From contig NZ_CAMHFP010000003.1 in NCBI RefSeq assembly GCF_946184425.1, positions 24,406-88,405 on the forward strand: a DNA stretch of 64,000 nt, given 5' to 3'. Made by a program: the position numbers and the translations under genes. Shown here one piece after another: positions 1-64,000 of this stretch. Positions within the stretch are counted from its first letter, which is position 1; each line of letters opens with the position of its first letter. The notes beneath the pieces are model-generated. The model made no database searches and was not told where the DNA came from. It was given only the letters and a program-made list of their open reading frames with translations. The stretch comes from an uncultured Methanobrevibacter sp. (GTDB lineage: Archaea > Methanobacteriota > Methanobacteria > Methanobacteriales > Methanobacteriaceae).

Positions 1-909
1 AGAAATACTAAATTTATATTGCCTAATCATTTTTATCAAATGATTTATGTATTGCAAAAATATAATTTAGAATTATTTGAAAAGTTATTAACTTCAGATA
101 ATGTATTTTCTTTGGTTCTAATTATCAAATGCTTGTCCTTTAATCAAATAAATTCATTTTTCATAAATCATGAAATTAAGGAAAAAACATTACTTTGTTT
201 TTTAATGAAGTTTTTAAGAGCATCTTCGGATGATATTGAGAATTATCGTGACATGGTTGTAGAAATGTGTATTTGCTTATATAAATTGAATAAAACTCTC
301 TTCAATGGATTAATGGATATTTTTATGTATAATGAATTTTTCAATGAAGTAATTGGAGTGATGTTTTGCAAACTATCTAAAGATAATCTTAACATTTTAA
401 TTGAATCAATTCCATTGAATGATAATGTTGAATGGATTAATGTTAGGACAAAAATGTTAAATGAATGCAGTGAATGTGAGAATTCTGAATATATTAATGA
501 ATTAATTTATACTAAATGGAATAATCACCTTTCGAATTCGTTTAATGAGAAAAATAAGGGTTTGAATATTCTTTGCACTGATTTTTGTAATTTTATCATT
601 GCTTATTATTTCCATAACTATGATAATGATAAGTTATTGGATTCCATGAAAGAGTTATTTGTTAAGCTTAAAAACTTGGATAGTGAATGGTCATATAATA
701 TTTTACATCATAGAAATAAATTTTTCGTATATTACTCTAAATTATTTATTTTCAGTGTCATTTATGAATTTAATAAGTTGAATGATGATGAAATTAAAGC
801 GTATTATAATGAATTTTATGATGAGTATGTTTTGTTTAAAAAATTTTTAGATAATAAAAAAGAAGACTTTTTAGATAGGTTTGAAGAGAATTTATTGGGT
901 AAATTATAG
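1..909 (+). CDS. Hypothetical helical protein, 5'-truncated by the window edge
   Basis: I do not recognise this protein. The frame is open back to base 1 with no stop, and the track start at base 19 is a TTG with no ribosome-binding site, so the gene almost certainly begins outside the window and only its last 300 or so residues are seen. The visible part is predicted almost entirely alpha-helical, rich in Leu, Phe, Asn and Lys, without membrane segments, cysteine clusters or nucleotide-binding motifs. It ends 42-57 bases before the next gene on the same strand, so the two probably form an operon. Given that neighbour (an ApeA-like HEPN protein) and the defence genes beyond, it could be the C-terminal part of a larger defence protein. 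That role is inferred from context only. Confidence 0.6.
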   Translation, partial: RNTKFILPNHFYQMIYVLQKYNLELFEKLLTSDNVFSLVLIIKCLSFNQINSFFINHEIKEKTLLCFLMKFLRASSDDIENYRDMVVEMCICLYKLNKTLFNGLMDIFMYNEFFNEVIGVMFCKLSKDNLNILIESIPLNDNVEWINVRTKMLNECSECENSEYINELIYTKWNNHLSNSFNEKNKGLNILCTDFCNFIIAYYFHNYDNDKLLDSMKELFVKLKNLDSEWSYNILHHRNKFFVYYSKLFIFSVIYEFNKLNDDEIKAYYNEFYDEYVLFKKFLDNKKEDFLDRFEENLLGKL

Positions 910-966
910 TTTTACAAATATATTTAATAATTTAATTGATTTAAATCATTTATGGGGATATTTATT

Positions 967-2433
967 ATGAATACAAATTTTATTGGATGGGAACTGTTGG
1001 AAAAACCTATTAACATATGTTTATTAGGAGGAGAGTATCTTTTAGAAAATAACATTAATTTATTCAATATAATATTTAAGAGAAATGAAAATTATGAGTT
1101 AACCGCTATCCTAAATGGTTTTATTGATGAAAATATTGGGCGTAAAGTCAATATTTTTTTTAAATCTATTGAGAATAATAAAATTGTCATCAAATCATTA
1201 AATGGGCATGATATTACATTCCAATATAATGTTAGAGATTATAGTTATCATCAGGTTCATTATGCTGTGAAATTAGATATTCTGTATTTGAGAATTGGTG
1301 AAATTGATGAAGAAAAAGTCGAATGGAAATCTAGATGGTATATTAATGGATCCGATTTAATTTTACTAAGGAATCCAATATATACTATAGAAAAGGGTTC
1401 TAATTTTAAAAGGTTAAATGATGTTGGAGAGTTAATTATTAATACAGATTCGGAATTTAATCATTTTGTTTCCAGTTATTTTGTTGTTAAACCAGACACT
1501 CTAAATCAGTTCATTGTATCAAAAATTTCAAATAAATTCAATCCTCAATGGTCTAAAAAGATGAGTATTGATTTTTTTAGAGAATTCGGATTTCACAGTA
1601 AAGAACAAATTAATTTAATTGAAAATGTTTTATCTTTTGCTTTTGGAAGGTCATTAATTGATATTGGGGAAAGTCATTTTGATAAAAATGGTAGTTTAAT
1701 TTATTATAAAGCATATTCTCCAAGAATTTCCCATACCATTAATTTAAAATATATCTGCGATATGGGACCTAATTGTCCATTATTTTATACTTTTTTTGAC
1801 ATGAGACATGAAAATGATTTAGCGTTTATAATTGACAAATGTGAAGAAAGCAATGTTAATTATTATAATGTATTTAATTACTTAAGGGAATCTTTTAATT
1901 TGCCTCCTTTGTCTGAAATTGTTTTAATTGCTGGAGCATTGGAATTTTTAGCAGAAAATTGGTTACAAAATAATTCTAGTGGTAAACATGAGCACATGCC
2001 TCAAGAAGATTTTGAAAATCTAATTTCTGATGAATTAAACAGTTGTCATGAGAAATTTGAAGAATATGGAGTTAAAAGAATTGATGATTTAATGGATAAT
2101 ATTAAAGGAGCATATAAAAAACAAGGTTCCAAAAAATTAGATTTATTTTTTGATGAGTTAGGTATTACTCTGGGGAAAATTGAAGAGCCTGCAATACAGT
2201 ATAGGCATACTCCGGCTCATGGTAGAATAATGAATTTAAAAATGGCTCGAAAATTTTCGTTAAGGACATTGTCCTACAGGTTGTTATTGAATAGATGTAT
2301 ATTGAAATCTTTAAATTTTGAAGGATACTATTGGGATTTTTTCTCTAAATCTTATAAGAATCTAAGTGAATCTATAGATAAAGAAGATTTTAATAAAGTT
2401 CGAGATTCTGTGAAATTTATAAAAGATAATTAG
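967..2433 (+). CDS. ApeA-like protein with C-terminal HEPN-type RNase motif
   Basis: A protein of about 488 residues. I prefer the ATG at 967 over the track ATG at 952 because GGGGA lies about nine bases before it. The N-terminal 180 residues look beta-rich, as in the ApeA N-terminal domain that precedes a HEPN domain in anti-phage proteins. The C-terminal third is helical and carries YRHTPAHG near residue 420, which fits the R-X4-H active-site motif of HEPN ribonucleases. HEPN enzymes of this kind cleave RNA, often tRNA, when phage infection is sensed. The fold assignment is by eye from domain order and the motif, so the family name is moderately supported; the HEPN-like motif is directly visible. 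It sits just downstream of a partial helical protein on the same strand. Confidence 0.6.
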   Translation: MNTNFIGWELLEKPINICLLGGEYLLENNINLFNIIFKRNENYELTAILNGFIDENIGRKVNIFFKSIENNKIVIKSLNGHDITFQYNVRDYSYHQVHYAVKLDILYLRIGEIDEEKVEWKSRWYINGSDLILLRNPIYTIEKGSNFKRLNDVGELIINTDSEFNHFVSSYFVVKPDTLNQFIVSKISNKFNPQWSKKMSIDFFREFGFHSKEQINLIENVLSFAFGRSLIDIGESHFDKNGSLIYYKAYSPRISHTINLKYICDMGPNCPLFYTFFDMRHENDLAFIIDKCEESNVNYYNVFNYLRESFNLPPLSEIVLIAGALEFLAENWLQNNSSGKHEHMPQEDFENLISDELNSCHEKFEEYGVKRIDDLMDNIKGAYKKQGSKKLDLFFDELGITLGKIEEPAIQYRHTPAHGRIMNLKMARKFSLRTLSYRLLLNRCILKSLNFEGYYWDFFSKSYKNLSESIDKEDFNKVRDSVKFIKDN

Positions 2434-2553
2434 TAATTATTCGTCACCTTTATAATCGGGATAATTTTCATTTTTAAATTGGTTGTTAAAATTACCAAAA
2501 TTCTTTTGAGGCATAATACTAATTGTGAATATATGTAAATATTATTAAGATTA

Positions 2554-3357
2554 TTATTCATACGGAATATAAGTCAAATTAAAACTTGAATTATCTTTAA
2601 TCATTCTATAGACTGGGATAGCTCTTATTTCGCAAAGTTTTTTGATATAATATGCATCTTTGTCATCAATTTTATATCCTAAATAAACGGATTTCGGTGT
2701 TAAAAATTTAATATGGGGTTTATTATCATACCATATAATCTTAAATAGTTGTTTTGGATTTTTAAGCATAATTATTCTCCATTCTTGTTCATATTCCCAT
2801 TCTAGAGATTTATTGGTAAATGTTTCGATAGATGATTTTCCAATATCTGCTTTAGCAATTATTTTAGGCAAAATTTCTTTATTTCTTTCTTCTGTGACAT
2901 AAGCTATTGGGAAAAAAATTTCTTTTAGTAAATCATCATCTTTAAAATCATACTCCACACAAATTCCTTTATGTTCGCCCCCATAATGGTGCCACATGGG
3001 TGTTATATCGTTTTTTTCACTGAAACAAGCAATATAAACTCGATTTTTCATATCTTGATTTGCTTCATAAAAAAGGCTTTTAATACCTTTTTTGTCCAAA
3101 TTAGGGTTTCTTATAGGGTTATTATAAAATTCATCTAAATCATATAACAAATCACCTTCGAAAGGGTCATTTAAATCTTTTATTTCTCGCAAATACATTA
3201 AATCATCTAAAATTAATGTTTTTGCATGTTTAACACGTGTATATTGAAAAATTTTTGTTAAGTGCTGATTTTTACAGTCAATCCATTCTTTTTCATTATC
3301 CGCTTCAATTTTAAAATAATTATCAAAAAATTCATTTCTCCATTTTTTTTCTTCCAT
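2554..3357 (-). CDS. DUF2971 family protein
   Basis: A 267-residue soluble protein. It shows the landmarks I associate with DUF2971: an N-terminal segment ending in NDPFEG (residues about 62-67), then YIACFSE, then MWHHYGGEHKGICVEYDF, and an EWR signature (EYEQEWRIIM) near residue 190. The biochemical activity of the family is not established as far as I know, but such genes recur in defence islands and near phage-related loci. It is divergent from the FRG-domain gene starting at 3430, with about 70 bases of very AT-rich DNA between the two starts, so the pair may share a promoter region. Base composition is similar to the rest of the island. Confidence 0.75.
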   Translation of the reverse strand: MEEKKWRNEFFDNYFKIEADNEKEWIDCKNQHLTKIFQYTRVKHAKTLILDDLMYLREIKDLNDPFEGDLLYDLDEFYNNPIRNPNLDKKGIKSLFYEANQDMKNRVYIACFSEKNDITPMWHHYGGEHKGICVEYDFKDDDLLKEIFFPIAYVTEERNKEILPKIIAKADIGKSSIETFTNKSLEWEYEQEWRIIMLKNPKQLFKIIWYDNKPHIKFLTPKSVYLGYKIDDKDAYYIKKLCEIRAIPVYRMIKDNSSFNLTYIPYE

Positions 3358-3429
3358 AGTACTATATTTATTTCACTATTAATAAATAACATAATGTATT
3401 TATTATCTTGAGATAAAAAATTTTATCAT

Positions 3430-4524
3430 ATGTCTTATAATGAATTCATTAAGGAAATTGAAATTAATAATTATGATGATTTAGTTAAGAGTATCCAAGG
3501 AAAATCTAAGAAATGTGATGATCTTCGTGATAAATTTATATTTAGAGGTGTTGAAGATAGTGAGTTTCAGTTAATTCCTTCTGCTCTTCGTGGAGATAAT
3601 ATTAATGATTTTGTTGATGAATCATTTGATATTACCTTATGGATTAATTCAGAAAATGTGGATGAATTTAATTGTATCACTGGAATTAATTTAGAGTATA
3701 GTGAAGGATTATTATATCCTGTTAGATTTAATAAATATCTTGAAGCATTAGATCATGATATTGTCAGTCAAGTTCATTCTTTTGGAGAAATACAGTTTAG
3801 AAAAGAACTCAATGCATTAATGAATTTTTTAAATTATACAGATAAGTCAGGATTAAAAATTCCAATCAAGCAGGAAACACGTGAATTAATCGAACATGAT
3901 ATTCGAAAAAAATTTGATGGAAATTCTCATTGGCCAGATTCTGATTTTTATGAGGTAATATCATTAGCTCAACATTATGGCATACCAACAAGAGCTCTAG
4001 ATTGGTCTTATGATTATAGGGTAGCATTATATTTCGCCGTTAAAAATATATTGGCTGATGATTATTCAATTAATAATACTCCAGATAATGCAGTATTATG
4101 GGCATTTAATTATAAGTATTTTGAAGTTAATCCTATGTATGATACTGCAACACCATTTCCAGTTCAATATTATCGGCCCGAATATAATTCAAATCCAAAT
4201 TTAAATGCTCAAAAAGGTTTGTTTACATTCATTGTTGATGATTTAGATAATATTTCAAAACAGCCATTTGATGAATTTGTTGTAGATAATTTATCTGGAA
4301 AATTGAATGATTTTATTGGATTTAATGGATCAAGCAGAGTTCATTTGCCAGAAGGTGAAAAAGCATTTTATAAATTCATAATTCCTGAAGATATAAAACC
4401 TGAGATTCTTGATGAATTGTATCATGAGGGTTATTCTGAAGAATATTTGTTTCCGGGTTATGGTGGTGTTAAACAATTTGTTGAAAATAGGATTAAATTG
4501 GATAAATTACTTAATAATCTATGA
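3430..4524 (+). CDS. FRG domain-containing protein
   Basis: A 364-residue protein with both hallmarks of the FRG domain: the naming motif FIFRGVEDSEFQLIPSALR (cut here at 19 residues, about positions 37-55) and the downstream block AQHYGIPTRALDWSYDYR near residues 182-199, followed by a hydrophobic ALYFAV strand. FRG-domain proteins are common in prophages and defence islands; their molecular function is not settled. The gene diverges from the DUF2971 gene and has its own stop well before the next feature. The C-terminal 120 residues include YHEGYSEEYLFPGYGGV, a segment I also associate with this family. No signal peptide or membrane segment is visible. Confidence 0.85.
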   Translation: MSYNEFIKEIEINNYDDLVKSIQGKSKKCDDLRDKFIFRGVEDSEFQLIPSALRGDNINDFVDESFDITLWINSENVDEFNCITGINLEYSEGLLYPVRFNKYLEALDHDIVSQVHSFGEIQFRKELNALMNFLNYTDKSGLKIPIKQETRELIEHDIRKKFDGNSHWPDSDFYEVISLAQHYGIPTRALDWSYDYRVALYFAVKNILADDYSINNTPDNAVLWAFNYKYFEVNPMYDTATPFPVQYYRPEYNSNPNLNAQKGLFTFIVDDLDNISKQPFDEFVVDNLSGKLNDFIGFNGSSRVHLPEGEKAFYKFIIPEDIKPEILDELYHEGYSEEYLFPGYGGVKQFVENRIKLDKLLNNL

Positions 4525-4689
4525 TGTTGCAATAGGGTAACTGAAATTTAATGCACTCATGTACGGAGGTATTTTTGACTACAAACTGCTATAATAAGTT
4601 AACCATCCTTATATTTAGTATTTCCACTAAAACCTAATCCCTTAAGAATTTCAAAATCATCTGGGGATGAGTATTCTCCAGATATGTAT

Positions 4690-5721
4690 TTATTTTTTAC
4701 CTTCCAGCCGTTTTATGGATTTAATCAGGTTATCAAAATCAGATTCATAATTTCTATCCTGATCTATTCTGAATTCCTTATACTCATTAATCGCATGGGC
4801 TTTTGCTTCAACAGCTGAAACTTTACCCTTTCCTTCCAGTAGCGGCAGTTGGCTTAATTCAAGATATCCGTAAAGCAATGTTTTCCAGTCTTTCATGAAT
4901 GTTGGTTTTTGGGAATTTGCCCTTGTCTCGGCCAATGTTAAAAAACCGTCAACCAGTGTATTCAGTGAATCCAATTCCATTTCGTTTAAGTAGTTTTTTG
5001 AAATTACCACATCTGCCTGCAGGATTTTTCCATGAGGAGCATCTTCCCATGTTGTAAGTCCCATGTTAACTTTAGTTTTGTCGCTGCGGGATTTTATGAT
5101 TTCAGCGGCAGTCTGGCCGGTTATTGCAAAGAGTAGCATGTTCTGTACTGTGGCAAAGAAGTCTTTTGTTTCGTCGGCATCCAGATTGTAGTCGGCGCTT
5201 GTTGCATATAAATCAGTGATTTTCTGATTGAATCTTCTCTCTGATGCACGTATTTCACGGATTCTTGAAAGCAAATGGTCAAAGTAATCTTTCCCGAATC
5301 TTGAGCCTTTTTTTAATAATTCATCATCCAGTGCAAAACCTTTTACAATATACTCCTTAAGCACGCTTGTCGCCCATCTGCGAAAGTGTGTTGCCTGTTT
5401 GCTGTTTACACGATAGCCGACTGAGATTATGGCATCAAGGTTGTATAATATTGGCTGTGTTTTCGCATCGGGATTTATAATAACGATTCCACTATTAGTG
5501 GAATCGTTCGGATTGAAAGTGACTTCTGATTTTACCAACTCTCCGGACTCAAAAATATTAGTTAAATGTTTGCTTATGGTTTTAATATTTTTACCAAACA
5601 ATTCAGCCATTGTTTTTTGTGTAGTCCACATTGTGTCATTTTCAGAATCAATAATTACCTTTATGGCCACTGCTCCGTCTTCACTGGTGTATAATAATGT
5701 TTTTACAATTTCATTATTCAT
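4690..5721 (-). CDS. RhuM family protein
   Basis: A 343-residue protein typical of the RhuM (virulence protein RhuM) family. The N-terminal part has the phage antirepressor-like signature MWTTQKTMAELFGK, followed by ISKHLTNIFE and the conserved YNLDAIISVGYRVNSKQATH (20 residues) and FRRWAT blocks. The C-terminal half is helical with LTLAETRA near residue 262. The function of RhuM proteins is not known; they are often mobile-element cargo. The gene looks richer in G and C than its neighbours, which suggests a different origin or age. Between its stop and base 4599 the minus strand carries a short open stretch (ending in GNTKYKDG) that resembles a leftover C-terminal fragment of another gene. 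Confidence 0.85.
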   Translation of the reverse strand: MNNEIVKTLLYTSEDGAVAIKVIIDSENDTMWTTQKTMAELFGKNIKTISKHLTNIFESGELVKSEVTFNPNDSTNSGIVIINPDAKTQPILYNLDAIISVGYRVNSKQATHFRRWATSVLKEYIVKGFALDDELLKKGSRFGKDYFDHLLSRIREIRASERRFNQKITDLYATSADYNLDADETKDFFATVQNMLLFAITGQTAAEIIKSRSDKTKVNMGLTTWEDAPHGKILQADVVISKNYLNEMELDSLNTLVDGFLTLAETRANSQKPTFMKDWKTLLYGYLELSQLPLLEGKGKVSAVEAKAHAINEYKEFRIDQDRNYESDFDNLIKSIKRLEGKK

Positions 5722-5843
5722 ATTATAAGCTCCTGCATCTAAAATTAATATAATAATAAGTAGGTTTATAATGTATATAAAGAATTAGAGAGACCATTTG
5801 GTAAGTAATATTTAGCATATCTTTTATTAAAAATCATGATGAT

Positions 5844-6080
5844 ATGATAGAGTTATTAGGTGCAGTTAAATCAATTTTAGAAAATTATTTTGAGGATTGT
5901 GAACCTCATATTCGAATTTCTCATAATCCTGAAACTGGTTCTGAAAAATTAATTATAGTGATTAAAATAACTAATGATGATTCAAATGATTTTATTAAGG
6001 ATTTAATGGCGATTAACTCAAAAATAAGGCCTTTAAAAAAGAAATTTAATTTAATTGGTAGTTTTTTAATTAATGTGTAA
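5844..6080 (+). CDS. Small partner protein of a decayed HEPN module
   Basis: A 78-residue ORF placed six bases before a broken HEPN gene. Its order of predicted elements (helix, strand EKLIIVIKI, helix, strand) matches the second half of the 135-residue protein at 40448-40855, which also sits directly upstream of a broken HEPN gene. I therefore read it as a shortened member of the same partner or antitoxin-like family. This is inference from position and secondary-structure similarity; no named family is recognised. It may itself be an N-terminally truncated remnant, since the partner at 40 kb is almost twice as long. Confidence 0.5.
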   Translation: MIELLGAVKSILENYFEDCEPHIRISHNPETGSEKLIIVIKITNDDSNDFIKDLMAINSKIRPLKKKFNLIGSFLINV

Positions 6081-6085
6081 TCATT

Positions 6086-6497
6086 ATGACTCATTTTGAT
6101 TGGAAAGGTTAGTATAATTTGGCTAAAAAATTATCTAAAAATATTGATGACGAAGCTTCAATTCGTTCAGCTATTAGTAGATGCTATTATTCTGCTTTTG
6201 TTCAGCTAGATATTATTTGGTTGAAGTAAAACATGAATAACATTTATTGGACACTGTAGGGGCGCACACGAATGTATATTCTTTCTTACAAAAATCAGAT
6301 AATTTTAATGAAATGAATTGGGGGAAGTATTAGAAACTTTGTTTGAAAAGAGGTATTGTGCAGATTATGATTGGCGAAAACACTGATTTAGAATTTTTTT
6401 TATCAATGATTTATCTATTGTTGAAACATTAGTTGAAAAAGCATTTTTGAATATGAATGTATTAAACAACAATCCTTCTGATTTTAGAATTCCATAA
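6086..6497 (+). pseudogene. Decayed small HEPN-domain gene (MNT/HEPN-type)
   Basis: Reading across frames restores a small HEPN protein: MTHFDWKG, a TAG stop, then LAKKLSKNIDDEASIRSAIS, RCYYSAFVQ, a frame change, GAHECIFFLTK, more stops, and finally LEVLETLF-like and KRYCADYDWRKH. The SRCYYSAF segment and the R-x-x-ADYD segment are hallmarks of small HEPN (UPF0332-like) proteins that pair with nucleotidyltransferase-type or other antitoxins. At least three in-frame stops and two frame changes separate the blocks, so no product is expected. The end is set at the TAA after the phrase NPSDFRIP. Confidence 0.7.
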
Positions 6498-6573
6498 ATA
6501 TTTTAATTATTTGTTTGTATTTAATAAATGCAAATTTTATCTATGTTTTATAGTATATAATTTCTTAAATTAA

Positions 6574-7239
6574 TTATATTCTAATAAACAATCTCCAAAA
6601 ATCTTCAATCTCTTCCTCATCAAAAACAATAGGATTATTCTCCATACTTTCACCGATTGTAGCTAGTTTAACAATTTCTGCAATATCTTCCCTTTTAACT
6701 CCAAAATTTCTTAAGTTAATCTTACTTTCTGAAATACTACCCAACCAATTCATGATATCATCTATATTATTTCCATCTCATGCATCCAAAAACAGTTCCT
6801 TTTCACTCACATATTTTCAGTTTCTTTTTATCACTTCAAATAATGTTATTGCTACTGCGAAACAATGGTTTATCCCATACATCATTGTCAGGGGTTATGA
6901 TATTGAGTGTGATGCGCTTGCACGTGGTTTGAAAATGCAAGTCCTGCAAAAAATAATCCATAATCACCTGCTTCTATACTCCAGATTATCCAAATCACTT
7001 AAGCCAATGGAGGATACTTTATGATACTTCTCATTGAATTTCTGACCAGTGTTCGAATGTATCTATCTGATGGTTTTGACCAGGTAAGATTCCATTGCAG
7101 GGGATAAAGCGTCAAGATTTGTTGATAATATCATATTCTTATCCATTGTGCTGGTCAGTTCAGCTACTAACCATGATTCCTTTGGATATATGTATTCTGA
7201 ACCTAAATTTAAATTCCATTCATTTATAATTCTATTCAT
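6574..7239 (-). pseudogene. Iron-containing alcohol dehydrogenase remnant
   Basis: The minus strand carries pieces of an iron-containing alcohol dehydrogenase in three frames, in the right order. From the 5' end: MILSTNLDALSPAMESYL (metal and nucleotide domain junction), then FAGLAFSN, then ASASHSISYPLTMMYGINH, which matches the conserved His-bearing HSISYPLT...GI.H block, and last INLRNFGVKREDIAEIVKLA near the C-terminus. An in-frame TAG after LVKTIR and several frame changes disrupt it, and the N-terminal cofactor-binding half is missing. Its 5' end overlaps the TIR gene stop by eight bases. It is a decayed fragment, not a working enzyme. The track ORF at 6752-7024 on the other strand is its shadow. 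Confidence 0.75.
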
Positions 7240-8215
7240 AGATTATATTTTTAAAACTTTCAATTAATTCCTCTGAAATATTATTTTTATGAATTTCATA
7301 AAATCTTCTTAAAATTACTTCTCCATCATTTCCATGTAATTGATTATTTCGTATTACACTATCAACTAATAAATCTATTTGATTTTCATCAAAATCTTCA
7401 AAATAAGGTTCAATATATCTTAATAACTTGTTACATTTATCATAATTCCAATTTAATCGGGGATTGTTTAATTTAGACAAAATGATATTTGTCATTGCAT
7501 AATGGTAATAATTAACAATTTCTTCTTGCATTTGGTTAATATTGCGAATATGCTTAGATTGAATTTTATTTAAAAATCCATAAGATTCTGTTCCATCAAT
7601 AGATAATGGAATTATCATACAACCTCTTTGCAAAGCCATTCCAACTTCCTGACTACAATAATCAGATTTTTTAAAATCATCACTTAATAATGCTATAAAT
7701 ATATCTACTTGTTTTAATTGATTAAATATTTCCTCAGCCCATTCACGAGAAATATTAATGTCTTCATGGGCTAGAAAACCATCAAGTCCAATTTCTTGCA
7801 ATGCATCTTTAATTTGTGCACAATATTCTTTATTTTGGTTTGAATAACTTATAAATGCAATTTTGTTTATTTCTTTTTTGTTATTTGTTGAAAAATCATA
7901 TTGGGCATATAAATCATCGATTTTCCTTGAACTTATGCCATATTTTCTAAATAAATATCGAATCATTTGTATTGCTTCTTCTTCATTATCGTGTAATGCT
8001 TCGGATATTACTCCAATAACATTGTATTCATAATCATCATCACCGAAATATTGACTTCTTGTTAATCTATCATATTCATTAAGTAAATAATCAAATTCAA
8101 AACTTTCTAAAATTGAATACCAATTAATTTGGTTTTCAACAGTTTCATTTTTAAGTAATAATTCACTTATTTCCATTGCTAGTATTTTTAATTCATCAGG
8201 CATTGTCTTCACCAT
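7232..8215 (-). CDS. TIR domain protein coupled to a Gabija-like pair
   Basis: A 327-residue protein with three parts: a helical N-terminal region (about 1-112), a TIR domain (about 117-240) and a helical C-terminal region. The TIR domain begins with NKIAFISYSNQNKEYC, continues with GFLAHEDI and FIALLSDDFKKSDYC, and has SQEVGMALQRG, where the Glu sits where TIR NADases place their catalytic Glu. Such domains typically degrade NAD+ or make cyclic ADP-ribose signals during phage defence. The ATG follows the gajB stop directly (TAAATG). A second ATG at 8203 has GGTGA five bases ahead and may be the real start. Third gene of an operon with GajA-like and GajB-like proteins; an effector role is inferred. 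Confidence 0.88.
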   Translation of the reverse strand: MVKTMPDELKILAMEISELLLKNETVENQINWYSILESFEFDYLLNEYDRLTRSQYFGDDDYEYNVIGVISEALHDNEEEAIQMIRYLFRKYGISSRKIDDLYAQYDFSTNNKKEINKIAFISYSNQNKEYCAQIKDALQEIGLDGFLAHEDINISREWAEEIFNQLKQVDIFIALLSDDFKKSDYCSQEVGMALQRGCMIIPLSIDGTESYGFLNKIQSKHIRNINQMQEEIVNYYHYAMTNIILSKLNNPRLNWNYDKCNKLLRYIEPYFEDFDENQIDLLVDSVIRNNQLHGNDGEVILRRFYEIHKNNISEELIESFKNIIYE

Positions 8216-9925
8216 TTATTTGTCATAAAATATAGATTTCCACATTCCATAATCTTTTTTCGGAACCACTAAATATAAAAGCTTTTTAGCTCTTGATAAT
8301 GCTACATAAATCACTCTTAATTCTTGGTTTTTATCTAAATTAAGATTATTTGGAATTATTTCACTATATTTCTCATTGTGCTCGGTTTCTTCTTTTAAAA
8401 GCAATAGTGTAGCATCAAAAGAACCCCCTTTTACACTATGCACAGTACCAATATTGTAATTTAAATTATTTTTTGAATCTTCATTAAATAACAAGTCAAA
8501 AGTAACTTCTTTTGTATAATAATCTGTTTTGTACATTTTACCATGTTTTACTTCACTTAATCTAAAATAATCTTTAAATCTATAATTCACTTCATTAATC
8601 CAAGAATTAATGGTCTGATTATTTTCAATTGGTGGAAAAACATTTATGAAATTATAAACATTTAAGCGATGATTTTGAAAACCTTGAATTTTAATTTCTT
8701 CAAATATGTCTAGGTTAGTAATCTTGTTATTATTATATTTAAGTTTAAGGTATTCTTTTTCCATTATCTGAAAACCTTCTAAATGATTTTTATTATTCCA
8801 GTGATACAAACCTTCGAGAATATTCACAGTCCGGCTTTTACTATCTGAATAAAATTCAAAAAGATATTGAACATCTTTGATTTTCAAGGACTTTTTATAT
8901 TTATTCACTTCTTTATTTCCCCTAAATAGTATTGAAACATTTTTTTCATCAAGTCTGATTCCATTTTTAATACATTCTTCTTCAAATTCATCTATTACAT
9001 GTTTATAATTATTTTTGTAAGGTATAATTTTTGGGGGTATATCTGTATCATGAGGACATTTTGAATAAATGCTTTCTATACTCGATAGTCTCGAGAAAAA
9101 GTCACAGATTTTTTGAGAGCTTCTAAAATTATAATCAAATATTATTGAATTATCTTTCCATTTTTCATATTTTTCATTGAATAATTCAGGTTTTCCTCCT
9201 TTCCATTCATATATTGACTGTTCTGGATCACCCACTAAAATAAGATTATTCAAACCATTCTCAACTAATAAATCAATTATCCTCATCTGAATATCTGAAG
9301 TATCTTGTGCTTCATCAATAATCATGTGAGGAAATCTAATGGACAATGCTTTTGCAATATGAGGATATTGTTCTAATACCCTCATTGCATGATAATTTGC
9401 ATCATTTTGAGTTGCAAATCCTTCTCTAGTTAACCTATATTTCATTTGTTTAACTGTATCATAATTTAAGTCTTTCTTTTTATAGTTTACTTCACCATCA
9501 ATTAAAAACTCCACCCTATCAAAATAATTTTCAATATAATCTCCGGAAGACCAATGACTAATGGGGTCTCCAACTAATATTGGTCTTTTTTCACAATTCA
9601 TTACTAAATGTCCATAAGGTAAAAATAGGTATTTGTTAAAAAAACTATCAAGTGTTCCAATAAAATGTGTATAATTGATTTCTAAATTTCTGTCTTTTTT
9701 CTCAAGATTTTCTTTTATTTCGTCAGCTGCAATGTTAGTGAATGAAAGAACAGCTATTCCAGATTTTTTATTATTCCAATTTTTAATAAATCTATAAACT
9801 CTTTCTGTAACTGCAGCAGTTTTTCCACTTCCAGGACATGCTTTTACAACAAATTTTCCAGTTTTATTTAAATCTAAAAATTTTTCTTGCATATCTGTCC
9901 ATGAATGTTTAGTTGTTTTAGTCAT
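8216..9925 (-). CDS. gajB: UvrD/Rep-type helicase, GajB-like
   Basis: A 569-residue superfamily 1A helicase with the full motif set: Walker A CPGSGKTAAV near residue 30, motif Ia SFTNIAADE, motif II MIIDEAQDTS, motif III VGDPEQSIYEWKGG, motif IV YNFRSSQKI, motif V GTVHSVKGGSFDA and motif VI YVALSRAKK. It lies eight bases downstream of an OLD-family nuclease, the arrangement of Gabija systems, in which GajB activates or assists the GajA nuclease after sensing DNA ends. It is somewhat longer than the roughly 500 residues I recall for the Bacillus GajB. AGGTG precedes the ATG. The next gene, encoding a TIR protein, starts on the base after its stop. The Gabija assignment depends on the pair rather than on this gene alone. 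Confidence 0.85.
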   Translation of the reverse strand: MTKTTKHSWTDMQEKFLDLNKTGKFVVKACPGSGKTAAVTERVYRFIKNWNNKKSGIAVLSFTNIAADEIKENLEKKDRNLEINYTHFIGTLDSFFNKYLFLPYGHLVMNCEKRPILVGDPISHWSSGDYIENYFDRVEFLIDGEVNYKKKDLNYDTVKQMKYRLTREGFATQNDANYHAMRVLEQYPHIAKALSIRFPHMIIDEAQDTSDIQMRIIDLLVENGLNNLILVGDPEQSIYEWKGGKPELFNEKYEKWKDNSIIFDYNFRSSQKICDFFSRLSSIESIYSKCPHDTDIPPKIIPYKNNYKHVIDEFEEECIKNGIRLDEKNVSILFRGNKEVNKYKKSLKIKDVQYLFEFYSDSKSRTVNILEGLYHWNNKNHLEGFQIMEKEYLKLKYNNNKITNLDIFEEIKIQGFQNHRLNVYNFINVFPPIENNQTINSWINEVNYRFKDYFRLSEVKHGKMYKTDYYTKEVTFDLLFNEDSKNNLNYNIGTVHSVKGGSFDATLLLLKEETEHNEKYSEIIPNNLNLDKNQELRVIYVALSRAKKLLYLVVPKKDYGMWKSIFYDK

Positions 9926-9933
9926 AAAAACAC

Positions 9934-11655
9934 CTATTTTTTACAAACAAACTCTAAAGCGGTATCAATGTAGTCAGGTACAGTATAATTAATATCTTTA
10001 TCTTTATTTAATTCATTTGATAAGATCCAAGCAATTCTGGACTTTTTAATGCTCTTTTTTGATTCATTCATAATGGCACATATTTCTTCATTACTATTGT
10101 TAAATACATTTTTGAATATACTCGGATGTATTTTATTAAATGTTTTACGAATAAATGATTTATCAGGGTTGCAGATTAATAAATCATATTCAAATGTTTT
10201 TTCAGCACCACAAACTTTTAAATTTTTATTTTCTTTTTCTTCTAACATTTTAAAAGTATTAGATTCTGCATCATCAAGTTCTTTTCTATCTTTATCAGTT
10301 ATTATTGCTCCTTTGAATATTAATTCATTTTCTTCATCGAATAATGGGATAAAATGTTTAAAACTCACACCATTTAACATTACAACTTCAACACCTTTAT
10401 TTTCTAAATCATAACCTAATTTTTCAGCAAAAATGGGGACTAATAAAGCTTCTGATATTCCTTCAACAAAAATAACTCGTTTACTGAATAATAATTGGGA
10501 TTTGGTAACATCTAAAAACTTTTGTAAATATTCTTTATTTTCTTCATCAAAGTTCAATGATTTGAAATCAGCACTGACTACATTTTCATTTTCATAATCT
10601 CTTTGCAATATGATTAAGGAGTCTAAATCTGCTTTTGCGGTTATTGTTGGTGAATGTGATGTTATGAATATTTGAAAACTTTTCTTATCATTCAATTCTT
10701 TATTTAATGTATTCAAATAACTGAAAAATAGATTCTGTAATTGTGGCTGCAGGTGTGCTTCAGGTTCTTCAATTAACAATGATAGGTATAATGAATCATC
10801 ACTTTTTGATAAATCTTCTAATCGAGTTAGTAAAATTGCAATGTATATTAAATTGTTATGTCCTAAACCGTTTTGATGTAAATCTAAGTATTTTTCATTT
10901 GTTTCATCTTTTGTAAGTGGAATTTTGATTTTTAAATTTTTGCTGAGTTCTTCATAATCTTGATCAAGAGGCAGTATGTTTAGTGTAGCATCTTCATCAA
11001 AAGTAATTTTGTCTAAATGTTTTGCAATGTATGTTTTCTTGACTTCTTCAACAAAACCTGAAAATTCACTTTCTGCAATGTTGTTACTAAATTCTTCAAC
11101 CATAGTGTTACGATTGTAATCCTCGGATATATTTTTTTCATCAAGGCCAATAACCAAATCGCCCAATTGGTTATAACGTCCTGGTCTTAAGTATCGCTCA
11201 GCGTCTCTTAGGGCACCAAGATAAACTTGAATAAATGAATGAAAAACTTCCGATGGAATATTTGCTCCTTCGTTTTTACCTCCCCAAACATCACTATGGA
11301 TTCTTTCATATTTGTTATATTGTCTTAAACTGAATTTGAAGTGTAAATCTAATGAATCATTTTCAGCATCATATAATTCAATAAAATAACCAATTTCTTC
11401 ATCAACATCTTTTTTAAATGATAAATCAAATTCTATGGGTTTTAAATTTTTATCGGTTATTGAAATGTGAAAATCATTTTTAGTTACTCTTAATCCATCT
11501 TGGTCTCGGTATCCTAAACAGATTCTTAAAGCATCAATAATTGTTGTTTTTCCAGCATTATTTTCTCCAATTAAAATATTAATTCCTTTAGAAAAATTTA
11601 ATTCAATGTCTTTTATTGACCTAAAATTTCTTATTTTTAATTCAGTTAAATACAT
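9934..11655 (-). CDS. gajA: OLD-family ATP-dependent endonuclease, GajA-like
   Basis: A 573-residue protein with an ABC/SMC-like ATPase and a C-terminal Toprim nuclease. Visible motifs are Walker A GENNAGKTT near residue 31, the signature region QNGLGHNNLIY near 262, Walker B LLIEEPEAHLQPQLQ near 300, the switch ITSHSPTI near 340, Toprim VIFVEGISEALLVP near 392 and the acidic ITDKDR near 450. The length and the partner helicase match class 2 OLD proteins, that is, GajA of Gabija (about 578 residues), which nicks DNA and is inhibited by nucleotides until phage replication depletes them. GGTGA precedes the ATG. It is the first gene of a three-gene operon with gajB and a TIR gene. No broken motif is seen. 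Confidence 0.9.
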   Translation of the reverse strand: MYLTELKIRNFRSIKDIELNFSKGINILIGENNAGKTTIIDALRICLGYRDQDGLRVTKNDFHISITDKNLKPIEFDLSFKKDVDEEIGYFIELYDAENDSLDLHFKFSLRQYNKYERIHSDVWGGKNEGANIPSEVFHSFIQVYLGALRDAERYLRPGRYNQLGDLVIGLDEKNISEDYNRNTMVEEFSNNIAESEFSGFVEEVKKTYIAKHLDKITFDEDATLNILPLDQDYEELSKNLKIKIPLTKDETNEKYLDLHQNGLGHNNLIYIAILLTRLEDLSKSDDSLYLSLLIEEPEAHLQPQLQNLFFSYLNTLNKELNDKKSFQIFITSHSPTITAKADLDSLIILQRDYENENVVSADFKSLNFDEENKEYLQKFLDVTKSQLLFSKRVIFVEGISEALLVPIFAEKLGYDLENKGVEVVMLNGVSFKHFIPLFDEENELIFKGAIITDKDRKELDDAESNTFKMLEEKENKNLKVCGAEKTFEYDLLICNPDKSFIRKTFNKIHPSIFKNVFNNSNEEICAIMNESKKSIKKSRIAWILSNELNKDKDINYTVPDYIDTALEFVCKK

Positions 11656-12058
11656 GAAATCACCAACTATTATGAATATATGATTTGGAGATATTTAAAT
11701 TTCAACAGAGCATCTGAAAAGTAATGGTGCGATAAGTTAGGGTCTATTTCCCATTTAAATCAGTGAAATTTTATTTCAATCCCGTTATGATGGGATTTTT
11801 CCCATTTAAAATCATAATCAAGTGATTGATTATGAAGTTGCATGATATTATGTACAAATAAATATAAAGCATTCATTATGTTTATGTGCTATGGAAAGAA
11901 TGAAAAAGGTTAACGTTAGTGAACGATTATAATCTTTGTAATGCAAGCCAATATGTAGAATGTAATGTTAAATTTAATTTAGCTACTATTGAAAGTAAAT
12001 TCAAAGGAATAATCAATTAATATATGGTTATTTAGTAATAACCTTGCAGTAATGGCAC
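11656..12058. other. Intergenic stretch with hairpins and a CRISPR-repeat-like segment
   Basis: No convincing gene. It contains the gajA promoter region, a segment at 11773-11800 whose reverse complement ends in GGGATTGAAAT like many archaeal type I CRISPR repeats (single copy, with an internal AATCCC/GGGATT dyad), two copies of TTTCCCATTTAAA about 60 bases apart, and an 8-bp hairpin at 11813-11834 (CATAATCA / TGATTATG). The right end abuts the insertion sequence and includes the last nine codons of the gene it splits (12032-12058). The 63-residue track ORF at 11979-12170 crosses the element boundary and is not credible. Confidence 0.5.
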
Positions 12059-12077
12059 TGTCAAAAATTGTCATGAT
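12059..12077 (+). repeat. Left terminal inverted repeat of the IS
   Basis: TGTCAAAAATTGTCATGAT, a perfect 19-base match to the reverse complement of 13834-13852. The match ends on both sides: inside, TTT on the left meets AAA on the right; outside, the adjacent bases differ. Confidence 0.9.
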
Positions 12078-12109
12078 TTTGCTTTGTTTTTTTAGTGAAT
12101 TGTGGGTTT

Positions 12110-13515
12110 TTAGTTGAGATTGTAAACAACATTTCTTTGTGTCCAGCGGGCTTTTTGTAGTCTTATCCATCGAATTAATCCTTTTTTTGTTCTAAATGTT
12201 CTTTTTAGATTTCTTGGAAGTGTTATTTTGAAGTATCCTTCAATTTTGTTGTTTGTTCGTGGTATTTGTGGGTTTTTATGGTATTCTGTTGTTTTGTTGA
12301 ATTTCTTTTTCAGGGTTTTTAAAAAATTCTGTGTGTTTTTGTCGAATTGGTTTATTTTGTTGTAAATTGTGTTGAATCTTTGTTTTGCTGCTTTTTCGGT
12401 GTCTGTATCATAAATTGCTCTTATTCTTTCAGTTATGCTTTCTTGGTCTTGTAGTTCTTTTCTTTTTTCGGATAAGTCTCTTCTGAGTTGTCTTGTTGTT
12501 TTTCTAATTTTTTCCTGGTTTTAATTCTGTTTTGGCGTGTTATATCTTTTATGCTTCTTCTTTTTTCATTTATTCCTTTACTTTTGTTTTTTATTCTCAG
12601 TATTCGTTCTTCATTTTTGTCTATTTTTGTTTCTAGGCTTTTTATTCTTCTTTGGATTTTGTTGATTATTTTGTAGGATTTGTCATGATGATTTTTGATT
12701 ATGTGGAATATGCAGAGTTGTTGTTTCATGCAAATTCTTTCAATTATTGGTGGATATGTCATGTGGCCGTCTGTTATTAGTATTTTTTTAGGTAATCCTT
12801 CTAAGCTGTATTTTAAGAAGATTTCCATGAATTCATTGTCGAAATCTTCTTGAGGAATTATCTGATCATTTATTATTAAATTGGTTACTGCATCTATTAT
12901 GGCTAATCTAACCATATTTATGCCGTTTTCGCATAAATATTCTTCATCGTAGTGATATATTCAGCTAGGTTCAATATTTGTTTCTTTTATGATTTTTTGA
13001 AGGTTTTCCTCTTTTTGTGTGATGAAGAATTCAGAATATTTAGATTCGTGATAATATGCCGTTTGACGAGGTAATTTTATTCCATTTTCAAGTTGAATTA
13101 GTTCTGCCTTTTTTTGGTAAGATAAATAAGCAATTGACTCATATTCTAATGATTTTTCACAAATGGCTCGCGTATAATTAGAATATCTTTTAATAAAATT
13201 TTCCAAGCTGGTTGTGTGTGTTTTCCCACATTCAGGACAGATATATTGTTTTTTACGTATATTCGACCATTTGTTTGGTTTTGCAGGCCTAGAACCATTG
13301 CTGTTCATCGTGCTATCGCAATTTGGACATAATGGCCTATCATACTCATAATATACAATTTCCGTGTAACAATCACAATAATATTCTCTAAAAAAGTTCA
13401 AATCATCAGGATCAATTAAATTACACACATTTAACCGATCACAATCCAAAAAATACAAAGGTTTATTTAAAATGTCAACAAAATTATTACTTGTAAAGGG
13501 TTTTATAGAGCGCAT
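12110..13515 (-). pseudogene. Transposase with nonsense and frameshift mutations
   Basis: Originally about 468 residues. The N-terminal part (track ORF 12961-13515) has a zinc ribbon, CPNC then CPEC (LCPNCDSTMN, YICPECGKTH), and a helical DNA-binding region. It ends at an in-frame TGA at 12961-12963, after which the same frame continues as YHYDEEYL and into the catalytic core (ILITDGHMTYPPI, then CIFHIIKNHH), the layout of a DDE transposase. Near 12500, in a run of A, the frame shifts by one base. The true C-terminus then reads TNNKIEGYFKITLPRNLKR, FRTKKGLIRW and KARWTQRNVVYNLN. The track ORFs at 12433-12915 and 11979-12170 are pieces or off-frame tails of this gene. The product is not expected to be active. 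Confidence 0.85.
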
Positions 13516-13833
13516 ATAATTATAATATACCCTTTACATTATTTATACACTTCTATTTTTAATATTAGTCATTTTAAACACTTGAATTTATATTAACTTG
13601 ATATTCATCAAGTTATAAATCTATTAAAAACCAAATAGGAAGTTAAATTAAAAATAAATAATGATGATTAAAACAAATTTTTTTACAAAATTATTTAATT
13701 TAATCAACCGTATATTCCATTAAAATCAATTTAAAAATCAAATAATAATTAGTTTTTAATATAACTAATTTATAATTTTATAAAATGTATTTAACGTGAT
13801 AATATATTTTAAAGATTAAATTAAAGTGATTTT

Positions 13834-13852
13834 ATCATGACAATTTTTGACA
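13834..13852 (-). repeat. Right terminal inverted repeat of the IS
   Basis: ATCATGACAATTTTTGACA, the exact reverse complement of the left end. It also supplies the stop codon that truncates the small minus-strand gene interrupted by the element. Confidence 0.9.
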
Positions 13853-13927
13853 AAGCCTATCAATGTTTTTCCTATTGATAATGAGTGCTATTGTATCTTT
13901 TGTGGGTAATTCAGCTGTGTTGCTCAT
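13835..13927 (-). pseudogene. Small gene cut by the IS (5' part)
   Basis: An ORF beginning MSNTAELPTKDTIALIIN overlaps the stop of the upstream 37-residue ORF in the arrangement ATGA. After NRKNIDRL it runs into the IS end, which adds CQKLS and a stop. Removing the IS (12059-13852) joins codon CTT at 13853-13855 directly to GTG at 12058-12056, giving a continuous frame ending VPLLQGYY and a stop at 12032. The natural product would have been 33 residues. I do not recognise the family. Confidence 0.45.
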
Positions 13928-14037
13928 TTTAAATTCTCACAAATTTCTTCAATTCTATCTAAAATTTCCCACATTCTATCCCACAGTTTCTTTGGGATTG
14001 CAACATACATTTTTCCATTTATTTCCTTTTTTCTCAT
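13924..14037 (-). CDS. Hypothetical 37-residue basic protein
   Basis: Too short for the ORF track. It reads MRKKEINGKMYVAIPKKLWD and continues to an ICENLK end. A strong ribosome-binding site, GGAGAGGA, lies seven or so bases before the ATG, and its stop overlaps the ATG of the next small ORF (ATGA), both good signs of real translation. The peptide is basic at the start and amphipathic-helical at the end, like small DNA-binding or antitoxin-like proteins, but no family is recognised. The gene downstream has been split by the IS, so the pair is probably no longer complete. Confidence 0.45.
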   Translation of the reverse strand: MRKKEINGKMYVAIPKKLWDRMWEILDRIEEICENLK

Positions 14038-14440
14038 GATTTTTCCTCTCCTGTTTTTCCATTCATGGGAGGATTATAAATTCGACAGTCTAAGCTCATG
14101 GGGTCAGGAATTTTTTAAAAAATAAATAACATGGCAAAATCAATTTTCCGTCTTTTAGCCAATATTTAGAATAAGATAAGTTTTGCTTTTTTGGATTTGA
14201 CAATCTTTATATATCCCTTAAAATAAACTAGTTATTGGGTTAAGTTTTGGAAAATATTAATTTTTAACATAGTTTCGCGACATGTCTAATTATTTTTATT
14301 TTTCTCACTGCCCATGGGATTATTCTAAAAATATCTTAATAGCTCGTCATTCAATTAAGTATTTTTTTTATAATCCTTTTTTCATGATCTGATTTTTACT
14401 ATTTCTTTTCTAGTATTTTACCTCTCTAAATTGATTTTCA

Positions 14441-14515
14441 GGCCTCACCAAAAAAAGTTGTCTCACCGTGAAAAGTTGATTTCACTTCGTAAAATTTACT
14501 TCAATGGTGGAGGCC
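14441..14515 (+). ncRNA. Candidate structured RNA (strand uncertain)
   Basis: An outer stem GGCCTC-ACC / GGT-GGAGGCC with one bulged base encloses an inner hairpin GTGAAA-AGTTGA-TTTCAC. The outer stem is a GC-rich island in very AT-rich surroundings. It could be a small RNA, an attenuator, or a transposon end. No promoter or known family is identified, and the strand is a guess. Confidence 0.3.
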
Positions 14516-14830
14516 AGTTGATAGTTTGTCAATTTGGATATATAAACATTTCTATTAGTATTTGTTGTTAAAATGTTCATTTTTTTGAGAAAAAATTGTG
14601 TCCATAAGCCTTGTATTTTTGGAAATTTTGCTAAACATTAAAACATAAATTGCCTATAAAAAAAGTCAAATGTATAAATCGGAAATGCTTAAGTAAGCCT
14701 TAAATTAATGTTTCAGGCCTAATAAAGCTTTATTATCCTTTTTATTATATTGTTTATATAAATGAAATAATAATGCCAGTATAGGCATTCCAAAAATTTT
14801 ATCAATTGCAAAAAATAAATTCTGTATCAG

Positions 14831-14890
14831 AGTTTTAGTGGTCCGAATCGATAAGTATCGGAACTTTTTTATTAGTTTTATACGAATTGT
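14831..14890 (+). repeat. Dispersed direct repeat, copy 1
   Basis: AGTTTTAGTG...GATAAGTATCGGAACTTTTTTAT...AGTTTTATACGAA; matches 15510-15570 with a few differences over about 58 bases. A shorter related stretch (GAGTATCGCAACTTTTTTA) lies near 15698-15716. Confidence 0.6.
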
Positions 14891-14895
14891 TCGTA
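14881..14895. promoter_or_regulatory. Palindrome TACGAA-TTG-TTCGTA
   Basis: A perfect 6-bp dyad around three central bases. The half-sites are the same as those upstream of msvR and nrdD. No gene lies close enough to say what it controls, so it may be a relic within the repeat. Confidence 0.35.
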
Positions 14896-15430
14896 AATAT
14901 TTGATTAATTGTTGCTTTTTTAATTAAAATTTTTCCTAAGTTAATGATTTTTTGATATATTTGAGGTGATGGTAGAGTGGATTGGTGGTCCACACTAATT
15001 AATTCAATCAATTTGTCAAATAATGTCACAAATTAAAATTCCACTTCATCGAAGTTCGTTTTTTAGAATCCTCACCTTGAAAACTGTTAACCTAGCTTTG
15101 ATTCCTATCAATCGTCAATCAGAAAAATGCTTGTTATATTCTTAACCAATATAGGTAGGAATATAAGTGACTGTTAAAAAAATAATGCAGTCAAGAAGCA
15201 TTTCTACCATCAACTCACCTTCCTTAGGAGGATAAAATATTTTGGATATTCGCTTTATCATTCTATGACTCCTAATTTTATATAGAATTTTTATCTGTTC
15301 CAGAGTACTATCATTTATTACTTTTATTATATAAAGTATTACTTTTTATTTTTTTACAAAATTTTATATATTAAAAAAAGGCAAGTAGTATTATTGGATA
15401 TTCGTTGGAATTCATTTTATGGTTCCATTT

Positions 15431-15474
15431 TTAATAATGGTTTAGAGTTATTTTTAACTCTATCCTATTATTAA
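15431..15474. other. Long hairpin, possible terminator or MITE-like remnant
   Basis: TAGAGTT / AACTCTA forms a 7-bp inner stem around ATTTTT, extended by TTAATA / TATTAA at the outside. It sits between the two dispersed repeat copies. No adjacent gene explains it. Confidence 0.35.
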
Positions 15475-15509
15475 GTTCTTATTTTATTAGAAAATTAGTT
15501 TTATACTGT

Positions 15510-15570
15510 AGTTTTAGTGCTTGAAATTGATAAGTATCAGAACTTTTTTATAAGTTTTATACGAACAGTT
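15510..15570 (+). repeat. Dispersed direct repeat, copy 2
   Basis: Second copy of the repeat at 14831-14890, about 680 bases away in the same orientation. Both copies end in a TACGAA half-site like those in the candidate MsvR sites of this window. Confidence 0.6.
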
Positions 15571-15929
15571 TTATGGTGATTTTATTGATTTAGGGTAAAT
15601 TTTTTAAAATTCGTCTTATTTTTTTAACATTTGAATTTTAATATGTATATCCTGGTCCGGTTAGATGAAATTGCTATTAAATAGAGTTTAACATAGTATC
15701 TGAAGAGTATCGCAACTTTTTTACATGCTTTTTTGATTTTTCCTTCAGCAAAAATTTTGTTCAGTTTTTGGGAATTCTTTAATTTTTCACGGTTAATTTT
15801 CTTATTTTTGTTCATGTTTTATGAACTTTATTTCACTAAATAGTAAGTTTTAAATAAGTAAAAACTATATTTCCAATCAAGCAGGTGAAAAAAATAGACT
15901 GTGGTAAAAAATCTAGAGAGGAAAAATTA

Positions 15930-16742
15930 ATGAAAAAAAGTCGAATGATTTTGATTATTATTTTAATTGCTATAATTATGGCTCTGGGCATTCTGTCTTT
16001 TGGACCGGGTGCTTCTCAAAGAATTGATATTGTTGGTTCCACATCAGTTCAGCCTGTAGCTGAAAAGCTTGTAGAGGAGTATAAAATCAGTCATCCTGAT
16101 GTAAAAATAAATGTTCAGGGCGGAGGATCCAGTTTGGGCATCAAAACTGTTCATGATGGAATTGCTGATATAGGAATGAGTTCCAAGGAATTGGACAGCA
16201 GTGGAAAAGAGGGCATTTCTGAATATGAAATTGGAAGAGATGGCATTGTAGTTGCCGTAAATGTTAAAAACAATGTCTCTGATTTAACAAAAAGTCAGCT
16301 GAAAGATATTTTTTCCGGAAAAATTACCAACTGGAGAGAAGTTGGCGGTAATGATGGTGAAATCCACATTGTATGTCGTGAAGCCGGATCAGGTACATTG
16401 AATGCATTTGAAGATATTGTAATGGGTGATACTAAGATTAAAAGAGATGCAATCGTTCAAAGTTCTACAGAGGCTGTAAAACAGTCTGTCAAACAGGATG
16501 AAAATGCAATAGGCTTTGTTTCATTTGCACATGTTTCTGATGATGTAAAGACTTTAAATATTGGAGGAGTAACTCCGGGAAATGAAACTATTGCAGACGG
16601 TTCATATGAACTGCAAAGACCTTTTTTATTCCTGGTTAAGGGAAATCCTTCAGGCGAGCTGAAAAAATTCATCGACTGGACGGGCGGAAGTGAAGCCCAA
16701 AAGATTATTGAGGAAGAAAAAATTATCAAATCAACAGAATGA
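15930..16742 (+). CDS. pstS: Phosphate ABC transporter substrate-binding protein PstS
   Basis: A 270-residue protein that captures phosphate outside the membrane for the PstCAB transporter. I start at the ATG at 15930 because GAGAGGA lies eight bases ahead; the track start is an upstream GTG. Residues 1-25 form a hydrophobic anchor ([15 protein letters not shown]) without a lipobox Cys, so it is probably membrane-tethered by its N-terminus. Family marks include the phosphate-binding [36 protein letters not shown] and AIGFVSF. It opens a compact pst operon, with pstC 19 bases downstream. Control by phosphate is expected from the family; no specific operator was identified. Confidence 0.95.
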
Positions 16743-16761
16743 TTTGTTGGGTGTGTTTATC

Positions 16762-17637
16762 ATGAAAAAATCTTTATATGAATTATTAATAGAAAATGCA
16801 CTGTTTTTAACGGCGCTTCTGTCATGCTTTATAATTTTAATTATTTCCGCTTTCATATTTATTGAAGGGCTGCCTGCAATTCAGGAATACGGATTTTTCA
16901 AATTTTTACTGGGAAATCTGTGGTCTCCCAATGACGGTGAATTCGGAGTATTTTCAATGATTGCAGGGTCACTTTACGTAACTTTCCTTGCACTTTTAAT
17001 TTCAACACCTCTGTCAGTTTTATGCGCTACATTTATGGCGGAAGTTGCAGGTGAAAAAGTCAGAAATATATTAAAGCCGATTATCCAGACATTATCCGGA
17101 ATTCCTTCTGTCGTTTACGGATTTTTCGGACTTGTAGTGCTGGTTCCTTTTATAATGTCTCATTTTGGGGGAAGCGGATTCAGCGTAATTACTGCCGCAT
17201 TAATCCTGTCGGTAATGATTCTTCCAACCATAATATCAGTTTCATATGATTCGCTTAGAGCAGTACCTGGCGAGTATAGGGAAGCATCACTTGGACTTGG
17301 CGCAACAGGATGGCAGACAATCAGAAGGGTTGTAATTCCATCAGCACTTCCAGGTATCATCACTGCAATAATTTTGGGAATGGGAAGGGCAGTAGGTGAA
17401 ACTTTGGCGGTGATAATGGTTGTCGGAAATGTTTCAAAAATACCTTACTCAATATTTGAGCCTGCAAGAACATTAACATCCAATATTGCGCTTGAGATGA
17501 GTTATGCAACCGGAATTCACTATCATGCATTATTTACAACAGCAGTCATACTGTTTATACTAATAATGCTGCTTCTGGTAGTTGTGAAATGTATTCAAAG
17601 GAGATTCAGCCTTGATATTTCCGGAGGGTCATTATGA
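16762..17637 (+). CDS. pstC: Phosphate ABC transporter permease PstC
   Basis: A 291-residue inner-membrane permease, half of the phosphate channel. The ATG at 16762 starts [20 protein letters not shown], with the first membrane span beginning at once; the track start at 16690 lies inside pstS and is rejected. Six membrane spans are predicted by eye, with the ABC-permease coupling loop [16 protein letters not shown] near residue 173. It overlaps pstA by four bases (ATGA), implying translational coupling. Function follows from family and operon: it partners PstA in the membrane and PstB as ATPase. Confidence 0.95.
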
Positions 17638-18485
17638 AAAGCTTTTTATCACCGGGCACTTCACACAAAATCATGAATTCAGTATTGATTTTTTCAGGTG
17701 TACTTACAATTTCAGTTCTGGTAATCATTTTGGCATTCATATTGATTGAAGGGCTTCCGGCAATAGATTTGGAGTTTATTTTCGGCGGTGTTAAAGACCA
17801 GGGCAGATCCGGAGGAATATTTCCAGTAATTGTCTCCAGTTTGTATGTGACTCTAATTTCAGTTTTAATAGCAGCTCCTTTAGGCGTAGGTGCTGCTATC
17901 TATGTCGTTGAGTATGCAGAAAACAGGAAGCTTGTCAATATAATACGTTTCGGGGCAGAGACATTGGCATCTATCCCTTCAATTGTATTCGGTTTATTCG
18001 GATTTGCATTTTTCGTAATGTTTTTGAAGATGGGATGGTCTGTATTTTCAGCAGGTCTTGTTTTGGCAATTATGGCGATTCCTACAATATTTCAGGTTGT
18101 TGAGGTTTCATTAAGGTCAGTTCCAAGCACATATAAGGAAGGAAGCTATGGTCTGGGAGCAACAAAATGGCAGACTATATGCAATGTGATTTTGCCTGCG
18201 GCAATTCCCGGAATCGTAACTGGGATAATACTTGCAATGACAAGGGCCATTTCAGAAGCCGCCGCTGTAATGTATACAGTCGGTTCATCTGTTTCCATGC
18301 CGATTTCAATGTTTGATCCGGGCCGTCCGCTGCCCCTTCATCTGTATATTCTGGCAACTGAAGGAATATCCCTGCAGAATGCATTTGCAACTGCTGCGGT
18401 TCTTGTAATTATAGTGATGGTAATTACATTTTTAACCAATTATTTCACACAAAGGTATCAAAACAAAATGATGGGAAATTTATAA
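17634..18485 (+). CDS. pstA: Phosphate ABC transporter permease PstA
   Basis: A 283-residue second permease subunit. It has about six membrane spans and the coupling loop [17 protein letters not shown] near residue 167, closely parallel to that of PstC. The [15 protein letters not shown] segment near the C-terminus is typical of PstA. The start overlaps the pstC stop by four bases, and pstB follows after 18 bases. The length is normal for the family and no defects are seen. Confidence 0.95.
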
Positions 18486-18503
18486 AGTTTATGAGGTTTT
18501 ATT

Positions 18504-19256
18504 ATGTACAGGATTACTGCAGAGCATCTCAACACTTATTTCGGAGATGCTCATATTCTTAAAGATATCAGTTTAAAAGTAGCTGAAAACACGGTTATGG
18601 CGCTTATTGGTCCGTCAGGCTGTGGAAAATCAACTTTTTTAAGGTCAATCAATAGGATGAATGATTTAATAGCTTCATTTAAATTGGAAGGAACACTTCT
18701 TTTGGATGGAAATGACATTTATTCTAAAAACATGGATGTGGTGGATTTGAGAAGAAGGGTAGGAATGGTTTTTCAAAAGCCGAATCCCTTTCCCAAATCC
18801 ATTTTTGAAAACGTGGCATACGGACTTAGAATTCACGGAAATGATGATGAGGATTATATAGCACAGAGAGTTGAAGAAAGTTTAAAATCAGCGGCAATTT
18901 GGGATGAGGTAAAAGACAAGCTTGATCAGTCAGCTTTAGGTCTGTCCGGCGGTCAGCAGCAGAGACTTTGCATTGCACGTACAATAGCAAATAATCCGGA
19001 AGTTATTCTGATGGACGAACCGTGTTCTGCACTGGATCCGATTTCAACATTGAAAATAGAAGACCTGATTCATGAGCTTAAAAAAGATTATACGATTGTT
19101 ATTGTTACTCATAATATGCAGCAGGCTTCAAGGGTTTCTGATTTCACGTCATTTTTCCTCAACGGGGAGCTGATTGAAAGTGAAAAAACAGAAAAGCTAT
19201 TTGTAAGTCCGAAAGAGAAAAAAACAGAAGAATACATTACAGGAAGATTTGGATAA
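18504..19256 (+). CDS. pstB: Phosphate ABC transporter ATPase PstB
   Basis: A 250-residue ATPase that drives phosphate import. Walker A is GPSGCGKST near residue 35, the Q-loop lies in [16 protein letters not shown], which is diagnostic for PstB, the signature is [13 protein letters not shown] near 148, Walker B is [13 protein letters not shown] near 167, and the switch is IVTHNMQQA. It sits on the cytoplasmic side of PstCA. It is followed by a phoU gene whose real start (19273) is 17 bases after its stop. Confidence 0.97.
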
Positions 19257-19272
19257 CGGGGGATGTGAAATT

Positions 19273-19944
19273 ATGAGCGAAAAAACACCGGGAATTTCAT
19301 TTCAAAACAGAATGGACAATATTGTAGATGATTACAGGGAACTTGGAAATCTTGCTATCAGATTAAACGGGGACGTTGTTAAACTGCTTGAAAATTATGA
19401 TGAATCAGTTCACAAAAGCATATCTGCAGGTTCCAGCACATTGGATATCAAAACAATTAACCTCGAAAGGGTCTGCATAAGATTCATGGCTACCGAACAG
19501 CCATTGGCTAAGGATTTGCTGTTTATAGAATCAATGCTCAGGGTTATCAGCCACATCAAAAGGGTTGGGCATTTGTGCGCCAAGATTGCCGATTCAATCA
19601 GAAATATTCACGAGGTTCCTATTCCCGAAAAGATACTTAATCAGATGGCTTTGATGGGTGAGTATATTGGAGTCATGTTAAAAAAATCATTTTCAGTATT
19701 TTTAAATCATGATCTCGACAAGGCAAGAGAGCTTGACAGGGATGATGATAAAATAGATGAGCTATACGATTCTATTTTAAATGAAGTTACATCAACAATG
19801 ATTAATGATGCTGAATTTGCCCCCTATATTATCGATACAATTTTTCTGGCAAGATATATGGAAAGAATAGCCGACAAGGCAGTAAGTATAGGTTCAAGAA
19901 CAATATTCATGATAACTTTAAAAAGACCTGGAATAGATGAGTGA
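19273..19944 (+). CDS. phoU: Phosphate uptake regulator PhoU
   Basis: A 223-residue helical protein built of two PhoU three-helix repeats, each with the acidic metal-binding pattern (DRDDDKIDELY near residue 156; ERIADKAVSIG near 199). PhoU adjusts Pst transport and phosphate signalling. I start at the ATG at 19273, preceded by GGGGGATGTG, rather than the TTG at 19249 inside pstB. It is the fifth gene of the operon. A perfect 8-bp hairpin (19967-19987) separates it from a second PhoU protein. Confidence 0.93.
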   Translation: MSEKTPGISFQNRMDNIVDDYRELGNLAIRLNGDVVKLLENYDESVHKSISAGSSTLDIKTINLERVCIRFMATEQPLAKDLLFIESMLRVISHIKRVGHLCAKIADSIRNIHEVPIPEKILNQMALMGEYIGVMLKKSFSVFLNHDLDKARELDRDDDKIDELYDSILNEVTSTMINDAEFAPYIIDTIFLARYMERIADKAVSIGSRTIFMITLKRPGIDE

Positions 19945-19966
19945 GGAAATTCGAATAAATATTTGT

Positions 19967-19987
19967 ACTAGTTAAAAAATAACTAGT
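19967..19987. promoter_or_regulatory. 8-bp inverted repeat between two phoU genes
   Basis: ACTAGTTA - AAAAA - TAACTAGT. It lies 23 bases after the phoU stop and 27 bases before the start of the HTH-PhoU gene. It could be a terminator for the pst operon or an operator for the DNA-binding PhoU protein that follows; there is no strong T-run directly after it, which slightly favours an operator or a processing signal. Confidence 0.45.
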
Positions 19988-20013
19988 CATATCTTTTGTG
20001 GGGAGTCATTAAA

Positions 20014-20895
20014 ATGGGAAGAAGTAATAAAACACTGGAAGAAATTTTAGAGTACATATTTTATCAAAATCCGGCCAATCAGGATGAAATTGCCGATGAT
20101 TTGAAAATAAGCCGGAGGTATGTAACCAAATTGTTAAAGCCACTGGTCGATGAGGACATTGTCCGCAAGGTTTATGTTGTTAATCTGGAAAAATATGATG
20201 AAATTTACGGAGGTTTCGAACACAGCAATAAAAAAATTTCGACAGATTTTTTAATTAAAAACATTTTAAGGACTATGGCTGAGCATATAGAAAATCAGCT
20301 GGAACTCTCCTTTGAAGCAATCCTTGAAAATGACAAACAGAAAGCAAATGAAGCTATTGAACTCGATTTTACAACAAATAACATGTTTGAAAAGATTCGC
20401 TCATCAGTTGAAACAGTAGTCAATTTGGACCCTCACTCAAAACTTTCCAAAATTCTTCTTTTTAATGAAGTGGCTTATAATTACGAAAGAATCGGTGATT
20501 ACTGTATCCATCTCAATAAGTTTGTCATCAATGATGATTCTGTAGTTGACGATAAGATTCTTGACATCCTCAAAAAGATGTATAAATACGCAAAAAGATC
20601 TGTTTCATATGCAAGTGAAGCATTCATTGACGGTAAAGTTGAGTTAAAAGAAGATTTGATGGATACAGAAGAAAAGATGCATAAAATGCAGGATAGAGCT
20701 ATGAAGGAAATTGCTCTTCAGATGGGTGAGTCCACTTTTGATGATGTTGGCCATGCGAATTATTATATTTATCTCACACGAGTAATCAAAGCATTTGAAA
20801 GAACTGGAGATATTTCCGTTGAAATAATGGATATTGCAATCGAATTTCATAAAAATATTCCAAGATCTACCGTTCCCCGCTATTTCAGGGAATGA
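20014..20895 (+). CDS. PhoU-domain protein with N-terminal winged helix
   Basis: A 293-residue fusion. Residues 1-60 form a winged helix-turn-helix (EEILEYIFYQNPANQDEIAD, then ISRRYVTKLLKPLVDEDIVR); residues 80-290 form a PhoU domain with NEVAYNYERIGDYC and RVIKAFERTGDISVEI as the two conserved helices. This architecture suggests a phosphate-responsive transcription regulator of the pst operon, which is known as a type in archaea. The ATG at 20014 has GTGGGGAGT upstream; the track TTG at 19996 is rejected. It may bind the hairpin-forming palindrome just ahead of it. Confidence 0.88.
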   Translation: MGRSNKTLEEILEYIFYQNPANQDEIADDLKISRRYVTKLLKPLVDEDIVRKVYVVNLEKYDEIYGGFEHSNKKISTDFLIKNILRTMAEHIENQLELSFEAILENDKQKANEAIELDFTTNNMFEKIRSSVETVVNLDPHSKLSKILLFNEVAYNYERIGDYCIHLNKFVINDDSVVDDKILDILKKMYKYAKRSVSYASEAFIDGKVELKEDLMDTEEKMHKMQDRAMKEIALQMGESTFDDVGHANYYIYLTRVIKAFERTGDISVEIMDIAIEFHKNIPRSTVPRYFRE

Positions 20896-21034
20896 TTTAT
20901 TTTAATTTTTTAGATTTAAGGATTAAGTTTACATTTTTCTTGGAAATGTTTTGCTAGTTGAATAATATCACGTGTCATTTTTGCCACATTAATTATTTAT
21001 TAATGAAAATGAAAGCGATAACCGGTGATAATAA

Positions 21035-21220
21035 ATGCCAGTTATTAGTTTTGATATAGGTGAATTAACCAAAGAGCAAAAAGAAACTTTAGCAAAAGAA
21101 TTCAGCGAATCAGCTTCCAGAGTTACCGGACTTCCAATTGAAATGATTTACGTTCTTTTCAATGAAAGGAAATTTGACAATGTCAGTGTTGGCGGAGTTC
21201 TTTTAAGCAATCAGGAATAA
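21035..21220 (+). CDS. 4-oxalocrotonate tautomerase family protein
   Basis: A 61-residue protein starting MPVISFDIGELTKEQK, where the Pro after the initiator Met is the catalytic base of this family. The small beta-alpha-beta fold assembles as a hexamer in relatives. The substrate in this organism is unknown; there is no degradation pathway nearby, so it may be a general tautomerase. GGTGAT lies before the ATG. It stands alone between the phoU-type gene and the convergent HxlR regulator. Confidence 0.9.
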   Translation: MPVISFDIGELTKEQKETLAKEFSESASRVTGLPIEMIYVLFNERKFDNVSVGGVLLSNQE

Positions 21221-21229
21221 TTTTTATAA

Positions 21230-21643
21230 TTATTCTATTTCTAAAATTTCCTTATACATTTCTTTTAATTCTTTTTTTTCATGTTCGGAGTAATATTCGT
21301 TATCGGTATCGTTTTCTATTGCAAACAACAATAACTCATAGAATACCTTGTTAAGTGATTTGCCTTTTTTTGTCAGGAAGTATTCAGTGTTTTTCGGATC
21401 GTCATCTTCATTTGTCTTATAAATCAAATCATTGTCCTGCATTGTTTTAAGACATCTTGCTAATGCTTTATTGTCTAAAGATAATCTGTTAACTTTAAAT
21501 TCATTAAAATGGCTTTTGCCTAAAAACAAGTCTCTTAAAATGTGTAATGTCCATTTATTGCTAATGAATTTGGTAATGTCTTCAAGGGGGTTTCGTTCAT
21601 ACTTTTTTTCATAATAAATTAATTTTTTCGGACTTAAAACCAT
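21230..21643 (-). CDS. HxlR-type transcriptional regulator
   Basis: A 137-residue winged-helix protein. The segment ISNKWTLHILRDLFLGKSHF followed by NEF, ALARCLKTMQDNDLI and EYFLTKKGKSL is the HxlR/MarR-like pattern. These regulators usually control a neighbouring gene in response to redox or small electrophiles. It diverges from an MFS transporter with a perfect TGGCAT-TC-ATGCCA dyad in the shared region, so it is likely to regulate that pump and itself. The C-terminal tail is acidic (about 30 residues). Confidence 0.88.
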   Translation of the reverse strand: MVLSPKKLIYYEKKYERNPLEDITKFISNKWTLHILRDLFLGKSHFNEFKVNRLSLDNKALARCLKTMQDNDLIYKTNEDDDPKNTEYFLTKKGKSLNKVFYELLLFAIENDTDNEYYSEHEKKELKEMYKEILEIE

Positions 21644-21686
21644 GTTAATTCTTATATGTGTTTTTACATTTAAATTTTAGTTTAAA

Positions 21687-21700
21687 TGGCATTCATGCCA
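21687..21700. promoter_or_regulatory. Operator-like dyad TGGCAT-TC-ATGCCA
   Basis: A perfect 6-bp inverted repeat in the divergent region between hxlR-type and MFS genes. It sits two bases before a TATA-like TTATATTTA for the MFS gene, so a bound regulator would block TBP/TFB. The likely ligand is the HxlR protein. Confidence 0.55.
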
Positions 21701-21754
21701 CTTTATATTTAAATATTTAATTTTTTAAATTATTTTTTAATTAAGGTGGAAAAT

Positions 21755-22975
21755 ATGGAATACATTGGTAATAATGATAAAACTGTTGAAATGACAAAAT
21801 TCTTAGCAATCTTGTTTGCTATATGTTCAGGTCTTGCAATAGGTAACTTATACTGGGCTCAGCCTTTACTTGTTCAAATAATGAATAGTTTTGGACTTCC
21901 GGCTGCAAACGGTGGACTGCTGGTCACTGCTACTCAGATAGGATATGCAATTGGAATTCTCTTTATAGTGCCGTTAGGAGATTTTGTTGAAAGAAAAAGA
22001 TTGATTACAATCGTAATGGCATTGTCCATAATTGCGTTAATTTCATGTGCGATAGCGCCTTCTTTTACCATACTGGCATTGTCTTTGTTCAGTATGGGTA
22101 TTGTAACAATTTCTGGTCAGGTCATTTTGCCTCTTGCGGGGGATTTAAGTAAAGAAGAAGAGCGTGGACATATTGTGGGGATTGTATCTTCTGGAATAAC
22201 TACTGGTATTTTATTTTCAAGATTTGCAAGCGGTATTATTGCAGGTTTGTGGGGATGGAGATCAGTATATGTAATCGCTGCGGTATTGAATCTGGCAATG
22301 GCTTTAATCATCATTTTTGTTTTGCCGAAAATTCCAAGGAAAAACAAACTTGAATCATATAAAAAACTTTTATCCAGTGTATTTACAACATTTAAAAGGC
22401 ATGAAACATTACCGAGAATATTGCTGCACAGCGGATTGATTTTTGGATTGGTCTTTAATATTTTCTGGACTTCATTAACATTCCTGTTATCCGGAAACCC
22501 TTTCAATTATGATACATTTCAAATAGGACTTGTTAGCTTGGCAGGACTTACTGCAGCAGTATTCGGTTTGGGAATTGGAAAATTGCAAGACAAGGGCTTA
22601 AGCGTACCTGCCCTTGGAATATTTATAATTCTAAGTTTAATCACTATGCTTTGCGGGCTTGTGTTTTATGATTCCATTATAGCAATCATAATTATTGCTG
22701 CCGTACTTTCAGTTGCAGTTCAGGGAATATCTGTTTTATCACAGGCAAGATTATTCAATTTATCAAATGAGGAACGCAGCAGACTAAATACTGTATTTGT
22801 TGTTAATAATTTCATATTTGGGGCAGTAGGAAGTGCTCTTGCATCATTATTATGGTCTTTAGGCGGATGGCAATATGTCATGATGGGGGCAAGTTTAATT
22901 TCATTAATGGCATTAATAGTTTGGTTGACTTCAAGAAGCTCATTTAATGAAATAGATAATAAAACAAGATTTTAA
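21755..22975 (+). CDS. MFS transporter, DHA1-like drug:H+ antiporter
   Basis: A 406-residue membrane protein with about 12 spans. The N-terminal half has the MFS motif A-like loop PLGDFVERKRLI near residue 74 and the antiporter motif C-like region GIVSSGITTGILFSR. It resembles AraJ/YbcL-type exporters; the substrate is unknown. AAGGTGG lies just before the ATG at 21755; the track GTG at 21746 overlaps that ribosome-binding site and is rejected. It is divergent from the HxlR-type regulator and has a promoter dyad. It ends in AT-rich DNA before the convergent HEAT-repeat gene. Confidence 0.9.
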   Translation: MEYIGNNDKTVEMTKFLAILFAICSGLAIGNLYWAQPLLVQIMNSFGLPAANGGLLVTATQIGYAIGILFIVPLGDFVERKRLITIVMALSIIALISCAIAPSFTILALSLFSMGIVTISGQVILPLAGDLSKEEERGHIVGIVSSGITTGILFSRFASGIIAGLWGWRSVYVIAAVLNLAMALIIIFVLPKIPRKNKLESYKKLLSSVFTTFKRHETLPRILLHSGLIFGLVFNIFWTSLTFLLSGNPFNYDTFQIGLVSLAGLTAAVFGLGIGKLQDKGLSVPALGIFIILSLITMLCGLVFYDSIIAIIIIAAVLSVAVQGISVLSQARLFNLSNEERSRLNTVFVVNNFIFGAVGSALASLLWSLGGWQYVMMGASLISLMALIVWLTSRSSFNEIDNKTRF

Positions 22976-23077
22976 TTAAATAAATCAATATTAAAATACT
23001 GGAAATTCCACAGAAATAGTATTGTATTGGATTTTAAAATAAATAGATTCGAGTAAATGATGGAATCAGTGGCTCAA

Positions 23078-23722
23078 TTAGCTATTTTGATGTTTTTTCA
23101 ATGCGTTTTTTGTTATTCTAACCGCACCACTGCAATGAATGCGAACAGTGGAATTTTCATCATTTTCTGCAATACATTCTAATTTTTCTAAGTAAGGAAT
23201 CACATAGTCTGGTTTTTGTTTCCCAATTACTCTAAACATTTCGGGGGATTCTATCCTAACCTTTTCACTAGAATCCGAAATCATATCATAAAAGATTTCC
23301 AGTTTTTCACAAAACATCTCTGGTGCGTTTGAAGCTATATTTTCACAGGCCCATATAAATGCATGCCTGACGTTCTCAGATTCATCATATCTCATTTCCA
23401 TTAATTTTTCCAAATGTGGAGTTATTAGGTTTTTGTTTGCCCTGCATATTCTTCCTATTGCATTGGCAGACCTTTCCCGCAGTTTTGCATTTGTATTGTT
23501 CAAGTAACTGGCAATTTTTTCAATGTGGCATTCAATTTCTGCAGGATATTTCAGTCCCATCTCTCCAAGAAGCCACAGTGCTTTTGCTTTTATCTCAATG
23601 GAATAATTTTCACTCAATTTAGATGCGACATCATCAATGTTTGTTTTCCAGCATTCTCTGTTTTTTTGAATATCTCTTAATTCTTTCAGAATATCTTTAT
23701 CATCACTTGACATCTTATTCAT
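23078..23722 (-). CDS. HEAT-repeat protein
   Basis: A helical-repeat protein of about 214 residues made of roughly five HEAT units (for example IKAKALWLLGEMGLKYPAEI, ARSANAIGRICRANK-like, VRHAFIWACENIASNAPEMF, VRIESPEMFRVIGKQKPDYV). Such proteins act as scaffolds; the partner is unknown. The track uses a TTG at 23752 that overlaps tcdA by 14 bases; I prefer the ATG at 23722, which follows AAGAG, though the upstream start cannot be excluded. It lies downstream of tcdA on the same strand and is probably co-transcribed. Confidence 0.8.
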   Translation of the reverse strand: MNKMSSDDKDILKELRDIQKNRECWKTNIDDVASKLSENYSIEIKAKALWLLGEMGLKYPAEIECHIEKIASYLNNTNAKLRERSANAIGRICRANKNLITPHLEKLMEMRYDESENVRHAFIWACENIASNAPEMFCEKLEIFYDMISDSSEKVRIESPEMFRVIGKQKPDYVIPYLEKLECIAENDENSTVRIHCSGAVRITKNALKKHQNS

Positions 23723-23738
23723 CTCTTGAACTTTTGAA

Positions 23739-24449
23739 TTATTTGCCTGCAATGTCTTTAATCACTTCGCCTGCAATTATCAATCCCGCAACAGACGGAA
23801 CAAAAGAAACGCTGCCCTTCACTTTAAATTTCCTATCCTGGTTAATAACATGGTCGTTTGTGTTTATTGGATGTTCTTTGGAATAGACTACTTTCAATTT
23901 TTCTATATTTCTCTTTCTAAGGTCTTTTTTCATTATTCTTGCAAGCGGGCACACAGAGGTTTCATAAATGTCTGCAACTTCGAACATTGTTGGATCCAAT
24001 TTGTTGCCTGTACCCATTGATGAAATAACAGGAACTTCAAGGGCATCACATTTACATATTACTGCAATCTTGGCCATAATAGTATCCACGCAATCAACTG
24101 CATATGACAGGTCTTCTGTAAGGATGTCGGTTTTAGAATCAGCCATATAAAACTCCTTATAGACTTCAACATTTGCATTCGGGTTGATATCCAAGATTCT
24201 TTCCTTCATTAAATCAACCTTATATCTGCCGATAGTTTTTGTTGTTGCAATCAGTTGCCTGTTGATGTTGCTTTCATCTATCTTATCATAGTCCACCAAA
24301 ATAAAATTTCCAATTCCGCTTCTTGCAAGTCCTTCACAAACAAATGAGCCTACTCCACCAATACCAAAAACAGCAACTTTGGCATTGTTTAGTTTTTCCA
24401 TTCCCTCATTTTCAATTAACATTTCTGTTCTTGAAAATTTATTATCCAT
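23739..24449 (-). CDS. tcdA: E1-like adenylating enzyme, TcdA/YgdL type
   Basis: A 236-residue ThiF-fold protein. The ATP-binding loop is FGIGGVGSFVCEGLARSGIG near residue 30, followed by DYDKIDESNINRQ and VDCVDTIMAKIAVI. The segment SSMGTGNKLDPTMFEVADIY and SVCPLARIMKKDLRKR are characteristic of TcdA, which dehydrates t6A to cyclic ct6A in tRNA position 37. Archaeal versions are less studied, so sulfur-carrier activation is an alternative. It is encoded just upstream of the HEAT-repeat gene and diverges from tatD. Confidence 0.85.
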   Translation of the reverse strand: MDNKFSRTEMLIENEGMEKLNNAKVAVFGIGGVGSFVCEGLARSGIGNFILVDYDKIDESNINRQLIATTKTIGRYKVDLMKERILDINPNANVEVYKEFYMADSKTDILTEDLSYAVDCVDTIMAKIAVICKCDALEVPVISSMGTGNKLDPTMFEVADIYETSVCPLARIMKKDLRKRNIEKLKVVYSKEHPINTNDHVINQDRKFKVKGSVSFVPSVAGLIIAGEVIKDIAGK

Positions 24450-24556
24450 ATCTGCACACCAAAAATTTAATTTAATTTAATTTATTATATAATTATTGAA
24501 GTCAGAATAATAAAAACTTATGCAAATAGATTTCATATCTTTTAATGAGGATTTTC

Positions 24557-25309
24557 ATGATAATAGATACACATTGCCATATTTATAATAGTGAAATGGA
24601 AAATGCAGAGGAAATTATAAGGCAAGCCGCAGAAAATGATATATATCTGATTTTGAATGGCACAGACCCTCTAAGCAATCGGGAAATATTGGAATTGTCC
24701 GATAAATATGAAAATGTTTATGCTGCATTGGGATATTTTTATTCTTTTGCAGATGAAATTACTGATGAGGATATTTCTTTATTGGATAATCAACTTGGCA
24801 ATGATAAAGTAATTGCTGTGGGTGAAATAGGACTTGACTATTATCATACAAAGGATAATAAGGCTAATCAAAAGGAATTATTTGACAAGATGTTGGTTCT
24901 TGCTGAAAAACATGATTTGCCGGTAATAGTTCATTCTAGAAAATCAATACAGGATACCTATGACATGTTGAAAATGCATGATGTAGTTGGGTCTATGCAT
25001 TGTTACCAGGGTTCAGCTGAAATGGCGGAGCAATTTATCAAACTGGGTTTCTATATGGGAATAGGAGGACCGATTACTCACACCAACAATAAGAAAATAA
25101 GAAAAATGGCGAGAAAAATAGGCATTGATAATATGCTTGTAGAAACAGATTCTCCATATTTGCCTCCGGAACAAAAAAAAGGTGAAAAAAACACTTCATT
25201 AAATCTGAAATATATAACAAGAGGGATAGCCGAAGAATTGGGCATGTCAGAAGAGGATGTCATTGAAATAACCTCAAAAAATGCAAAAAAATTGTTTAAG
25301 ATAATGTGA
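24557..25309 (+). CDS. TatD family metal-dependent hydrolase
   Basis: A 250-residue TIM-barrel hydrolase, probably a nuclease. Metal ligands are visible in IIDTHCHIY (start), AVGEIGLDYYH near residue 95, VIVHSRKS near 127 and VETDSPYLPPE near 197. I take the ATG at 24557, which has GAGG upstream, over the track ATG four codons earlier. TatD enzymes remove nucleotides from 3' ends and take part in DNA repair or RNA turnover. It is divergent from tcdA and precedes the msvR regulatory region. Confidence 0.9.
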   Translation: MIIDTHCHIYNSEMENAEEIIRQAAENDIYLILNGTDPLSNREILELSDKYENVYAALGYFYSFADEITDEDISLLDNQLGNDKVIAVGEIGLDYYHTKDNKANQKELFDKMLVLAEKHDLPVIVHSRKSIQDTYDMLKMHDVVGSMHCYQGSAEMAEQFIKLGFYMGIGGPITHTNNKKIRKMARKIGIDNMLVETDSPYLPPEQKKGEKNTSLNLKYITRGIAEELGMSEEDVIEITSKNAKKLFKIM

Positions 25310-25403
25310 ATGATTTCTAATTATTAAGTTCTGAAAAATTAGTTTTAGTTATAATTTTTCGGTGAAGATAGTTAATTATACGAACTATTTTATATGTCCT
25401 AAA

Positions 25404-25416
25404 ACGAACAGTTCGT
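25404..25416. promoter_or_regulatory. Palindrome ACGAACAGTTCGT upstream of msvR
   Basis: A perfect 13-base palindrome, preceded 20 bases earlier by another CGAA (TACGAAC at 25379-25385). It lies about 135 bases before the msvR start. The half-sites are those of the two dyads upstream of nrdD. MsvR proteins are reported to bind their own promoter region, so autoregulation is the likely role, although the spacing here differs from the nrdD sites. Confidence 0.5.
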
Positions 25417-25551
25417 ATTATTTCTTTTTATTTCTTTTTATAATGTTCAAATTTATTTCAATAATTATATACAATATACTAATTTTTAATTTTTAGATAT
25501 ATTTATTAACTAATGATTTAAAATATATTTGTATAATTGGGAGATTTTATC

Positions 25552-26322
25552 ATGAAAGAACAAAAACCGATCCAAATTTTTTCAAATTTTGATGAGAAAA
25601 TTGGTGTAAATGTAATCAAAAGTCCTGTAAAACTTACTATTTTGGAAATGCTTAGAGATAGTGACATGGAATTTGATGAAATCGTTAATAACACTGGTAA
25701 ATCTAAATCTACCGTTTCAGTTCATTTGAAAAGTTTAAGGGAAAATGGAATCATATCATATAGGGTTCATCCAGTAGATAACAGAAAGAAAATATTTTAT
25801 TTAAATTCCAAATATATAGGATCTGTAAATATTGCTGAGCCAAAAGAGATTAAGGAAACCCAAGCGGACTATCTAATTGAAAATCTTGTTGATGATGATG
25901 CTGAATTTTCAACATTGCTTTTCCATACCTTAAAATCAATGCTTATTCAGGAAGGAATAAATATTGACCCTATTTTACAATCAACAGGAAATTGTATCGG
26001 TAATTCAATTTTTGGAAAGTTATATGATGATGATTTAGATATTTTCATGAGAAATATTGCTACATTTTGGGAAAATAAGGGTTTAGGTAGACTTTCATTT
26101 GAAGTAGGTCAAATTATTCGAATAACTACTTTTGATTGTTTTGAATGTGAACTGTTACCTAGAACAGGAAAACCAGCATGTTTTTTAGACACTGGAATTT
26201 TTGAAGCATTATTTACACAATACTTCAAACTGCCAGTCAGTGTAATTGAAACCCAATGTTACACTATGGGTGATGAAAAATGTGTTTTTGAGGTAGAACC
26301 TCTGCCAATTAAAAATTATTAA
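25552..26322 (+). CDS. msvR: MsvR-type redox regulator (winged helix plus V4R domain)
   Basis: A 256-residue regulator. Residues 15-100 are an ArsR-like winged helix (SPVKLTILEMLRDSDMEFDE, then KSKSTVSVHLKSLRENGII). The C-terminal 130 residues are a V4R domain with five cysteines in DCFECELLPRTGKPAC and ETQCYTMGDEKC, the pattern of the methanogen-specific V4R regulator MsvR, which changes DNA binding with cysteine oxidation. GGGAGATT precedes the ATG at 25552; the track TTG is rejected. It is not next to the fpaA oxidative-stress operon known from Methanothermobacter. Its stop overlaps the convergent cbiL by four bases. TACGAA/TTCGTA palindromes upstream suggest autoregulation. Confidence 0.85.
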   Translation: MKEQKPIQIFSNFDEKIGVNVIKSPVKLTILEMLRDSDMEFDEIVNNTGKSKSTVSVHLKSLRENGIISYRVHPVDNRKKIFYLNSKYIGSVNIAEPKEIKETQADYLIENLVDDDAEFSTLLFHTLKSMLIQEGINIDPILQSTGNCIGNSIFGKLYDDDLDIFMRNIATFWENKGLGRLSFEVGQIIRITTFDCFECELLPRTGKPACFLDTGIFEALFTQYFKLPVSVIETQCYTMGDEKCVFEVEPLPIKNY

Positions 26323-27023
26323 TCATCCCCAAATTTGATAACGGTTGTTGTAAGATAAGGTTTTTCATTAGAAAATCCTTCAATAATCTTTTCATTTTCT
26401 CTAGTACAGTTTTGCACTGAATAAATTTCCTTAGGTCTATTTTTTTCTTCGATAGTGTTTTCTAGTTTACTGGTGTTTCTTGAAGCTTTCATGAGGACAA
26501 TTGAATCACTGTATTCTAAGATTTCTTCTAGTCTATCATCAATTTTAGGTACGATTGTTAAAATTTGGTTTTGTTCTACAAGAGCTTTGTTACGAGCTGC
26601 CGCACAAGCAGTAAATGAAGTAATTCCAGGAATTGTTTCGATTTCATATCTTCCAGCTAATTTTCTTTGCACATAAGAATAAGTACTAAAAATTGAACTG
26701 TCTCCAAGAGTAATGAATGCTACATCCCTTCCGCTATCCAAGTACTGTGCAATCATTTCGGACGCACTGGTCCAAACTTTTTCAAGTTCATCTTTATCCT
26801 CAATCATTGGAAATATTGGTTCTACACGCATTAGTCTTTTGTAATCTTTTCTTTTTTCAATAATTGGTCTAACGATTGATAATGCAATACTTTCTTTTTC
26901 TTTTGAGGATTTTGGTGAGAAAATAACTGGCACTGTTTCTAATACTTTTACAGCTTTTAAAGTTAATAGTTCAGTATCTCCCGGTCCAACACCAATTCCA
27001 ATCAATTTTCCTTTTTTTGCCAT
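26319..27023 (-). CDS. cbiL: Cobalt-factor II / precorrin-2 C20-methyltransferase
   Basis: A 234-residue SAM-dependent methyltransferase of cobalamin synthesis that methylates C-20 of the corrin precursor; in an anaerobic methanogen the cobalt-containing CbiL route is expected. The tetrapyrrole-methylase marks are IGIGVGPGDTELLTLKA at the start, FITLGDSSIFSTYSYVQ near residue 102 and IPGITSFTACAA near 134. It stands alone here, convergent with msvR, with a four-base overlap of the 3' ends. Methanogens need corrinoids for methyl transfer, so it is a core gene. Confidence 0.9.
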   Translation of the reverse strand: MAKKGKLIGIGVGPGDTELLTLKAVKVLETVPVIFSPKSSKEKESIALSIVRPIIEKRKDYKRLMRVEPIFPMIEDKDELEKVWTSASEMIAQYLDSGRDVAFITLGDSSIFSTYSYVQRKLAGRYEIETIPGITSFTACAAARNKALVEQNQILTIVPKIDDRLEEILEYSDSIVLMKASRNTSKLENTIEEKNRPKEIYSVQNCTRENEKIIEGFSNEKPYLTTTVIKFGDD

Positions 27024-27112
27024 ATAATCACTTTATTTAAGAATTATTCTCTTTGATATTAATTTTTCAATTTCTCTTTCTATAATTTATTTATAGTATA
27101 TTAACTAATATA

Positions 27113-28948
27113 ATGTTAATGTCTAATTCTATGTTTTGTCCAAATTGCGGTATGCTTAAAAGTAATTGTACTTGTAAAACTACAAGTAAAAATGAATCTA
27201 ACGGTCCAACTACTTTATTTAGTTTTTCTAAAAAAAGGACTTCTTCAATTTTAGATGATGAGATTCCTGAAGTCTATTCTGTTGATGACCATAAGTTGGA
27301 TGAGGGAACATCAGCTTACTTAAAGGAACTTTATCCTCATATAGATGATGTGATTATAGAGAATTTTCCTTTTGAACAGCCTAGATTAGGTCAGCTGGAG
27401 ATAATTCAGGATATTAATAATGCAATAAAAAAAGGATATAAGTATATTATTCTTGAAGCTGGCACAGGTACCGGTAAATCAGCAATAGCAACCACTCTTG
27501 CTAAAATGTATGAATCTGCATATATTTTAACCATGACAAAACAACTGCAGTCTCAGTACTCTGATGAGTTTGATTTTCCTTTAGTTAAAGGAAGGGGTAA
27601 TTTTGCATGTTTGAATGATAATCTGGAAACTACCTGTGATATGGGTACATGTAAAACAACTCCAACTAACAGCAATTTCTTTTGCCAATACGGTGTTGCT
27701 AAAAATCCGACATTGGATGCGGAACTTGCTTTTGAGGATTCATTTGGAGGATCAGTATTTTATCAGTCCGGAAGTCATTGCCACTATTGGAATCAGAAAG
27801 CCAATGCAATCAACTCTCCAATTACTTTAATGAACTATGATTATGCAATAGTTGAACTGAATTATGTAAAACATTTCGGCACACGTTCTTTACTGATTTT
27901 AGACGAGGCACACAACATAGAAAACAAATTAATGGCCACAATGGAAGTCACTTTGTATAATAGGGTTCTTGAAAAGGATATCAACAAAGCTATATCTAAA
28001 GAGACATTGAAAGATGGGGAGCTTGAAGACTGGAAAATGGAAATTGAGGCTATATGTGATAGTTACGAAGATATTGATTTGAAGGAAGTAACCAAAAACA
28101 AAGCGGATAGAATAAGATCAACAATTTCCAGATTAAAAAGTCTTAGAAATAACCTTGAAAAAGAGCCTAAAAATTGGGTTATTGACAATGACGAGTTCGG
28201 CGTCACATTCAAGCCGTTAAGGGTTCATCATTATGCTAAAAATAATTTGTTGAAATATGGTGATGTTGTTATTTTTATGAGTGCAACCATTCTTTCCCAT
28301 AAGATGTTTGCAAAATGGTTAGGATTAAATCCTGCTGAAGTTTATCATATTAAAGTTGACAGCCCATTCACTAAGGAAAAACGACCTATCATTCTTAATT
28401 TGGCAGGAAAGATGTCTGCCAACAGAATTAAAAAAACAGCTCCAAAGACTATTCCTATTTTGCAGGAGATTTTGAAAAAGCATGAAGGCGACAAAGGTTT
28501 GATTCATACTCACAGTTATAAATGTCAACAGTATATTACCCGTAATTTAAATAATTCCCGTTTAATATCTCACACACCACAAAATAGGGAACAGATATTG
28601 AATTTCTTTGAAAAAGATGAAAATCCCTTGGTACTGATTTCACCATCCATGAGTGAAGGTGTTGATTTGCCGTATGATAAGTGCAGGTTTCAAATTATCT
28701 ACAAAATGCCCTTCCCTTATTTGGGTGATAAGCAGGTAAACATGAGAATGAAGCGAGATAAAAAATGGTATGCATATAAAACAGTAATGACTCTTATGCA
28801 GGCGTATGGTCGTGGAATGAGGGCTGAAGACGACTCATGTTATACCTACATTATTGACAGTGATATAAATATGTTGTTTAAAAGTCCAATGTATAGGTCA
28901 CTGATACCTGACTTCTTTAAGGAAGCTGTTGTTAGGGTTAAAAATTAA
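27113..28948 (+). CDS. Rad3/DinG-type ATP-dependent helicase
   Basis: A 611-residue superfamily 2 helicase. The N-terminus has a small zinc motif (CPNCGMLKSNCTCK). Walker A is EAGTGTGKSAIATT near residue 117, motif II LILDEAHNIE near 262, motif III-like FMSATIL near 388, and motif VI region MQAYGRGMRAEDD near 560. Between motifs I and II lie Cys residues (FACLND, CDMGTC, FCQYG, SHCHYW) that could bind a 4Fe-4S cluster as in XPD/DinG. The exact role (repair or recombination) is uncertain. A TATA-like stretch about 27 bases ahead of the ATG suggests a leaderless mRNA. Its stop is only one base from the 3' end of a convergent tRNA. Confidence 0.9.
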   Translation: MLMSNSMFCPNCGMLKSNCTCKTTSKNESNGPTTLFSFSKKRTSSILDDEIPEVYSVDDHKLDEGTSAYLKELYPHIDDVIIENFPFEQPRLGQLEIIQDINNAIKKGYKYIILEAGTGTGKSAIATTLAKMYESAYILTMTKQLQSQYSDEFDFPLVKGRGNFACLNDNLETTCDMGTCKTTPTNSNFFCQYGVAKNPTLDAELAFEDSFGGSVFYQSGSHCHYWNQKANAINSPITLMNYDYAIVELNYVKHFGTRSLLILDEAHNIENKLMATMEVTLYNRVLEKDINKAISKETLKDGELEDWKMEIEAICDSYEDIDLKEVTKNKADRIRSTISRLKSLRNNLEKEPKNWVIDNDEFGVTFKPLRVHHYAKNNLLKYGDVVIFMSATILSHKMFAKWLGLNPAEVYHIKVDSPFTKEKRPIILNLAGKMSANRIKKTAPKTIPILQEILKKHEGDKGLIHTHSYKCQQYITRNLNNSRLISHTPQNREQILNFFEKDENPLVLISPSMSEGVDLPYDKCRFQIIYKMPFPYLGDKQVNMRMKRDKKWYAYKTVMTLMQAYGRGMRAEDDSCYTYIIDSDINMLFKSPMYRSLIPDFFKEAVVRVKN

Positions 28949-28949
28949 G

Positions 28950-29023
28950 CGGACCTGGAGGGATTTGAACCCCCGATCTCAGGATCCGAAGTCCTGCGTC
29001 ATTCCTGACTAGACCACAGGCCC
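28950..29023 (-). tRNA. tRNA-Arg (anticodon TCG)
   Basis: The minus strand folds as a cloverleaf: acceptor GGGCCTG / CAGGTCC, anticodon stem CAGGA / TCCTG with loop CTTCGGA (anticodon TCG, reading CGA and related codons), and T-arm GGGGG-TTCAAAT-CCCTC. The discriminator is G and no CCA is encoded. It closes the minus-strand block that starts with hpt and converges on the helicase gene with almost no gap. Confidence 0.93.
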
Positions 29024-29043
29024 TTAAAATAAAATTAAAAAAG

Positions 29044-30039
29044 TTATTCCTTTTTATTTTCTTCTTGAGAATCAATAGAAATTATAGGAATATCTTCAAT
29101 GCCTTCAACTTCAGCGAAAATATCATCAATAGATTCGTTATCAAGTTTTACTTTTTCATATTCTATTTCTTCGATTTCCTCTGTTGTCAAACCTTTTCTT
29201 TCAGCAGGTTTTTCACGTGCTGGAGGAATATCATCGATATTTTCTTGTGGTGTGGTTTTAGGTTTAGAATTAGATTTTGATTTTTTGAAAGTATTTTTTA
29301 AATCACCGAATTTAAATTCTCCTATTTTGAAGGATTCCTTATCTAATGGAATGTTGCTTTTAGGTATGATATTTTCATCCTCTTTTTCCATTTTTTCGGT
29401 TTTAATATCATTTTCATTATCAAGTGAGTCAATACTATTCGAAATATTCTCCAACGGATTTTTCAATCCAATAACTTTGTATAATCCGTAGATTAATAGT
29501 AATAAACCAAAAACAATAAAAATTACTGTGATAAAACTACTTTCTCCTGAAATAACATTATCTACTATTCTTTCACTACGGGAACTGTAAACAATTGCTC
29601 CGATTACGATTAATATTAAACCTAAAACTGTACTTACTATGCCTAAAACTGGAGTTCTGCCAATTTTGGCATTAATGACATTGTCAAAGTTTTCACTTAT
29701 TTCTCCTACAATTATATCGTCATCGAATTCTTCATCTGAATCTAAATTTTCTTCGTTTAATTGATTTTCACTTTCTTTTGGTGTTTTAATCAAAAAGTCT
29801 TCATCAATAGGATTTTCTTCTAAATTAATAGCATTGTTATCATCATTGTCTGGATGATAGATGAATTCATCATCAATTTCTAAATCTCCATAATCACGGG
29901 TATTTTCATTAAGATAGTCAATTAATTCACTATCTTCTTCAATATCCTCATATTTGATACCTTCTTCTTCATCTTTCACGGTATCAATCATATCTTTGAG
30001 ATTAGAAATTCTATGCTCTTTTTCTTTAGAATCTTTCAT
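29044..30039 (-). CDS. Hypothetical acidic membrane protein with two spans
   Basis: A 331-residue protein of no recognised family. An acidic, disordered-looking region of about 130 residues comes first, then two membrane segments (PVLGIVSTVLGLILIVIGAI, about 130-150, and FITVIFIVFGLLLLIYGLY, about 167-187), then a second charged region with many Glu, Lys and Ser. Both tails probably lie on the same side. It follows the tfs gene by nine bases and is likely co-transcribed with the RNA polymerase and exosome genes, but nothing ties its function to them. Confidence 0.75.
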   Translation of the reverse strand: MKDSKEKEHRISNLKDMIDTVKDEEEGIKYEDIEEDSELIDYLNENTRDYGDLEIDDEFIYHPDNDDNNAINLEENPIDEDFLIKTPKESENQLNEENLDSDEEFDDDIIVGEISENFDNVINAKIGRTPVLGIVSTVLGLILIVIGAIVYSSRSERIVDNVISGESSFITVIFIVFGLLLLIYGLYKVIGLKNPLENISNSIDSLDNENDIKTEKMEKEDENIIPKSNIPLDKESFKIGEFKFGDLKNTFKKSKSNSKPKTTPQENIDDIPPAREKPAERKGLTTEEIEEIEYEKVKLDNESIDDIFAEVEGIEDIPIISIDSQEENKKE

Positions 30040-30048
30040 ATAAAAACC

Positions 30049-30360
30049 TCAGTCGTATTCTCTCCAAGTATATTTGCACTCAGTACAAGTAAAGAAACGT
30101 GTAGGTGCTTCATCAGCACTACGGGTTTGTTTTATTTCATAATAAGCTTTATCATTTCCACATTCTGGGCAAACTTCAGTGGTGGTTGGACGAACATCTG
30201 ATTCGTCTCCGAGCACTTTGACATTTTCACTTTCTTTTATATCTCTGGAGACTTCATATTCATTATTATTGGATAATGATTTTTCATGTCCGCATGAATT
30301 ACATTTTAATATTCCCTCTTTTGGAAGCATCATTGCTCCACATTCAGGACAAAATTCCAT
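30049..30360 (-). CDS. tfs: Transcription factor S (TFS)
   Basis: A 103-residue archaeal TFIIS/Rpb9-like factor. It has an N-terminal zinc ribbon (FCPECGAMM and CNSCGH) and a C-terminal ribbon (VCPECGNDKA and TCTECKYTW). The acidic tip SADEAPTRFF at residues about 83-92 is the catalytic hairpin that inserts into RNA polymerase to stimulate cleavage of backtracked RNA. Typical length. It belongs to the hpt-dph2-csl4-rpoL-nudix-tfs series on the minus strand. Confidence 0.95.
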   Translation of the reverse strand: MEFCPECGAMMLPKEGILKCNSCGHEKSLSNNNEYEVSRDIKESENVKVLGDESDVRPTTTEVCPECGNDKAYYEIKQTRSADEAPTRFFTCTECKYTWREYD

Positions 30361-30434
30361 TTAACTCCTCCTTAAAAAGATTCATAATCTTCTTTAAATT
30401 GTAATATTTTTTTCAATATATTTAAATATATACC

Positions 30435-30857
30435 TTAAAAAGTAGTTTTAGCTTTGTTTAAACAATCTTTTATAATTTTATCATGGTCAAAAGCAAGATT
30501 GATTTCATTTAGTTTTTCAACTGAAAAGATGCCAATATCTTTTGCATCACTGCTGGCATGCATATTGTTCATATCTCCGGTAGCTATGTAAGCTATGGAT
30601 ATTGTATGACCTCTACTATCTCTATTGGGGTCAGAATATACGTTCACTAATCCTTTTAAGTTTACATCAATATTAGTTTCTTCTTTAGCTTCTCTAATAG
30701 CCGCATTTTCCACAGTTTCACCGTATTCTACGAATCCTCCGGGTAATGCCCAGTAATTTTTAAAAGGGTCATTATCCCTTTTAATTAAAATGAAGTTAAG
30801 ATTCTCATCAAAAATGAATATATCTGTAGTTAGTGAAGGGATTTTATATTCTGTCAT
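30435..30857 (-). CDS. NUDIX hydrolase
   Basis: A 140-residue hydrolase with a complete Nudix box, GGFVEYGETVENAAIREAKE followed by ETNI (residues about 42-65). The GGFVE form and the surrounding PLTT-like strand order suggest ADP-ribose pyrophosphatase type activity, but substrate cannot be read from sequence with certainty. It lies between rpoL and tfs on the same strand, probably as a passenger in the operon. Confidence 0.9.
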   Translation of the reverse strand: MTEYKIPSLTTDIFIFDENLNFILIKRDNDPFKNYWALPGGFVEYGETVENAAIREAKEETNIDVNLKGLVNVYSDPNRDSRGHTISIAYIATGDMNNMHASSDAKDIGIFSVEKLNEINLAFDHDKIIKDCLNKAKTTF

Positions 30858-30880
30858 TAAATCACAATAAAAATAATGGT

Positions 30881-30896
30881 GAAGCTATAAAGCTTC
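30881..30896 (-). terminator. Hairpin overlapping the rpoL stop
   Basis: GAAGCT-ATAA-AGCTTC, with the TAG stop of rpoL (30885-30887) inside it. A T-rich tract follows on the minus strand. The nudix gene lies only 27 bases on, so it may be a partial terminator or a processing signal. Confidence 0.5.
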
Positions 30897-31166
30897 GTCA
30901 ATAAGTTTTTTAAATTCTGAACTTTCTTTTTGAAGTTCTTCAGCTGCTTTTTTCAATACTTTCCTTGGTCTTTTTCCTCTTTTTGTTTTAATAGTCATTT
31001 CTGGTTTTCCAGTAAGAGGGTGATCGATATTATAAACAGCATATTCAACATCAGGGTCTTGCATCAAAATGTGTCTGAGTGCATTGAAAACACCGTGACT
31101 TTCATCTTCTACTCTAAATGTTAATTCTAATGTTTTTTCTTCAATAATTTTAAAATTTTCTTCCAT
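30885..31166 (-). CDS. rpoL: DNA-directed RNA polymerase subunit L
   Basis: A 93-residue homologue of eukaryotic Rpb11 that dimerises with subunit D in polymerase assembly. The family signature is visible in ESHGVFNALRHILMQDPDVE (residues about 22-41), followed by YNIDHPLTGKPEMTIKT. The length is normal. It is encoded 14 bases after csl4, a neighbourhood common in Euryarchaeota. Confidence 0.96.
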   Translation of the reverse strand: MEENFKIIEEKTLELTFRVEDESHGVFNALRHILMQDPDVEYAVYNIDHPLTGKPEMTIKTKRGKRPRKVLKKAAEELQKESSEFKKLIDEAL

Positions 31167-31180
31167 TATATCAACCTTAA

Positions 31181-31747
31181 TTAATTAACATAGTTTTTAG
31201 AAACTTTTCTTTTTTCTTTTTTATTACATGAATTACATTGAAGTTCATTTTGCTTTTTTGTGGTGTGCATGTAATCTCTGCAGCGTGTACACATAGCTTT
31301 TAGGACTCCACAATCATCGTCTACAGTACCTAAATCAACATTATCTCCAGTAATTTTAACTACTTTAGCTTGAACTATGTCTCCTATTCTAAAAGCATCA
31401 GATAATTTTTCCAAGTAGTCTTTTTTTGCTTGTGATATGTGGATAGCACCCATATATGGTAATGCCAATGGCCTTGCATTGTCTTTGATACATTCAATAT
31501 TTACATTAGCTCTTTGAGGTTTAATGTCGGTTATTTGTCCGTAGATTATGTCTCCAACTTTTAATAAAGCAGGTTTTGCGTCGGATTCAACAGATATAAC
31601 CTTCATTTTTTGATTAATTTTAACATTACCAAGTACTGATGATTTTATTTCACCATTGTCATCGTAAGTACCTTCTCCTGGCAGATACTGTTCTATGATT
31701 CCTAATTTATCTCCAGGCATTACAATTTGTTCCTCTTCTATACTCAT
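31181..31747 (-). CDS. csl4: Exosome RNA-binding protein Csl4
   Basis: A 188-residue cap subunit of the archaeal exosome. It has an N-terminal domain (MPGDKLGIIEQYLPGEGTY), a central S1 domain (VGDIIYGQITDIKPQRANV, then GAIHISQAKKDY and FRIGDIVQAKVV) and a C-terminal zinc ribbon (CTRCRDYM, then LQCNSCNKKE). It recruits RNA and DnaG to the Rrp41/42 core. It lies between dph2 and rpoL in the minus-strand operon. Confidence 0.95.
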   Translation of the reverse strand: MSIEEEQIVMPGDKLGIIEQYLPGEGTYDDNGEIKSSVLGNVKINQKMKVISVESDAKPALLKVGDIIYGQITDIKPQRANVNIECIKDNARPLALPYMGAIHISQAKKDYLEKLSDAFRIGDIVQAKVVKITGDNVDLGTVDDDCGVLKAMCTRCRDYMHTTKKQNELQCNSCNKKEKRKVSKNYVN

Positions 31748-31822
31748 ATTAAAATCACCAAAATAAAGATTTGATAAAAATTTTTATTTAATATAATAAT
31801 TTTATTTATATTACTATTTAAA

Positions 31823-32827
31823 TTATTTGTATCTTTCATGGAATAATATTTCGTCTAACTGATAGTTTTCCCATTCTCTTTTGTTCAATACGATTTCTAA
31901 CTCTTGTGGTGTTAATAATGGCTTTTTATACATTTGTGAATCATCTATAGCTATTCGAGGACATGCACTAACAACAAATGCCTCCAATTCCATATAAGGT
32001 AAAAGCACATCCGGATTAACATTGTCCATTAAGAGTATATATGCTTCCATTCCTTTTTCTTCAAGAATTTTTTTTATTTCCTTTGCAAGTTTCATCCGAT
32101 ATTGTCCTTCTTTGGAAGATACGATGATTCCCCATTTTTTAGCACTTCTTGCCTTGGTTATTCTTGCAAATCTTATCCTTAAAATTCTGTCTGCATACTC
32201 GTCCATTCTTCTAAGTTCATTGTTGTAAGGATCTAGTGCCAGTACAGGTGTATTTGAAAATAGATTAATTCCTAACGGATGAAAATTGCCGCTGCCTATG
32301 AACAGAAATATTTCAGCATCCAGATTTTTGATGGAAGAGAAATTGCATCCCAAAACCTGTCCTTTCCGGGTTGATTTTGATGAACCGAGCACGACTTCTT
32401 TGCCGTTATCTTCTAGATAATCTTTTATTTCATTTAAAAGATGTAAATGTTGTGTTGTTGTTACTAAAGCTACTTTAGAATAATCTTTTAGAGCATCTAA
32501 ACATTTTTCTAAATCTTTTTTGATATCAATTTTTGCAAATGCTTCAATAAAAATTGTAGGAACTTCATATTTTAGGGGAAGCGGTGTATGTCCGTAATGC
32601 ACAATCAAATCAACTGAACCTTTCATTTTATAGTCGCTTACATCACATGCTCCAAAACACGGATCGCCTGAAATGATAACTGTGGCATCGGTTTCATCTT
32701 CAATTTTTCGTGCAATTTTCACGGCCTGCATTTTCAGTCCTTCCGGAAATTGAAGGCCTACTGTTTCTACATTTTTGGAGTTGATTTTACGGATTACTCT
32801 GTCTAAATCCATATCGTACATTGACAT
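31823..32827 (-). CDS. dph2: 2-(3-amino-3-carboxypropyl)histidine synthase Dph2
   Basis: A radical enzyme, about 334 residues, that starts diphthamide synthesis on a histidine of elongation factor 2. Visible family marks are [14 protein letters not shown] near the start, [10 protein letters not shown] (first cluster Cys region), [14 protein letters not shown] (second) and [12 protein letters not shown] (third); together these place three Cys ligands for an unusual 4Fe-4S cluster. I prefer the ATG at 32827, two bases after the hpt stop; the track start 24 bases earlier would overlap hpt. Confidence 0.93.
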
Positions 32828-32828
32828 T

Positions 32829-33398
32829 TTAATCTTCGATTGTTTTTTCAATTACTACTTTTCCATCAATTACGTCTAATTTTACAATAGACAATACCTC
32901 TACGTTGGTTTCATTTTCAACTATTTCTTTTCCTTTTCCCTTTTCAATAACGGCAACAACAGACTTGATGTCTAAGCCCATGTCTTCTAAAGTTTTTATC
33001 AATGCAATTAGGGTTCCGCCGGTACTTACCACATCATCGATGAGAAGAATTTTTTCTCCTTCATGCAAATCATTAACATAAAGGTTTGATGAGCCGTATC
33101 CTGTTTTCTGATAAACTTCCTTTTCTCCTTCGAGACCATATTGTCTTTTACGTATAACGACAAATGGAATGTCGGTTGTCAAGGATAGTGCAGTAGCTAA
33201 ATGGATTCCCATAGCTTCAACAGCAACAATTTTATCAATATTTAAATCAGCATGTTTATAAACTGCTAAAGATAATTCTCTAAGCATTTTTGGGTCCATT
33301 GCTGGTACGCCGTCACTAATTGGATTTACAAAGTAATTGTAATCTCCTTTCTTCACAATAGGGGATGCTTCTAAAGATTTTTTTACTTCTTCTAACAT
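32829..33398 (-). CDS. hpt: Hypoxanthine/guanine phosphoribosyltransferase
   Basis: A purine-salvage enzyme of 189 residues. The PRPP-binding motif is [14 protein letters not shown] near residue 115. [13 protein letters not shown] and [13 protein letters not shown] are typical of archaeal Hpt of the adenine/hypoxanthine type. The start chosen is ATG at 33398; the track TTG four codons upstream lacks support. It is the first gene of the minus-strand information operon and diverges from srp54 across about 100 bases. Confidence 0.92.
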
Positions 33399-33495
33399 AG
33401 TATCACACAAAAATTATAAAAACTTATTAAATATAAATATAATTTAATACAATTATATAATTTTGCTAAAAATGAATTTTTATTAAAGTGATAAT

Positions 33496-34845
33496 ATGGC
33501 AATGCTCGGAAGTTTAGGAGAAAATCTTACTAATACAATGAAGAAATTAGTAGGGATGTCAGTTATTGATAAAAAAACAATTAAAGAAGTTGTAAAAGAT
33601 ATTCAACGAGCTTTAATTCAATCTGACGTAAATATTAAATTAGTTTTAGATTTATCCAAAAAAATTGAATCAAGAGCTCTTGAAGAAGAACCTCCAAAGG
33701 GTATCACTCCAAGAGAACATGTTATAACAATTATTTATGAAGAAATGGTAAACCTACTGGGTAGCGATGCTGCAGGTTTGGACATTAATGAAAAACCTTA
33801 TAAAATTTTATTCCTTGGTCTTCAGGGTTCAGGTAAGACAACCACTATAGGTAAATTATGCAGATATCTGCAGAAAAAAGGGTTCAATCCTGCTGTTGTT
33901 TGTACAGACACATGGAGGCCTGCTGCTTATGAGCAGTTAAGGCAACTTACAGAAGAAATGGATGTTCCATTGTATGGGGATCCAAATAATAAGGATGCTT
34001 TGGATCTGGCACAGAAAGGTTTGCAGGAGTTCAAAAACAGAAAAGTTATTATTTTCGATACAGCAGGTAGGCATAAGCAGGAAGAGGACCTGATTGCTGA
34101 AATGGATGAATTGGATAATATAATCAATCCTACTGAAGCTATTCTGGTTATTGATGGAACTATCGGTCAGCAGGCTGGTGAACAGGCAAAAGCATTTTCA
34201 CAAGCTACTGATATAGGTTCAATCATCATTACAAAATTGGACGGTTCAGCTAAAGGTGGAGGTGCAATGTCTGCGGTTGCAGAAACTGGTGCTCCAATTA
34301 AATTCATAGGTACTGGTGAAAGAATCGATGACTTTGAGTTATTTGATCCTCAAAGATTTATTTCAAGATTGCTTGGTATGGGAGATATCCAGTCCCTGAT
34401 TGAAAAAGCTGAAGAAAATATCGATGAAGACATTGCTGAAAAGACTATGAACAATATGCTTACAGGTAAATTCACCTTGTTGGATATGAAAAACCAGTTC
34501 GAAATGATGAATAAGATGGGTCCGATGCAGCAAGTGCTGAATATGATTCCTGGTATGGGAAATAAGATTACCAAAGAAGCTTCAAAAATGACTGAGGATA
34601 AGATTGATTCTTATAAGATTATGATGTCTTCCATGACGGAAGAGGAAATGCTAAACCCAAAAATCATCAAACAGTCACGTATTCAAAGAATTGCAAGAGG
34701 ATCCGGTGTTGATGAAAGTGAAGTAAAAGAACTTTTAAAATATTATAACAACACCAAAAAGACCATGAAAGGTATTGGAAAACGTGGTGGCCGTTTAGGC
34801 GGCGGAGCAATGAACCGTATGATGGGACAATTTATGAACAGATAA
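33496..34845 (+). CDS. srp54: Signal recognition particle 54 kDa protein
   Basis: A 449-residue GTPase that targets ribosomes to the membrane. The N domain begins [18 protein letters not shown]-domain motifs are [15 protein letters not shown] near residue 112, [19 protein letters not shown] near 190, [10 protein letters not shown] near 250. The methionine-rich M domain carries [15 protein letters not shown] and [11 protein letters not shown], the signal-sequence and 7S RNA binding parts. pus10 starts one base after its stop, so they are co-transcribed. Confidence 0.97.
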
Positions 34846-34846
34846 C

Positions 34847-36055
34847 ATGTATGAATTAGCTAAACAAATACTTGATGAAACTGATGGTAAAATCTGTAAG
34901 AATTGTCTCGGCCGCAAATTATCTAAAACAGTTGAAGGATCCAATAATATTGAAAGGGCGGATAAGATCTGCAGTGAATTTGGAATAGACTTGGATGATG
35001 TGGACTGTGTTGTTTGCGATAATCTGTTCGATAAGCTCAATGATGATTTATATAAAAAGATTGATGATAAGATTAATCAGCTGGGCGTTGAATTTGACAC
35101 ATTTTTAGTGGGTTCAAAAATCAGTAAGGATATTCAAAATAGAGATGAGGAATTATCTGAAAAATTAAATTTAAGTGTTGAAACTATTAAAAAGGAAGTT
35201 AATCGATTAATAGGTCTTGGCATTTGGGAAATATATGACAAGGAAGCAGAATTTGAAAGTCAGGACATAGTTTTCAATATAGACTTAATTAATGAACCTA
35301 AAGTCAGAATTCAGATTAACCCGTTATATGTTGAAGGCAAATACAATAAATTAAAACGTGGAATACCTCAAACCAAATGGCCATGTACCAAATGCAAGGG
35401 AAGAGGCTGTGAAGAGTGCAATTACACGGGCAAACAGTATCCTGAATCAGTTGAAGAATTGATTTCCGAGCATTTTTTAAAACTGACCAAAGGAAAGGAA
35501 GCCAAATTCCATGGTGCGGGCAGGGAAGATATTGACGTTTTGATGTTGGGTTCTGGTAGGCCATTTGTTTTGGAAATCAAGGAACCTAAAATTAGAAATC
35601 TTGATCTGCCATCATTAGAAAAGGAAATTAATAAGATTAATGAAGGTAAAACTTCTTATCATAATTTGCATGTTTGCCAGAGAAGAAGAAAAGCGGAAAT
35701 TAAGCAATCTTCTCCGGATACATATAAGGTTTATAATGCATTTGTCAAATGTGAAAATGCATATGACAAAGATAAGCTTGAATTATTAACAGAATTCGAT
35801 GAAATACATCAGCAAACTCCTTTGAGGGTTTTAAGGCGCCGTGCAGATAAGGTACGCATCAAACATGTGTTAGATTTATCTTATGAAATTGTGGATGATA
35901 CAACATTTAATATGCGCATCAAAACTGAAGGCGGACTGTATATTAAAGAGTTAATTTCAGGCGATGACGGAAGAAGTCATCCTAATGTTAGTGAAGTTTT
36001 AGGAGTCACTGCAGTTTGTGAACAATTGGATGTAATTGAAGTAAGCGAGAAGTAG
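34847..36055 (+). CDS. pus10: tRNA pseudouridine synthase Pus10
   Basis: A 402-residue archaeal enzyme that makes pseudouridine 54 and 55 in the tRNA T-arm. The N-terminal zinc motifs are CKNCLGRKL and [25 protein letters not shown] follows near residue 180. The catalytic region is [20 protein letters not shown], with the active Asp in the DIDVLM part. The C-terminal segment [20 protein letters not shown] is also characteristic. Normal length. Confidence 0.96.
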
Positions 36056-36060
36056 ATATT

Positions 36061-36528
36061 ATGGCAGATGAATTTACACATTTAACTGATAGCGGAGTAC
36101 ATATGGTTGAAGTTGGTGCTAAGCCGGACCAAAAAAGAAGGGCTATTGCCAGAGGTAGTATTTTTTTAGATAAACATACTGTTGATTTAATTCAAAATGA
36201 AGAAATTAAAAAGGGTAATGTACTTACCACTGCTCAAATTGCAGGAATTCAGGCAGTTAAAAATACTTCTTCAATAATTCCACTTTGTCATCCGTTGGCT
36301 TTAACTGGTATTGAACTTGATTTTGAAGTTAAGCAAACAGAAATCATAGCTACCTGTGCTGTTAATACTTTAGGTAAAACTGGAGTTGAAATGGAAGCTA
36401 TTACTGGCGTTAGTGTAGCGTTGCTTACTGTATGGGACATGGTCAAGGCAGTTGAAAAAGATGAGAACGGCCAATATCCAGATACTCGTATAAGTGATAT
36501 CAAGGTTATCAAAAAAGAAAAAATTTAA
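36061..36528 (+). CDS. moaC: Cyclic pyranopterin monophosphate synthase MoaC
   Basis: A 155-residue molybdopterin-biosynthesis enzyme acting after MoaA. Typical blocks are [34 protein letters not shown] (substrate site), [20 protein letters not shown] and the [11 protein letters not shown] end. It starts five bases after pus10. Methanogens need the cofactor for formylmethanofuran dehydrogenase. Confidence 0.96.
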
Positions 36529-36597
36529 ACTATATATACTATGAAAAAAATATTTATATACAATTATTTTAATTAATTAATTAGGAAGGAGATTACT

Positions 36598-36759
36598 ATG
36601 GCAAAAAAGGATAATAAGATTTCTATGCCTCAGACAGGTGCAGGTTTAGTAAGATATTTTGATGAAGAAAGTGTAGGCCCAAAACTTTCTCCTGAACATG
36701 TTCTCGTTGCTACTGTTATTATAGCAATACTTTGTTTTGTTTTAAGATATTCTGCTTAA
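36598..36759 (+). CDS. Preprotein translocase subunit Sec61-beta (SecG-type)
   Basis: A 53-residue protein too short for the ORF track. It reads MAKKDNKISMPQTGAGLVRY, then an acidic turn (FDEESVGPKLSPEH), then one C-terminal membrane span (VLVATVIIAILCFVLRYSA). The MPQTGAGLVRYF core is diagnostic of archaeal Sec61-beta. A strong GGAAGGAG lies seven or so bases ahead of the ATG, and a TATA-like TTTATATA sits about 45 bases upstream, so it probably has its own promoter. It lies between moaC and hisF. Confidence 0.95.
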   Translation: MAKKDNKISMPQTGAGLVRYFDEESVGPKLSPEHVLVATVIIAILCFVLRYSA

Positions 36760-36808
36760 GAATATTCTATAAGCAAAAATTCACTACTTTTTTTATTATT
36801 TTGATACT

Positions 36809-37633
36809 ATGTTAACTAAAAGAATTATTCCATGTCTAGATTGTGATTTGCAGGTTCCGGAAGGTAGGGTTGTAAAAGGTGTTGAATTTAAGGAAATCAA
36901 ATATGCAGGTAATCCTGTAGATCTTGCAACACGATATTATGAAGAAGGTGCCGATGAAGTTGTAGTTTTGGATATTACTGCTTCACATGAAAGACGAGCT
37001 ACCATGGCTGATGTTATTGACAGATTGACTGAAAATGTGTTTATGCCAATTTGTGTTGGTGGTGGAATAAGGAAAGTTGACGATTACATTAAAATGCTTA
37101 AAGCGGGTGCAGATAAATGCTCAACAAACACTGCGGCTATCAAAAATCCGGAACTTTTAACTGAAGCATCAAAAGTAGTCGGATCACAGGCTGTTGTAAT
37201 TGGAATTGATGCAAAAAGAAGATATGTTGATCATCCTGATGATGTGCCGGATAAAACAGTTATTGAAACTGAAAAAGGTTACTGCTGGTTTGATACTAGT
37301 ATTTATGGTGGTCGTGAATTCACAGGCATCGATGCTATTCAATGGGCTCAGAAATGTCAGGATTTGGGTGCCGGTGAGATTTTATTGACCAGTATGGATG
37401 GTGACGGAACTCAAAACGGATATGATATTGAGTTGAATAAAACCATTAATGATGCAGTTGATATTCCGGTAATTGCCAGTGGTGGTGTTGGTGAGCCAAA
37501 ACACATTTTAGAAGTGTTTGAAAAGACTGATGTGTCAGCTGCTCTTGCAGCAAGCATATTTCATTTTAACCAATATTCAATAGGCACTGTAAAGGAATAC
37601 TTGAAAGAAAATAATGTGGCTGTTCGCTTATGA
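36809..37633 (+). CDS. hisF: Imidazole glycerol phosphate synthase subunit HisF
   Basis: A 274-residue TIM-barrel cyclase that joins PRFAR with ammonia in histidine synthesis. The phosphate and active-site marks are [11 protein letters not shown] with the catalytic Asp, [11 protein letters not shown] near residue 84, [13 protein letters not shown] near 194 and [10 protein letters not shown] near 220. The extra segment around [12 protein letters not shown] is a usual archaeal insertion. Its stop overlaps the glycosylase start by four bases. Confidence 0.97.
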
Positions 37634-38544
37634 TTGTTGAAGCACCTATTGATTTGGAACTGACACAACTGTCCGGTCAGACTTCACAGCCTCCCTGGAT
37701 GGAAGTTGATAACTGTTACAGCAATGTTGTTCTGGTTGATGGTGAGCCGGTTGTTTTTAATTTGAGGCAGGCCGGTGATTTTCTGGATTTTAATTTTAGG
37801 GGCAATGTTTCTCAAAAGAAAGCTATTTCGAAATTAAGCTATATTTTTGATTTGGATTTTGATTTGAATAAATTCTATAAATATCTGGGTAATCATGCTG
37901 AACTTGCAGAAATGTCCAAGTTCTGCAATGGTTTAAGACTATTTTTGGCACCCGATCCATTTGAGTGTATAATATCATCAATATGTTCTGCCAACAATTC
38001 CATTAAACGATGGACGAAATCAATTTCTCAGATAAAGTGTAATTGGGGAAATCAATATGGAAATTACTATACTTTTCCTCAAAGCAAGGATTTATTAAAT
38101 GTATATTTGGATGAAGAACAGGAATTAAATTCATCAAATATTCAAAATATTTCAATGTGTAATAATAATCTTAAAAGTTGTGGCGTAGGATATAGAGCAC
38201 CATACATGAGAATGGCATCAGAGATGTTTACAGGTGAAATTGATTTCAGGGAAATTTTTGCAATGGATTATGATGAAGCATTTGAAACAATATTGAAAGT
38301 TCCTGGAGTCGGTCCGAAGGTCGCTGATTGCATATTGCTTTATGGATTTAACTTTAGGGAAGCTTTTCCTTCTGATGTCTGGATAAAACGTATAGTTTCA
38401 CATTTATATTTTGACGGAAAGGATATGAGTGTGGCCAAAGTCCGTGATTTTGGAATGGAAGAATTTGGAAATAATGCTGGATATGTACAGCTTTATTTGT
38501 TCCATTATGCAAGAAAATCCGGTTTGATGAGTAAACTAAAATAA
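37630..38544 (+). CDS. 8-oxoguanine DNA glycosylase/lyase, Ogg1 type
   Basis: A 304-residue HhH-GPD base-excision glycosylase. The helix-hairpin-helix and active site read [19 protein letters not shown] (the Lys after GVGP is the expected nucleophile) and FPSDVWIKR supplies the catalytic Asp. The first 110 residues match the Ogg1/AlkA N-terminal beta domain ([20 protein letters not shown]). It removes oxidised guanine from DNA and is coupled to hisF by a four-base overlap (ATGA). Confidence 0.9.
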
Positions 38545-38647
38545 ATTTAATTTTTAGGTGCATCTTTTTTAATACATTTTTCTAAAGTTTGTAGAAATGT
38601 TATATATTGAAAGTTAGGTTCCATGAACTGTGGAATATTTTAAAAAA

Positions 38648-38655
38648 TATATAAA
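38648..38655 (+). promoter_or_regulatory. TATA box of the DHA2 transporter gene
   Basis: TATATAAA, preceded by a run of A that could be the BRE. Its centre is about 30 bases before the ATG at 38681, which predicts a start of transcription at or very near the ATG. No ribosome-binding site is visible, so the mRNA is probably leaderless. Confidence 0.6.
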
Positions 38656-38680
38656 GTTCATTTTTAATATATAATTATTA

Positions 38681-40048
38681 ATGGAAAAGAAAAATTTACT
38701 TTTATTAGTTTGTACTGTATTGTCATTTTTCACGGTTTTTGCAGTCAATGCGGTGACTATTGTCATTCCATCAATTGCAGCCGAATTTCACATGAGCAAT
38801 ATTGTTCAAAACTGGGTAACTATCATTTTTTTACTTGTAGTGGCGATACTGTCTGTTCCGGCAGGTCAGATTTCGGGAAAATACGGTCTTAAGAAAGTTA
38901 CAATCCTGAGTATAGTTTTATTTATCATTATTTCAATTGTCAATGTGCTTGTAACATCACAGGAACAATTCTTGGCCTGCAGATTGATTTTAGGCATTTC
39001 ACTATCTTTTATTAATGTCACTTCGATGGCGATGATTGTTAATGCTTTCCCTCCTGAAGAACGTGGTAAGGCATTGGGTATAAATATAACTGGTGTTTAT
39101 GTAGGTTTGTCATTGTCTCCTTTTATTGGAGGTGTCTTGAATTATAATTTGGGTTGGAGATCTGTAGTATTGTTCGGTGTTCCATTCCTGTTTGTAATTT
39201 TAGCTTTACTTCTAACAAGAATCGATGATGAATGGAGTTCATTTGAAAACATTCCGCTTGATATAAAAGGATCATTTGCCTATGGAATTGGAATAGTGCT
39301 TTTCATGTATGGATTCACTATTTTAAACACTCAACTGGGTATAATACTGACAGTTCTGGGCATAATAATTCTTGTGATATTCGGATTGATAGAACTGAAA
39401 CAGACATATCCTGTATTTGACATAAGATTTTTCAAAAATCGCAAGTTTTTATCCTCTAATTTTGCTTCATTATGTGCATATCTGGCAACTTATGCTGTAA
39501 CAACAATTTTAAACTATCACTTGCAGTATATTAAAGGATTCGATTCACAAACTGCTGGTCTGATATTGCTTGTGGCACCATTGTGTCAGGTGATTTTAGC
39601 CCCTATTGCCGGAAGATTGTCAGATAAGTTTGTTCCCCAAATTCTTGCAGCTATCGGTATGGCACTCGGAACAGTTTCGCTTGTCATGTTCTCATCTTTG
39701 GATAGCACAACATCAATGGTATTTTTAATCGTGGCGATGATAATCTATGGTATAGGTTTCGGGTTGTTCTCTCCGCCTAATACAAATGTCATCATGGGTT
39801 CCGTTCCGCCGAAAGACACATCAGTAGCATCAGCTGCAGTAGCGACAATGCGTACAGTAGGTCAGGCAATGAGTATGGGGATATTGACATTAGTATTTGC
39901 ATTTGTGATGGGTGATGTTCCGATTATCGCTCAATATTATCCTTTATTGATAAGCAGCTGTCAAATAACATGCATTATTTGTGTGGTGCTATGCATTGCA
40001 TCAGTATTTGCTTCATTTGTTGGAATTAAATCAGATAGTTCAAATTAA
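38681..40048 (+). CDS. MFS transporter, DHA2 (EmrB/QacA) type
   Basis: A 455-residue membrane protein with about 14 spans, the hallmark of DHA2 exporters. The loop VPAGQISGKYGLKKVTILS matches MFS motif A, and GVYVGLSLSPFIGGVL matches the antiporter motif C. Substrate unknown, likely a drug or toxic compound. The start ATG has no ribosome-binding site but a well-placed TATA box. Its 3' end overlaps the convergent decayed HEPN gene by nine bases. Confidence 0.92.
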   Translation: MEKKNLLLLVCTVLSFFTVFAVNAVTIVIPSIAAEFHMSNIVQNWVTIIFLLVVAILSVPAGQISGKYGLKKVTILSIVLFIIISIVNVLVTSQEQFLACRLILGISLSFINVTSMAMIVNAFPPEERGKALGINITGVYVGLSLSPFIGGVLNYNLGWRSVVLFGVPFLFVILALLLTRIDDEWSSFENIPLDIKGSFAYGIGIVLFMYGFTILNTQLGIILTVLGIIILVIFGLIELKQTYPVFDIRFFKNRKFLSSNFASLCAYLATYAVTTILNYHLQYIKGFDSQTAGLILLVAPLCQVILAPIAGRLSDKFVPQILAAIGMALGTVSLVMFSSLDSTTSMVFLIVAMIIYGIGFGLFSPPNTNVIMGSVPPKDTSVASAAVATMRTVGQAMSMGILTLVFAFVMGDVPIIAQYYPLLISSCQITCIICVVLCIASVFASFVGIKSDSSN

Positions 40049-40458
40049 TTCAATTTCCTGAAGCAATTCAAATATTTTTTTAGATTTTCTACAGCAGCGA
40101 TTGTATATATGTTTTAGATTTTTAGGATTTTTGGAATCATAATCTACTGTGTTTCTGTATTTTCTTAACACATTTAATCTTTGGCTTATCCGGGCACCAA
40201 TATTGTTTTTATTTAATTTTTCATGTTTTTTAAAGGTGAATCTGGTTTCATGATGGATCCTACCTGATGTGGACCTCATAATTTCTTCATTATATGGATT
40301 TAAAATAGTTCATGGTTTAAAATATAATCTCTAGATTCTAAAAAGGAGGAATAATAAAATCTTCCAATTCCTGTTCTCGTTTTTGCAATATCTTCTTCAG
40401 ATTTATATGATTCGGCAAGTTTAAAATAATCATGCCAATCGAAATCATTATTCTTCAT
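40040..40458 (-). pseudogene. Frameshifted small HEPN-domain gene
   Basis: The N-terminal part (40300-40458) reads FDWHDYFKLAESYKSEEDIA and GRFYYSSFLESRDYILNHEL, then stops. One base out of frame, near 40303-40310 in a run of T and A, the protein resumes as NPYNEEIMRSTSGRIHHETR and ends with LRKYRNTVDYDSKNPK and the helix KIFELLQEIELI. The YYSSF helix and the R-x-x-VDYD motif mark a HEPN protein of the same type as the remnant at 6086-6497. A single indel separates the halves, so the loss is recent, or a sequencing error. Its start overlaps the partner gene by 11 bases. Confidence 0.75.
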
Positions 40459-40855
40459 AAGGCTCCACCAGAATTATGTATTCAATATCTGTTTTTGGAT
40501 ATCTGTCAATGATTCTATCGCTGATTAAGTCTTCTTTTAGGAGTAATGTTTTTTCATCCGATGTGGAATAGATTACTATTTCAAGGATTTTTTCATGGGG
40601 ATCTGTTTCTTTCAAGAAATCCAGTGTAAGTTCATTATAGGATAACTCTTCGGATATAATTTCAGGTAAATTTAAAATAATGTTTTTCATTTCAATGTCT
40701 TTTGAAATAAACTTTTCAATCAACTCTGAATTTGAAGAGGGAAATTTAAAGTATTTTTTTAGTGTTTCATAAAGATTTGGGATTATTTTTACCTCATTTA
40801 ATGAACTTTTATGAGGAATTTGCATTTCTAGTTTTTGCTCGTAAAATTGTTTCAT
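40448..40855 (-). CDS. Partner protein of a HEPN module, possibly antitoxin-like
   Basis: A 135-residue soluble protein, no recognised domain. The C-terminal half (EKILEIVIYSTSDEKTLLLK, then DIEYIILVEPYEE) follows the strand-helix-strand layout of the 78-residue protein at 5844-6080, which also precedes a broken HEPN gene. It overlaps the HEPN gene start by 11 bases, as toxin-antitoxin pairs often do. An antitoxin or sensor role is inferred from this coupling only. Confidence 0.6.
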   Translation of the reverse strand: MKQFYEQKLEMQIPHKSSLNEVKIIPNLYETLKKYFKFPSSNSELIEKFISKDIEMKNIILNLPEIISEELSYNELTLDFLKETDPHEKILEIVIYSTSDEKTLLLKEDLISDRIIDRYPKTDIEYIILVEPYEE

Positions 40856-40978
40856 ATTTAAACCTCTGGATTTTAATTTAAATCTAATTATAGTATGGTG
40901 AGAGGTTTATTTATAGTTAACTTTAATTTAACATCAATTTTACAAATTTAAAGCAATTTAAAATAAAAAAAGAAAATT

Positions 40979-40998
40979 GAAAGATGTAATTATCTTTC
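40979..40998 (-). terminator. Hairpin around the cyclophilin stop
   Basis: GAAAGAT-GTAATT-ATCTTTC, 7-bp stem, with the TAA stop (40990-40992) at the loop. Downstream on the minus strand is TTTTCTTTTTTTATTTT-like sequence, as for an archaeal terminator. Confidence 0.65.
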
Positions 40999-41421
40999 TT
41001 CGACGGTCACTCTGTTCATTACATCTCCCTGTTGGATTGCATTTACAACATCCTGACCTTTGATAACTTGACCGAATACTGTGTGAACACCGTCTAAGTG
41101 TGGTTGTGGACAATGGGTAATGAAGAATTGGCTTCCTCCAGTGTCTTTACCAGCATGTGCCATGGATAATGCACCGGTACCGTGTTTGTGTGGGTTTCCT
41201 TCGGTTTCACATTTTATGGTGTAACCTGGTCCGCCGGTACCGTTTCCGTTTGGACATCCACCTTGAATTACAAAGTTAGGAATTACTCTGTGGAAAGTTA
41301 ATCCGTCGTAAAATCCTTCTTTGATTAATTTTTCAAAGTTGGCTACAGTTCCAGGTGCTTCATTAGGAAACAGTTCAAGTTCTATATTTCCTTTGTCAGT
41401 TTCGATTGTTGCGACTTTCAT
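40990..41421 (-). CDS. Cyclophilin-type peptidyl-prolyl isomerase
   Basis: A 143-residue prolyl isomerase of the short prokaryotic PpiB type. Conserved blocks are [33 protein letters not shown] with the catalytic Arg and Phe, [16 protein letters not shown] and [10 protein letters not shown]. No signal peptide, so cytoplasmic. It helps protein folding. It diverges from argD across about 70 bases, and its end has a clear terminator hairpin. Confidence 0.95.
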
Positions 41422-41492
41422 TTTATCACCTATTTTTAAATAATATTAATATTATAAATATTAATGATTAAATAGTTTATGGAGGTTTTTAT

Positions 41493-42653
41493 ATGAATAC
41501 TAAAGAACTTATAGAGATTGAAGATGAATACTTTATTAATACGTTTACAAGACAACCAATTGTATTGGACCATGGTGATGGTGTAAAAGTCACTGATATT
41601 GATGGAAATGAATATATGGATATGTTTGCAGGGATTGCTGTAAACTGTTTAGGTCACAATCACCCAAAACTTGTAAAAGCAATTCAAGAACAGGCAGAAA
41701 AACTAATTCATATTTCCAGTATTTATTATAATGAACCTGCTTTAATTTATGCAAAAAGACTGATTGATAAAACTCACTTTGATAGAATATTCTATTCAAA
41801 CAGTGGTGCTGAAGCAAATGAGGGAGCTATTAAGTTAGCTGTCAAATACACTGGTAAAAGTGAAGTCATATCAACTGTAGATTCATTCCACGGAAGAACA
41901 ATAATGACTCTTGCAGCAACAGGTCATGATGAATATCACGAACCATTCAAACAAATAATGCCAAAAGGTTTCATTAATGTCCCATATAATGATATTGAAG
42001 CTATTAAAGAAGCAATAACTGATGAAACTGCTGCCATTATTGTTGAACCTGTACAGGGTGAAGGTGGAGTAAATATTCCTGATGCTGATTATTTAAAAGA
42101 AATTCAAAAGATTTGTAATGAAAAAAACATTGTATTCATTGTGGATGAAGTGCAAACAGGATTTGGAAGATGCGGAACATTATTTGCTCATGAACTATTT
42201 GATGTTAAACCTGATATCATGACAATGGCTAAGGGTATCGGTGGAGGAGTTCCAATGGGTGGAATTCTTGCAACTGAAAAAGTGGCCAGTGCGTTTGTAC
42301 CTGGTGATCACGGTACCACTTTCGGAGGAGGACCATTAGTTGCAGCAGCAGCAAATGCAGTCCTTGACGTATTTGAATCAGATAACATATTGGACAATGT
42401 AAATGAAGTCGGTGACTACTTTATCTCCGAGTTAAAAAAATTAGACAAAGACATAATTGCCGATGTAAGAGGTAAAGGATTAATGGTCGGTATTGAATTG
42501 ACCAAACCTGGTGCTGAATATGTGGACAAACTTCGCGAAGCAGGATTTTTAATTAACTGTACTGCCGGCAATGTTTTAAGATTAGTGCCACCATTAATAA
42601 TTACAAAAGAAGAAATTGACGAATTTGTAAAAGCTTTAGATGAAATATTATAG
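41493..42653 (+). CDS. argD: Acetylornithine aminotransferase
   Basis: A 386-residue PLP enzyme of arginine synthesis (it may also act on N-succinyl-diaminopimelate). Class III aminotransferase marks include YSNSGAEANEGAIKLA near residue 96, VDSFHGRTIMTLAATG, IVEPVQGEGGVNIP, FIVDEVQTGFGRCG and the PLP lysine in TMAKGIGGGVPMGG near residue 245. GGAGG lies about seven bases before the ATG. It is followed after 25 bases by a zinc-ribbon protein. Confidence 0.95.
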   Translation: MNTKELIEIEDEYFINTFTRQPIVLDHGDGVKVTDIDGNEYMDMFAGIAVNCLGHNHPKLVKAIQEQAEKLIHISSIYYNEPALIYAKRLIDKTHFDRIFYSNSGAEANEGAIKLAVKYTGKSEVISTVDSFHGRTIMTLAATGHDEYHEPFKQIMPKGFINVPYNDIEAIKEAITDETAAIIVEPVQGEGGVNIPDADYLKEIQKICNEKNIVFIVDEVQTGFGRCGTLFAHELFDVKPDIMTMAKGIGGGVPMGGILATEKVASAFVPGDHGTTFGGGPLVAAAANAVLDVFESDNILDNVNEVGDYFISELKKLDKDIIADVRGKGLMVGIELTKPGAEYVDKLREAGFLINCTAGNVLRLVPPLIITKEEIDEFVKALDEIL

Positions 42654-42678
42654 TTAAATAATCTTTTGGAGGTTTATT

Positions 42679-43380
42679 ATGGCAAGACAAGTGGAATATT
42701 TATGTAATACTTGCGGATACACTTATACTTCAATAGATCAAATCTTTTGGATTGATGAGGTTGGACAAGTAACTCTAAAGCCATTGGTAATGTCAACATC
42801 AGCTGAAAGTTCTAACGCTCCGGTAAAAGGATTTTTTGCAAACTATTACTGTTATGAATGTCAAAAATTTATTAATAAATTCATTATTTATAAGAAATCA
42901 TCTGAACTGGATGATGGAGAAATTATTCAGCTAATTGAAAATTATAATGATAATCCCAAAATCATTCAATTTGACGATGAGTTCCAGAGATGTTTGGACT
43001 GTGGTAGTGAATTGCCTTCAAAAGCAGATTATTCATTCGCTCTGGATGTATCCGATGAATTCCATATAGGGGAAGATGACTATGACTTTTCTAATGGTGA
43101 TGATTTTAAATTTGCAGGAGTTTATCATGGATATTTCTGTTCAAATTGTAAAAAACAAATTAATAAATTTGTCATTACTGAAAATAAAGCTGACTTTTCC
43201 GATTCGGATATTAAATCTGTACTTACTGAACATACTAACGATTTAACAATTTTCATTCGCCGTGATTTTGACATATGTCCGGATTGCGGTGAAGAAGTAT
43301 ATTATTTGAATCAAAATTCCACATGTCCAAAATGCAGAAGAGATAGTTTGACCATTGTGGGGCACATGATGGTTGATTAA
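42679..43380 (+). CDS. Hypothetical protein with duplicated zinc-ribbon modules
   Basis: A 233-residue protein without a known name. It contains two parallel modules: CNTCGYTYTS ... GFFANYYCYECQKFINKFII (residues 9-73) and CLDCGSELPS ... GVYHGYFCSNCKKQINKFVI (about 113-177), each with CxxC before and CxxC after an acidic linker, then a third, shorter ribbon CPDCGEEVYY ... CPKC at the C-terminus. The modules clearly arose by duplication. Function unknown. GGAGG precedes the ATG; it lies between argD and lysA and its stop overlaps a convergent NUDIX gene by four bases. Confidence 0.8.
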   Translation: MARQVEYLCNTCGYTYTSIDQIFWIDEVGQVTLKPLVMSTSAESSNAPVKGFFANYYCYECQKFINKFIIYKKSSELDDGEIIQLIENYNDNPKIIQFDDEFQRCLDCGSELPSKADYSFALDVSDEFHIGEDDYDFSNGDDFKFAGVYHGYFCSNCKKQINKFVITENKADFSDSDIKSVLTEHTNDLTIFIRRDFDICPDCGEEVYYLNQNSTCPKCRRDSLTIVGHMMVD

Positions 43381-43778
43381 ATCTCCCATTTTCTTTTTTT
43401 CAATACTTTTTTAAGGGATGTTGAAATATCTAATGTTTTTATTTTTTCTAAATTTGCCCACATCCAGTCTGTATGCTCTTCACTTATTTTCACTTCTCCA
43501 GTAACATTTTCCATATACATCATTAATTGAACGGTTCTTTTGTGTGTATAGTCGTTTTGTATTGCCTCTGCGAAGTCTCCAACTTCACAATCAAGATTGG
43601 TTTCCTCTTTAATCTCTCGAACTAATGCATCGGTAAAGAACTCTCCTTTTTCTACTTTTCCACCAGGCAGTTCCCACATTTCCGGGTCGGTTCGGCTTTT
43701 GGGGTGTCTTTTTAAAATTAAGATTTCTTCATTATGATTTTTGATAATTCCTCTAACAGTTAGTCCATATGATTTCAT
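43377..43778 (-). CDS. NUDIX hydrolase, MutT-like
   Basis: A 133-residue hydrolase with Nudix box GGKVEKGEFFTDALVREIKE followed by ETNL (residues about 41-64). The start VRGIIKNHNEEILILKR and the late WMWANLEKIKTLD helix resemble 8-oxo-dGTP diphosphatase-type MutT enzymes; the substrate is unproven. It is single, convergent with the zinc-ribbon gene and divergent from lysA. Confidence 0.9.
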   Translation of the reverse strand: MKSYGLTVRGIIKNHNEEILILKRHPKSRTDPEMWELPGGKVEKGEFFTDALVREIKEETNLDCEVGDFAEAIQNDYTHKRTVQLMMYMENVTGEVKISEEHTDWMWANLEKIKTLDISTSLKKVLKKRKWEI

Positions 43779-43905
43779 ACTATCACTAATTAATTTTATA
43801 GTTTAATGTTTAATAATTTGAACGGAAAACCTTTTTCCTTAAATAATCTTAAATAAAAGTTGGGACATAATATTATTATAATGTAACTTTTTAGGAGTTT
43901 TAATT

Positions 43906-45189
43906 ATGGATTTAAATATTAAAGTAAACGACAAAAACCACCTTGATATAGGTGGTGCTGATGCTGTAGATATTGCAGAAGAATTTGGAACTCCAACCTT
44001 TGTAATTGATGAAAATAGGGTAAGATATAATTATAATAAATTTTATAATGCATTTTCAAAATATTATCCTGATTTTAAAGTATTTTATGCATGTAAAGCT
44101 AATACAAACCTTGCTGTCATGAAAATTTTAGAAAGTGAAGGTTGTTGCATTGATGCTGTATCTCCTGGTGAAGTTCACATTTCAAAAATGCTTGGATTTT
44201 CCGGAGATAGAATTTTATTTACAGGTAACAACATCACAAATGAAGAATTGGAATATGTTCACAATGAAGGGGTTGTCCTTAACATTGATTCAGTTTCTGC
44301 ATTAAACAGATTAGCTAAAATCATTGACCCTGAAGGAGTTAAACTTTCATTCAGAGTCAATCCGATGGTAGGTGCAGGGCACCATGAACATACCATTACC
44401 GGTGGAGTAATGAGTAAATTCGGTATTATGGATAATGAAGCTAGTGAAGTTTATAAATTAGCTCAGGAATTAGGATTTAATCCAATTGGTATGCATTCTC
44501 ATATCGGATCTGGAATTTTGGATCCGGAACCATTCAAATTAGCTATCGAGTCAACAATGGATATTGCGGGAAAAGTTCATGAGGATACTGGAATAGACTT
44601 TGAATTCATTGACTTCGGTGGAGGTGTGGGTGTTCCTTACACTCCTGAAGAAAATCTTTTGGATTTGGACAAATTTGCAGAAGTCAACGTTGGTTTATTT
44701 AAAGAAAAATTAGAACAGTATGGTATGGGAAATCCTACAATGTTTTTAGAACCTGGAAGATACTTAGTTGCCGATGCATGTGTTCTTCTTGTAACTGTAA
44801 ACAGTGTAAAACAAAGTTACAGAAAATTCATTGGAGTGGATGCAGGTTTCAACACACTCCAAAGGCCAGCAATGTATGGTTCATACCATCATATTGTAGA
44901 TGCAAGCAGGATGGATGCTCCTAATACTCAGGAAGTGGATGTTGCAGGTAATGTATGCGAATCAGGAGATTTATTTGCACGTGACAGACCTTTGCCTGAT
45001 ATAGAAGAAGGAGATGTTTTAGGAATCATGAATGCTGGAGCTTATGGATTTACCATGTCTTCACATTATAATTCAAGACCTTTACCTTCAGAAATATTAG
45101 TGACTGATGGAAAATGCTCTGTAATTCGTCAAAGAGAAACATTCGAAGATTTATACAAAAAACAATGTATTCCTCCACATTTAAAATAA
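43906..45189 (+). CDS. lysA: Diaminopimelate decarboxylase
   Basis: A 427-residue PLP enzyme making lysine from meso-diaminopimelate. The PLP lysine lies in [10 protein letters not shown] near residue 63, the glycine loop is [19 protein letters not shown] binds the cofactor phosphate region, and [14 protein letters not shown] contributes the second-subunit active-site Cys. It has an AGGAG before the ATG and is followed nine bases later by dapF, so the two last lysine steps are encoded together. Confidence 0.97.
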
Positions 45190-45198
45190 GTTGATACT

Positions 45199-46059
45199 AT
45201 GGTAGATTTAAAAGGATTAAAATTTTCAAAAATGCATGGAATAGGTAATGATTTCCCTATAATTGATGAAAGTAAGGGAGAAGTTATTCCTGAAGCTGAT
45301 AAACCTGAAGTCTGTAGGATTTTATGCCACAGAAACTTTGGAGTAGGTGGTGACGGAGTATTATTCGTAGAACCATCTGAAGTTGCTGATATTGGATACA
45401 GAATGTTCAATCCTGATGGAAGCGAAGCTGAAATGTGTGGTAATGGTATTAGATGTTTTGGTGATTTTGTTTACAGAAAAGGTATTTTAAAACAAGAAAA
45501 AATGACTGTAGAAACTAGGGCAGGAATTAAAACTATTGAAATTACCTTGGAAAATGATGAACCTGTATTATTTAAAGTTGATATGGGGTTATCTACTTTT
45601 AAAACTCCTGAAATACCAATGACTGCTGATGTTGATGAATTTTTGGATGGTGAACTGGAAGTATTGGACACTACTTTTAATGTTACCGCCATCAGTGTAG
45701 GAAATCCTCATGCAATAATATTCGTTGACAATGTTGATGAAATCGATATCAATAAATATGGTCCTGCTATCGAAGCGCATGAAGTCTTCCCGGAAAAAAT
45801 CAACGTTCACTTTGTTGAAGTTATTTCCAAAAACGAAGGTAAAATGATTACTTGGGAAAGGGGCGCTGGTGTGACTCTTGCATGTGGTACTGGAGCAACC
45901 TCAACAGCTATTTCTGGTTTTAAATTAGGTTTATTTGATGAAGATATTTTGCTCCACTTGCCTGGCGGGGACTTAAATTTCAACATATATGAAAAAGAAG
46001 ATGAGCTTGGAGCTTTCATGAAAGGTCCAGCTACACTTGTTTTTGATGGAGAATTTTAA
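45199..46059 (+). CDS. dapF: Diaminopimelate epimerase
   Basis: A 286-residue cofactor-free epimerase making meso-diaminopimelate. The two active-site cysteines are in EMCGNGIRCFGDF near residue 76 and LACGTGATSTA near residue 230, with the typical KMHGIGNDFPIID start and MFNPDGSEAE loop. It follows lysA by nine bases. A perfect stem around its stop forms a terminator-like hairpin. Confidence 0.96.
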   Translation: MVDLKGLKFSKMHGIGNDFPIIDESKGEVIPEADKPEVCRILCHRNFGVGGDGVLFVEPSEVADIGYRMFNPDGSEAEMCGNGIRCFGDFVYRKGILKQEKMTVETRAGIKTIEITLENDEPVLFKVDMGLSTFKTPEIPMTADVDEFLDGELEVLDTTFNVTAISVGNPHAIIFVDNVDEIDINKYGPAIEAHEVFPEKINVHFVEVISKNEGKMITWERGAGVTLACGTGATSTAISGFKLGLFDEDILLHLPGGDLNFNIYEKEDELGAFMKGPATLVFDGEF

Positions 46060-46065
46060 TTCTCC
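46048..46065 (+). terminator. Hairpin around the dapF stop
   Basis: GGAGAATT-TT-AATTCTCC (effective stem GGAGAA/TTCTCC), with TAA (46057-46059) in the loop side, followed by TTTTAATTATTTTTT. It ends the lysA-dapF unit. Confidence 0.7.
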
Positions 46066-46067
46066 TT

Positions 46068-46226
46068 TTAATTATTTTTTCTGACAAATCCAGTAATCAT
46101 CATCAATACAGCTATAATAATCAGCAGTATGCCTAAATATGCATATTTTTTTGTTATTGCAAGGAATATTATTGCAATTATTAAAAAAATTATCCCGGAT
46201 ATTATTGATTTCATTCCACTATTCAT
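46068..46226 (-). CDS. Small membrane protein of 52 residues
   Basis: Not in the ORF track. It reads MNSGMKSIISGIIFLIIAII, then a short basic loop (TKKYAYLG), a second hydrophobic stretch (ILLIIIAVLMMITGFV) and a RKNN tail, i.e. two membrane spans. GGAGATGA lies a few bases ahead of the ATG, inside the few bases left by the hemK2 stop at 46238, so it probably forms the last gene of the rpl21e operon. No family recognised. Confidence 0.65.
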   Translation of the reverse strand: MNSGMKSIISGIIFLIIAIIFLAITKKYAYLGILLIIIAVLMMITGFVRKNN

Positions 46227-46237
46227 TTTTTCATCTC

Positions 46238-46822
46238 CTATATTTTGTATGCATTAATTAATGTTATATCTTCAAAAAAGAAATGTTCTGATGCAGCTAT
46301 TTCTGCAATAAATCCTAATTCATCTAATTTTGCTAATGTTTCATCATTGCCCGAAAGTGAAGACTGTATCATCTGGACAATTCCTCCATCATTTAAATGA
46401 TTTCTCACTTCATCTAAAAACATGTCAATAACTTTCCGTCCATTTAATCCTCCATCAAATGCATAATTTATAGTGTTTTCTAAAACTTCCTCATCTTCAG
46501 TAGGTAAATATGGAGTATTAAATAAAATTACATCAAACTTTCTGTTTTTGACAACTTCAAAAAGATTGCCCCATAAAATTTCCACGTTTTCTATGTTGTT
46601 TTCTTGGAAATTTTTTCGGGCAAGTTCACATGCATCAAAATTTATGTCGGTTACTGTTATTTTATCAGTCAGTTTTGAAGCATACATTGCAACAATTCCT
46701 GATCCTGTTCCAATTTCTAAAACACTTTGCCCTTCCTTAATTTCCAAATTATCAGCTAATAGATAACTGTCTTCGGCAGGAATATAAACATTATCATCAG
46801 TATTAATAATAAAATCTTGCAT
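46238..46822 (-). CDS. HemK2/Mtq2-type protein N5-glutamine methyltransferase
   Basis: A 194-residue SAM methyltransferase, probably modifying the GGQ glutamine of release factor aRF1. Motif I is VLEIGTGSGIVAMYASK near residue 34, VTDINFDACELA follows, and the catalytic motif is FNTPYLP (an NPPY variant with Thr). YIPAEDSYLLADNL at the N-terminus is typical of the archaeal/eukaryotic HemK2 group, which works with Trm112. It lies five bases after ksgA in the conserved rpl21e block. Confidence 0.9.
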   Translation of the reverse strand: MQDFIINTDDNVYIPAEDSYLLADNLEIKEGQSVLEIGTGSGIVAMYASKLTDKITVTDINFDACELARKNFQENNIENVEILWGNLFEVVKNRKFDVILFNTPYLPTEDEEVLENTINYAFDGGLNGRKVIDMFLDEVRNHLNDGGIVQMIQSSLSGNDETLAKLDELGFIAEIAASEHFFFEDITLINAYKI

Positions 46823-46827
46823 AATAT

Positions 46828-47700
46828 CTACTCATTAAAAATAGGATTTAAATTTTTTGATAAATACATTATCTCTTCCGGAGTTAGTACAATAACTCTT
46901 TTTGAGAGATAGTCATTTATTTCGTCGTCTACAATAGCATTTAATCGTTTTTTAAGAATTTTTTTATCAATATTGCCTATGATATGTCTTGAATCAATTA
47001 ATGCATTTTTAATTTTTTTATTCCTGTGTTGGAATAATGCCTTTGTAAAATTAGAATATATTTCAAAATCCTCATCTGAAATTTTATTTTCTTTTGGTGT
47101 TAATTTAACCACTGTTGAGTCAATTTTTGGTTTTGGTATGAAACTTTCTGAACTAACATCAGTCAAGGTTTCTACATTGCATCTGAAATATAACATTGCT
47201 GAAAGTCGGGAATAGTTTTTGCTTCCGACTTCACCATTCATTCTATCTGCAAATTCTTTCTGATACATTAGAATGGCCAGATCAAAATCGTAATTTAAAA
47301 ATTTAAAGGTTATTGGTGATGAGATTTGATAAGGTAGATTTGAAATGATTTTATTGAATTTTGGAAAATCAACTTTTAATGCATCATCATTAATCAGTTC
47401 TACATTATCGATTTTTTCATCTTTAAGTCGTTTGGTTAAAATTTTATAGATATTTTCATCTTGTTCAATAGCTATTACTTTTTTTGCTTTTTTAGCAAGT
47501 TCAATTGTTAGTGTACCTATTCCAGTCCCTATTTCTAAAATAATATCATTTTTATCAATATTTCCAAAATTGATAATTTGATCTCGTTTATTTTTATCAA
47601 TCAAGTAATTTTGGCCAAGATTCTTATTTAATGTTATCCCATGTTGATTTAAAATGTTTTTAGTAATTTTAGATAAAGATTGGGAGGTATCACTAGTCAA
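46828..47700 (-). CDS. rsmA: 16S rRNA dimethyladenosine transferase KsgA/RsmA
   Basis: A 290-residue enzyme dimethylating two adjacent adenines near the 3' end of 16S rRNA. Family blocks are LNKNLGQNYLIDKNKRDQII, ILEIGTGIGTLTIELAKKAK, and the catalytic NLPYQISSPITFKFL near residue 118. The C-terminal helical domain is present. It lies eight bases after DUF655, in the standard archaeal order. Confidence 0.96.
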   Translation of the reverse strand: MTSDTSQSLSKITKNILNQHGITLNKNLGQNYLIDKNKRDQIINFGNIDKNDIILEIGTGIGTLTIELAKKAKKVIAIEQDENIYKILTKRLKDEKIDNVELINDDALKVDFPKFNKIISNLPYQISSPITFKFLNYDFDLAILMYQKEFADRMNGEVGSKNYSRLSAMLYFRCNVETLTDVSSESFIPKPKIDSTVVKLTPKENKISDEDFEIYSNFTKALFQHRNKKIKNALIDSRHIIGNIDKKILKKRLNAIVDDEINDYLSKRVIVLTPEEIMYLSKNLNPIFNE

Positions 47701-47708
47701 TTTATCAC

Positions 47709-48362
47709 TTATTTTCTTGGTTTTCTCTGTCTTCTTTGTGGTTTCCTTTGAGGTCTAGGAGCTTGTGTAAACAAATTATATTTGTTTTTTCCTCGTTTAG
47801 GAGTTGAAGTGTCGAGTTCTTGTTGCACTCTTTTTGTAATCATTCCTGCAGGATCTGCTAAATTAGGAAGCCTTTGTGAAAAGTCTTCAAAGCTTTCAAA
47901 AGGTTTTTCTTCTCTTGCTTCAATAATTTCCCACATGTATTTTTTACCAATTCCTGGAATTAACTCTAACTTGTGGAGCCTTGTACTTAATGCTTCAGCA
48001 GTGTTGAAAAATTCAACGAATTTTTCTTCTTGTGATTCAACAATATCGCGAATTGCATATTCTAATTCGATTCTACTTGTTGCAGTTAAGTTTTCAAAAT
48101 CTAATCTTCCAAGAACTCTATATATTTTGTCTCTTTTTTCTTTTCCAATATATACAGTGTCTTGTATTTCTAAATCTACTCCGGTTTTGGGAGCTAATTC
48201 TAGTAAAGTGAATTGTTCTGTACCAATAGCTTGAGCAATAGCTTTTCCACCAAATTTGGACATATCGGATTTGACATATCCACGACTTAAATAGTCAAGT
48301 ACAACAGCATATTCTTCTTTTTTAACTGTTGGTCCTTTATTATTATTGTTTTTATTATCCAT
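47709..48362 (-). CDS. DUF655 family HhH protein, likely RNA-binding
   Basis: A 217-residue archaeal protein. It has an N-terminal OB-like part (EEYAVVLDYLSRGYV, then AIGTEQFTLLELAPK), a helix-hairpin-helix LELIPGIGKKYMWEIIEARE near residue 128, and a very basic tail (RPQRKPQRRQRKPRK). This combination is the DUF655 family, almost always found between rpoF and ksgA, which suggests a role in ribosome or RNA maturation. Exact function unknown. Confidence 0.92.
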   Translation of the reverse strand: MDNKNNNNKGPTVKKEEYAVVLDYLSRGYVKSDMSKFGGKAIAQAIGTEQFTLLELAPKTGVDLEIQDTVYIGKEKRDKIYRVLGRLDFENLTATSRIELEYAIRDIVESQEEKFVEFFNTAEALSTRLHKLELIPGIGKKYMWEIIEAREEKPFESFEDFSQRLPNLADPAGMITKRVQQELDTSTPKRGKNKYNLFTQAPRPQRKPQRRQRKPRK

Positions 48363-48500
48363 GTTATCACTTCACTATTGTTTTATTATCAAAAATTGAC
48401 TAAAGATAAACTTATTAATAAATTTTATTTTTAAATGTAATAAACATATCTAAAAAAAGTTAGTAATAGCTAATAAAATAAGTAAAATAATAAAAAAAGA

Positions 48501-48521
48501 GAATAGTTTTAAGAACTATTC
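48501..48521 (-). terminator. Hairpin around the rpoF stop
   Basis: GAATAGTT-TTAAG-AACTATTC, 8-bp stem, with TAG (48516-48518) inside. A T-rich tract (CTCTTTTTTTATTATTTT) follows on the minus strand. DUF655 starts about 140 bases further on, so it may separate rpl21e-rpoF from the rest. Confidence 0.65.
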
Positions 48522-48863
48522 ATCAATATCATATTGCTCTAAAATTTCTAAAATTTCTTCCATTTCTTCTTTAGAAGGTTGATATGGTTCTTTAGCAAAT
48601 ATTAATCTTAAATCTGCCAAATCTTTAGGAATTAAATCTACAATATGGACAATTGCTCTAGTTCTTAAGTTTGGTAATGCTTCTTGAAGTTTTTCCATGA
48701 TTTCTTCACTGTCTTCCACAGAATATCTTTTGAATCGTGAAAGATGGTTTAAAGTTAAGTTTTGTTCATAATTTAATTCATTATCATCTGAAAACTCTTC
48801 AAGAATTTCTTTTACTTTTGCGCTTGGTATTGCTTCACTTTCAATTATTTCTTTTCCGATCAT
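48516..48863 (-). CDS. rpoF: DNA-directed RNA polymerase subunit F (Rpb4)
   Basis: A 115-residue subunit that pairs with RpoE (Rpb7) to form the stalk of RNA polymerase. The helical HRDC-like region LNHLSRFKRYSVEDSEEIME, then PNLRTRAIVHIVDLIPKDLA and ILEILEQYDIDE at the C-terminus match archaeal RpoF. It starts five bases after rpl21e. Confidence 0.95.
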   Translation of the reverse strand: MIGKEIIESEAIPSAKVKEILEEFSDDNELNYEQNLTLNHLSRFKRYSVEDSEEIMEKLQEALPNLRTRAIVHIVDLIPKDLADLRLIFAKEPYQPSKEEMEEILEILEQYDIDE

Positions 48864-48868
48864 AAAAA

Positions 48869-49159
48869 TCAGTTTTGTAATTTTAAGTGGTCTGGTCTAA
48901 CAATTAATTCTTTAGCTTTGTTTCCATCTTTTAATGATATGATGTAAGCTTTTCCTTTTTGACCAGTGACTTTACCAGTTTTTCCATGGAATCTAGGAGC
49001 TGGTTGTCCTTTTTGAATACTTGGGTTAATTGTAATGTGAACTAAATCTCCTTCTTCAAATTTTTGAAGTCTGTTTGTAATTGGGTTAGTTCTACCTGGC
49101 CTTTGTACTTTAGTCATTTTTTTTCTTGATCTACTTTTTAATCCTCTTGATCTTTGCAT
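48869..49159 (-). CDS. rpl21e: Large-subunit ribosomal protein L21e
   Basis: A 96-residue basic protein. [17 protein letters not shown] at the start and [36 protein letters not shown] in the middle are the L21e signature. First gene of the block rpl21e-rpoF-DUF655-ksgA-hemK2. Its 5' leader carries a two-part hairpin (49195-49247) that could regulate it. Confidence 0.97.
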
Positions 49160-49194
49160 TATATAACCTCTTATCAGTTCGTCTGGGTATGAAT

Positions 49195-49247
49195 CTATGT
49201 TATCAGCGACCTAGTATTAAAAAAGCCCATAAATACTAGTAACATAG
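49195..49247 (-). promoter_or_regulatory. Two-part hairpin in the rpl21e leader
   Basis: On the plus strand: CTATGTTA, an 8-base bulge TCAGCGAC, CTAGTATT, a 13-base loop, then AATACTAG and TAACATAG with no bases between the two right arms. Two perfect 8-bp stems thus stack with a one-sided bulge. It ends about 36 bases before the rpl21e ATG on the minus strand, so it would sit in the 5' untranslated region. Role (autoregulation by L21e, stability element, small RNA) is a guess. Confidence 0.5.
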
Positions 49248-49376
49248 AATGTGAAAATAACTATTACCATCAGTGATATGATAATATTATAATTTTAGTT
49301 TAATGGTATTAATATACTTTTAGTTTTTTTGTTATTATTATAAAATTTTCAATTTAAAATTTAAAATAAAAAAAGT

Positions 49377-49400
49377 AAAGCTAAATAAATATTTAGCTTT
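49377..49400 (-). terminator. Hairpin around the MATE gene stop
   Basis: AAAGCTAAATA-AA-TATTTAGCTTT, an 11-bp perfect dyad with TAA (49393-49395) in one arm, followed on the minus strand by ACTTTTTTTATTTTAAATTTT. Confidence 0.75.
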
Positions 49401-51072
49401 TATCCATAACATATTCAATTGTATTGAATCCTAAGACTTCCGCATATTTAAGGAGGTCTTTTGGGAAGTTATTTTTCAAATGTTTGAGATTTTCATGCTC
49501 CCCGTCGTACTTGATGTCAAGGTGTATATTGTCATCATAATCAATGACCAGCACTTCCACATATGTATCATGAGGGTTTGTATCAAAAATCACATCAAAA
49601 ATCTTATTTGCATTGCTACAGAATTCATCGTCAGCATTCAAGTTTTTCAAATGCTGTATACATTCTTCCCGTGCATTGATATCGTTATCTGTTAAAACAA
49701 AGTTTTTGGTTTTAGGAATCAATGCCTCTTCAATAAAGAATAATCCACTGTATTTAGATTCTCTTTTTTGAATTACTTTAACGATAATTACAATAAGAAT
49801 CATTGAAATTATACAGGCTACCGGAAATCCTAGCCATATTCCGTCGGATCCTATTAGGTTATACAATACGAATACTGAAATCAATGGCAATACGAGTGTG
49901 TAAAGGGTTGAAACTGCTGTTGAGAGTACAGACCTTTCAATAGCTTCGTAATAGAATACCAATAAGTTAGGAAGTATTGACAGCAGGAAGAAGAGTGAAT
50001 ATAATCTAAGTGCATGTGCTGCAAATCCTGCAATATCCTTGTGGTGGAAATTATAAAGTGCCAGGAATCCTTCAGGCCATATCCATATCATTAATGTTAA
50101 AATAACTGCCGCCACTACAGAAATTATAAGTGAAATTTTAATTAAATGATTCACATTTACATAATCGTGTTTTGCATAATATATTGGAATGATTGATGTC
50201 AATGTTTCTGAAATACCCACATCGATAATACTTGCGATTACCAATGCATCCATACACAGCATGTATGTAGTCAATCCGGTATCTCCTAATGTTATAGCTA
50301 GGAAATAGTTTAATATGTAAACGAAAATCACATCAAAAACACCGATACTTGCACCAGGGAAACCTACTTTTATCATTTCCGCGCTGGTTTTGATGAATGT
50401 CTTAAGTTTAAGTGCCGCTCTGGTAAATTTGAATGTTCTTTTTGGATTGCGGGCATATAATATGCATACTGCAAGGCCTACTGTATATCCTATAAATGTT
50501 GCAAGTGAAGCTGAACTCATGCCCATACCTGAAGATAAGAATATATAATCTAAGAAGAGATTGATTACATTTGCTATTATGATTACTGCTGTTGCAAAGT
50601 TTGGCTGTCCATCTACACGGATATATTGGGTAAGTACTCCTGCAACGGTGGAAACAATAAAACATCCAAATAAATATCTAGAATATTCCAGTACTAACGG
50701 TTTGTTTGCGGGTGTTGCATGTAAAAGTGAAGCTAGGGGATCCATAAATATTACACAAAAAATGGCCATTATTAAAGAGGCAACAAAAGATAATACTATG
50801 GATACTGTAAAGTAGCGATTACTTCCTTCCGTATCGAATTCTGCTTTTTTGTTTAATGCTAAAATTTGACCTCCAAGTCCAAATAACCATTCAAAAACAG
50901 TTACTAATAATATCACTGGTTCTAAAACTTCAATTGCTCCAACTGCATATTCACCAATAAAAATACCCACGAAAACACTATCGACAACAGAACTTATGTT
51001 CAATGCCATTACAATAAGCATTGTGGGCAATAATAATTCCTTAAATTTACTATTTGCTATTTTAAAATTCAT
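49393..51072 (-). CDS. MATE efflux transporter with C-terminal GHKL-like domain
   Basis: A 559-residue protein. The first 450 residues form a 12-span MATE transporter (LLLPTMLIVMALNISSVVDS, then FVGIFIGEYAVGAIEVLEPV near the start; second-half repeat with PGASIGVFDVIFVYILN). The last 110 residues are soluble: NANKIFDVIFDTNPHDTYVE, VLVIDYDDNIHLDIKYDG, FPKDLLKYAEVLGFNTIEYV. Their order resembles the GHKL/RsbW-type fold of the 139-residue protein at 63275-63694, but the ATP-binding Gly motifs are not evident. This is unusual for MATE. AAGGTGA precedes the ATG. Substrate unknown. Confidence 0.88.
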   Translation of the reverse strand: MNFKIANSKFKELLLPTMLIVMALNISSVVDSVFVGIFIGEYAVGAIEVLEPVILLVTVFEWLFGLGGQILALNKKAEFDTEGSNRYFTVSIVLSFVASLIMAIFCVIFMDPLASLLHATPANKPLVLEYSRYLFGCFIVSTVAGVLTQYIRVDGQPNFATAVIIIANVINLFLDYIFLSSGMGMSSASLATFIGYTVGLAVCILYARNPKRTFKFTRAALKLKTFIKTSAEMIKVGFPGASIGVFDVIFVYILNYFLAITLGDTGLTTYMLCMDALVIASIIDVGISETLTSIIPIYYAKHDYVNVNHLIKISLIISVVAAVILTLMIWIWPEGFLALYNFHHKDIAGFAAHALRLYSLFFLLSILPNLLVFYYEAIERSVLSTAVSTLYTLVLPLISVFVLYNLIGSDGIWLGFPVACIISMILIVIIVKVIQKRESKYSGLFFIEEALIPKTKNFVLTDNDINAREECIQHLKNLNADDEFCSNANKIFDVIFDTNPHDTYVEVLVIDYDDNIHLDIKYDGEHENLKHLKNNFPKDLLKYAEVLGFNTIEYVMDKS

Positions 51073-51410
51073 TCAAATTCACCTTAAGTTAATCAAGTAA
51101 TGCACATTATCATTTGAGATATCTTCATCCATTCAGCAAGTTAAATTTATGATGGATTTTCACTATCTCTGTCAAATCTGTATTTTTGATTATTGTTAAG
51201 ATTTATTTTTTTATTAAGTTAAATATTTATTGTTTTATTCAATTTTACCGATAATATATGAATAAATTTAAAAAATGAATTGTAAATATAACTGCATGTA
51301 AATTATATAGGATAATGTTAATTAAAAAAATTGGAATGCTAATTTCATTCATTAAAAAATTAAAAAATGTGACTGAGTCACATTCTAAAAAAAAGTTTTA
51401 AACAAAAGTT
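51073..51410. other. Intergenic region between MATE and secreted-protein genes
   Basis: AT-rich, no ORF. It holds the MATE promoter (TATA-like stretches near 51250-51300 on the minus strand) and the terminator hairpin of the secreted-protein gene at 51366-51384. Confidence 0.5.
51366..51384 (-). terminator. Terminator of the secreted-protein gene
   Basis: AATGTGAC-TGA-GTCACATT, 8-bp stem, about 27 bases after the stop at 51411, followed on the minus strand by TTTTTAATTTTTTAATG. Confidence 0.7.
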
Positions 51411-51887
51411 TTATTTTATTACAGATTCGATATCTGCTTCAGTTGGTGCTTTAATTTCAACTATTTTACCGTCAACACTATAATCGAAAATTGCATTATC
51501 CTCGTTTTGGGTGAGGAATCCTTTATGGCCAGCAATAGTTTTTGAATTATTGCCGGTTAAATTTTCAAATTCGCCGTCATCAGCGAAGAATGTTTTAACG
51601 ATGATGGTAGTGTTGTCTTTAGTAAGTTCGGTAAGTGATACTTTACAAGGTTCACCACATAATTCTGTTTGATTTGCTAATAATCTGCCAGTTTCATTTT
51701 CTTTAAATCCATTAGGAATTTTGAATTCTACTCCTTGAATGGTAAGTTTATCATTTTCTATTGTTATGTCTCCACCATCAGTATTTGATTCGCTTCCAAA
51801 TGAAAAATTAAATCCCTCAGCGCTAACAGCACTAATAGATACTCCAATTGCAATCAATGCAATTAAAACAATCATTATCTTTTTCAT
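51411..51887 (-). CDS. Hypothetical secreted protein
   Basis: A 158-residue protein with a clear signal peptide: MKKIMIVLIALIAIGVSISA followed by VSAEG, with cleavage expected after VSA. The mature part is small, acidic and soluble, including VEFKIPNGFKENETGRLL and DFDY-like strands. It resembles many small exported proteins of Methanobrevibacter whose function is unknown. It has its own promoter region and a strong terminator hairpin. Confidence 0.8.
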   Translation of the reverse strand: MKKIMIVLIALIAIGVSISAVSAEGFNFSFGSESNTDGGDITIENDKLTIQGVEFKIPNGFKENETGRLLANQTELCGEPCKVSLTELTKDNTTIIVKTFFADDGEFENLTGNNSKTIAGHKGFLTQNEDNAIFDYSVDGKIVEIKAPTEADIESVIK

Positions 51888-52127
51888 AAAATCACCTATT
51901 TATACATTGTTTTATTGATTATATGAGAATAATTATATAAATAGTTATCCTTGCTTTGATAACTTTTAAATATTTCAACAATATATCTTTTAATTTGTTA
52001 GAATACATATTTAATAATTATATTCATTTAATTTTATTCAAAATATTAAAAAGTGAGAGTATGGTAATTTCCTAATATTTAATATTGGTGTTGTTTGATG
52101 GTTTGTAAAAAAAATAAGGTGGAATAA

Positions 52128-52149
52128 GATAACTAGGTATCTAGTTATC
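52128..52149 (-). terminator. Hairpin around the nrdD stop
   Basis: GATAACTAG-GTAT-CTAGTTATC, perfect 9-bp stem with TAG (52141-52143) at the edge of one arm, followed on the minus strand by TTATTCCACCTTATTTTTTT. Confidence 0.75.
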
Positions 52150-54468
52150 TTCAAATCTTCTTCTGTCAATTAGTTCTTGACGTTTACCAGGGTTCCATCC
52201 GCCAGAAGCGGATTTTGCACGTCCTACTTGTTGCACGTATCCGGTAATTCTGTCATACCATTCTACATCTTCGCTTTCACCGCAAGTAGGGCAGGTTGTG
52301 TTTAATCCTTTCATTAAAGTTTTACATTTAAGACAGAAACTTAATGCGGAACTGTAAGCCCAGAATCCGATATCGGATTTTTTAGCAATTTTATTTGTTA
52401 AACTCATTAAGGAATCTGGATCAGAGTAGGATTCTCCCATGAATGCATGGAAGATGTGTCCTCCAGGAGTTAAGCTGTGGTATTGTTCTTCAATTTTGAT
52501 TTTTTCAATTAATGAAGCACCGGTGTCCACTGGTACGTGTGAAGAGTTGGTGTAGTAGTTAGCATTTCCTTCACCTTGTACGATAGCCTGGTCTCCGAAT
52601 TGTTTTTTGTCAAGTGTTGCAAACCTGTATGCAGTAGATTCTGCAGGGGTTTGTAAAACAGACCATCTGAGTCCAGTTTCTTCTTGTAATTTTTTAGCTC
52701 TTGCATTAACGTATTCGAGACATTTTACACCAAATTTGTTTGCATCTGGGTTTTCGATACCTTCGCCGAATAAGGATAATAACATTTCGTTAAGTCCAAC
52801 GAAACCAAAGGATAATGTTGAATTTTGGATTCTGTAATATGAATCTTCAGCAACTTGTTGTTTTAAGAATGGTAAGATGTGGAAATCGTTTAAACATTTT
52901 AATCCTTGTTCTCTTCTGAGCATTAAGGTTTCTACTGCTAAATCCATATATTCATCTAAGTATTCAAATACTTGGGTTTCGTCTTTGGATTGGTATCCGA
53001 TTCTAGGGAAGTTTAAGGTTACATATGCTAAGTTACCGGTTCTTAAACAATCTTGATCCCAGTCACCGGTCCAAGTATCTTGTAGACAGGTTCTGCATCC
53101 CATGTAGTTTGCCATTTTTCCTCTGTATTCTGGGAACATATTTACAAAGTAGGATGAACCGTATTTTGCAGATAACTCGTGAACTAATCTGATGTCATCT
53201 TCATATTCGCTGGTCATTGTTTCAGGTCTTAAGGTGTAAATAGTATTTGGGAATAAATGAGGTTTACCTTCATTATCACCAGCAAGTAAAGTTTCAGTAA
53301 ATGCTCTTTGGATTAATCTGGTTTCTTCTTCAAAGTCAGCATAAGTTCCAACTACTTTACCTTTAGGTCCGTATGCAGTTTCGTCTTTTAAGAAATCCGG
53401 AACACCAAATTCCAATGCCATACTTGTGAATGGCACTTGTGATCCTCTTGCGGCATATGCCATGTTTAAGTTGTAAACAAGCATTTGTACAGATTGTTTG
53501 ATTTCATCATATGTTCTTCCTCTTGCAAATGGTGCAACAAATACGTTCCAAAGGGACATTCCTTGTCCTCCAGACATGTTTTGTTGTGCTGCGAGCATGA
53601 TTTCACCAGTATGGTTCATTAAAGTTTCCATATGGTTTGGTGCTCCTGCAATGGAGGTGTGGTCACCAGTACCGTCTACTTTAAGTCCGTATCTGATGAA
53701 TGTTCTGATATCGTGTTGCATACAGTTTAATGGCCTTCCTGCGAAAAATTCTAAATCGTGAATGTGAATGTCTCCAGCCATATGTGCATCTGCTAAATGT
53801 GATGGGAGCATTTTTAATAATGCATATTGTTTTAATGCTTCGTCTGCTACATGTTTGTGGATACTTTCTGGGTTATGGATCATATTTGCGTTATCTCTGT
53901 TACCGTTTTCAATTAATGAAGTAATGTTGTATACTGGAATACCTAAACGAGTGTAACGGCTTCTTAAATCTTCTAATCCGTATTCAATTAATTTTGTGTT
54001 AACCATTTCCCTAATCATTGGAGCGGTTAAATATTCAACATTTAATTTTTTAAGTTCTTTCCAGGTTTCAGTAGCAATTTCAAAAGCAGTTTCTTGGCTA
54101 GCACCGGTTTCTTCAATCAAAGTATTTGCAATTTTAGATAAATCGAATGCTTCGATTGTATCTCTGGAAGTACGTACTTTTAATTGGGTACTTGCTAAAT
54201 ATTTGTTTGCGATTTCACTGTCGATGTTTTCTAAACATTCGTAAACAATTTTTTTAATTTCTTTAGTTGTGATTCCGTCGTATAATTGTGATACAACAGT
54301 TGCAATAATCTTATCAGATTCAAAAAATGGTGTTTCAACCATTACTAAAGATTTAACTAATTTTTCATAACTAAATCTTTCTTTAATTCCGTTATTTTTT
54401 TCTACGTTTATTTTAACGGATTCATTTAAATTATTTCCGATTTCTGAACTTCTTTCCATATTATCCAC
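52141..54468 (-). CDS. nrdD: Anaerobic (class III) ribonucleoside triphosphate reductase
   Basis: A 775-residue glycyl-radical enzyme making deoxyribonucleotides without oxygen. An ATP-cone regulates it at the N-terminus ([20 protein letters not shown]). Active-site cysteines appear in MGCRTCLQDTWTGDWDQDCL. The zinc site is CLKCKTL...CPTCGE near residue 710, and the radical loop lies at the C-terminus (RAKSASGGWNPGKRQEL). No activase gene nrdG is next to it. AAGGTGG precedes the ATG. Two TTCG-N8-CGAA dyads overlapping TATA-like sequences lie 50-125 bases upstream, suggesting redox control, perhaps by MsvR. Confidence 0.97.
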   Translation of the reverse strand: MDNMERSSEIGNNLNESVKINVEKNNGIKERFSYEKLVKSLVMVETPFFESDKIIATVVSQLYDGITTKEIKKIVYECLENIDSEIANKYLASTQLKVRTSRDTIEAFDLSKIANTLIEETGASQETAFEIATETWKELKKLNVEYLTAPMIREMVNTKLIEYGLEDLRSRYTRLGIPVYNITSLIENGNRDNANMIHNPESIHKHVADEALKQYALLKMLPSHLADAHMAGDIHIHDLEFFAGRPLNCMQHDIRTFIRYGLKVDGTGDHTSIAGAPNHMETLMNHTGEIMLAAQQNMSGGQGMSLWNVFVAPFARGRTYDEIKQSVQMLVYNLNMAYAARGSQVPFTSMALEFGVPDFLKDETAYGPKGKVVGTYADFEEETRLIQRAFTETLLAGDNEGKPHLFPNTIYTLRPETMTSEYEDDIRLVHELSAKYGSSYFVNMFPEYRGKMANYMGCRTCLQDTWTGDWDQDCLRTGNLAYVTLNFPRIGYQSKDETQVFEYLDEYMDLAVETLMLRREQGLKCLNDFHILPFLKQQVAEDSYYRIQNSTLSFGFVGLNEMLLSLFGEGIENPDANKFGVKCLEYVNARAKKLQEETGLRWSVLQTPAESTAYRFATLDKKQFGDQAIVQGEGNANYYTNSSHVPVDTGASLIEKIKIEEQYHSLTPGGHIFHAFMGESYSDPDSLMSLTNKIAKKSDIGFWAYSSALSFCLKCKTLMKGLNTTCPTCGESEDVEWYDRITGYVQQVGRAKSASGGWNPGKRQELIDRRRFEDN

Positions 54469-54517
54469 CTTATTTTTTTTAACTATAATTATATTGAATT
54501 TAATTGTATAAATATTG

Positions 54518-54533
54518 TTCGTATTTGCACGAA
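54518..54533 (-). promoter_or_regulatory. TTCG-N8-CGAA dyad A upstream of nrdD
   Basis: TTCGTATTTGCACGAA. It fits the TTCGTA-N4-TACGAA form I recall for MsvR boxes with one mismatch. TATA-like TATAAATA lies on its left. About 50 bases before the nrdD start. Confidence 0.6.
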
Positions 54534-54575
54534 CATAATATAGTCAATACTTTGAATTTTTTAGTATATAAATCG

Positions 54576-54591
54576 TTCGTCTTGCATCGAA
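54576..54591 (-). promoter_or_regulatory. TTCG-N8-CGAA dyad B upstream of nrdD, flanked by mirrored TATA boxes
   Basis: TTCGTCTTGCATCGAA, same spacing as dyad A and 58 bases away. It is framed by a perfect outer inverted repeat, AGTATATAAAT (54563-54573) and ATTTATATACT (54596-54606), so a TATA box points out on each side. Confidence 0.6.
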
Positions 54592-54669
54592 CAATATTTA
54601 TATACTCTGAAATTTATTATGTATTTGCTATTAAAAATTAAATGCCCGAGAGCATTTGAAAAGTAATTG

Positions 54670-54697
54670 GTTCTTTAGAAAAATATATCTAAAGAAC
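54670..54697 (-). terminator. Hairpin around the polC stop
   Basis: GTTCTTTAGA-AAAATATA-TCTAAAGAAC, a perfect 10-bp stem with the TAA stop (54675-54677) in one arm. A second, 6-bp hairpin (AAATGC-CCGAGA-GCATTT, 54640-54657) follows on the minus strand. Confidence 0.7.
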
Positions 54698-57600
54698 TTT
54701 GTTTTGATTTATCACTTTCAAAAAGCGAGTTAATACCAAATTCTTGGATTTCAAGACGTTGTTCCAGATAATGGGAAACGGGATATCTATTAACCAGGTC
54801 TCTTGAAATTTCAAGATATTTTGTAACTGACCCTTTTGAAACTGAAAGAATTAAATTTCCTCCACATTTTTGGCATTTTCCTGTAAGTGGCATTCTACGA
54901 TATTTTGATCCGCATTTGGTGCATCTGACCTTTTGTTTGGAAAATGCTCTGGAATTGCCCATAATGTCAGGCAAAAAGTGGGATGATAAAACTTTTTCAA
55001 CAACTCCTCTTTGATCAACCGCCCTAATTTTTTCAGCAAGACTGATTTGGGCCTCAACTTTTTCTCTCATTGATGGCAATCTTTTATAAAGACATACTGT
55101 AGGTCCCGCATGAATGCTTGAGGTATGATGTGAGAACATTAATCCTTCATACTGCTCAGGTGTTCCTAAATGCATTTCTACATTATCAATATATTCTAGA
55201 ACCTCTGCCGGTTTGTGAGGGGTATAGGTCTCTTCATAGAATTCAACAGGGAATCTTTCAAAAATATCCAGGTTGTGTGATTCATCATCTATCTCTTCAG
55301 GGTCGATTCTTGAAGATAAAACTAAAGGAGCATCCATACTTCCTCCTCTAGTGTTAGGAAGGTATGTTTTTGAAAAGTTTATTAAAGCATCTAAAAGTAG
55401 CATTATAGCATCTTCGTCACTGTCACAATTCCTACGTTTTGCAGAGTGGAAGTAAGGGTGAGCATAACAGCCCAATGCTTTTGTAAAACCGACAATTCTT
55501 CCGAGAACTCCTGCGGAAGTGTGCGGTGCAAGACCTGCCACTAAATGTCCAATCAAATCACTTTTTTCATTAACATTATAAAATGGCTCCATATCATAAT
55601 AACGTGTAAGTTCATCATCAATGAATTTGGCAGTTCTCAGTAGATAATCTCCGCAGTTGTCTGAAATAACAATGTCCTGGACTCTAAGTTCAACGATTTG
55701 ATTCTCATTTTCGATAGGATTTCCATAACAGTCCTTTTCATAACCCATTTCATGGAGCTTTTCAACTGTCACTCCAATTTCTTTAGGAATGAAATGTGTC
55801 AAAGGCAAGTCAGTTGAGTCGTGACGTATAGTCCCGTCTTTAAATGTAAATACTTCATTTTTAGCTCTTAATATTCCTTTTTCAAGAGGTTCTGGTAATT
55901 TGGCCTCGGAAATCATTCCGACAACTCCTTTTACTTCATCCACTCTTCTCACTTTAACATTGTCTGATGCTTTTTTAAGCATACTTGCAAGTGGAATATT
56001 TTTTGAACTTGGTGAACTGATTTCGGTCGGATGACCGCATTCTGGACAGAGTGAATTGTAAGAGCTAAGTCCACAGCTTGGATTTGTACATTTTCTTCTT
56101 GATAATTCAACTTTAATATTTCCTTTCTTAGCCGCAGTTGCTATTAATCTTCTAGAACCACCATAATTGCCGATAGGGAATAATCCATGTGGGGCAGGTT
56201 TCATTAATCTTTCTTTTGATTTTTCAGGCCTACCTACACGTGTACCAATGTATGCAGGAGCTTTATTCTTGATTTCAACTGGGGATACCTCATTTATCGC
56301 TTCAATGGTGGTTGATTTTTGAGGTAATCTTTTAGGCAATGTTATAACTAATGCATAAGAATGGTCTTTATCTATAATAATTTTGCCATCACGGACAATA
56401 TGGGGAACACCAATAATTTCAAGGGTTCTTTTTTGATAGGACAATTCTAATTCAAGCTCTTCACCTGGACTGTAATTAATTTTATGTTTGTTTATCAGGT
56501 CAATAAGAGAGTTTAAATCTGTAATTGTCACGTCATTATAACAATAAGTGTATTTTGGGTGAAGTGGTATGTTATAATTCTTTGATAAAGTAAATGCCTC
56601 GATTGCAGTTAAATATTCATATTCAAGTTTGTATAAATCTAAATCATTATTGTCTTTATCATAGTTTTCGCTTCTGGTCAGTAGTTGAATCCACCATTCC
56701 TCACACCATCCTGATGGATATAACGGCTGGTTATTTCTTAAAAATTCTCCAAATGCCACAAGCATGTCTCCTAGGAATAAGATTTCAACTACATCCTTTT
56801 TAACTTCACGTGCCTGTTTCACACTGTCAATGATTACAACGTCTCCATTTTTAAGCTTTACGACAGGTCCTTCAATAGAATCCACTGGAACAACACAGTT
56901 ACCTTTTCCGGGATATTCAATTTTAAGTTGTGTTCCAACTGCTAAAAATTCCAGCAATGCCATTGTTGCCGGATGAACACCCATTGTAGCAAGACCAGTA
57001 TTTCGGCTTCTTCCGTATCTAAGTCTGAACGCTCCTTTTTCAGAAGGATATCCTAAAATAGGTCTTCCGCCGATAATATCCTGAATGTATTTAGGTTCGC
57101 TGATGATATCGGAGTCTCCGTCATCATCTCCTTTCGAATCATCTTTTTTAGGTTTGGAATATTCTGTAAGCCATTCCCAGTTAAGGCCTAATTTATTGGA
57201 AATTTTGTGTATCTTCTTTGATTTTTGGATAACTCCTTCAACCATCGCAAGAAGTGCTCCTCCACGAATATTATTGGTTTCAACACGTTCTAAATCTCTG
57301 TGGGATACTTCAACTTGATCAGTCTGTTCTCCGGTTACCTCTACAGGTATATTGTTTGCAGCGAATCTCACTTCTTCTGGTGTTGGTGAGTATTGTAGAT
57401 TTGTAACCTCAGATTCGTAAAGTTCAACTTCCTCCACATATCTTTCAATTTCATCTTCTATTGGTTTAAATGCATCAATATTAATTGCTCTTCTGATTTT
57501 ATCTCCTAAAAGAACTGAAAGTGCCGCTGCTGTACCTCCAGCACTTCTGATAGGTCCTGCAAAATAAACTCCAATATATTTGGTTCCGTCGAAATTATCT

Positions 57601-57977
57601 TTAATTTTTACTTGTGAAATTCCTTCAAGCGGTGCAGCTACTACTCCTTCAGTAAGAATAGCTAGTGCAGTTCTTAAACCTTGGTCACATCTTTGCTCTT
57701 CATTCCATTCTGCCTTTTCACCAGTAAGTTCAAATTTTCCTGATGCAATTTCAGCAGCAATTTCAAAAGCAACAGATTCCCTATCCATATTTTTCTCTAA
57801 TTCTTTGATACGATTCGCAACTCCTTCAGGACCAACAAGCCCTTCTACTCTTTCAGCTAAATCCTTTGCAAGAGGTACTTCAGTTTTTGTTTCAACATCC
57901 AATCCCTTTGATCTAGCTTCATTAGCTATGTCATATAGGTGATGGGTTTCAGCTTCTAATCTGTCAAAATAATCCAT
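54675..57977 (-). CDS. polC: DNA polymerase II (PolD) large subunit DP2
   Basis: A 1100-residue catalytic subunit of the archaeal replicative polymerase PolD. Family blocks: GVYFAGPIRSAGGTAAALSV near residue 137, RYGRSRNTGLATMGVHPATM, PAYIGTRVGRPEKSKERLMK, zinc motif CTNPSCGLSS...CPECGHP, the active-site region RNCDSDEDAIMLLLDALINF (three Asp-rich), and CTKCGSKYRR...CQKCGG near the C-terminus. No intein interrupts it, although this gene often carries one in archaea. Usual length. It is a single-gene unit ending in a terminator hairpin. Confidence 0.97.
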   Translation of the reverse strand: MDYFDRLEAETHHLYDIANEARSKGLDVETKTEVPLAKDLAERVEGLVGPEGVANRIKELEKNMDRESVAFEIAAEIASGKFELTGEKAEWNEEQRCDQGLRTALAILTEGVVAAPLEGISQVKIKDNFDGTKYIGVYFAGPIRSAGGTAAALSVLLGDKIRRAINIDAFKPIEDEIERYVEEVELYESEVTNLQYSPTPEEVRFAANNIPVEVTGEQTDQVEVSHRDLERVETNNIRGGALLAMVEGVIQKSKKIHKISNKLGLNWEWLTEYSKPKKDDSKGDDDGDSDIISEPKYIQDIIGGRPILGYPSEKGAFRLRYGRSRNTGLATMGVHPATMALLEFLAVGTQLKIEYPGKGNCVVPVDSIEGPVVKLKNGDVVIIDSVKQAREVKKDVVEILFLGDMLVAFGEFLRNNQPLYPSGWCEEWWIQLLTRSENYDKDNNDLDLYKLEYEYLTAIEAFTLSKNYNIPLHPKYTYCYNDVTITDLNSLIDLINKHKINYSPGEELELELSYQKRTLEIIGVPHIVRDGKIIIDKDHSYALVITLPKRLPQKSTTIEAINEVSPVEIKNKAPAYIGTRVGRPEKSKERLMKPAPHGLFPIGNYGGSRRLIATAAKKGNIKVELSRRKCTNPSCGLSSYNSLCPECGHPTEISSPSSKNIPLASMLKKASDNVKVRRVDEVKGVVGMISEAKLPEPLEKGILRAKNEVFTFKDGTIRHDSTDLPLTHFIPKEIGVTVEKLHEMGYEKDCYGNPIENENQIVELRVQDIVISDNCGDYLLRTAKFIDDELTRYYDMEPFYNVNEKSDLIGHLVAGLAPHTSAGVLGRIVGFTKALGCYAHPYFHSAKRRNCDSDEDAIMLLLDALINFSKTYLPNTRGGSMDAPLVLSSRIDPEEIDDESHNLDIFERFPVEFYEETYTPHKPAEVLEYIDNVEMHLGTPEQYEGLMFSHHTSSIHAGPTVCLYKRLPSMREKVEAQISLAEKIRAVDQRGVVEKVLSSHFLPDIMGNSRAFSKQKVRCTKCGSKYRRMPLTGKCQKCGGNLILSVSKGSVTKYLEISRDLVNRYPVSHYLEQRLEIQEFGINSLFESDKSKQSSLDIFF

Positions 57978-58177
57978 TTTATCGCCACAAATTATAAAAT
58001 TAATTCAGTATATAATTATTGATTTTCATAATATTAATAATATTTGCAAGTGCTGAATTATGAAAAAATTTCTAAAATAAATTTTGATAAATTTTAAATA
58101 TACAGTAAAAGAAAATTTTATTTTTAGTATACTGATAGTTGAACTTAATATTTAATATTGCTATTTCGGTGATATAA

Positions 58178-59257
58178 ATGTCTGATAAAAAACCTATTAA
58201 TGCCATGTATGGCTCTAAAATGAGTTTAAATCTTGATAAAATTAAAAATAAGAAGTCTAAAGAAGAAAAAATAGTTGAAGAAACTCCTGTTGAGCAAATT
58301 AATGAAACTATTGAGGAAACTCCTGTTCAAGAGGTTGTTGAGGAGTCTTCTGCTGAGGTAGAAGTTGTTGAGGAAGTTCCTGCAGAGGTTGTTGAGGAGT
58401 CTTCTGCTGAGGAAGATGTTATTGAGGAAGTTCCTGCAGAGGTTGTTGAGGAGTCTTCTGCTGAGGAAGATGTTATTGAGGAAACTAAAGAAAATCCTGA
58501 ACAAAATAAAACTGTTGAAACTTCTGTAGATTCTGATGTTGTTTCTAAACTGAAAAATGAAATTTCTGAAAAATCTAAAAAACTCTCCAATCAATCAAGT
58601 GAGCTTAATTATTTAACTAATAAGGTCATTCCTAAACTCAAGAAAGAAAATTCTGAATTGAAAAGTGTAAAAATGGAATTGACTGAAGCTTTAGAAAAAA
58701 CTACTAGGAAATACTTCGATCAGTTAGATATTAGTGCAGATTTAAGTAATAAAATCGGAAAACTCGGTGCGGAGGGTGCTGTTAATAAAGTAAGGGCAGA
58801 CAAATTAGAATCTGAATTGGAAACCATCAAGTCAGATTATGAAACTAAAATTGCTGATTTGAAAGAAGAATTAAATTCTAAAGATGTTCATGAATTAGAA
58901 AAATTAAAAGAACAAAATAGTAATTTAAAAGAAAGAATTTCAGATTTAAATGAAAAAATTGACAGTGCAAAAGCTGAAAATCTTGAACTCACTTCAGAAA
59001 TTAATGAGTTAAGACAAGATTTAATTGAAATAGGTAATTATAAAGAAGAAATTGATAAAAATAATAAGGAAACTATTTCTAATTATAAAGAAGAAATTTC
59101 AAGTCTTACAACTCAATTAAAAGTCAAAGAAAGTAGTTATGATAAATTATCTAACGAAACAAATAAAACAATTTCTGATTTAAGAAAACAAGTTAAAAAA
59201 CTTGAAGATGCATTAGAAAAAGAATCCAACAAAGGATTGTTTAATAGATTTAAATAG
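58178..59257 (+). CDS. Hypothetical coiled-coil protein with 18-residue acidic repeats
   Basis: A 359-residue soluble protein of unknown function. A basic N-terminus (KMSLNLDKIKNKKSKEEK) is followed by three copies of an 18-residue acidic repeat (EVVEESSAEEDVIEEVPA and variants, residues about 52-105), then a coiled coil from about residue 125 to the end, with long heptad runs of Leu, Glu and Lys. The repeats are conserved at DNA level as 54-base units, hinting at recent expansion. No membrane span. Terminator hairpin at the stop. The deaminase gene follows 37 bases on. Confidence 0.8.
   Translation: MSDKKPINAMYGSKMSLNLDKIKNKKSKEEKIVEETPVEQINETIEETPVQEVVEESSAEVEVVEEVPAEVVEESSAEEDVIEEVPAEVVEESSAEEDVIEETKENPEQNKTVETSVDSDVVSKLKNEISEKSKKLSNQSSELNYLTNKVIPKLKKENSELKSVKMELTEALEKTTRKYFDQLDISADLSNKIGKLGAEGAVNKVRADKLESELETIKSDYETKIADLKEELNSKDVHELEKLKEQNSNLKERISDLNEKIDSAKAENLELTSEINELRQDLIEIGNYKEEIDKNNKETISNYKEEISSLTTQLKVKESSYDKLSNETNKTISDLRKQVKKLEDALEKESNKGLFNRFK
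58331..58492 (+). repeat. Three tandem 54-bp units within the coiled-coil gene
   Basis: Units at 58331-58384, 58385-58438 and 58439-58492, each starting GAGGTTGTTGAGGAGTCTTC. The second and third differ only near their ends; the first differs at a few positions. Confidence 0.9.
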
Positions 59258-59275
59258 ATGATTAATTCATCTATT
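59253..59275 (+). terminator. Hairpin around the coiled-coil gene stop
   Basis: AATAGATGA-TTAAT-TCATCTATT, 9-bp stem with the TAG stop (59255-59257) in its left arm, followed by CATATTTTCTTTTTTT. Confidence 0.75.
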
Positions 59276-59294
59276 CATATTTTCTTTTTTTAAG

Positions 59295-59765
59295 ATGATT
59301 GATGATACTTATTTTATGGATGAAGCTATTAAGGAAGCTCAAAAGTCTTTAACGGAGGGTGGAATTCCAATTGGGGCTGTTCTTGTTAAAGATGGTGAAA
59401 TCATATCTAGGGGTCATAATAGACTAATTCAAAATGATTCTGTATTGTTGCATGCTGAAATGGATGCAATTGAAAATGCGGGACGTCTTGATTATGATGA
59501 TTATATACACTGTACATTGTACACTACACTTTCACCATGTCCAATGTGTTCTGGGGCCGTGATTTTATATAATATTCCTCGGGTTGTAATTGGAGAGAAT
59601 ACTACTTTGATGGGTGCTGAAAATTTATTAAAATGCAATAATGTTGAGGTAGTTGTTTTAAATGATGTAAGATGTAGAGATTTATTTTTAAAATTCGCAT
59701 GCAATAACCCCGGTGTTTGGGAAAATGAACTTGCAAAAGTTGGAAATTCAACAGAGGTCAAATAA
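59295..59765 (+). CDS. Zinc-dependent cytidine/cytosine deaminase family protein
   Basis: A 156-residue deaminase. The zinc site is HAEMDAIENAG near residue 55 and SPCPMCSGAVILY near residue 82, with the proton-shuttle Glu in HAE. GGIPIGAVLVKDGEIISRGH near the start is typical. The C-terminal end (CNNPGVWEN) resembles yeast-type cytosine deaminase more than tRNA adenosine deaminase. It lies one base before a small GNAT-like gene (shared stop/start base). Confidence 0.88.
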   Translation: MIDDTYFMDEAIKEAQKSLTEGGIPIGAVLVKDGEIISRGHNRLIQNDSVLLHAEMDAIENAGRLDYDDYIHCTLYTTLSPCPMCSGAVILYNIPRVVIGENTTLMGAENLLKCNNVEVVVLNDVRCRDLFLKFACNNPGVWENELAKVGNSTEVK

Positions 59766-60142
59766 TGGAGATAATTGTAACTGACGAGCGTGACGAGCGC
59801 TTTATAAAATTTTGTAAATCATTTGGTTGTGAAGTGGATGATCCTCAAGTAGTCTTGCTTTTAAATAGTTTTAATAAAATTGTTGGATGCACTAGTTTTA
59901 AGGTTTATGATGCTGATTCATGTGAAATTACAACACTGTTTTTAAATTCTTATGATGAAAGGGAAAAGATAGCTTATAAGTTGATTAGGCAGCTGGAAAA
60001 AATAGCTATTGATTATGAATTCAAAAGTGTTATTGTAAGCTTTGACAGTAAGGAAGATATTCTAGTAGAAATATTTGAAAAATTAGATTATTGCTTTATA
60101 GATAATTTTGTAATGAAAAAAGAGTTTAAAAGTTTAATTTAA
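59765..60142 (+). CDS. Small GNAT-like protein
   Basis: A 125-residue protein with the strand and helix order of a GNAT acetyltransferase: VVLLLNSFNKIVGCTSFKVY, ITTLFLNSYDEREKIAYKLI (helix after the acceptor strand) and LVEIFEKLDYCFIDNFVMKK. The usual acetyl-CoA Gly-rich pocket is degenerate, so activity is uncertain. Its ATG shares a base with the deaminase stop (TAATG), so the pair is translationally coupled. Confidence 0.65.
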   Translation: MEIIVTDERDERFIKFCKSFGCEVDDPQVVLLLNSFNKIVGCTSFKVYDADSCEITTLFLNSYDEREKIAYKLIRQLEKIAIDYEFKSVIVSFDSKEDILVEIFEKLDYCFIDNFVMKKEFKSLI

Positions 60143-60168
60143 TTTTGTTTAAAAATAAAAGTTGAAGA

Positions 60169-61752
60169 TTAAGCTTCTTGTCTTAATCTTTTTACAACAA
60201 AGTCTTTATCTAAACTTAGTAAAAATGATGCTGCTCTAGGGCCTTGTTTTTGACCAAGAATCATTTTATAAATTGCCTGGAAACCTTTTTGTGGTTTTAA
60301 ACCTTGACCTTCTAAGATTTCATACATTGCATCGTGTAATACGGCTGCATCATTGAATTCGGTTTTTTCCATTAAATCCGCCAAATCACTTAAGAATTGT
60401 GTTTGTTCATCTGTTAGTGGTAATTTTGGAACTTTTTTAGTTTGCACTTGGAATTTTACGAATTTCGGTGCATAAGTATCTAACCAGTATTTCACATTGT
60501 CAACTCTTTCACGGTATTGGGTTAATTCCAACTCTGTTAATTCGCCAAATTCCTTGTCTTCAAAGCTTTTTGTTAATTGGGAGTTCCTTTTGAGAATATC
60601 AAAAATCTTTTCAAGGTCGTCTCCTGCAATTTGATAAGCATTAACCAGGAATCTGAATGGTGGTCTGAAAGGTAAAGGTGCATCAGGATTCATTTGAACT
60701 ATTTCATAGATTTCTTTGAATTTTTTACCTTCTTTTTCAGATGGAGCTTCTACTTCATCGTAGAATACTTTTTCAACTGTATCGAACTGGTCAATAAAGT
60801 CTAAAAAAGGCATTTTTGGTGAGAAATCTTTTGCTTTCATCGGTTTTGACCTGAATAAGTAATAATGAAGACTTTCAGCAGGTCCTATTTTTAGCCATTC
60901 TTCAGGAGCAAAGAAAACACCATGGGATTTACTCATTGCTTCACCGTCAAGGGTAATCCATTCGTATGGCACTGGATATGGTGCAGGATAATCAAATATT
61001 TCTTCTGAAATAACGCTACTTACATCATATGATCCTCCACTTGCAGCGTGGTCTTTTCCGAATGGTTCACAAGTTGTTCCAAATATTTTCCATCTTGCAG
61101 CCCATTCCACTCTCCATGTAAGTTTACCGTTTCCGGATTTGATGTCCATTTCACCTTCATGGCCACATTCACATCTGTATTTTACAATATCTCCATCGAA
61201 ATCATAAGCTTGAGTTGTGTTTACTCTTCCGCACTCTTCACAAATAGGATTATATGGGAGCCAATCATCAGCTAGTGGCTCTCTTCTGTATTGATTAAAT
61301 ATCTCTTTGATTCTTTCAACATTTTCAAAAGCAGTTCTTATGTAATCATTATAAATGCCTGATTGGTACATTTCAAAACCGGATTTATGTTCCATTTCAA
61401 TTCCATAATCATCCATTACTGAAAGCAAAGGTTTTTCAAAGTGTTCTACAAAGTTAGCACAGCATCCGTCAGGGCATGGAATTGTAGAGTAGGGCATGCC
61501 CAAGTATTTGTCATAATCTTCAGGTAATGGATAAGGAACCTTTCTGAGTGGGTCATGGTCATCGGCAATCCAAATTGTTTTAGCTTTTTTTCCTTTTTCT
61601 CTTAATTTTTTTCCAATTCCGTTAGCTATAAATATATCGCAAGAGTTTCCAATGTGTATTGAACCTGAAATGGAGGTTCCACTTGCGATGACATGTTCTT
61701 CTACATCCATTTTGCTTAATTCATCAGCTATGTTTTCAATCCAATGTGTCAT
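60169..61752 (-). CDS. lysS: Class I lysyl-tRNA synthetase
   Basis: A 527-residue archaeal-type enzyme charging tRNA-Lys. Class I motifs are [13 protein letters not shown] (HIGH-like, near residue 28) and [10 protein letters not shown] (KMSKS-like, near 278). Zinc ligands appear in CEECGR and CECGH. The [20 protein letters not shown] segment is typical. Normal length. A small hairpin overlaps the stop. It lies 82 bases from pan on the same strand, likely with its own promoter. Confidence 0.97.
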
Positions 61753-61834
61753 CTAAATTCACCAATATAAAAAAATAAATTATCATTAAAATAAGTTATA
61801 CTAATAAATCTTTGTAGTTATTAATATAAAAAGA

Positions 61835-63025
61835 TTATTTTAATTGTAAATTTGCTCTTGATGATTCGATAATTTTATCAATTGCATCCAGGAAATCTTT
61901 TGTTATTACAATTTTTCTATTATTTCTGATTGCAAACATTCCCGCTTCAGTACAGACAGCCTTCAAATCGGCTCCTGAAAAACTTTCTGTTATTTCGCTT
62001 ATTTTGTCAAAGTTGATGTCATCTTCAACTTTCATTCTTTTGGTGTGAATTTCAAGGATGTGCTTTCTTCCGTTTTTTGTAGGATTTGGAACTTCTATAG
62101 TTCTGTCAAATCGTCCAGGTCTTAAAAGGGCATCATCCAGAATGTCAGGTCTGTTTGTAGCTCCGATAATTCCAACATCTCCTCTTGAATCGAATCCGTC
62201 AAGTTCAGCTAAAAGCTGCATCAAGGTTCTCTGGACTTCTCTGTCTGCACCGCTGGTTTCTCCCATTCTTTTTGTTCCTATTGCATCGATTTCATCGATG
62301 AAAATTATTGTAGGGGTCTTTTCACGTGCAAGTTCAAACACTTCCCTGACATATCTGGATCCTTCTCCGAGATATTTGTTTACAAACTCTGATGCCACCA
62401 GTTTTATGAATCTTGCTTTGGTTTCATTTGCTACCGCTTTTGCAAGGAGTGTTTTTCCTGTTCCCGGAGGTCCGTAGAGAAGAATTCCTTTTGGAGGGTC
62501 TATTCCAATTTCTTCAAATATTTCAGGGTGTTTTATCGGAAGCTCAACGGTTTCTCTCAGCTCTACTATCTGGTATTTGAGACCTCCGATATCTTCGTAA
62601 GTTACATTAGGCCGTTCTTCAATTTCCATTGCGGTGATGTTTTTATCTTTCTTTTTTGGAAATACGTTGACGACTGTCAAATTGGTTTGGTTCAGCGCTA
62701 CTCTGGATCCAGGTTCTAATAAATCCTTATTGATTGAACCGGGGTAGTTTACAAGAAACTCATGGCCAACGTTTCCCTGGATTCCGACCTGTTTGTCATC
62801 GAATACTTCCGTTACTGTTGCAAGGATTAGTGGAGTTTTCTTGAATGAGTTGATTTCTCCTTTAAGTTCTCTGATTTTGCCTTCAAGCTGGCGGTTGTTG
62901 ACATTGGATTTCAACTGTTCTCCTTCAAGACTTCTGATTTTTTCACTCAATTCTTCGATTTTGTTATTATCTTCTTTTAAGGATTCTATCAGTTCTTCTT
63001 TTGTGGCATCTTCAAGGGATTCCAT
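61835..63025 (-). CDS. pan: Proteasome-activating nucleotidase PAN
   Basis: A 396-residue AAA+ ATPase that unfolds substrates for the 20S proteasome. It has an N-terminal coiled coil (residues 1-75), an OB domain (FLVNYPGSINKDLLEPGSRV) and an AAA domain: Walker A LYGPPGTGKTLLAKAVA near residue 187, pore loop FVNKYLGEGSRYVR, Walker B TIIFIDEIDAIG near 247, arginine finger region RPGRFDRTI. The chain ends SSRANLQLK, so the C-terminal hydrophobic-Tyr-X motif that opens the 20S gate in other PANs is not present. AGGTGATAG lies before the ATG. Confidence 0.95.
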   Translation of the reverse strand: MESLEDATKEELIESLKEDNNKIEELSEKIRSLEGEQLKSNVNNRQLEGKIRELKGEINSFKKTPLILATVTEVFDDKQVGIQGNVGHEFLVNYPGSINKDLLEPGSRVALNQTNLTVVNVFPKKKDKNITAMEIEERPNVTYEDIGGLKYQIVELRETVELPIKHPEIFEEIGIDPPKGILLYGPPGTGKTLLAKAVANETKARFIKLVASEFVNKYLGEGSRYVREVFELAREKTPTIIFIDEIDAIGTKRMGETSGADREVQRTLMQLLAELDGFDSRGDVGIIGATNRPDILDDALLRPGRFDRTIEVPNPTKNGRKHILEIHTKRMKVEDDINFDKISEITESFSGADLKAVCTEAGMFAIRNNRKIVITKDFLDAIDKIIESSRANLQLK

Positions 63026-63274
63026 GCTATCACCTTGTATTTAGATTTGTTGGGCATATTATTTTAACATTAACATTATCAGGTTCATATTTAAAAGCAA
63101 TTTTTGAGTTGTGTGTGACTTCTAATTTTCAAACATAAGTTCAATGCCAAGGATTTAAACTCAAAAACTTTTCTCTCACATCTATATTTTTTAAAGTATA
63201 TTTTCCCGTTTTAATAGATATTAAATATTTAAAATGCTTTATTTTTATTTTTAATTTACTTATACTCCAAGTAT

Positions 63275-63694
63275 ATGAATAAAAAGACTAATAGACAATG
63301 CTCCGGGTTGTTTTTAAGAATGAACGATAATCAAAATGAAAAAATGAGGGAATATACAATTAGTGGAAATAAGAAAGATGGTGCATATCTCTCCAATCAG
63401 GTTCGGGAATTCATATCCTGCGATAAATCTGCTCTCTATGTTAGTTCGGCGGTAGAGGAAATGATTGTCCATATTGTGGATATGAATGATGATTTGGAAT
63501 GGATTGATGTAATCATTCGTTATAATGGTGAATATACTGTTATTTCAATGAAATATTCCGGAATAGGATATAATACAAATGATGATTCAAATTTCAATTG
63601 CGAGAATACTGGTATATTAAGCAGCATTTCAGACAGTATTGATAATTCTCAAATATTGGGGTTAAATAATATTGTCATGACAATTAAAATGTGA
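63275..63694 (+). CDS. GHKL-like (RsbW-type) protein
   Basis: A 139-residue soluble protein resembling anti-sigma-factor/histidine-kinase ATPase folds. SSAVEEMIVHIVDMNDDLEW at about residues 58-77 looks like the N-box (Glu and nearby Asn-like positions), followed by strand IDVIIRYNGEYTVISMKYSG and a degenerate G-loop region (NFNCENTGILSSISDS). The end, ILGLNNIVMTIKM, parallels the MATE fusion domain at 49393-51072. Archaea often use such domains in signalling modules with unknown partners. The start is uncertain: ATG at 63275 or 63323. Confidence 0.6.
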   Translation: MNKKTNRQCSGLFLRMNDNQNEKMREYTISGNKKDGAYLSNQVREFISCDKSALYVSSAVEEMIVHIVDMNDDLEWIDVIIRYNGEYTVISMKYSGIGYNTNDDSNFNCENTGILSSISDSIDNSQILGLNNIVMTIKM

Positions 63695-63921
63695 TTGATG
63701 AATGTATTTTCATCTGAAATTGAATATCATAATCCATCACCATTTTTTTTTAATTTGTAGGTTTAGAAGGTTTTCATATATGGTGTATCTAAGCTTGGAT
63801 TTTCTCCTATACCTTGCTTTAACAGATGTATATATCCCAATTTAAAAATCAGTGGAAATTTCAAAACGTTAATGTTAAAATTGAGTCTATTAGATTAAGA
63901 GTTAAAATAAAAAAAGAAGTA

Positions 63922-63945
63922 AAATAGATAGAAGTCTATCTATTT
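63922..63945 (-). terminator. Hairpin around the stop of the last gene
   Basis: AAATAGATAG-AAGT-CTATCTATTT, a perfect 10-bp stem containing the TAG stop at 63940-63942, then TTTTACTTCTTTTTTTATTTT on the minus strand. Confidence 0.75.
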
Positions 63946-64000
63946 GATTAAGTCAGAATCGGATTGGTCTAACCATTCGTTAACGATTTTTACTGCACAG
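63940..64000 (-). CDS. Partial gene cut by the right window edge
   Basis: Only the last 19 residues are visible (CAVKIVNEWLDQSDSDLIK). The stop overlaps a terminator hairpin of the same design as other genes here, which supports a real 3' end. The product cannot be identified. Confidence 0.6.
   Translation of the reverse strand, partial: CAVKIVNEWLDQSDSDLIK

Follow-up and report, generated by a model that had tools for sequence, protein, structure and literature searches.

The window, by which we mean the whole 64,000-nucleotide stretch of Methanobrevibacter DNA analyzed here, carries nrdD downstream of polC and, 28 kb from nrdD, the msvR gene that the original prediction had placed in the same stretch (table 1). 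Read from its likely start, the ATG at 54459, nrdD matches TIGR02487 above the cut-off (549 bits) and PF13597 from position 1 to 562 of 562. By this full-length NRDD domain and an ATP-cone it is identified as the class III ribonucleotide reductase NrdD, with a predicted glycyl radical, and its product is 94–98% identical to those of many gut and rumen Methanobrevibacter metagenome-assembled genomes. No class I or class II ribonucleotide reductase was found in any of the 19 genus genomes searched, nrdD being the only reductase found and probably indispensable, and no match to NrdR exceeded the cut-off in the genus. With neither NrdR nor another reductase found, control of nrdD must fall to some other factor, and NrdR was ruled out as the binder of the dyads described below. 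A search of the nrdD region for RNA families returned none.

Table 1. Coordinates of nrdD, msvR, and their promoter features in the window.
Feature	Position	Strand	Remarks
nrdD, class III (anaerobic, glycyl-radical) ribonucleoside-triphosphate reductase	52141..54459	-	TIGR02487, PF13597 + ATP-cone
TATA-like TATTTATACA	54505..54514	-	directly downstream of proximal dyad; second, duplicated promoter module
Proximal dyad TTCGTATTTGCACGAA	54518..54533	.	GTTCGT-N6-ACGAAC with flanking bases, 54517-54534
TATA box TTTATATA	54565..54572	-	3 bp downstream of distal dyad; kept in 19/22 promoters
Distal dyad TTCGTCTTGCATCGAA	54576..54591	.	nrdD-sense TTCGATGCAAGACGAAC; GTTCG-N8-CGAAC with flanks, 54575-54592
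Mirrored TATA ATTTATATACT	54596..54606	+	other side of distal dyad; TATATAA kept in 4/22
Half-site TACGAAC	25379..25385	+	beside TATA-like TATTTTATAT, upstream of msvR
Everted half-site arrangement ACGAACAGTTCGT	25404..25416	.	msvR promoter; single exact copy in genome
msvR, HTH_5 + V4R redox regulator	25552..26322	+	NF053755 303.7 bits, cut-off 220; Cys210/236/244

The nrdD intergenic region (200 bp) houses both dyads of TTCG-N8-CGAA geometry, where they had been predicted. They are the only matches to this pattern in the window, with 0.34 expected, and the genome scan that had been proposed returned seven matches in 2.23 Mb, two of them at nrdD. Both dyads fall within a 49-nt direct repeat (71% identical, 58-bp spacing) that, on its sequence, is a duplicated operator–TATA module: in nrdD sense the distal copy runs TTCGATGCAAGACGAAC-GA-TTTATATA and the proximal copy TTCGTGCAAATACGAAC-AATA-TTTATACA. 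The nrdD-strand TATA box begins 3–5 bp past the end of each dyad, which is where a repressor blocking TBP/TFB would sit. The four 17-bp dyad flanks contain 2, 4, 3, and 3 G+C (12–24% GC), three of them lying below 20% and one at 24%.

The distal dyad had also been described as enclosed by mirrored TATA boxes, and AGTATATAAAT (54563–54573) and ATTTATATACT do flank it symmetrically in this genome. Such an arrangement could represent two divergent promoters, the second of which would produce a plus-strand RNA antisense to the polC 3' end. We consider this very unlikely, and ruled the mirrored box out as a meaningful divergent promoter, because the outward TATA is kept far less often among relatives than the box on the nrdD side (4 vs. 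19 of 22); moreover, another word, CAGAGT, is conserved at its place in 16 of 22 and no plus-strand gene lies downstream. The mirrored TATA is probably incidental and deserves no functional weight. Directly upstream of the distal dyad, the segment at 54596–54614 reads AAATTTCAGAGT in nrdD sense, and it is CAGAGT, not the outward TATA, that is kept there.

nrdD was found in 113 of the 120 family genomes, and in 90 of these the DNA upstream of it was examined. All 41 Methanobrevibacter nrdD promoters read contain a dyad, compared with 0.24% of shuffled 250-bp promoters, and 22 of the 41 contain two, usually 54–58 bp apart; since the genus genomes are related, these counts are not independent events. 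Near-constant across the genus are the arms TTCG/CGAA, the outer G and C, and the TATA following the dyad together with its spacing, while the varying core often gives the exact published MsvR consensus (e.g., TTCGTATCAATACGAA). In a family-wide search, the 48 genus genomes together had 26 sites of the exact form TTCGTAN4TACGAA, and 23 were within ~130 bp of the nrdD start. Selective retention of the nrdD dyads is nevertheless evident. Absence of the motif at nrdD in relatives possessing MsvR had been named as an observation that would speak against the proposed link; the box is kept throughout the genus; farther afield, several genera lack it at nrdD despite having MsvR (e.g., M. cuticularis, M. 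filiformis, M. curvatus, and g16). The connection between an MsvR-type box and nrdD can evidently be lost, as in these genera. A changed MsvR specificity behind the loss is unsupported, the recognition helix being unchanged in the g16 MsvRs compared. Two further genomes (G005 and G011) retain half-sites at nrdD with no full MsvR found, possibly owing to an assembly gap, and by genus the boxes at nrdD and at msvR show a loose correlation only.

To delineate the genes sharing this box, 74 nrdD boxes taken from other genomes were made into a symmetric weight matrix, which was used to scan 2.0 of the 2.27 Mb of a complete relative, G052. The best seven sites, scoring 24.8 to 13.5, all lie between genes and the next, at 9.2, is coding; since a shuffled genome scores up to 14.1, the lowest of the seven are supported by their conservation and not by score. 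The seven sites belong to six promoters, namely those of nrdD (two sites), deoC, a DUF2097 gene, a NifB-like radical SAM gene, an unknown gene facing Hsp20, and the intergenic region between aksF2 (homoisocitrate dehydrogenase) and a HEAT-repeat gene. All six have matching sites in the present genome too (at nrdD and in L004, L172, L170, L171, and L005), so that they make up a small conserved regulon, and the aksF box was also found in another genus (L289). At most of these promoters the box is close to the TATA box, on either side, as expected of a repressor. The G052 scan returned no regulator gene among the targets, which suggests that control of the regulator itself lies outside this set, as it would for MsvR, and speaks against a dedicated second regulator. 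A gene of unknown family, possibly portal-like by eye, has an nrdD-type box upstream at L004:1638-2939 and L187:75-1385; the L004 gene had no Pfam or PHROGs match.

Two readings that dispense with a regulator can be weighed against these observations. At least two matches arose in 2 of 100 shuffles of the window, which would allow chance palindromes in an AT-rich promoter, but conservation refutes this reading: a dyad in every genus promoter read, its constant position, and the location of 23 of the 26 exact sites at a single gene leave it a negligible probability. The words GTTCGT/ACGAAC also stand directly upstream of TATA boxes, as would BRE-like core-promoter elements read by TFB. These words are palindromic, however, some sites are downstream of the TATA (deoC, radical SAM), and the ~7 sites in 2.0 Mb are nearly confined to a few promoters instead of occurring at promoters generally, making a core-promoter role scarcely credible.

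The window MsvR has an ArsR-type HTH plus V4R, an equivalog-level score, and three conserved V4R cysteines with the exact spacing of C206/C232/C240 in M. acetivorans MsvR; its recognition helix, KSKSTVS-HL, is the same as in Methanothermobacter MsvR. The MsvR box on which the original prediction drew, TTCGTA-N4-TACGAA, agrees with the published TTCGTAN4TACGAA, generalized to TTCGN7-9CGAA with AT-rich 17-bp flanks of <20% GC (PMC3729527). MthMsvR in its reduced form represses fpaA and msvR by excluding general factors, and MaMsvR does not bind a coding-region TTCGN8CGAA in rpoK, the motif alone being insufficient (PMC3729527). Compared with the MsvR boxes of Methanothermobacter PmsvR/fpaA and M. 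acetivorans PmsvR, the nrdD dyads are alike in half-site, inverted orientation, N8 spacing, AT-rich flanks, and placement over the BRE beside the TATA, and an msvR gene is present. They differ in that the candidate targets are nrdD and a metabolic set instead of msvR/fpaA, and in that the operator–TATA modules are doubled.

A further difference from Methanothermobacter is that the genus msvR and the G052 flavodiiron operon use an everted arrangement of the half-site, ACGAANNNTTCGT. This is carried by 23 of 40 genus msvR promoters, with no use of the inverted box. G052 has seven exact everted sites in 2 Mb. The six intergenic ones all fall within 112.8–135.0 kb, and among the promoters concerned are those of msvR, of a C_GCAxxG redox protein, and of a flavodiiron-rubrerythrin operon, whose flavodiiron-rubrerythrin pair corresponds to the fpaA-rlp-rub operon, the known MsvR target. 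In this one relative scanned, the genes with inverted (nrdD-type) sites and those with everted (msvR/flavodiiron-type) sites form disjoint sets. Methanothermobacter-like genomes (family f2) have TTCGTATATCATCGAA at msvR/fpaA, accompanied by TACGAAC in the msvR promoter, and TATACGAACAGTTTC at nrdD, so that the arrangements at msvR and nrdD are swapped relative to Methanobrevibacter. The simplest explanation of such a swap, which involves a single pair of promoters, is one protein that reads the half-site either way, though two related regulators are also possible. In a sister family without MsvR (four genomes), the three readable nrdD promoters have no ACGAAC, which also favors MsvR. We tentatively propose, at slightly less than even confidence, that the half-site ATACGAAC in two arrangements defines two regulons, an inverted one (nrdD, deoC, aksF2/HEAT, NifB-like, DUF2097) and an everted one (flavodiiron-rubrerythrin, msvR), with msvR and nrdD having traded arrangements as the Methanobacteriales evolved; either MsvR would read both, its redox or oligomeric state differing between them, or a second regulator would form a dedicated archaeal ribonucleotide reductase regulon replacing NrdR. 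Elsewhere in the window, ACGAATTGTTCGT (14884–14896) and TACGAACAG (15560–15566) occur in two similar stretches (GATAAGTATC.GAACTTTTTTATNAGTTTTATACGAA) of a gene-poor region before a pstS-like gene, and the promoter-like module of these stretches also precedes redox genes in G052 (112.8–122.2 kb).

Taken together, the dyads are somewhat more probably than otherwise sites through which a transcription repressor, in all likelihood MsvR as a thiol-redox sensor, acts on the two duplicated operator–TATA modules that drive nrdD in tandem; oxidation would derepress the gene. We infer MsvR as the binder, repression, and the direction of the redox response, the last by analogy with the Methanothermobacter and Methanosarcina proteins. 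For the nrdD dyads, MsvR is the strongest candidate as binder given the geometry of the published box, the AT-rich flanks (as MaMsvR needs), and the half-site ACGAAC common to the msvR promoter; of the 14 copies of this half-site in the window, six are in the promoters of msvR (three) and nrdD (three). The proposed link of redox sensing to nrdD is thereby upheld as regards conserved operator-like sites of MsvR-box geometry and an MsvR with HTH and redox cysteines, but leaves MsvR a candidate for the protein that binds, the classic targets in G052, and msvR in this genome too, carrying the everted arrangement and the inverted box marking other genes.

The separate gene sets in G052 could mean two regulators. 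The dyads may then be operators of a different, so far unnamed regulator of a small regulon (nrdD, deoC, aksF2/HEAT, NifB-like radical SAM, DUF2097, unknown gene/Hsp20), an archaeal stand-in for NrdR sensing deoxynucleotides or another signal, its ACGAAC half-site being common with MsvR by descent (e.g., an ArsR/MsvR-like paralogue) or convergence. We regard this as a serious but rather doubtful alternative. It would account for an inverted-box regulon disjoint from the redox regulon and for the presence in it of nrdD and deoC, both deoxyribonucleotide genes, and this genome does have a second MsvR paralogue (L009, C7:65301-65990), which lacks the CX2C pair, keeps the three V4R cysteines, and had no box in its promoter. 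Such a paralogue is not needed, however, since the nrdD box persists in complete genomes where only one MsvR exceeds the cut-off (G044, G021, G031, and G061), and it is disfavored as the binder on that ground. The swapped arrangements in Methanothermobacter-like genomes would, in addition, require two regulators to have exchanged targets.

If MsvR is the repressor, a dimer of the reduced protein on either dyad would cover the BRE directly upstream of the TATA and block TBP/TFB, and occupation of both dyads would hold down both tandem nrdD promoters. Oxidation would alter the V4R cysteines, causing the repressor to release or rearrange and derepressing nrdD. The new product would replace enzyme whose glycyl radical oxygen had destroyed, in cells for which this is apparently the only reductase available.

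Among known systems, the NrdR boxes of bacterial ribonucleotide reductase promoters are similar in forming paired palindromes beside core promoter elements and in their small, reductase-centered regulon; they are unlike the nrdD dyads in sequence and in spacing (55–58 bp here), and the genus has no NrdR that we found. SurR, another regulator of archaea, belongs to a family and has a recognition sequence other than those of MsvR. SurR-type thiol-switch regulators likewise are archaeal redox switches acting at promoters (PMC7278568). In our literature search, the one paper naming both MsvR and ribonucleotide reductase drew no connection between them, and a search for studies of nrdD binding or expression in any Methanobrevibacter returned none. 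To the question of how archaea without NrdR control ribonucleotide reductase, the sites, their conservation, their fixed place before the TATA, and their small common regulon contribute a specific set of operators, located in a major genus of gut methanogens at the sole reductase gene found there. If true, this would be control of the supply of DNA building blocks in these archaea of a kind so far undescribed. Should MsvR be responsible, its role would extend from oxygen-defense genes to DNA-precursor supply, and nrdD induction would be predicted after oxygen damage.

Other elements were noted on either side of the nrdD promoter. In 26 of the 41 genus promoters, a hairpin of the type TGAGAG-N4-CTCTCA, with varying stems, is present near the expected nrdD transcript start (5' leaders L010-L050); the leader in this genome is shorter and without it. 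The word GAGCAT(C/T)TGAAAAGTAAT has exactly two copies in the window (54650–54667 and 11708–11725), and the one next to polC belongs to a block that relatives also keep beyond the polC stop. A perfect 10-bp inverted repeat, GTTCTTTAGA/TCTAAAGAAC (54670–54697), extends over the polC stop and is possibly a 3'-end signal.
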